A DNA stretch of 23,055 nucleotides from a virus, in the IMG/VR virus record IMGVR_UViG_3300030389_000292, positions 1 to 23,055 of that record. The stretch is one strand, 5' to 3'. Within the stretch, counting starts at the first letter, position 1, and each line of letters begins with the position of its first letter. Shown here one piece after another: positions 1 to 23,055 of the stretch. The translations under genes and the position numbers were made by a program. The notes below the pieces were generated by a model. That model did not search any database. It saw only the letters and a list, made by a program, of their open reading frames with translations, and was not told the origin of the DNA.

Positions 1-1080
1 ACCGATTCTTGTTATGTTGTATATTTAGGAAGAACATCTCAAACTGTATCACCACCTGACGGAAGTTTAGCAAGTTATTCTGGCAATGCTAGTCTTGATG
101 GTGCAGTAACTATTAATGAAAGTAGTGCCGATGTAGATTTTCGTGTAGAATCAGGTGGCAATGCTAATATGTTACTTGTAGATGGAGGTAATGATACAGT
201 TGTAGTAGGACAATCTGCTCCAGATACTACTTTGTCTGGAGGAACTCCTGCGTTTCAAGTTATAGGTTCAGGATTTGATTCTAGTGCAGCTTTTGTTAGA
301 AGACAAAGTACTCAGTATGCACCTTCTATAATGTTAGCAAAAAGTAGAAGTGTTTCAGTTGGTTCACACACAATTGTTCAAGATAATGATGAACTTGGTG
401 GTATTATTTTTATTGGTGATGATGGGACAGATTTAGATACTTATGGTGCAACAATACAAGCAAAAATAGATGGTTCTCCTGCAGCTAATAATATGCCAAC
501 AGAATTACTTTTTTCTACTAATGCAGGTTCTAGCACTGTTACAGAGCGTATGAAAATAGGTAAGAATGGAGATGTCACAATATCAGATGGTGACCTTATA
601 ATAGGTACAAGTGGACATGGTATAGATTTTTCAGCTACAAGTGATACAGCTGGTATGGGTAGTGAATTACTAGACGATTATGAAGAGGGTGATTTTACCC
701 CAACAATGACTCCAGTTGATTCAGGTTCAATAACATTAAACAGTGGTGTTGATAGATTAGCTTATACAAAAATTGGACGCTTAGTTCACATTCAAGGATT
801 GTTAGAAACAACATCTAAAAGTAGTCCAGTAGGAAGTATTATTAACATTGCAAGCTTACCTTTTACTCCTGTTAATGCTTCAGAATATGCTGGTCGAGCA
901 GGGGGAGGTATGGCATGTCAAAATGTAGCAGGCAGTACAAATAAAACTGTGCAACCTTGGTATATTTTAGAAAGTTCTGCTATTATTTATTTACAACTTG
1001 ATGCGTCAACAGTACATCCGGGTGGTTCACCTGCTTATAGTCAGTTTTATATAGACATTACTTATATGACATCATCATAG
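1..1080 (+). CDS. Phage tail fibre-like protein, 5'-truncated by the window edge
   Basis: The frame is open from the first base, so the gene begins upstream; the first ATG in view (169) is internal. The protein is rich in Gly, Ser, Thr and Asp and has the short beta-strand repeats seen in phage fibre shafts, for example NMLLVDGGNDTVVVG and GDVTISDGDLIIG. Near the C-terminus comes GHGIDFSAT, then LLDDYEEG (LDDYEEG coded at 670-690), then a beta-rich tip starting YTKIGRLVH. The same GDxTISDGDL to LDDYEEG block and a YTKIG tip recur in the gene at 2874-3782, and LDDYEEG plus YTKIG in the one at 1483-2847. Role: probably adhesion to the host surface as part of a fibre or fibre tip. That function is inferred from the repeat style and from the neighbouring fibre genes; no catalytic motif and no S74-type chaperone domain is visible. 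Confidence 0.8.
   Translation, partial: TDSCYVVYLGRTSQTVSPPDGSLASYSGNASLDGAVTINESSADVDFRVESGGNANMLLVDGGNDTVVVGQSAPDTTLSGGTPAFQVIGSGFDSSAAFVRRQSTQYAPSIMLAKSRSVSVGSHTIVQDNDELGGIIFIGDDGTDLDTYGATIQAKIDGSPAANNMPTELLFSTNAGSSTVTERMKIGKNGDVTISDGDLIIGTSGHGIDFSATSDTAGMGSELLDDYEEGDFTPTMTPVDSGSITLNSGVDRLAYTKIGRLVHIQGLLETTSKSSPVGSIINIASLPFTPVNASEYAGRAGGGMACQNVAGSTNKTVQPWYILESSAIIYLQLDASTVHPGGSPAYSQFYIDITYMTSS
568..690 (+). repeat. Fibre junction module, copy A
   Basis: This block codes GDVTISDGDLIIGTSGHGID and continues through FSAT to SELLDDYEEG. It is closely matched, at protein and partly at DNA level, by 3279-3404 in another fibre gene, with a few extra residues there between FSAT and SELLDDYEEG. It separates the shaft from the variable tip domain. 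A role as a recombination point for tip exchange is inference. Confidence 0.75.
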
Positions 1081-1148
1081 AAATTTAATAAAATTTACTT
1101 CTAGTGGATTCTAGGGGTGGACAGTCCATTAACCAAAAGGAGGAAAAA
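1081..1148 (+). other. Short intergenic gap with strong ribosome binding site
   Basis: This 68-base gap separates the first fibre gene from the next ORF. It ends in AAGGAGG (1137-1143), five bases before the ATG at 1149, which decides that start. A small inverted repeat (TGGAC, A, GTCCA, about 1118-1128) lies in it, but its realistic stem is only four pairs with no T-run, so it is not a convincing terminator. No good -35/-10 pair was found. Confidence 0.5.
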
Positions 1149-1466
1149 ATGGCAAACGGAGACATAACTAAAGTAACCGAATATGATAAAATTGAAGTTG
1201 TAAGTACTTGGAATATTCAAGTGCGTAAAGCAACTGTAATAAAAGAAGAACAGTCTGATGGTAGTTTACAAGAATTATCACGTTCTTTTCATCGTCATGT
1301 GTTACAACCATTTAGTTCATCAAAAGATGACGATGGTAAGTGGACACATACAGCAACCGATATTAGTGGTGAAGATGCTTCTGTACAAGCAATTGCAAAT
1401 GCTGCTTGGACTGATACAGTTAAAAACAATTATAAAACTTTTGTAGAAGCACAAACCACACCATAA
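1149..1466 (+). CDS. Small conserved phage protein beside tail fibres, function unknown
   Basis: A 105-residue protein starting MANGDITKVTEYDKIEV. The ATG at 1149 is chosen over the in-frame ATG at 1104 because AAGGAGG lies five bases upstream of it, while the 1104 start would translate the intergenic leader. The protein is polar, with mixed beta strands in the N-terminal half (KIEVVSTWNIQVRKATVIKEE) and a helical end containing DISGEDASVQAIANAAWTD. No membrane segment or catalytic motif is visible. It resembles small unknown proteins that recur next to fibre genes in marine phage contigs; I recognise the style, not a named family. Its place between two fibre genes suggests a virion, fibre-assembly or attachment role, but nothing in the sequence proves this. 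Confidence 0.7.
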   Translation: MANGDITKVTEYDKIEVVSTWNIQVRKATVIKEEQSDGSLQELSRSFHRHVLQPFSSSKDDDGKWTHTATDISGEDASVQAIANAAWTDTVKNNYKTFVEAQTTP

Positions 1467-1482
1467 ACATATAGGATAGCAA

Positions 1483-2847
1483 ATGCCGTATATAGGAAAA
1501 ACACCTACACAAGGTGTCAGACAAAGATACATGTACACTGCTACGGCAGGTCAAACAACCTTTAGTGGAACAGATACACAAAATCTTACGTTGTCTTACA
1601 GCGACAGTAATTTTATTGACGTGTATCAAAATGGTGTACTTCTTAAAACAGGCACAGACTATACAGCTACATCAGGTACATCTGTTGTATTAACAACAGG
1701 TGCATCTGTTGATGACGTAGTTGAAATGATTGTCTATGATGTATTTGCATCAGCCGATTTCTTTAACAGAACAGATTCAGATAGTCGTTATGTAAACATA
1801 GATGGCGATACTATGACTGGAGATTTAACAGTACAAAATGCTACGCCAACCCTTAAATTTACTGATACCGATAATAACTATGATGCAACGATACAAGGAT
1901 TGAGTGGCTCTTTAGTTCTAACAGCAGATAGTGGTGCTGAATTTGGCACTGAAACTATACAGTTCAAAACTGGTGGTTCACAAAATATGACATTGGATGC
2001 AAGTGGAAATTTTTTAGTAGGTACAACTGAGGCAACAGCTTACAATAATAGTTCAGATGTTTATGGCTTTAATGTTTATGCAAATGGGCAAATTGCATCT
2101 TCTGTAAATGGAGCACAGGCAGCTTATTTTAATAGACAAAACAGTGATGGCACTATTATAGATTTACGCAAAGATGGCACTTCTATAGGAGATATTAGTA
2201 CTAATGCAGGATATGTAAAAATTAATAGTGGTAATTCAAGTTATGGTTCTGGAATAGAGTTTCATAATTTAAAATCAATACCTGTTGGTGCAAATGGTGC
2301 AGCATCTGATGGAACTGTAAGTTTAGGTGATACTGATAGGCGTTGGAATAATGTATATTTAGCAGGTGCTGCATATATAGGTGGTACAGGTAGTGCAAAT
2401 GCACTAGATGATTATGAAGAGGGTACATGGCTACCGGGAATTGAGTTTGCTACAGCTGGGGGTACAGCAAGTACTGCTACTAGTTCCTATACAACAGGTG
2501 GATATACTAAAATTGGTAAGGCGGTATGTGTAGAGTTTAACATTAGTAATCTTTCTTTTGGAAATGGTACAGGTAATTTAAAAATTACAGGATTACCATT
2601 TACTCCAAGTGGAACTGGTGCTTACTCAGGTAAAGCTAATGCGTCTTCTGGTCACTTAACTTCTGCTACAACTGCAGCAGGTTATTTAGATATTGTAAAG
2701 CTCTATGGTACAACTACGGGTTACTTTTTTATGTATTCTACTGGAAATAGTGGAGCTGGTGCGTGGAATCATATTACTAATTCAAATGCTTCAACAATAT
2801 CCTTAAATTCTGTGAATGGTAGTTTTACATATTTTACTGATTCATAA
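1483..2847 (+). CDS. Phage tail fibre protein with virion-attachment-type N-terminus
   Basis: A 454-residue protein, apparently complete. The first 95 residues (MPYIGKTPTQGVRQRYMYTA, then DVYQNGVLLKTGTDYTATSG and VDDVVEMIVYDVF) form the pattern commonly found at the N-terminus of marine phage fibres, where it probably joins the fibre to the particle. The middle is a Gly/Asp/Ser beta repeat shaft (GDTMTGDLTVQNATPTLKF; NMTLDASGNFLVGT). The junction LDDYEEG is coded at 2404-2424, followed by a tip with GYTKIGKAVCVEFN and LKITGLPFTPSG. The start has an AGGAT Shine-Dalgarno-like sequence. The tip is related to those of the flanking fibre genes. Expected role: host receptor binding. Which surface structure is bound cannot be read from the sequence. 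Confidence 0.85.
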   Translation: MPYIGKTPTQGVRQRYMYTATAGQTTFSGTDTQNLTLSYSDSNFIDVYQNGVLLKTGTDYTATSGTSVVLTTGASVDDVVEMIVYDVFASADFFNRTDSDSRYVNIDGDTMTGDLTVQNATPTLKFTDTDNNYDATIQGLSGSLVLTADSGAEFGTETIQFKTGGSQNMTLDASGNFLVGTTEATAYNNSSDVYGFNVYANGQIASSVNGAQAAYFNRQNSDGTIIDLRKDGTSIGDISTNAGYVKINSGNSSYGSGIEFHNLKSIPVGANGAASDGTVSLGDTDRRWNNVYLAGAAYIGGTGSANALDDYEEGTWLPGIEFATAGGTASTATSSYTTGGYTKIGKAVCVEFNISNLSFGNGTGNLKITGLPFTPSGTGAYSGKANASSGHLTSATTAAGYLDIVKLYGTTTGYFFMYSTGNSGAGAWNHITNSNASTISLNSVNGSFTYFTDS

Positions 2848-2866
2848 TAAATATTTAACAAAAGGA
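2848..2866 (+). repeat. Intergenic leader repeat, copy 1
   Basis: The sequence taaatatttaacaaaagga follows directly on the stop codon of the upstream fibre gene and carries the AAGGA ribosome binding site, seven bases before the ATG at 2874. It recurs, one A shorter, at 3784-3801 in the same position before the next gene. Confidence 0.8.
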
Positions 2867-2873
2867 AAACAAC

Positions 2874-3782
2874 ATGCCTAGAAGTAACATATTATTAGGT
2901 GGACAAGAATTTAAATTAGATGCTGATGCTGATACTTCAATCACTGCTGACACTGATGACCAAATTGACATTAAAGTAGGTGGTGCAGATAAAGTAACTA
3001 TAGATAGTGTAGGTAAGGTTAAGTTTAGTAACTTTATTTCTGTAGGGCATACAAACGCACCTAGTTATGGAGTGGATATTCAAACGGCTGACACTACTGC
3101 TTATGGTATGAGAATAAAATCTACAGAAGAAGGTGGTTCAGCTTTAATAAGAATGGAGTCAGACCAAGCTGATGACAACCATGATTATAGAAATATAATA
3201 TCAGATTCTAGTGGTGATTTTCGTATACAAAGTTATGCTACTGGTTCTTTTGTTGACCAATTTAAAATAGCTAGTGGTGGAAATGTAACAATATCCGATG
3301 GCGATCTTGTAATAGGTACAACTGGACATGGTATAGACTTTTCTGCTACTGGTGATGGTAGTGGTACAGATACTAGTGAACTACTAGATGATTATGAAGA
3401 GGGTACTTGGACACCCCTCGTAAGAGGTTCAAGCACAGCAGGCACAGCTAGTTATTCTACACAAATTGGTAGGTATACAAAAATAGGTAATTTAATTCAT
3501 GTTAATTTTGTTCTTCAATATTCTATTACTAGTGCAGCAGGTGATTTGGAAATAACTGGTTTTCCTTATTCAGGTAGTGGTGGTGAGCCAAATGATGTTG
3601 GCGTTTTACAGCATAATCAAGCAGGAGCAAGTTATGCAAGTAATGTGACTAGTTATGTTCCTTATATGTCTAGTAATGTTATGTCATTTAGAGGAAATAA
3701 AAGTGACGGAACAGCATTTGCAAGTTTAGCTATTCAGAATATGGAATATATGAGGGTTACTTTTGTATATACTCAAGCCTAA
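2874..3782 (+). CDS. Phage tail fibre-like protein
   Basis: A 302-residue protein, complete. The N-terminus (MPRSNILLGGQEFKLDADAD, then DDQIDIKVGGADKVTIDSVG) is a compact beta-repeat start unlike the MPYIGKTPTQG start of its upstream neighbour. The mid-part contains NVTISDGDLVIGTTGHGIDF and SELLDDYEEG (LDDYEEG coded at 3384-3404). The tip has YTKIGNLIHVNFVL and LEITGFPYSGSG, parallel to the tips of the two other fibre genes. The shared middle block suggests duplication or tip shuffling among these genes. The start is supported by AAGGA seven bases upstream. Probable role: alternative or additional fibre or adhesin. A separate function from the 454-residue fibre cannot be resolved here. Confidence 0.8.
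   Translation: MPRSNILLGGQEFKLDADADTSITADTDDQIDIKVGGADKVTIDSVGKVKFSNFISVGHTNAPSYGVDIQTADTTAYGMRIKSTEEGGSALIRMESDQADDNHDYRNIISDSSGDFRIQSYATGSFVDQFKIASGGNVTISDGDLVIGTTGHGIDFSATGDGSGTDTSELLDDYEEGTWTPLVRGSSTAGTASYSTQIGRYTKIGNLIHVNFVLQYSITSAAGDLEITGFPYSGSGGEPNDVGVLQHNQAGASYASNVTSYVPYMSSNVMSFRGNKSDGTAFASLAIQNMEYMRVTFVYTQA
3279..3404 (+). repeat. Fibre junction module, copy B
   Basis: This block codes GNVTISDGDLVIGTTGHGID through SELLDDYEEG and is the counterpart of 568-690. Long identical DNA stretches such as ggacatggtatagactttt-like text are visible in both copies, more than codon choice alone would need. It lies between shaft and tip. Confidence 0.75.
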
Positions 3783-3783
3783 T

Positions 3784-3801
3784 TAAATATTTAACAAAGG
3801 A
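3784..3801 (+). repeat. Intergenic leader repeat, copy 2
   Basis: The sequence taaatatttaacaaagga matches copy 1 at 2848-2866 except for one missing A. It holds the ribosome binding site seven bases before the ATG at 3809, the same spacing as in copy 1. Confidence 0.8.
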
Positions 3802-3808
3802 ATAATCA

Positions 3809-4924
3809 ATGACTAAAGCAGCAGATTTAGCAAACCTTATAGGAAACATCAATGCAGGTGGTAATGGAACACATAAAAATATCATTATTAATGGTTCTAT
3901 GAAGATAGCTCAAAGAGGTACTTCAAGTGCAAGTGGTGGATATTATACTGTTGATAGATGGACAACTGCGTATAGTACTAGTGAATTTGCAACTACACAG
4001 TCACAAGAAACAGATGTTCCTTCTGGTCAAGGATTTACTAATTCTTATAAATTTGTTGTAACTACACCAGAAACTTCTTTAACTGGCACTGACTATGTTT
4101 CAATGGCTCATTTTGTAGAAGCAAAAAATCTTCAACATTTATCTTATGGTACATCAGATGCAAAACCTTTGTCTCTTAATTTTTGGGTTAAATCTAGTGT
4201 TACTGGAACATATGGTGTTAGTATATTTCAGAATGATGCAAGTAGAAACATTGTACCAACATATACAATTAATTCTGCAAATACTTGGGAAAATAAAACA
4301 CTTAGGATTCCCGGTGACACTAGTGGACAAATAGATAATAATACTGGTACAGGTTTTTCAATGTATTGGTTATTAGGTGTTGGTCCATCCTATACTGCAG
4401 GTAGTGGTAATAATTCTACTTGGGGTGCTTATTCAACTGGAAATTTTGCAAAAGGACACACAACTGACTGGGCAGAAAATAATGGTGCAACATTTTTTTT
4501 AACTGGTGTTCAACTAGAGGCAGGGCAAAATCCAACAGAGTTTGAGCATGAATCTTTTGCAGAGACATTGACTAGATGTCAGAGATATTATTATAGAATT
4601 GGCCCTGAAGCTGCTTATACAAGATTTGGAATAGGTAGTAATTTAGGCACAACACAAGCAGAAATTTATAATTATCTTCCTGTTAATATGAGAAGTAATC
4701 CTTCTGTAGAAACCACAGGAACTCTAAGTAATTATGCTTTATACGATAGTGATGACGTATTAACAGCTACTAGTATAGCTATAGAGGGTGGAAATAATGA
4801 CGGTAATCAATTAGTAATTTTAGATGTGGGAGTTAGTAGTGGACTTACAGATGGTGGTTCTAGTCAATTAATGGCTAGTAATAATAGTAGTGTTTTTTTA
4901 GCATTTAATTCGGAGATATCATAA
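3809..4924 (+). CDS. Phage tail fibre or receptor-binding protein, carbohydrate-binding type
   Basis: A 371-residue protein. After a short lead (MTKAADLANLIGNINAGGNG) it has NIIINGSMKIAQRGTSS followed by YYTVDRWTT (residues about 24-55). This N(G/P)xMxIxQRG...DRW signature is typical of phage and prophage surface-binding proteins with a carbohydrate-binding, jelly-roll-like fold. A second recognisable part is FFLTGVQLEAGQNPTEFEHE followed by TRCQRYYYRIG (about residues 230-265), also standard in this family. The remainder is beta-rich and aromatic. It lacks the LDDYEEG/YTKIG tip of the other fibres, so it is a different adhesin type. Role: probably binding a host surface glycan; the ligand is unknown. 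The next gene begins at the base after its stop codon. Confidence 0.8.
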   Translation: MTKAADLANLIGNINAGGNGTHKNIIINGSMKIAQRGTSSASGGYYTVDRWTTAYSTSEFATTQSQETDVPSGQGFTNSYKFVVTTPETSLTGTDYVSMAHFVEAKNLQHLSYGTSDAKPLSLNFWVKSSVTGTYGVSIFQNDASRNIVPTYTINSANTWENKTLRIPGDTSGQIDNNTGTGFSMYWLLGVGPSYTAGSGNNSTWGAYSTGNFAKGHTTDWAENNGATFFLTGVQLEAGQNPTEFEHESFAETLTRCQRYYYRIGPEAAYTRFGIGSNLGTTQAEIYNYLPVNMRSNPSVETTGTLSNYALYDSDDVLTATSIAIEGGNNDGNQLVILDVGVSSGLTDGGSSQLMASNNSSVFLAFNSEIS

Positions 4925-5110
4925 ATGAATAAAATGAATATAACAAACGCAAAGTATCATAAAAATAGATTAACAAAAGAAAATATTTCTATAAGTTGCA
5001 TAATTGATGGTACTCATTTTAGTGTTCCTTTAGACCCTGACAACACACACTACGCAGAAATACTAGAACAAGTAAAAGCAGGTACATTAACAATAGCAGA
5101 TGCAGACTAA
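4925..5110 (+). CDS. Small protein of unknown function downstream of fibre gene
   Basis: A 61-residue protein (MNKMNITNAKYHKNRLTKEN, then FSVPLDPDNTHYAEILEQVK). Its ATG follows directly on the TAA of the preceding gene, so translation is probably coupled; GGAG lies just before that stop. The pattern of two beta strands, then PLDPDNTHYAEI and a helix ending TIADAD, resembles small proteins found directly after tail fibre genes in many phages, some treated as tail-fibre accessory or assembly proteins. I do not recognise a characterised family. It has no cysteine pair, membrane segment or catalytic motif. Confidence 0.7.
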   Translation: MNKMNITNAKYHKNRLTKENISISCIIDGTHFSVPLDPDNTHYAEILEQVKAGTLTIADAD

Positions 5111-5122
5111 GGGTTTTAAACT

Positions 5123-5599
5123 ATGTTCGACCCTATTACTATTGGAGCTGCATTAACAACAGCAAGTACAGCATTTGCAGGTCTTAAAAAAGCATTTCAA
5201 GCAGGTCGTGATATAGAATCTATGACAGGTGATTTATCTAGGTGGATGGGTGCAGTATCAGATATAGAACAAAAAGAAAAATCTGCAAAGAACCCTCCTA
5301 TCTTTCGTAAAGTATTTGGGTCAGTTGAACAAGAAGCACTTGAAGCATTTGCTGCTAAGAAAAAACTAGAAGAACAAAGATACGAACTTAAAACTTTCAT
5401 TCAATTTACACATGGTCATAAAGCTTGGGATCAATTGTTAGCAATGGAAGGTAAGATTAGAAAAGCTAGACAAGAACAACTGTATAGAAGACAAGAGTTT
5501 AAAGATAGATGTATAGAGGGTGTGTTTATACTATTTTTAATATGTACAGTAATAGGACTAGGTTGGCTTGTTTGGTATCTAAAATCAATTCAGGAGTAA
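5123..5599 (+). CDS. Conserved phage membrane protein, function unknown
   Basis: A 158-residue protein. The N-terminus is a small-residue-rich stretch (PITIGAALTTASTAFAGLKK, residues 4-22), followed by SMTGDLSRWMGAVSDIEQKE, a charged helical middle likely to form a coiled coil (about 68-128), and a C-terminal hydrophobic segment (GVFILFLICTVIGLGWLVWY, 133-152) with the form of one membrane helix. AAGGG precedes the start. Proteins of this plan are common in marine phage genomes without a known role. Its place between fibre genes and a second small membrane protein allows either a lysis role or a virion role at the injection site. I cannot decide between them. Confidence 0.75.
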   Translation: MFDPITIGAALTTASTAFAGLKKAFQAGRDIESMTGDLSRWMGAVSDIEQKEKSAKNPPIFRKVFGSVEQEALEAFAAKKKLEEQRYELKTFIQFTHGHKAWDQLLAMEGKIRKARQEQLYRRQEFKDRCIEGVFILFLICTVIGLGWLVWYLKSIQE

Positions 5600-5602
5600 T
5601 AC

Positions 5603-5833
5603 ATGGAAATTAGTGCATGGATGTTTTGGAATATTATATTAACATTAGTAATAGCTCCTGCTGTATGGGCATTCAGAGGACTCATACAGGAAGTAAAACG
5701 TATAGACATACTATTAAATAAAACAAGAGAAGAGTATGCTACTCGTAAAGAACTAAGAGATGATCTTACACAGGTTATGGATGCACTACACAGAGTAGAA
5801 GATAAACTAGATAAAGTATTGAGCAAGGATTAA
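5603..5833 (+). CDS. Small membrane protein with coiled coil, possible holin
   Basis: A 76-residue protein with one N-terminal membrane segment (about residues 5-24, WMFWNIILTLVIAPAVWAF) and a charged helix to the end (27-74, with VKRIDILL and VMDALHRVEDKLDKVLS) that shows leucine/valine periodicity of a coiled coil. CAGGAG precedes the ATG, and the gap from the previous stop is three bases. Size and plan suit a small phage holin or holin accessory protein, and a lysozyme-like gene lies 4.5 kb downstream in the same direction. The topology is the reverse of XhlA-type proteins, which carry the coiled coil first. No lipobox or signal peptidase site suggests a spanin. Holin is the best guess only. 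Confidence 0.7.
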   Translation: MEISAWMFWNIILTLVIAPAVWAFRGLIQEVKRIDILLNKTREEYATRKELRDDLTQVMDALHRVEDKLDKVLSKD

Positions 5834-5837
5834 GTAA

Positions 5838-8800
5838 ATGGCAAAAAGAAAAATGACAGCAAGAGAAGCCAAACAAAACCTTGAACCTTTTGGTTACAAA
5901 GGTCCTGCTAAGTGGGCATCAATAGATGCTTTTGTAGAGGCTAATCCTAGAGCTAAAGCTGCAGTAACTGCTAATAGGGGGATGTTTGTACAAAGTGAGG
6001 CACTAGGTTTTGCACAAGGTGGATCTACAGGACCATCTGAAGAAGCTATTAAGAAACTAGCTGACTTACGATATTTGTCGTATAAAACTGGTGTGTCTAC
6101 TGCAGAAATGAATGAAGCCTTAAAAGCTGTTGGTATAGATCCAACTTATAACAGATCTAGTATAGTTAGTGAAAATACTTATCAGAAAGGTCCTCAATAT
6201 AATTTGGGTTCTGTAGAAGAACAAAATGCAAACTTTAATTCTAGTCACCCTGATGCTGATACCTCTAATTGGAAAGAAACTTCTGACGGAAGATATTTAG
6301 TTAATCCAAATTATAATCCTAACGCTCTTACAGATTTTTTAGCTAAACATGGTTATAGTGATAGTGGTAATCCATTAGAGTTTTATGGAGACAATAAAGC
6401 TACAGATCCTGTTGCTAATGCTTTTGTTGAAAAAGATAAACAAAAAGGAGCGTCTATTAATAATAACGCAGCTAATAAACTCTTTGCAGAACAAGTTATG
6501 GCTGATCAAGGTATTACTGCAGATCAAACTAGTTATGTAACTGTTGGTGAAATGGGTATGACTCTTGATGATCTTAAGAAGAGTTATAAAAGTAGTATAC
6601 AAATTGCAAATGATGCTTGGGGTAAAAGTGGTTATGAACCAGAAGGCACAGACATATTAGATACAGTTTATTCTCCAACAAAACCTAAACCAGATCCAAT
6701 ACCATTACCTACTAGTATTCCAATAACACCTAATCCACAAGAGGTAGAACAAGCTAAGAAAATATTTGGAGCTGATGGTAAAGTTACATTACCTACTGGT
6801 TATCAACCTCCTAAAAAGACTACACTTGTTGAGCCACCACAATCTATAACTACTCCTGATTTTACAAAGCTACCATCAGGTGTAACTAAAGCACCTACTC
6901 AAATGTTTACTAATCAACAAGCTTCTCAGTTTAATCAGAGAGCTATAGATCAGGCTCAGTTAATTCAACCACAGACATTAGCAGAAAAGACAGCTGCAGG
7001 TATAGCACCTACAATACAACAAAGGATGTTTAAGAACCCACAAGGTATGACAACTTATGTTACAGGCACTGTAGGGGTTAATGGTAAATTTACACCTACT
7101 ACTGCTATACCTCCCGGCTATTCACCTGTACAAACTTTTAGTTCTGGTGGTCAACCTACTGGATCAGTAACTTATGAAAAAAATCAACAAGCTATAATGG
7201 ATCTAAATAATGCTTTTAGAGATCCTGAAACAGGTAATGTTAATATGTATCTTGCTCCTGATGGAGTTATGAGACCAGACCCTGAAGCTAGTAAAACTTA
7301 CACTGAAGCAATGCGAGTTTTAGACAAAGAGGGTTATGATGGATTTTATAAATTTTTGGAAGAAAATGCACCAAATGCAGAAAATTTAAAATTAGAAGGT
7401 AATTGGCAAGATTGGGTATCTGAGGAAAATAGACAAAATGTTGTTGGTTATGATTATGATAAAGGTGAATATGTAGGAGAGCAACCAACACCTACTCCAA
7501 CACCTAGTCCAACACCAACACCAGAACCAATTCCAGATCCTATTCCAACACCCACACCAACTCCAACTCCAACACCTACTCCTACACCTACACCTACTCC
7601 TACTCCTACTCCTGCTCCTGCACCTGTACAAGGAGTTACTGAAGTACCTACACAAACTTTTGGTCAGAATATAACAGATCAAGCATCTGACTTTAATCAA
7701 AGAGCAATACAGCAAGCTCAACTTATTCAACCTCAAACTCTTGCAGAAAAAGCTGCAGCAGGTACAGCAAGCACTATAGAACAAAGACTTTATAGAAATC
7801 CACAAGGTATGTCTACATACGTTACAGGAACAGTTAGTCCTGATGGTAAGTTTTCTCCTACTACTCCTGTACCACAAGGATATACACAAGCTCAACAAAT
7901 GCAAGCAGGTGGTGTGGCTACTCAAACTTTTAATGCACAAAAAATGCCTCTTCCAATACAATTGTCACCCGGTTATGGTGGTAGTGGTACACCACCTCCT
8001 CTTACTCCACCTACTATTCCTACTGAACTACAAGCTACTACGGCATCTTACGTGCCACCTACAGTATCAACAGATGAAAAAAATCCTACAGTTAATGTTG
8101 GTGGACAACAGTTGACAAAAGAACAAGTAGCTCAAGGACAAGCAGATCTTACAGCAAGTGCAGTATTAAATCCTGCAGGTACAGTTGCTGCTGCTCCTGT
8201 TGCTAATATTAATCCTGATGCATCAGGCACTGTATTATCAGCTACTACAGGTCAAGCATTAGGCACTGCTCCTATTGTTACTAAACCTGCACAGGTAACT
8301 ACAGCTGCTACAGCAGATACACCATCTAATGTTAAGGCTACTACTGCTGATCTTCAGAAAGCACAAACATCTGTTAAAGCAGCACTAGAAGGTGGTCTTG
8401 ATCCACAAGCTATGATAGATAGTTTAGCTGATACACCTGCAGGTCAGTTTGGTGAACAAAAATTTAATCCTGAAACAGGTAAAATAGAAGTAAAAATGCC
8501 TATGGCAGTGCCAATGGTTATGAACCCTGATGGTACTATGCCAGAGCCACAATTTGAAACTAAAGAATTTACACCTGAAGAATTTGCAGAGCAGTATGGA
8601 CTTGACACTAAAGACTTTACATCTGAAGGTGTACAAGCTGCTCAAAAATTAAAACAAAAAATAGATCCTACCACTGGTAAACCTATGGTTGATGCTCAAG
8701 GTAATCCAGTTATGGAGGCCGACTTAACTAAAGAAATAGAGGGTCAGGTAAAACAAAAACAAAAAGTAGATCCTGTTACTGGTCAGCCTATGGTGGATGC

Positions 8801-10226
8801 TGATGGTAATCCTATTATGGAAACGTATACAGATGTATCAGGTTTACAAGCAGCTAAGATAGATCAAGCTCAGACAGTAAAGGGTGCGCCCACTAGGGTA
8901 CTCCAAGACGGGACTAAAATACAACAAAAACAAAAAGTGGATGCTGATGGTAATCCTGTAGTAGATGCACAGGGTAATCCAGTAATGGAAGATGTTTTAG
9001 ATGCTAGTGGTAAGCCTGTTGTAATAGGTAGTGAATTAGTATCAGGTAGTGCTGTTGATCAAACTAAAGTGGGAGAAGCATTTGGTACTGGTGAAGTAAA
9101 AGCTGCATCTGTACAAGATGAACTGACTACTTTAATGGATCAGTTTGAAGGAGGTAATACACCATCTTGGGCTGCAGGAGCTATGCGTAAAGCAAACATG
9201 CTGATGGCTTCAAGAGGTTTAGGTGCATCAAGTATGGCAGGTCAAGCTGTAATACAAGCTGCAATGGAAGCTGCATTACCAATAGCACAGATTGATACTG
9301 CTAATAAACAACAGATGGCTTTAGCTAAAGCAGAACAAAGAGCTAAGTTTTTACAGCAAGATTTTGATCAAGCTTTTCAATCTAAAGTTATAAATGCAGC
9401 TAAGGTTAGTGAAATTGCTAACATGAACTTTAATGCTGATCAACAGGTAGCATTAGAGAATGCTAAGATGGCACAGACAGTAGACTTAGCCAACCTCAAT
9501 AATAAACAAGCATTAGTAATGGCTGAAGCTGCACAGTTATCTCAACTTGAAACACAAGGTTTAAGTAATTTACAACAAGCTCAAGTAGAGAATGCTAAAA
9601 ACTTCTTACAGATAGATATGGCTAATCTTAATAATGAACAACAAACAGAGATATTTAAAGCTCAAACAATAGCTAATACTATTTTAAGTGACACAGCTGC
9701 AGCTAATGCAAACGAACAGTTTAATGCTTCAAGTCAAATGCAGGTAGATCAATTTAATAATACTATGCAATCTCAACTTAATCAGTTTAACTCTGCACAA
9801 CTTAATGCTATGAATCAGTTTAATGCAGGTGAAGCTAACGCAATACAAAAGTTTAACTCAGAGTTACAAAGTCAAAGAGAACAGTTTAATGCATCTATGT
9901 ATGCACAGATAGCACAAGCTAATGCTAAGTGGAGACAAGATACAGAAACTATTAATACTGCAGCAGCTAATGAGAGTAACTTTCAGTATGCTAAAGATGT
10001 TAATGGATTAACTAATAAAGCTATTGATGAATTGTGGCAAAAAGAAAGAGACTTAATGAGTTATTCTTTTACAGCATCTGAATCTGCAAAAGATAGAGTT
10101 TTAAATATTGTTTTAGGGGATAAAACTCTTGAAGCAGTTAGACTTCAGTTAGAGGCAAAAGAAGATGCTGCTTTTACAGAAAATGTATTTGACCTTGTAT
10201 TTGGTGGTTTATTTGGAAGTTCATAA
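5838..10226 (+). CDS. Very large modular virion protein with PT linker and helical tail
   Basis: A 1462-residue protein without a catalytic motif that I recognise. Its order is: residues 1-340, mixed globular sequence starting [20 protein letters not shown]; 348-438, an APTQMF...NPQGM(T/S)TYVTGTV module; about 549-597, a Pro-Thr repeat linker; 599-692, a second copy of the module; about 700-930, low-complexity Ala/Thr/Pro; about 940-1051, three copies of a short KxDPxTGxPMVDAxGNPxME-like repeat; 1095-1190, [19 protein letters not shown] and an alpha-helical part; about 1195-1369, an Asn/Gln/Ala-rich helical rod with 11-residue period; and a charged C-terminus. AAGGA precedes the start. Location among late genes and the helical, repeat-rich build suggest an internal virion, tail or ejection protein. 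That is inference; there is no signal peptide. Confidence 0.8.
6879..7151 (+). repeat. Internal protein module, copy 1
   Basis: Codes residues 348-438 of the 1462-residue protein: [50 protein letters not shown]. The module recurs at 7632-7913 with most residues conserved, so it arose by duplication inside the gene. Confidence 0.85.
7484..7629 (+). repeat. Proline-threonine repeat tract (linker)
   Basis: About 49 codons reading mostly Pro-Thr, with a few Ser, Glu, Asp, Ile and Ala, in a 6-base rhythm (ccaacacctact type). As a protein it is an extended, non-helical linker between the two copies of the duplicated module. The DNA repeat is prone to length change by slippage. The antisense strand shows an Arg/Ser/Cys-rich open frame that is only its shadow. 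Confidence 0.9.
7632..7913 (+). repeat. Internal protein module, copy 2
   Basis: Codes residues 599-692: [50 protein letters not shown]. It is the second copy of the module at 6879-7151, with a few extra residues near its start. Confidence 0.85.
8654..8990 (+). repeat. Three short DPxTGxPMVDAxGNP repeats
   Basis: Copies lie at about 8654-8719, 8751-8822 and 8925-8990. They code [38 protein letters not shown] and [19 protein letters not shown], each preceded by KQK. The Asp/Gly/Asn-rich turns look like beta-hairpin or calcium-binding-like loops; binding is not shown. They separate the low-complexity part from the C-terminal helical part of the 1462-residue protein. Confidence 0.75.
9714..9944 (+). 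repeat. Seven 11-residue (hendecad) repeats with QFN signature
   Basis: Seven consecutive 33-base units, each coding 11 residues that start with xQFN or a close variant: [77 protein letters not shown] (residues 1293-1369). An 11-residue period is expected for a right-handed or nearly straight helical bundle. The preceding region, from about 9420, shows the same period with a different consensus. Confidence 0.85.
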
Positions 10227-10292
10227 ACTCGAATGTTATTTAGGGTTTTATTAATTTTAGCTTCGTTATTATTATTATTAAAGGAAACAAGT

Positions 10293-11078
10293 ATGGCTAG
10301 TATGTATCAAAAAGCTTATAATAAATTATTACAACAAGGGAGTGATACTTCATATCCGGCAAGGGTAGATAAATCAGCTTCACCAATGGCTAGACCTAGA
10401 GGTTTAGGAAGTCAGACTCCAAGTCCTGAATCACAAATAGCAAAAATACCAACAGATATAGCTATATACGAAAGATTTATGGATATTAGAGAACGTAATA
10501 GAGATTTAAAAAAGTTTTATGAAAAACAATTAGAAAGTCAAATGGGTGGGTCTGATAAAGTAAGTACAGAATTTAAAGGTAACAAGTTATTATTTCAACA
10601 ACTAGTTGATAAGCATGAAAGTGGAGGGTCTTATAAAGCTTTACTTAATAACCAAAATGAAAATAAAGACAGTAAATTTTATAATGTAGATGTAACTAAC
10701 ATGACTTTAGGAGAAGTGATAAAATTTACAGGTGGTGGAGAAGGAAAAACAAGTCCTTATTTGCAGTATAATAATTCACAGTATGGTCTTAATTCAAGTC
10801 CTGTTGGTAGATATCAATTTGTTGGAGATACATTAGTTGATATACAAGACAGAGGTAATTTTGATATGGATCGTAAGTTTGATAAAAAACTTCAAGATGA
10901 GTTATTTGATTGGTACATGAGAGACACACTTCAAGTTACTGGGGATATAGATAGTAAAATAGATTCTGTTTTAGGTAGATGGGAAGGTTTTAAAAACGCT
11001 AGTAGAAAAGATATTGAAAAAGCTATTAACGAATTTACAATGAGGGGTGTAACAACACCACCAGATAAAAGTATATAG
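10293..11078 (+). CDS. Lysozyme-like / transglycosylase-like peptidoglycan hydrolase
   Basis: A 261-residue protein. Residues 1-100 are polar and partly disordered. The second half has KHESGG (candidate catalytic Glu109), ALLNN, and SPVGRYQFVGDTL (169-181), a motif set like that of lysozyme-fold enzymes; lambda endolysin R has a similar GAGRYQL block after its catalytic Glu. It probably cleaves the glycan strand of peptidoglycan. The ATG at 10293 is chosen because AAGGA (10281-10285) lies seven bases upstream; an in-frame ATG at 10233 would add a hydrophobic MLFRVLLILASLLLLLKE lead and lacks a good binding site. It could be the endolysin or a virion-borne enzyme that opens the wall during DNA entry. 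Its place between two large virion-type genes favours the latter. Confidence 0.75.
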   Translation: MASMYQKAYNKLLQQGSDTSYPARVDKSASPMARPRGLGSQTPSPESQIAKIPTDIAIYERFMDIRERNRDLKKFYEKQLESQMGGSDKVSTEFKGNKLLFQQLVDKHESGGSYKALLNNQNENKDSKFYNVDVTNMTLGEVIKFTGGGEGKTSPYLQYNNSQYGLNSSPVGRYQFVGDTLVDIQDRGNFDMDRKFDKKLQDELFDWYMRDTLQVTGDIDSKIDSVLGRWEGFKNASRKDIEKAINEFTMRGVTTPPDKSI

Positions 11079-11088
11079 GAGAGTTTAA

Positions 11089-11628
11089 ATGCAATTTAAT
11101 AGGGCAATTCCGGGTCAGTCTTTAACAACACCCCCAAAGAGTGCGCCATACGAAAGACCACCACAAATTTCTGATCCTTTGGAAGCTTTAGACTATCACT
11201 TAGAAAGATTAGATGATCCTAAAGCTGTTGAAGAGTTAATGTTTTTTCTAGAGTTGGGTGTAGATTTAGTTTCATTAGTAGAAGGTGTGGCTCGTAATGC
11301 TGTTTTGGAAGGTATACACTCTATTGATATTAGTTTAATAATATCTCCAGTTATTCATGAATACATAAAAGGGTACGCTGATGCAATGAATATAGAATAC
11401 GAAGAAGGTTTTGAAGATAGAGATCAAGATGAAAGAATATCCTATGCTAGGAATGAGGTACTGGCTAGAAAAGTTTTAAGTGAGATGAGTTCTAAAGATG
11501 ATAGCGTAAGAATGCCACCTCAAAAGGATGAACCTGTTGAAGAGGAAATGCCTGAAATGAATACACCACCAGAAAAACCTCAAGAACAAACAACAGCACA
11601 ACCCCAAGGATTAATGGCGAGGATGTAA
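11089..11628 (+). CDS. Conserved phage protein of unknown function, probably structural
   Basis: A 179-residue protein. A Pro-rich start (MQFNRAIPGQSLTTPPKSAP) is followed by a compact helical domain (about 30-135: DPLEALDYHLERLDDP, LMFFLELGVDLVSLVEGVAR, GIHSIDISLIISPVIHEYIK) and a disordered Pro/Glu/Gln-rich tail (about 140-179). AGGAG precedes the ATG. The moderately hydrophobic helices have the look of packed globular helices, not membrane spans. Proteins with the same QFNR-IPGQSLT start and helical core recur in marine phage genomes near virion genes, with no assigned function that I know. The next ATG lies two bases after its stop, so translation is likely coupled. Confidence 0.75.
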   Translation: MQFNRAIPGQSLTTPPKSAPYERPPQISDPLEALDYHLERLDDPKAVEELMFFLELGVDLVSLVEGVARNAVLEGIHSIDISLIISPVIHEYIKGYADAMNIEYEEGFEDRDQDERISYARNEVLARKVLSEMSSKDDSVRMPPQKDEPVEEEMPEMNTPPEKPQEQTTAQPQGLMARM

Positions 11629-11629
11629 T

Positions 11630-12640
11630 ATGGCAAAATTTTCAAACGTAGGTTTAAGAAACTTTATAGATAAGACAAGAGCAAGAAGGGATTCTAGAGA
11701 AGAAGCCATTATGAATATCTATGCTAAACATGGTGGTATAGGACTTCGTAAAATATTTGGATCTGATTATAGAAAACCTGATCAAACAGCTGATGCATTT
11801 AATATGCAAGATGTAGATACTGATGATATCAAATATTCATCCAGTAAAGCTCAAAGTCAAGCATTGGCATTAAAAAGATTTGGAATGAGTGAAGAAGCTA
11901 TAGCTAGATTTGCTGCTAGTGGAGATCCTACAGTTTTTGAAAGACTTTTAAAAATTGTAAATAACCAACGTAAATTATACGAAGGTGAAGGTTTAAAAAT
12001 GCCTGAAGAAATTATAACTCAAATAGTTGAAGAGTCTACTATATCAGGACCTGCATCTAGTGGTAGAATAAATATACCTGCAATAGAAAAATATATAGGA
12101 AGAGAACTTGATACTTTGTATAAGGGGGTATTAGAACAACAAGATGTTACTGCAGGATCTGTAACTTTATTTGAACCTACTTTTGTAGAAAGTGTAACAC
12201 CTAGTGATATTACATCAGCTATAAATTTATATTCAGATGGAATGAGGAGTAAAGCTCTGAGAGAAAAAAGGTTACTTCTTGCAGAAAAGAGTAGATTGAA
12301 CAAAATTGAACAGAAAAACAGAACTGAATTTGAAAATAATCAGATAACTTTATTGAGTACTAGACTAGCTAGGATAGATGAGATTTTTCAAATGAAAGTT
12401 GAAGATCAATCTTTTGCTTTTGCAGATCTTTATGGAAATAGTTGGATGAGAGGTTTTATAGAAGAAAATCCTAAGTATAAAGTAAAAAATTTTCCTACAA
12501 TTTACACAGATGCTATGAATATATATCCTCAAGTATCTAGTGATGCTATGGGATTAGCTTTGTTAAGAGCTGGAGTGTTTGAAGATGGAACTATTGTTCA
12601 ACTACCTGATGGAGAAACTGTTAGGTTAAGTATCAAATGA
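11630..12640 (+). CDS. Unknown virion-associated protein
   Basis: A 336-residue protein not assigned to a named family. The N-terminus is basic and helical (KFSNVGLRNFIDKTRARRDS, residues 3-22; GGIGLRKIFGSDYR). The middle has a long charged helix (about 200-240, RSKALREKRLLLAEKSRLNK) that may form a coiled coil. The C-terminal part contains FADLYGNSWMRGFIEENPKY and ends in a beta hairpin, IVQLPDGETVRLSIK. It overlaps the next gene by four bases (ATGA), so the two are translated together, which suggests that they act in the same structure. I infer a DNA-ejection or internal virion role from this linkage alone. Confidence 0.7.
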   Translation: MAKFSNVGLRNFIDKTRARRDSREEAIMNIYAKHGGIGLRKIFGSDYRKPDQTADAFNMQDVDTDDIKYSSSKAQSQALALKRFGMSEEAIARFAASGDPTVFERLLKIVNNQRKLYEGEGLKMPEEIITQIVEESTISGPASSGRINIPAIEKYIGRELDTLYKGVLEQQDVTAGSVTLFEPTFVESVTPSDITSAINLYSDGMRSKALREKRLLLAEKSRLNKIEQKNRTEFENNQITLLSTRLARIDEIFQMKVEDQSFAFADLYGNSWMRGFIEENPKYKVKNFPTIYTDAMNIYPQVSSDAMGLALLRAGVFEDGTIVQLPDGETVRLSIK

Positions 12641-15600
12641 GAACTTTATCTTTAAATAATACTGCCGATAATATTAGAACTATATCTTTACTTGATGGTA
12701 ACGAAGCTCCTAAAGAAGAACATAGAACTATTTCATTAACTGATTTAGGGAATATTGATACTGTTAAAAATGAAGGTTCTATAAATTACTTTGATTTAGA
12801 TAAAATTTATGAAGAGTACGGAAGAGATTTAACTAAAGAAGATATTATTAATGATGAACGTCTTATGGATATTGTTCGTACAAGTCTTGAAGGTAGATAT
12901 GCACCGGGTGGTTTATTAACTAAAGGTAAAAGAGCTGCTGTAGGTTTAGCAGGTGGAGACATTGGTGGTCTTAGTGGTAGAGACTATCGTAATATGGATG
13001 CAGAAAAAGCTTTTGAGATCTGGCAAAACTATCAAAGATCTTTTGCAGGTGGACAAACAGTAACCACTGCTAATGAGATAGCTTATACTATAGGTGCTAG
13101 TGATGATATTAAGATGAAACTAGGATCAGGGTATAAATTATTTGACATGATGGGTAATGCTATTACTGGTGCTTTTAAAGGTGAAAGTACTTTTGCAGAA
13201 ATGGGTGATGCAGTATGGGACTATACAAAAGCAACTGTGTATGATCCATCAACACTATTAAGTTTTGGTTTAGGAAAAGTTTTTGGTTTTGGTGCAGCTA
13301 AAGCTTCAGGATTAGCTGCAAGAACTTTAATGATTAAGGCTTATCAAGACCAAATTAAAAAAGGTGTTGGTAAAGCAACTGCTATGAAAACTATTGGTCA
13401 AGCAGTAAAGAAAGCATTACCTTTCGCACTAGCAGATAGTGTTATTGGAGCAGGCACAGATGTAGCTTATCAAATGCAACTGATAGATGTAGGTGTTCAA
13501 GAAGAATTTAGTAAAGCACAAACTGCTATAACTGCAGCAGGTAATATGGTGGTGATTCCTGCTCTTGTTGCAGGTGGTGCAACATTTAAAGAGATAAGAA
13601 AAGCTATAGGCAGTTCTCCAGAAAAAAAGGGTTTAATTTCTAGGAATCTTCAACAGATTTTAGCCTACGAAGAGTTTGATAAAAATCTTTTAAAAATGAG
13701 TGTTGATGATGCTGAAAAACTTCTAAAGAATAGAGTTAAAAAAGAAACTATAAAGAAATATGTAGATAGAAACTGGGGTCTATCTCAAAAAGAAAGCAGA
13801 GATTTTCTTACTTGGCATGAAATAAAAGAAGAAGCTTCTAAGAATATAAAGATAAGGGGAGAAGATCTATTTGAAGATGAAACACAACAAGCATTTTTTA
13901 GATACTTTTGGCTAGGAGATCCCGATAAAGGTACTCAAGGTTTTTATGAAGCGTTAAAAGATGCAGGGTTTGTAGTTCATAAAAGTATGCAAGAAAAGTA
14001 TGGAAGCACTACTAAAATATTTTCACAAGCTATTAGAGATTTTTTAGATGAGGATCAGGCAAAACAAATAATTGAAAAGTTTGAGAAAGATACTGGTCGT
14101 CAATTAAAGTTTTATACTAAAGGTGTAGAAAGACCTGATGGAGTTATTGAATCTAAGATAATAAAAGACATAACACCAGATACTTTAGCTGATCAGTTTG
14201 TAAAGCAGACTAGCACAGCCGGTAAAAAACTTTGGGCAGTTGGTCATATGGCTAAGTTAGAAAAAGGTCTTCGTAATAAAAAGAAGAAACTAAATGCAAA
14301 GGAATTAACTGATATTGCTGCAGGAAAAACAGACCCAAAAGATGATCCTAAATACTTTCAGTTTACTTTATCTACTTATAAAAGATTATTAACATCACAC
14401 TTGTCAACTACAGGTGCTAACATTAAGGGTTTTACACAACTAGTATCTATTAATACTGCTGCTGATTTTGCTACTGCAGCTATTAATATGGGTCAAGGCA
14501 CTATTTATAAATTTGTTGGAAATGCCAAGGAAGCTGAAAGATACTATAATAGAGCATGGGGTTCAGCAATAGGTGCTATTAGAAGAGGCTTTGATGTAAT
14601 CTCTCCAGATGTACCTATGGAGTATGCAGATTTAATATTAGAGGCAAGTCCTGAAACAATGTCTAGACTCTTTAGAGATGTTGCAGGAGATGGTGGTATT
14701 CAAAATTCATTAGAAACCCTAAACATGGACAAAGCAGGTAAAGTTTGGAGAGGTGCAGATGCAATAACTAAAGGCGCACAAACTTTAACACTAGTAAGAC
14801 TACAAGATTCTATTACTAAGCGTTGGGCATTTGGTGCTAATGTTAATCAAGCTATTATGCGTGAGTACGGTGTAACTGCTAATCAGTTTTTAAAGAGGGT
14901 TGATGCAGGTCTTGAGATGGCATCAGATAGATTTAAAGAAAATGTATTAGAAAAAGCTTTATTTAGAACACAGAGAGAAACAGCATCTGTGAACTGGTCT
15001 ACACTTCCCGGAAAAGAGGGTATGTTGTCAGCTAGAAGATGGGCAAAAGGTTTAGAAACTGCAACAAATAGAAGTCCTATTGGTTTCGTTGTTCCTTTTG
15101 GTAGTTTTATGAATACTGCTGTTGCTACTATGGCAGACTATACTGGTATTAATACTTTAAGACTTGCTTATAGAAAAGCTACTGGTTTAGAACTAGACTT
15201 TGCTACCAGAGAAGGTGCAGAAATTGTAGGTAAACATGCAGCAGGTTGGGCATTGATAGGTATTGGTGTTTATGGTGGTGATGTATTAACTGCTGCAGAA
15301 GGTCAGGGTAGTGGTGGAGCATTAGAAAGAGTCAGAAATGGATTAAAATTTAATCAAGATTTATTACCTGACGGATCTGTTGTAGATAGAAAATATGACT
15401 GGCCTATGTCAGCTATGAGACTTATATCACAAATACTAGCTCATGGAATAACTAAGGATGGTAAGTTTGATAAAAGTCAAATACCGATGGATTTATTAGG
15501 ACCTCAACTTATAGATCAAATAATAGGTCAAGCAGTCAGAGATGTAGATGGTATAACACAAAGTCTTTCTTATTCTTTAGAAGAAGCATCTAAGGGTAAC

Positions 15601-16326
15601 TTTGATCCAATGCTTGAAATGGCAGGTGCAGGTTTGCAAAGAAGTATACAAGGTTTTACAAGACCACTTGATCCTATTAATACTGTTGTAGGTTTTATGA
15701 GGGATAGGGAAATGAATCCTGATTTTACTCAGGCAGAGTTAGGTTCTACTACTAGATATATAAATAACCTATTACCTACAGAAGAACTACCATCAAGAGC
15801 TGATCCTATTACAGGCGATCAAAAGACTTTTGATTTAGGTAAACAACTATTGGGTACTAGAATGCTAGGAACTCCTGATGTTGTAGAAAGAATGATTAAC
15901 TCTGTTGGAGCGCAAAGTTTTTTTGATGTATTTAGAATGACAATACCACCAAAATTACGGACTAAAGTTAATAGAGTTGCAGCACCTTTCTTTGAAGTAG
16001 CTGCTATAAAATACTTAAACAGACACCCTAACTTTTTTGAGCTACCTTTAGATCAAAGGCAAAGAATAGTAGACAAGATGACATCTGAAGTAAAATCTAA
16101 TACTAGAAAATTTATTAAAGATGGTATGCCTAAAGCCTATGATTTAATAATGTTATTAGATGATAAGAATAAAGATAAACTTAAAAAGGTTATGAACTTT
16201 TTAGAAATAGATCAGGATCTTGAAGACATGCTTGATGATCCTGATGCTGTTCCTACACTATTAAGAATTAAAGCTCTTATAGATAATTATGATGACATAT
16301 TTTTTGGAGATTTAATGTTAAATTAA
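12637..16326 (+). CDS. Large internal virion / DNA-ejection-like protein
   Basis: A 1229-residue protein, the last gene of the + strand arm. The extreme N-terminus has RTLSL, RTISL and RTISL at residues 2, 14 and 30. Several small-residue, hydrophobic stretches are scattered in a largely helical, charged protein: about 202-230 (YDPSTLLSFGLGKVFGFGAA), 299-317 (AGNMVVIPALVAGG), 814-835 (PIGFVVPFGSFMNTAVATMA) and 870-885 (GWALIGIGVYGGDVL). Such size and scattered amphipathic or membrane-active helices are known for large podovirus ejection proteins such as T7 gp16, which form a channel through the cell envelope. No peptidoglycan-hydrolase motif is seen in it; the lysozyme-like domain is instead in a separate gene at 10293. 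Homology to gp16 is not demonstrable by eye. Its stop codon overlaps that of the convergent gene. Confidence 0.7.
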   Translation: MRTLSLNNTADNIRTISLLDGNEAPKEEHRTISLTDLGNIDTVKNEGSINYFDLDKIYEEYGRDLTKEDIINDERLMDIVRTSLEGRYAPGGLLTKGKRAAVGLAGGDIGGLSGRDYRNMDAEKAFEIWQNYQRSFAGGQTVTTANEIAYTIGASDDIKMKLGSGYKLFDMMGNAITGAFKGESTFAEMGDAVWDYTKATVYDPSTLLSFGLGKVFGFGAAKASGLAARTLMIKAYQDQIKKGVGKATAMKTIGQAVKKALPFALADSVIGAGTDVAYQMQLIDVGVQEEFSKAQTAITAAGNMVVIPALVAGGATFKEIRKAIGSSPEKKGLISRNLQQILAYEEFDKNLLKMSVDDAEKLLKNRVKKETIKKYVDRNWGLSQKESRDFLTWHEIKEEASKNIKIRGEDLFEDETQQAFFRYFWLGDPDKGTQGFYEALKDAGFVVHKSMQEKYGSTTKIFSQAIRDFLDEDQAKQIIEKFEKDTGRQLKFYTKGVERPDGVIESKIIKDITPDTLADQFVKQTSTAGKKLWAVGHMAKLEKGLRNKKKKLNAKELTDIAAGKTDPKDDPKYFQFTLSTYKRLLTSHLSTTGANIKGFTQLVSINTAADFATAAINMGQGTIYKFVGNAKEAERYYNRAWGSAIGAIRRGFDVISPDVPMEYADLILEASPETMSRLFRDVAGDGGIQNSLETLNMDKAGKVWRGADAITKGAQTLTLVRLQDSITKRWAFGANVNQAIMREYGVTANQFLKRVDAGLEMASDRFKENVLEKALFRTQRETASVNWSTLPGKEGMLSARRWAKGLETATNRSPIGFVVPFGSFMNTAVATMADYTGINTLRLAYRKATGLELDFATREGAEIVGKHAAGWALIGIGVYGGDVLTAAEGQGSGGALERVRNGLKFNQDLLPDGSVVDRKYDWPMSAMRLISQILAHGITKDGKFDKSQIPMDLLGPQLIDQIIGQAVRDVDGITQSLSYSLEEASKGNFDPMLEMAGAGLQRSIQGFTRPLDPINTVVGFMRDREMNPDFTQAELGSTTRYINNLLPTEELPSRADPITGDQKTFDLGKQLLGTRMLGTPDVVERMINSVGAQSFFDVFRMTIPPKLRTKVNRVAAPFFEVAAIKYLNRHPNFFELPLDQRQRIVDKMTSEVKSNTRKFIKDGMPKAYDLIMLLDDKNKDKLKKVMNFLEIDQDLEDMLDDPDAVPTLLRIKALIDNYDDIFFGDLMLN
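16323..16326. other. Convergent gene junction with overlapping stop codons
   Basis: The + strand TAA (16324-16326) and the - strand TAA (16325-16323) share the bases TTAA. There is no intergenic room, and no GC-rich hairpin with T-run was found on either side within about 60 bases. Every gene before this point in the window is on + and every gene after it on -. Confidence 0.9.
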
Positions 16327-16532
16327 TCCTCTTGATCTAATAAATTATCTGCCCACTCATAAGACTCTTTAGCTACTTCTACTTTATTTGTTTTACCCTT
16401 AGCAATTAGACCTGACATTGCTTGTCCTGCAAGATAACGTCTAGTTGTTAAGGGTTTTGCTTTTGTAGTAGGTTTTACTAGTCGTAGTCTACGAAAATTT
16501 TTAGCTTCCTGTTCTAAATTTTTCCACTTCAT
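16323..16532 (-). CDS. Small phage protein of unknown function at the end of the early operon
   Basis: A 69-residue protein. The first 30 residues are basic (KNFRRLRLVKPTTKAKPLTT), and the rest is helical with YLAGQAMSGLI and VAKESYEWADNLLDQE. This pattern of (Y)xAxQAMxGL, a loop, and AxxSYxxADxxL resembles a short domain seen in many small phage proteins of unknown role. It overlaps the preceding DUF3310 gene by 32 bases, and its ribosome binding site is weak (GAAAGAG), so it is probably translated by coupling. It ends on the shared TTAA at the strand switch. Confidence 0.65.
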   Translation of the reverse strand: MKWKNLEQEAKNFRRLRLVKPTTKAKPLTTRRYLAGQAMSGLIAKGKTNKVEVAKESYEWADNLLDQED

Positions 16533-16908
16533 CTCTTTCTATCCACCTATTTTTAAGTCTATTTAAATACCATAGTGCTTTATCAATGTCTTGAAGACCA
16601 TTCTTATACTCACATCTCCACAAATACTTTAATACATTTGCAGCATGTGGTGCTATATCGCCAGACATTTTTTCTGTCATAGCTTCTATGGCTTCAATAC
16701 ATTCTAAATTACCCCTGTTATAATGCTTAGGATTATTGACTGGATCGTTTTTCATAACTCCATATTCTCCTGTAAATATTTCACCACCTTTATCGTCAAG
16801 ATAACCACCCATTGTAGGATTGCAGATCTCACATTCAGGGCAGTTTAGATCATCATCTAAATAATTACCACACATAGAACAAGTATCTTTAGCATGTATT
16901 GTAACCAT
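16501..16908 (-). CDS. Zinc-ribbon plus DUF3310 protein (T7 gp1.7-like nucleotide kinase candidate)
   Basis: A 135-residue protein. Residues 10-29 hold CSMC, then CPECEIC, a treble of Cys pairs suited to a small zinc ribbon. Residues about 55-125 carry the DUF3310 pattern: VNNPKHYNRGNLECIEAIEA, then NVLKYLWRCEYKNGLQDIDK and ALWYLNRL. T7 gp1.7, a phage nucleotide kinase acting on deoxynucleoside monophosphates, belongs as I recall to this family, so a nucleotide role beside the reductase and MazG fits. AGGAG lies just before the ATG, one base after the reductase stop codon. An internal Met52 could start a shorter form lacking the ribbon. Kinase activity is inferred from family and context, not from a visible P-loop. 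Confidence 0.8.
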   Translation of the reverse strand: MVTIHAKDTCSMCGNYLDDDLNCPECEICNPTMGGYLDDKGGEIFTGEYGVMKNDPVNNPKHYNRGNLECIEAIEAMTEKMSGDIAPHAANVLKYLWRCEYKNGLQDIDKALWYLNRLKNRWIERDEVEKFRTGS

Positions 16909-16909
16909 A

Positions 16910-18817
16910 TTACACTCCTATATCTACAATCTCACATGAGTCACCACTACAAGCCATAGTTTGACTGCCTGATGTGGTATCGCTTATCTCGTATTCTCTT
17001 AACTTAGACCAGTTAATTCTAGTATTCATTTTAGAAAGCATATCATCATACTCATCTTTTGTACACTCTTGATAAGGTGCTTGCTGATAAACATGATCAG
17101 AGTGTGGTAAGAAAGACACACCTGACATTTTGTCAAAGTGCTTGAATACAAATGCACCTACGTCTAGCCACTCATTTTCTTTAACAGTAACAGTAATAGA
17201 TGGTTTATGCTCACACCAATGCTCTTGATATATTAACCAGATGTTTAACTGATCTATAGCAGATAGTTCATCTCTAACTCTAGAACCTTTAGGTGATTTC
17301 ATAGGAAAGCTAAATACTGTAGTAGTATCAGGTTTCATTACACATGGTTCACTAGGTACACCTTGATCTATCATAAACTTTGTTAATGGATCTTTGTTAT
17401 CACCACGCACTGTTCTTATGTAATACTTAGAATGTCTGGCATGAATACCACTTGCTGAGTCACATAACTGTGATACTGTACCACTAGGTTTAACACAAGT
17501 AATAGCAGTGCTTTCTTGTATACCAAACTCTTTAGCATACTTTTTATTAGTATCAATAGCTACTTGTTTAAATCTTGGTAGTCTTTTATCCATATCAACT
17601 AGGTTACAATTAGTATGTATGTTATCCATAATACCTGTTAGACTTACACCAAGAAGTCTTTCTTCTTCAGTATTGTTTCTCCATATTTTTCTTAGGTATG
17701 GAAAGTCTGTAAGTGTAGCTTGAGCTGTTCCTAATATAGTAGCAAGTCTAATTTTATTTTCTATATCTTTGTCCCTATCACCCTCTTTTACCACAACCTC
17801 TGTTAAGTTACAGAATTGATAAGGTCTTAGTATTATTTCACTACAAGGGTTAGTACCAAAGTCATAGTTAGGATCTCGTCTTTCATTTTTTGCAGCTTGT
17901 TTCTTAGCAGATACTCTATTGAAGATACCTCTCTCACCTGACTTAGATTCTACTAGTGAAGTCCACTCTCGTAAGAATGTTTCAGAGTCAGGCTTATCTG
18001 TATAGACCACAGAATTATTAGACAATGCCATGTGTGGTGCAGTCTCCCACCATTGACCAGTCTTAGCATGGCGCATTCTTATATCAGATAGGTTAGACAA
18101 ACTAATCATGGCTGATCTTCTAACACCACCTACTACTACAATTTCACCAACTTTACACATGATACTGTGACAATCATAGCTAGATAGCTTTCTACCTTTT
18201 GCTTCTTTAAACATATTAATAGTAAACTTAAACAGATCTACAAGTGGAGCAGGACCTGATGCTCTACCACCAAATGTTTTTAGTCTAGCACCTGCAGGTC
18301 TTATTAAACTAACATCATAGCTTGGTATTTCACCTGCATATAGTAACGCAATAAGCATACGGAATGCTCTTGCCCAACCTTCTTTACTGTCTCTAACGAC
18401 AATAGTAGTTTGACTTTCAGACAATACTTCAGGTACTTCTGGTAGCTTATCTACATACTGTCTTTCAACTGAGAACCCTACACCAGTACCACACAGTAGT
18501 ATGTACATAGCTTCATCAAAAGCTTTTATATCATCTACTGGTAGATAACTACAGTTATAACCTGCTGTATTATCTCTATCTAAAGCTTTACCTGCAGTCA
18601 TTAAAGCTCTCATAGATGGCATAACATCTAGGTTGTGTATAGCTGCCCATATGTCGTTACTATCTTTGTCATTTAGGCCAACTTTTTCAGCCATATAATC
18701 TACATACCTAGTAACAGTTTCACTCCACGTTTCTCTTCTACCCTCGTCATCTAGCCAACGTGCATATCTTGATGTTGCAATAAAGTTTTGGTAATCTGTT
18801 GGTAGTGCATTACTCAT
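16910..18817 (-). CDS. nrdJ: Class II (adenosylcobalamin-dependent) ribonucleotide reductase, monomeric type
   Basis: A 635-residue protein. It reduces ribonucleotides to deoxyribonucleotides with a thiyl radical made from adenosylcobalamin, without oxygen. The key residues can be placed by comparison with the Lactobacillus leichmannii enzyme: NPCSEI at 323-328 gives the radical Cys325, Asn323 and Glu327; FCNLTE gives Cys336, eleven residues on, as in the reference (Cys408 and Cys419); YNCSYL gives its disulphide partner Cys89; and the C-terminal CSGDSC gives the re-reducing pair Cys623 and Cys628. VKPSGTVSQLCDSASGIHAR is the conserved active-site block. It is shorter than the roughly 740-residue reference, mostly before Cys325. 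The start overlaps the MazG stop (ATGA). It supplies dNTPs for phage replication in a cell able to obtain B12. Confidence 0.95.
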   Translation of the reverse strand: MSNALPTDYQNFIATSRYARWLDDEGRRETWSETVTRYVDYMAEKVGLNDKDSNDIWAAIHNLDVMPSMRALMTAGKALDRDNTAGYNCSYLPVDDIKAFDEAMYILLCGTGVGFSVERQYVDKLPEVPEVLSESQTTIVVRDSKEGWARAFRMLIALLYAGEIPSYDVSLIRPAGARLKTFGGRASGPAPLVDLFKFTINMFKEAKGRKLSSYDCHSIMCKVGEIVVVGGVRRSAMISLSNLSDIRMRHAKTGQWWETAPHMALSNNSVVYTDKPDSETFLREWTSLVESKSGERGIFNRVSAKKQAAKNERRDPNYDFGTNPCSEIILRPYQFCNLTEVVVKEGDRDKDIENKIRLATILGTAQATLTDFPYLRKIWRNNTEEERLLGVSLTGIMDNIHTNCNLVDMDKRLPRFKQVAIDTNKKYAKEFGIQESTAITCVKPSGTVSQLCDSASGIHARHSKYYIRTVRGDNKDPLTKFMIDQGVPSEPCVMKPDTTTVFSFPMKSPKGSRVRDELSAIDQLNIWLIYQEHWCEHKPSITVTVKENEWLDVGAFVFKHFDKMSGVSFLPHSDHVYQQAPYQECTKDEYDDMLSKMNTRINWSKLREYEISDTTSGSQTMACSGDSCEIVDIGV

Positions 18818-19125
18818 CTATTATCTCCTGACCCTTGTATTTTATTTCTGTTTAATCTATCTTGTAGTTTACTAATATTTGTATTCATTACAGTTTGTAA
18901 ATCAGAACCTATATGGTTAGCCAAAGCAGTAACGTAAAACAAAACATCACCAAGCTCTTTAACAATATCTTCTTGTGAATAATTTTCATCTCTAAAATGT
19001 TTCTTTATTTTTTCTGCAACTTCTCCAGCTTCTCCAACTAAACCTAGTGTATTTTCTATCAGTCTAATATTACCTGATGTAATAATTAATTTTTCTACTT
19101 CTTCACAATATGTTTTAACTTTCAA
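18814..19125 (-). CDS. mazG: MazG-like nucleotide pyrophosphohydrolase
   Basis: A 103-residue protein with a single MazG-type helical domain. The metal-binding signature ExxE then ExxD is present: GEAGEVAEKIKK (Glu32, Glu35) and KELGDVLFYV (Glu57, Asp60), followed by LANHIG and NISKLQDR, typical for the family. It hydrolyses nucleoside triphosphates to monophosphates and pyrophosphate; in marine phages a role in nucleotide recycling has been proposed, and lowering of (p)ppGpp has been suggested but is disputed. The start is TTG at 19125, as no ATG lies near and AAGGAG sits six bases upstream, inside the preceding small gene, whose stop TGA overlaps this TTG. Its own end overlaps the reductase start by four bases, so the three genes form a coupled unit. 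Confidence 0.9.
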   Translation of the reverse strand: MKVKTYCEEVEKLIITSGNIRLIENTLGLVGEAGEVAEKIKKHFRDENYSQEDIVKELGDVLFYVTALANHIGSDLQTVMNTNISKLQDRLNRNKIQGSGDNR

Positions 19126-19289
19126 TCTCTTCTCCTTACCACGTCTATATCTTCAATCTCTAGGTCATCCACATCATAAAGAGCAGACTCTATTATATTA
19201 GTAATAGTATCTATATTAGATGTGTCTCCTACTTCTAACATGTTAGAGTCATCATCTACGTTTATGTTTATTACAACTTCATACTTCAT
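19122..19289 (-). CDS. Small acidic protein, unknown function, coupled to MazG
   Basis: A 55-residue reading frame from ATG (19289) to TGA, beginning MKYEVVININVDDD, then VGDTSNIDTITNIIESALYD, and ending DVVRRRD. It is strongly acidic (Asp/Glu-rich) except for a final RRR. Predicted form by eye is beta-alpha-beta: EVVININV strand, TITNIIESALY helix, DLEIEDIDVV strand. It fills the gap between the metallophosphoesterase gene and MazG exactly, its TGA overlapping the MazG TTG and its 3' end carrying the MazG ribosome binding site. A promoter-like pair lies directly upstream. This tight fit argues that it is a real gene. No family is recognised. Confidence 0.75.
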   Translation of the reverse strand: MKYEVVININVDDDSNMLEVGDTSNIDTITNIIESALYDVDDLEIEDIDVVRRRD

Positions 19290-19303
19290 AACAAGAACCC
19301 CTA

Positions 19304-19331
19304 GTTATACTTAAATATTATTAAATGTCAA
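19304..19331 (-). promoter_or_regulatory. Sigma-70-type promoter for the 55-residue protein / MazG / reductase genes
   Basis: Reading the - strand, TTGACA (19331-19326) is followed after 16 bases by TATAAC (19309-19304). The -35 overlaps the stop codon of the metallophosphoesterase gene. The predicted start site, near 19297, is only about eight bases before the ATG at 19289, so the first message would be nearly leaderless, though MazG has its own internal binding site. The spacer is pure A/T except its last base. Confidence 0.55.
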
Positions 19332-20104
19332 CTGCCATATTCAGCTTTTAATCTTTCTAATGAAACAAATTCTGGATCGTATGCACCATTACTTATGTTT
19401 CTTTTAATTACTACACCTTTCCACCACTCTAAATTAGCTTGTCCTGCCCACCCCTCTTGACCACCTTTAAAACAACCTGCTACTAATCCTATAGATGGGC
19501 TAGGAAATGCATCATCTTTAAAGTAAAGATGCCTTCTGTGACTGTGTCCTACAGTAGTAGAAGAGTGTCTTTTCTTAATCAAACTATAAGCATGGTGTTC
19601 ACCTGACATAGCAGTACCGTATGCGCCAGTTGCTATGTAGTGTGCATAAGATACACCATCTTTTGTAAATACATCTGGTGCTGAGTTTCTATATTCATAG
19701 TATTCATCAAACCAAGTTTTAGTTTGGAGGTGACTAAAACTAATACCGTATTTTAAACCCTCTAATCTAGGATCAAAACCCACAGCCTTTTTTATTCTAT
19801 GCTCATGATTACCCTCTGCTCCAAAGAAAGCAGGTCTTTTTCTCTTCATCTTTTTAAACTTATATCTAATACGTTCTTGAGAATCGTTATAACTATTAAT
19901 ATCTTTTTCATAGTTTTGTGATGCTATTGCAGTAGGGTACTTTGTATCGTAACTGTTTAGTGATCTCATGTCTGCTCCATCTCCAAGATCAATTACATAG
20001 TCAGGTTTAATATCATATATCATTTCACCTAGCCAAGTAAATCTCTCATTAGATACCTCTGGATCTGCATGAGCGCATGTGTATACTACTGCTGTTTTAC
20101 TCAT
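19328..20104 (-). CDS. Calcineurin-like metallophosphoesterase family protein
   Basis: A 258-residue protein with the ordered metal-site motifs of the superfamily: TCAHAD (9-14), DLGDGAD (39-45), GNHEHR (98-103), and GHSHRR (186-191), with SYAHY (152-156) and GEHHAY between. The usual first motif DxH reads CxH here (Cys10-Ala-His12), so one expected metal ligand is changed. Members hydrolyse phosphomono- or diesters using two metal ions; the substrate here is unknown. It lies inside the replication arm, overlapping the preceding 90-residue gene by four bases (ATGA), so a nucleic acid or nucleotide substrate is a fair inference. The Cys could be a normal trait of this phage subfamily or a sign of altered metal use. 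Confidence 0.8.
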   Translation of the reverse strand: MSKTAVVYTCAHADPEVSNERFTWLGEMIYDIKPDYVIDLGDGADMRSLNSYDTKYPTAIASQNYEKDINSYNDSQERIRYKFKKMKRKRPAFFGAEGNHEHRIKKAVGFDPRLEGLKYGISFSHLQTKTWFDEYYEYRNSAPDVFTKDGVSYAHYIATGAYGTAMSGEHHAYSLIKKRHSSTTVGHSHRRHLYFKDDAFPSPSIGLVAGCFKGGQEGWAGQANLEWWKGVVIKRNISNGAYDPEFVSLERLKAEYGS

Positions 20105-20373
20105 GATAAAAGTCCTGTATAATTACTGTCCCTCATATCTATTTCTAATGCCTCCATGTTGTTGTCAAAATAGTTCTTCCATTGATATACTTGATCAAGA
20201 GTTTCAAAGAAGAACTCATGATCTATAAGCTTGCCATCTACTTCTACTTTACAAACAGCAAACCATTCTAGTTCACCTATATGAGGATACTCTTCAATAT
20301 CTTCAGGTGGTAAATCTGTATAGTGATATGGACCTTCTGTCATTGCCCATATTTTCATCTTCTTAATTTCCAT
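20101..20373 (-). CDS. Small protein of unknown function
   Basis: A 90-residue acidic protein (MEIKKMKIWAMTEGPYHYTD; LEWFAVCKVEVDGKLIDHEF; TLDQVYQWKNYFDNNMEALE). It has an aromatic-rich beta part followed by a helix, with no membrane segment or known motif. It overlaps the preceding nuclease gene by 11 bases and the following phosphoesterase gene by four, so it is firmly part of the operon. The start at 20373 has GGA six bases upstream; Met6, preceded by AAGAAG, is an alternative. I do not recognise a family. Confidence 0.7.
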   Translation of the reverse strand: MEIKKMKIWAMTEGPYHYTDLPPEDIEEYPHIGELEWFAVCKVEVDGKLIDHEFFFETLDQVYQWKNYFDNNMEALEIDMRDSNYTGLLS

Positions 20374-20725
20374 TTATTTTCCAATCTTTTAATAAATCCA
20401 TGTAGTGTTCTAATCCTATCATTACAACCCAAGGTCTATGATCTGATCTATAGAATACTACTGGTTCTCCACCTTTACTTAAACTATGACTGTGTGCTTG
20501 TTCCATGTAAGTATACACAGTTTTTAATTCATTCTTACGTCTTTTAACTTCTATTGATAATGGTATTCTTTTTCTAGCTTGTGGAGAGAACTGTATATCT
20601 GCACCTGTATCACCCATAATAGCAGATTTAATATCATCTTTTTCAAACTGAGGAAAAGACTCTAGTAATTTGTCACGTATTTCTTGTTGACCTAGTCTGC
20701 CTTTTGCTTTAGCTGATCTGCTCAT
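20363..20725 (-). CDS. Small PD-(D/E)XK nuclease, Holliday-junction-resolvase-like
   Basis: A 120-residue protein. Its features are a basic N-terminal helix (SRSAKAKGRLGQQEIRDKLL), then GDTGADIQFS with Asp43, and PLSIEVKRRK with Glu59 and Lys61. This D...ExK layout and the YMEQAHSH helix with Gln76 (residues 73-80) match the compact PD-(D/E)XK core seen in resolvase-like and VRR-NUC-like phage nucleases. The length suits a dimeric DNA-cleaving enzyme. Probable role: resolution or processing of branched replication intermediates, which podoviruses such as T7 do with gp3. Which DNA structure is cut cannot be told from the sequence. It overlaps the upstream nuclease gene by 17 bases and the next gene by 11. 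Confidence 0.75.
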   Translation of the reverse strand: MSRSAKAKGRLGQQEIRDKLLESFPQFEKDDIKSAIMGDTGADIQFSPQARKRIPLSIEVKRRKNELKTVYTYMEQAHSHSLSKGGEPVVFYRSDHRPWVVMIGLEHYMDLLKDWKINGN

Positions 20726-21572
20726 CTACTACCTCTTTTACTTTAGGTTTATTTTTTACCTTGATAAGAAACTCAGGTCCATAAGAATACAGAAAAGTTC
20801 TCATCTCAGGCCAACAAGTTTTCTTGTATTCACAGTAACTACATTGCACACTTAGCTTAGTGTTAGGACTAGTTTTAGATTGTGGTATTGGATCTATTCT
20901 ATCTTCTGGTATATCTCCCTTAACCATATCTTTTACTTCTAATATTTCTTTCTCTTTAGTTTTTAACTCTTCAGAGAAATCATAAACATCCAAACAAACA
21001 TGTCCATTCTGTTTATCAACTGCAAGAAAAGCACCATGTGTTTTATTAGTAACAAGTGGATCATCTTTACCTGCGTAAACATATGAACTAAGCTGTGATA
21101 TATAACCGAATGGATCATCATCTCTTAACCTACCCTCTTTGAATTTTTTAAAAGCATAACTACTACATGACTTAACGTCAACTGTCATACCATCTATGAT
21201 AGCATCTCTGTGACCTTTAACACCATGAACATCTAGTTTATCTTGCATTCCCTCAACCTTGTGTCCACTAGCAGCAGTTAAACATAGTATTAATTCTTCA
21301 ATCATATCCCCATAAAAAAACTTTAGAAGTGTGTATGCTTCTAATGGTTCACCTTTACCTACAAGATTTATTTTGTACCACAGTTTACGTTTACATGGTG
21401 TTCCAACTGACGACAAAGATAGATAGGATCTCGGCTCTTGTGGTTTTACAAACCTCTGGCAAGAGAGCATTGCTAACTTAGAACTAAAGTGTCTAGTAAC
21501 AGCTGCATTCCAATTGCCTTCACCTTGTATAGTAGAGTAGATATCTTCTACTAGTGTATCAATCTTTTTCAT
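20709..21572 (-). CDS. Cas4/RecB-like PD-(D/E)XK exonuclease with iron-sulphur-type cysteines
   Basis: A 287-residue protein. The nuclease core is KGHRDAIIDG (His121, Asp123), VDVKSC (Asp132, Lys134) and ISQLSSYVY (Gln160), the H...D...DxK...Q order of RecB-family and Cas4 nucleases. Four cysteines in the Cas4/AddB arrangement, one early (TPCKRKLWY, Cys60) and three late (CSYCEYKKTC, Cys244, Cys247, Cys253), probably hold an iron-sulphur cluster. Such phage enzymes are thought to act as DNA exonucleases in recombination, host DNA breakdown or genome maturation. There is no neighbouring CRISPR array or cas gene, so a CRISPR role is not supported. The start ATG at 21572 has AGGA about seven bases upstream and overlaps the end of the small basic gene. 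Confidence 0.85.
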   Translation of the reverse strand: MKKIDTLVEDIYSTIQGEGNWNAAVTRHFSSKLAMLSCQRFVKPQEPRSYLSLSSVGTPCKRKLWYKINLVGKGEPLEAYTLLKFFYGDMIEELILCLTAASGHKVEGMQDKLDVHGVKGHRDAIIDGMTVDVKSCSSYAFKKFKEGRLRDDDPFGYISQLSSYVYAGKDDPLVTNKTHGAFLAVDKQNGHVCLDVYDFSEELKTKEKEILEVKDMVKGDIPEDRIDPIPQSKTSPNTKLSVQCSYCEYKKTCWPEMRTFLYSYGPEFLIKVKNKPKVKEVVDEQIS

Positions 21573-21711
21573 AAGGTGATCCTTTATGTTTTCTTTTTCT
21601 AAATAATTTTTTAAGTTTTACGGGAATAACCTTGAGACTAAACTGAGGAGATTGTAAAGATTTAGCCTCAAGGTTTCTAGGTTTAGGTCTCTTAAAAGAG
21701 TACTTCTTCAC
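21559..21711 (-). CDS. Small basic protein, probable GTG start
   Basis: A 50-residue, strongly basic protein: VKKYSFKRPKPRNLEAKSLQ, then SPQFSLKVIPVKLKK, and RKRKHKGSPYEKD. It fills the 119-base space between the ssDNA-binding protein and nuclease genes, overlapping each by 20 and 14 bases. I prefer the GTG at 21711, six bases after AAGG, over the in-frame ATG at 21756, which has no binding site and would lengthen the overlap to 65 bases. The core NLEAKSLQSPQFSLKVI followed by basic residues resembles a recurring family of short phage proteins of the NPVAKALRxPxFRxRVV type, of unknown function. The charge suggests nucleic acid binding. Confidence 0.6.
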   Translation of the reverse strand: MKKYSFKRPKPRNLEAKSLQSPQFSLKVIPVKLKKLFRKRKHKGSPYEKD

Positions 21712-22219
21712 TGGTTGCCTTAGATGGTTTTTTCGTAGAGGGAGGTACGTCACCATCGTTTTGTGGTTGAATATACTCTACATGCTCAAGGACTTTTACT
21801 TTTTCTAGTCTAGTACCTACGTTCTGATACTTGGGTATATCATATACAGATAGGTGAACTTGAACAGTAGACCCATTACCAATCGGTCCATCTTCATCAT
21901 AGCTCCAAGGTGTATCATCATTCTTTACAACAACTGGTGGACCACATTCCCAATCATTGTTGGTCTTGAACTTTCTATCAAAAGTTATCTTCTGACCCCT
22001 ACCTTGAGCATCTACAACACCTTTCTTCATAGACTTAGAAGACTTTAGTTTACTAAAGTTATCCTTGTCCAATATTACATCAATAGTACAAGCACCATCA
22101 CTTGCTTCATATGTACCTTGTGCTTCAGGTGTTGGTTTATAACCAGTCTTATCTCGATTTTGTTCAAATACTTTTGCCCACTCAGAGATGCCAGTTAATA
22201 TTACTTTTCTTGTTGCCAT
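21692..22219 (-). CDS. Single-stranded DNA-binding protein, T7 gp2.5-like
   Basis: A 175-residue protein. The body is beta-rich, with segments fitting an OB fold (GTYEASDGACTIDVILDKDN; QKITFDRKF; STVQVHLSVYDIP; LEKVKVLEHVEYI). The last 25 residues are polar and disordered and end in SEEVLF, an acidic run closed by Phe, the arrangement by which gp2.5-type proteins contact DNA polymerase and other replication partners. The acidic run is weaker than in T7. AGGAG lies six bases before the ATG. It follows the DNA polymerase gene and is the first gene after a strong promoter-like sequence. It would protect ssDNA and coordinate replication and annealing. Assignment rests on size, tail and context. 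Confidence 0.75.
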   Translation of the reverse strand: MATRKVILTGISEWAKVFEQNRDKTGYKPTPEAQGTYEASDGACTIDVILDKDNFSKLKSSKSMKKGVVDAQGRGQKITFDRKFKTNNDWECGPPVVVKNDDTPWSYDEDGPIGNGSTVQVHLSVYDIPKYQNVGTRLEKVKVLEHVEYIQPQNDGDVPPSTKKPSKATSEEVLF

Positions 22220-22248
22220 TTAAGACTCCTATTATTTATCAAAAAGTT

Positions 22249-22278
22249 ATTGTAACAAATTATTATTTGTGTTGTCAA
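22249..22278 (-). promoter_or_regulatory. Sigma-70-type promoter with palindromic spacer, upstream of the ssDNA-binding gene
   Basis: On the - strand, TTGACA (22278-22273), an 18-base spacer, and TACAAT (22254-22249). The predicted start site, near 22242, gives a leader of about 22 bases with AGGAG correctly placed. Sixteen of the 18 spacer bases form a perfect inverted repeat, ACAAAT-AATA-ATTTGT (22270-22255). The gap is 64 bases long and holds nothing else. Confidence 0.6.
22255..22270. promoter_or_regulatory. Inverted repeat in promoter spacer, possible operator
   Basis: ACAAAT and ATTTGT are exact inverted copies separated by four bases, positioned between the -35 and -10 elements. This is a common place for a repressor to block polymerase. 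It is A/T-rich, so a chance palindrome is possible, and a weak hairpin for ending the polymerase transcript is an alternative, though no T-run follows directly. Confidence 0.4.
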
Positions 22279-22283
22279 TAGTA

Positions 22284-23055
22284 TTAATGTATTTCTGCAT
22301 AATTTTTTCCGAATTGTACATCAATACCTAGTTGTACATTTAATTTAAGCTGTTCATTTAACTTATCAACTGCCCAATACAATGCATTTTTATGCTCCCT
22401 TTCTTCGCCTAAAGGGACTACGTTAATACTTTCATCATGGAACTGACCCACAATGTTTGGTCTTTTAGTACGATAGAATGCTACCCACTTGTCAAAGCAG
22501 TAAGATCCTGTGCTTTGATTAATAGTAGAGAATGCATCTTTCTCGTAGCGAAGACTATGCCAAAACTTACTAACTGGATTTTGTATCCACATCTCACCTG
22601 ATACTCTTCGTATTGGTTGAGACTCAGAGAAAGCTTTAACAGACCAATTTCTTTTCCAGTAAGCATCAAGAAGTTCTTGTGCTTCACGTACAGACATACC
22701 TGTCTCTCTGGATAATTTAGCTGCACCTACACCATAGGTTGCAGAGTAATTAACTACTTTAAAATTTTTTCGTAGTGACTTCAAATCTTTTTCACCACTA
22801 TTATGTTTATTAATATCATCTTGTGTAATCTTACCTGCATGTTTAGCAAGGTCTAAGTGTGGATCAAAACCATCTTTTGACATTTCTTCTACATACTTTG
22901 GATCGTATGGTTTCATGTAATGTCTTTTGGTAGTGTCTTCAAGAGAGGTCATATCAGCACCACACAATACAGTTTCATTAGGTGCTATCAAACAACTACG
23001 TATCTCTCTACCCCAAGGCTTATCAACTCCGGGAAGATTAACAAGAGGTTTCTTA
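22284..23055 (-). CDS. Family A DNA polymerase, C-terminal part (truncated by window edge)
   Basis: The frame stays open to the window edge; the codon at 22991 is an internal TTG, not a start. The 256 residues in view are the palm and fingers of a Pol I-type polymerase. Motif A is DMTSLEDTTK (metal-binding Asp coded at 22955-22953, Glu at 22940-22938). Motif B is RKNFKVVNYSATYG, with Arg, Lys and Tyr spaced as in RxxxKxxxF/YxxxYG. Motif C is QFHDES, with the second catalytic Asp at 22436-22434. The position equal to Escherichia coli Phe762 is Tyr (22748-22746). Motif A lacks the usual SQIELR wording. The 3'-5' exonuclease and thumb would lie upstream, outside the window. It replicates the phage genome together with the neighbouring ssDNA-binding protein. 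Confidence 0.93.
   Translation of the reverse strand, partial: KKPLVNLPGVDKPWGREIRSCLIAPNETVLCGADMTSLEDTTKRHYMKPYDPKYVEEMSKDGFDPHLDLAKHAGKITQDDINKHNSGEKDLKSLRKNFKVVNYSATYGVGAAKLSRETGMSVREAQELLDAYWKRNWSVKAFSESQPIRRVSGEMWIQNPVSKFWHSLRYEKDAFSTINQSTGSYCFDKWVAFYRTKRPNIVGQFHDESINVVPLGEEREHKNALYWAVDKLNEQLKLNVQLGIDVQFGKNYAEIH

Follow-up and report, generated by a model that had tools for sequence, protein, structure and literature searches.

Podophages eject internal virion proteins that form channels across the cell envelope, as set out in the accessible portions of PMC8954989, PMC11440229 and PMC4755594. In the T7 ejectosome (gp14, gp15 and gp16), helical proteins leave ahead of the DNA according to the available text of PMC8954989, and Sf6 gp12 appears in the accessible part of PMC4755594 as a decameric assembly with a channel. 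The H protein of phiX174, a tailless ssDNA phage, forms a decameric helical tube (residues 151–271) that serves as a DNA conduit; passages of PMC7354561 describe a lumen whose lining is chiefly Asn, Gln and Arg, and a first part of three hendecads that is followed by a transition and then by heptads. An 11-residue register in a helical stalk is also described, in the sections of PMC6191539 at hand, for hendecad/undecad coiled coils such as NadA3.

Here we analyze a protein repeat encoded in a 23,055-nt stretch of DNA (IMG/VR record IMGVR_UViG_3300030389_000292; hereafter the window) from a marine short-tailed virus of bacteria, an HMO-2011-type podovirus. The repeat is a helical rod that has the hendecads and the Asn/Gln-rich helix in common with phiX174 H, but differs in running through about 11 to 69 hendecads with an unchanged period and in belonging to a short-tailed podovirus. 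The likeness to the T7 set lies in the podovirus background, several presumably internal proteins and a wall-cutting activity, that to P22 and Sf6 in a putative podovirus injection set, a P22-like coat protein being annotated in HMO-2011. From NadA3-type coils, the rod is set apart by two seams along most of its length, by Asn and Gln within the seams and by its phage origin.

Profile comparison with hhalign yielded a probability of 0.2 for phiX174 H (no detectable homology), of 6.7 and 0.4 for gp14 and gp15, the two T7 proteins compared out of the three (no homology), and of 0.1 each for P22 gp20, gp7 and gp16 taken singly. The lag-11 identity of phiX174 H exceeds that of all 200 shuffles; T7 gp14, gp15 and gp16 have no 11-residue repeat above shuffles. 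Kinship with T7 gp14 was rejected, the match consisting of a short IPIA stretch only. We also rejected kinship with P22 gp7 via the RGL..S motif, which is aligned there without reaching significance: 6 of 100 column shuffles attain the score of the gp7-family profile, built from five of ten loci plus three P22-type rows (L446, L451, L452, L453 and L455, unmatched at E ≤0.01, were left out). The gp7-family proteins (P22 gp7, L364; L445, L447, L448, L449 and L457) share a glycine-containing motif, like RGLxxSS here, and ARGxLLSG occurs in three of the five members besides P22 gp7. Most relatives of T7 gp14 and P22 gp7 drawn from viral contigs were so close that they added little.

The 1462-residue protein and its repeat

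The open reading frame of 1462 residues noted earlier is borne out (positions 5838–10226, + strand) and opens a conserved gene cassette. With the whole protein as query, tblastn recovered 27 phage records, all below 60% identity and matching only within residues 907–1461; they comprise Roseobacter (CRP), Pelagibacter (HTVC), Puniceispirillum (HMO-2011), Vibrio (CHOED), Aeromonas, Pseudoalteromonas, Rhizobium and Sinorhizobium phages and one uncultured virus. By this protein, the relatives are HMO-2011-type podoviruses and more distant ones.

The rod forms the C-terminal quarter of the protein and lies between two conserved helical domains. The N-flank domain (residues 1087–1153; 9096–9296, + strand), delimited from alignments, carries the motif PxWAAGAxR..RGLxxSSxAG..SALPIAQxD and is helical in both structure models described below (block pLDDT 66–86). 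The rod itself (residues 1145–1362; 9270–9923, + strand) measures 217 residues from anchor to anchor, equivalent to 8 mod 11; the earlier note had placed it at 9420–9944, whereas its register starts earlier and the conserved flanks bound it at 9270–9923. Its N-zone (9306–9680, + strand) bears two hydrophobic seams on opposite faces in the family profile, with Asn at phase 8 and Gln at phases 2 and 3. A 29-residue mid landmark of the family form SDQAAxNAAxQFNAxS (9681–9767, + strand) and seven 11-residue units (9714–9944, + strand) come next, the Phe of the latter occupying phase 7 on the main hydrophobic face. The exact 11-residue spacing attributed to these units stands; the QFN signature attributed to all seven is found in only five, one reading KFN and the last QAN. 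The conserved C-flank helical domain starts with NxxWR and extends to the end of the protein (residues 1362–1462; 9921–10223, + strand). Further upstream, a module (..NPQGMxTYVTGTV) is present twice in the N-part (about 6897–7073 and 7650–7835; residues ~354–412 and ~605–666), with unrelated sequence between the two copies that closes with a proline-threonine repeat, and three related consecutive segments (KQKxD ... VDAxGNPxME; about 8640–9017, residues ~935–1060) occur shortly before the N-flank domain.

Within residues 1195–1369, the five highest self-identity lags among 1–59 are 44, 11, 22, 33 and 55, and the identity at lag 11 (0.232 versus a shuffle mean of 0.102) was reached in none of 2000 shuffles. 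In the QFN block, it rises to 0.333 (0/2000 shuffles). That the same period precedes the QFN units, as proposed, holds with a lag-11 identity of 0.184 (20/2000 shuffles), a weaker signal than in the QFN block; the 17-residue LENAK/VENAK recurrence, previously given as 55 residues, in fact spans 44, or four periods (unit starts 1207 and 1251). Asn and Gln make up 33% of the stretch, for which helix is predicted. The description as an Asn/Gln-rich hendecad helical rod is supported. Periodicity analysis of the protein thus confirmed the repeat at the level of lag-11 self-identity, but hydrophobicity at 3.667 residues rose above shuffles in the QFN block alone (z 2.7, 49/2000 shuffles). There was no excess at 3.667 residues over shuffles in the stretch claimed earlier (z −0.7) or in the whole rod (z −0.8), and the best hydrophobicity period among those tried for the claimed stretch was 3.75 (z 3.8, 17/2000 shuffles). 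The poor signal at 3.667 is explained by hydrophobic residues that, in the family profile, sit on two seams which shift between zones.

Rod length across the family

Rod length was read between an N-anchor (ALPIAQ) and a C-anchor (NxxWR), set by pattern in the window and in 23 named phages; where NxxW could be fitted at several places one was chosen, and L012, L013, L020 and L023, for which the pattern failed, were anchored by eye. The anchor distance was 8 mod 11 in 24 of 24. IMG/VR relatives were collected from four scans (the best 80 among the matches listed in each), after which profiles of the two flank domains alone were searched against all open frames of 120 codons or more on the strand that matched. 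This gave 342 sequences, namely the window and 341 loci (one a copy of the window), all with both flank domains; the distance was read directly for 334 and, for the eight in which the first profile column is missing, extrapolated from the fourth (Trp or Tyr).

All 342 of these sequences, among them the window, have a flank-to-flank distance of 8 mod 11. They represent 20 distinct rod lengths from 118 to 756 residues, or about 11 to 69 hendecads, and 299 distinct rod sequences that fall into 259, 167, 49 and 21 clusters at 95, 80, 60 and 50% identity. Among the moduli tried (3–13, 18 and 22), 11 alone places all 20 lengths in a single class, 22 splitting them 12 to 8. As controls, the distance from the C-anchor to the end of the frame spreads over all eleven classes (18 to 50 sequences each, n = 342), and so does that from the N-anchor to the first Met (20 to 34 each, n = 274). 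Both halves of the rod are quantized separately, the N-anchor to the mid landmark at 5 mod 11 and the mid landmark to the C-anchor at 3 mod 11 (342/342), the mid profile itself lying within the repeat. If lengths were free, 20 of them would fall into one of eleven classes with a chance of about 11^-19, an estimate in which shared ancestry is handled by counting distinct lengths and tree changes alone. On a FastTree phylogeny of the flank domains, built without the rod for 164 of the 167 representatives at 80% identity, the fewest changes in rod length amount to 35; the same tree requires 29 changes before the mid landmark and 11 after it, and 14 changes between odd and even hendecad number before it. 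The relatives therefore keep the period while the repeat number changes, and no broken 11-residue register was encountered among them.

In one scan of viral contigs, at least 540 of 600 candidate stretches among the matches listed encode a relative. Four loci were found in bacterial MAG contigs. The longest rod (L169, 756 residues) looks, by eye, like an in-register segmental duplication of about 220 residues, or 20 hendecads.

Residue phases and predicted structure

Residue-phase information, calculated over 49 clusters, is highest at moduli 11 (0.595 bits) and 22 (0.653 bits); no other modulus between 4 and 25 exceeds 0.104. With phases counted from the N-anchor, 65% of residues at phase 8 are Asn and 47% of those at phase 3 are Gln in the 167 representatives, and Pro rounds to zero; rod interiors are free of Pro in 299 of 299 rod sequences, and Gly makes up 1.1% of the rod. 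Taken together, the common length class of all 342 sequences, the mod-11 residue phase and the absence of Pro lead to the conclusion, at the level of sequence, that the rod keeps a stutter-free hendecad register and changes length only in whole hendecads, its length being quantized in every sequence examined.

A single hydrophobic core stripe along the whole rod was not found in the family profile. In the N-zone, two seams lie nearly opposite each other (phase 4 versus phases 9 and 6; second harmonic 7.8, first 3.3); one side holds Asn at phase 8 and the often-charged phases 1 and 5, the other Gln at phase 3 as well as phases 10 and 7. The dominant face of the QFN zone is made up of phase 7, which is Phe in 74%, and phase 4, and is opposed by a weaker seam of Ala at phase 9 (second harmonic 7.0 versus 5.4 for the first). 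Charged residues concentrate at phases 1 and 5, opposite an uncharged, Gln-rich amide arc, and the net charge of the rod is near neutral (median −0.023 per residue). A helix with two seams would be suited to side-by-side packing in sheets or barrels.

The AlphaFold2 model of window residues 1087–1462 (model 1; 94 aligned sequences, pLDDT 72.9, pTM 0.34) is all-helical without strands, with helices at 214–243 and 248–303 in and after the QFN zone. The model of a relative with a rod of 426 residues (model 2; 23 sequences, pLDDT 57.3, pTM 0.21) is likewise helical and free of strands; it contains helices of 80, 86 and 112 residues with shorter ones between them and is broken at residues 219–301. 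A confident globular fold was predicted in neither case, both models being of low confidence. A continuous helix along the rod is probable. Foldseek retrieved five viral models at E <0.001 with model 1, at an identity of 58% for the best and 25–28% for the remaining four; against the PDB, no match fell below 0.001. In a sequence search of the PDB with the whole protein, all matches lay outside the rod, in the proline-threonine stretch and elsewhere, and the best solved chain for the profile had an E of 4.3. Thus, no relative of the rod was found among solved structures, Pfam or PHROGs.

Gene neighborhood and fused domains

In the neighborhoods examined, those of 23 of the 27 records, the rod gene comes first in a cassette, followed by small or lytic genes, genes for proteins of ~160–200 and ~300–940 residues and a giant one of ~817–1893 residues (lengths computed by hand from annotation tables); the syntenic cassette with its giant last protein was found in podoviruses of several host groups. 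In the window, the rod gene is followed by a gene for a 281-residue protein (10233–11078, + strand) with a lysozyme-like region that matches phrog_90, an endolysin family (E 7e-4), two PHROGs of unknown function matching more strongly; the CRP-603 gene in the corresponding position is annotated as a cell wall hydrolase. A 179-residue neighbor follows (11089–11628, + strand), with a similar-sized gene at the same place in relatives. By gene order, a 336-residue neighbor (11630–12640, + strand) corresponds to the gene of variable length in relatives, and a 1229-residue neighbor (12637–16326, + strand) takes the place of the giant last gene; the latter had no Pfam or PHROG match. Rod length showed no significant rank correlation with the length of the second-last (rho −0.31, P 0.15, n = 24) or last cassette gene (rho 0.17, P 0.42, n = 24). 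A legend in the CRP-phage paper (PMC6918029) has internal virion protein D and lytic transglycosylase among its gene labels.

No Pfam or PHROG family names the 1462-residue protein or its conserved part, and the only NCBIfam match of the window's protein falls on its proline-threonine stretch. Among 137 scanned N-parts, the shorter ones of 158 complete N-parts, LysM was detected in two (one of them re-scanned and above the Pfam cut-off) and DUF4214 in two. At L263:3006-4130, a LysM peptidoglycan-binding domain is fused ahead of the rod (residues 94–138 of the frame). At the other end, Peptidase_S74 (PF13884) scored above the Pfam cut-off in eight of nine C-terminal tails tested (seven of the nine longest and two others); by pattern, it was present in 11 of 167 representatives, all with a rod of 162 residues, and the Pfam scan found none in the window's protein. 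L014, L021, L022, L023, L215, L218, L237 and L245 have a rod of 162 and end in this intramolecular chaperone. Its presence suggests trimers in the branch of these relatives. The relative in ctYwJ313 (L013:3399-5990) is publicly annotated as "huntingtin", presumably a misannotation. A description of this family's repeat was not found in the full-text literature searched, to which subscription papers mostly do not belong.

Discussion

Because the gene sits next to one for a cell-wall enzyme and in a cassette with a giant protein, we favor as the likeliest role, tentatively and by analogy with the H pilot of phiX174, an internal virion protein that is ejected and forms a tube or bundle of helices. 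Further points in its favor are the position of the gene at the head of the cassette, the lytic neighbor and the LysM domains in 2 of 137 N-parts. The rod would read in hendecads, 11 residues making three turns or about 16.5 Å, and its exact, stutter-free register would entail near-straight 11/3 packing with neighboring helices along its length. Several copies may exit the capsid in extended helical form and then associate laterally, the resulting tube or bundle aiding passage of the short-tailed phage's DNA across the cell envelope, possibly in concert with the wall-cutting enzyme encoded next door and the remaining proteins of the cassette; the uncharged Asn/Gln stripe might then face the DNA, as in the tube of phiX174 H. 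In the portions of the CRP-phage and MQM1 literature examined, we found neither evidence for the protein in the virion nor virion proteomics. Other points that weigh against ejection are the missing homology to the ejection proteins compared, the low confidence and the helix breaks of both models, the Peptidase_S74 domain in part of the family, the extreme length of the longest rod and a rod length that varies independently of the host.

The earlier note had suggested that the rod could span part of the cell envelope or the tail lumen during DNA ejection. A role in ejection is plausible on the grounds just given; a position in the tail lumen and a fixed envelope span are unlikely. With the helical rise of 1.5 Å per residue, rods would span about 18 to 113 nm as straight helices. 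The 184-residue rod of the relative MQM1 would measure about 28 nm as one straight helix, as against a tail of 9.2 nm and a capsid of 70.6 nm in this phage, going by the part of its description available. A fixed envelope span is hard to reconcile with phages of a single strain, FZCC0040, that carry rods of 217 (CRP-207) and 162 residues (CRP-235, CRP-3 and CRP-212), or with the relative that has a rod of 756; the host envelope therefore does not set the length, and a host-set envelope ruler was rejected as its main reason. Pelagibacter phages, on two host strains, have rods of 316 and 162. Inside a capsid of the MQM1 size, the rod of 756 residues, about 113 nm when straight, would have to fold or coil.

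It seems improbable to us that the protein is an external fiber or needle with a trimeric hendecad stalk, exchangeable N-part domains and, in some cases, a terminal intramolecular chaperone. Peptidase_S74 is a domain of trimeric fibers, and its occurrence in the C-terminal tails of some relatives with a rod of 162, the LysM and DUF4214 domains in N-parts (2/137 each) and the location of the gene a short way downstream of tail-fiber genes would fit such a role, but the window's copy has no S74, and the two hydrophobic seams of the N-zone deviate from the single face expected of a trimer. Fibers are, moreover, as a rule anchored by a conserved N-terminus, whereas here the conserved parts flank the rod and the N-part is variable. 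An internal core or scaffold protein, whose helices pack round the portal or the DNA in the capsid and form no conduit, is unlikely to a similar degree. The position in a cassette of giant proteins, the near-neutral charge and a two-seamed helix fit for side-by-side packing would all be compatible with it; it leaves the lytic neighbor and the LysM fusions unexplained, and rods longer than the capsid would need folding.

Independent of the role, and compatible with any of them, the N-zone could be a solenoid of 22-residue helix-turn units, with only the QFN zone forming a long helix. We consider this quite unlikely. Model 1 does resolve the N-zone, at low confidence, into helices of about 15 residues with breaks roughly every 22, and 12 of the 15 N-to-mid lengths belong to one 22-residue series. 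The breaks, however, coincide with low pLDDT, the first part of model 2 contains helices that run for 80 and 86 residues without interruption, with shorter ones after residue 219, modulus 22 adds just 0.06 bits over modulus 11, and odd hendecad steps exist (N-to-mid lengths of 137, 203 and 313; at least 14 parity changes).

Apolipoproteins and alpha-synuclein have 11/3 helices that bind flat along a membrane. A helix of this kind that inserts on infection would have the 11-residue period and the dominant hydrophobic face of the QFN zone on its side, but is very unlikely in view of the opposite seams of the N-zone (second harmonic 7.8 versus 3.3) and the larger second harmonic in the QFN zone too (7.0 versus 5.4), the slightly negative net charge and the hydropathy of the 80 residues that start 60 past the C-anchor, where a 19-residue window with a mean of 1.6 occurs in 0 of 167 representatives. 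Siphophage tape measure proteins are long, helical and variable in length, a likeness to the present protein that ends at the short tails described for CRP phages and MQM1 (accessible parts of PMC6918029 and of the MQM1 report); a tail tape measure was rejected for this reason and because neither Pfam nor PHROGs gave a match to such a family.

Viral contigs commonly encode this family, yet it has no Pfam or PHROG family model and no solved relative. In a wider sense, and more doubtfully than the ejection role itself, it may constitute a large unclassified podovirus ejection family whose amide-lined conduits are built of pure hendecads (about 11 to 69) and evolve in length by whole 11-residue units independently of the host, as a kind of modular nanotube. 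If a DNA conduit is indeed formed, the pilot-tube principle of phiX174 would be extended to tailed phages. That a single protein occurs in nature with 20 rod lengths, spaced by exact hendecads, offers a means to probe the part that rod length plays in infection and lets the evolution of straight helical assemblies be studied. Whatever its role, the rod provides a sharp demonstration, drawn from sequence only, that helix geometry can confine insertions and deletions to whole structural periods.
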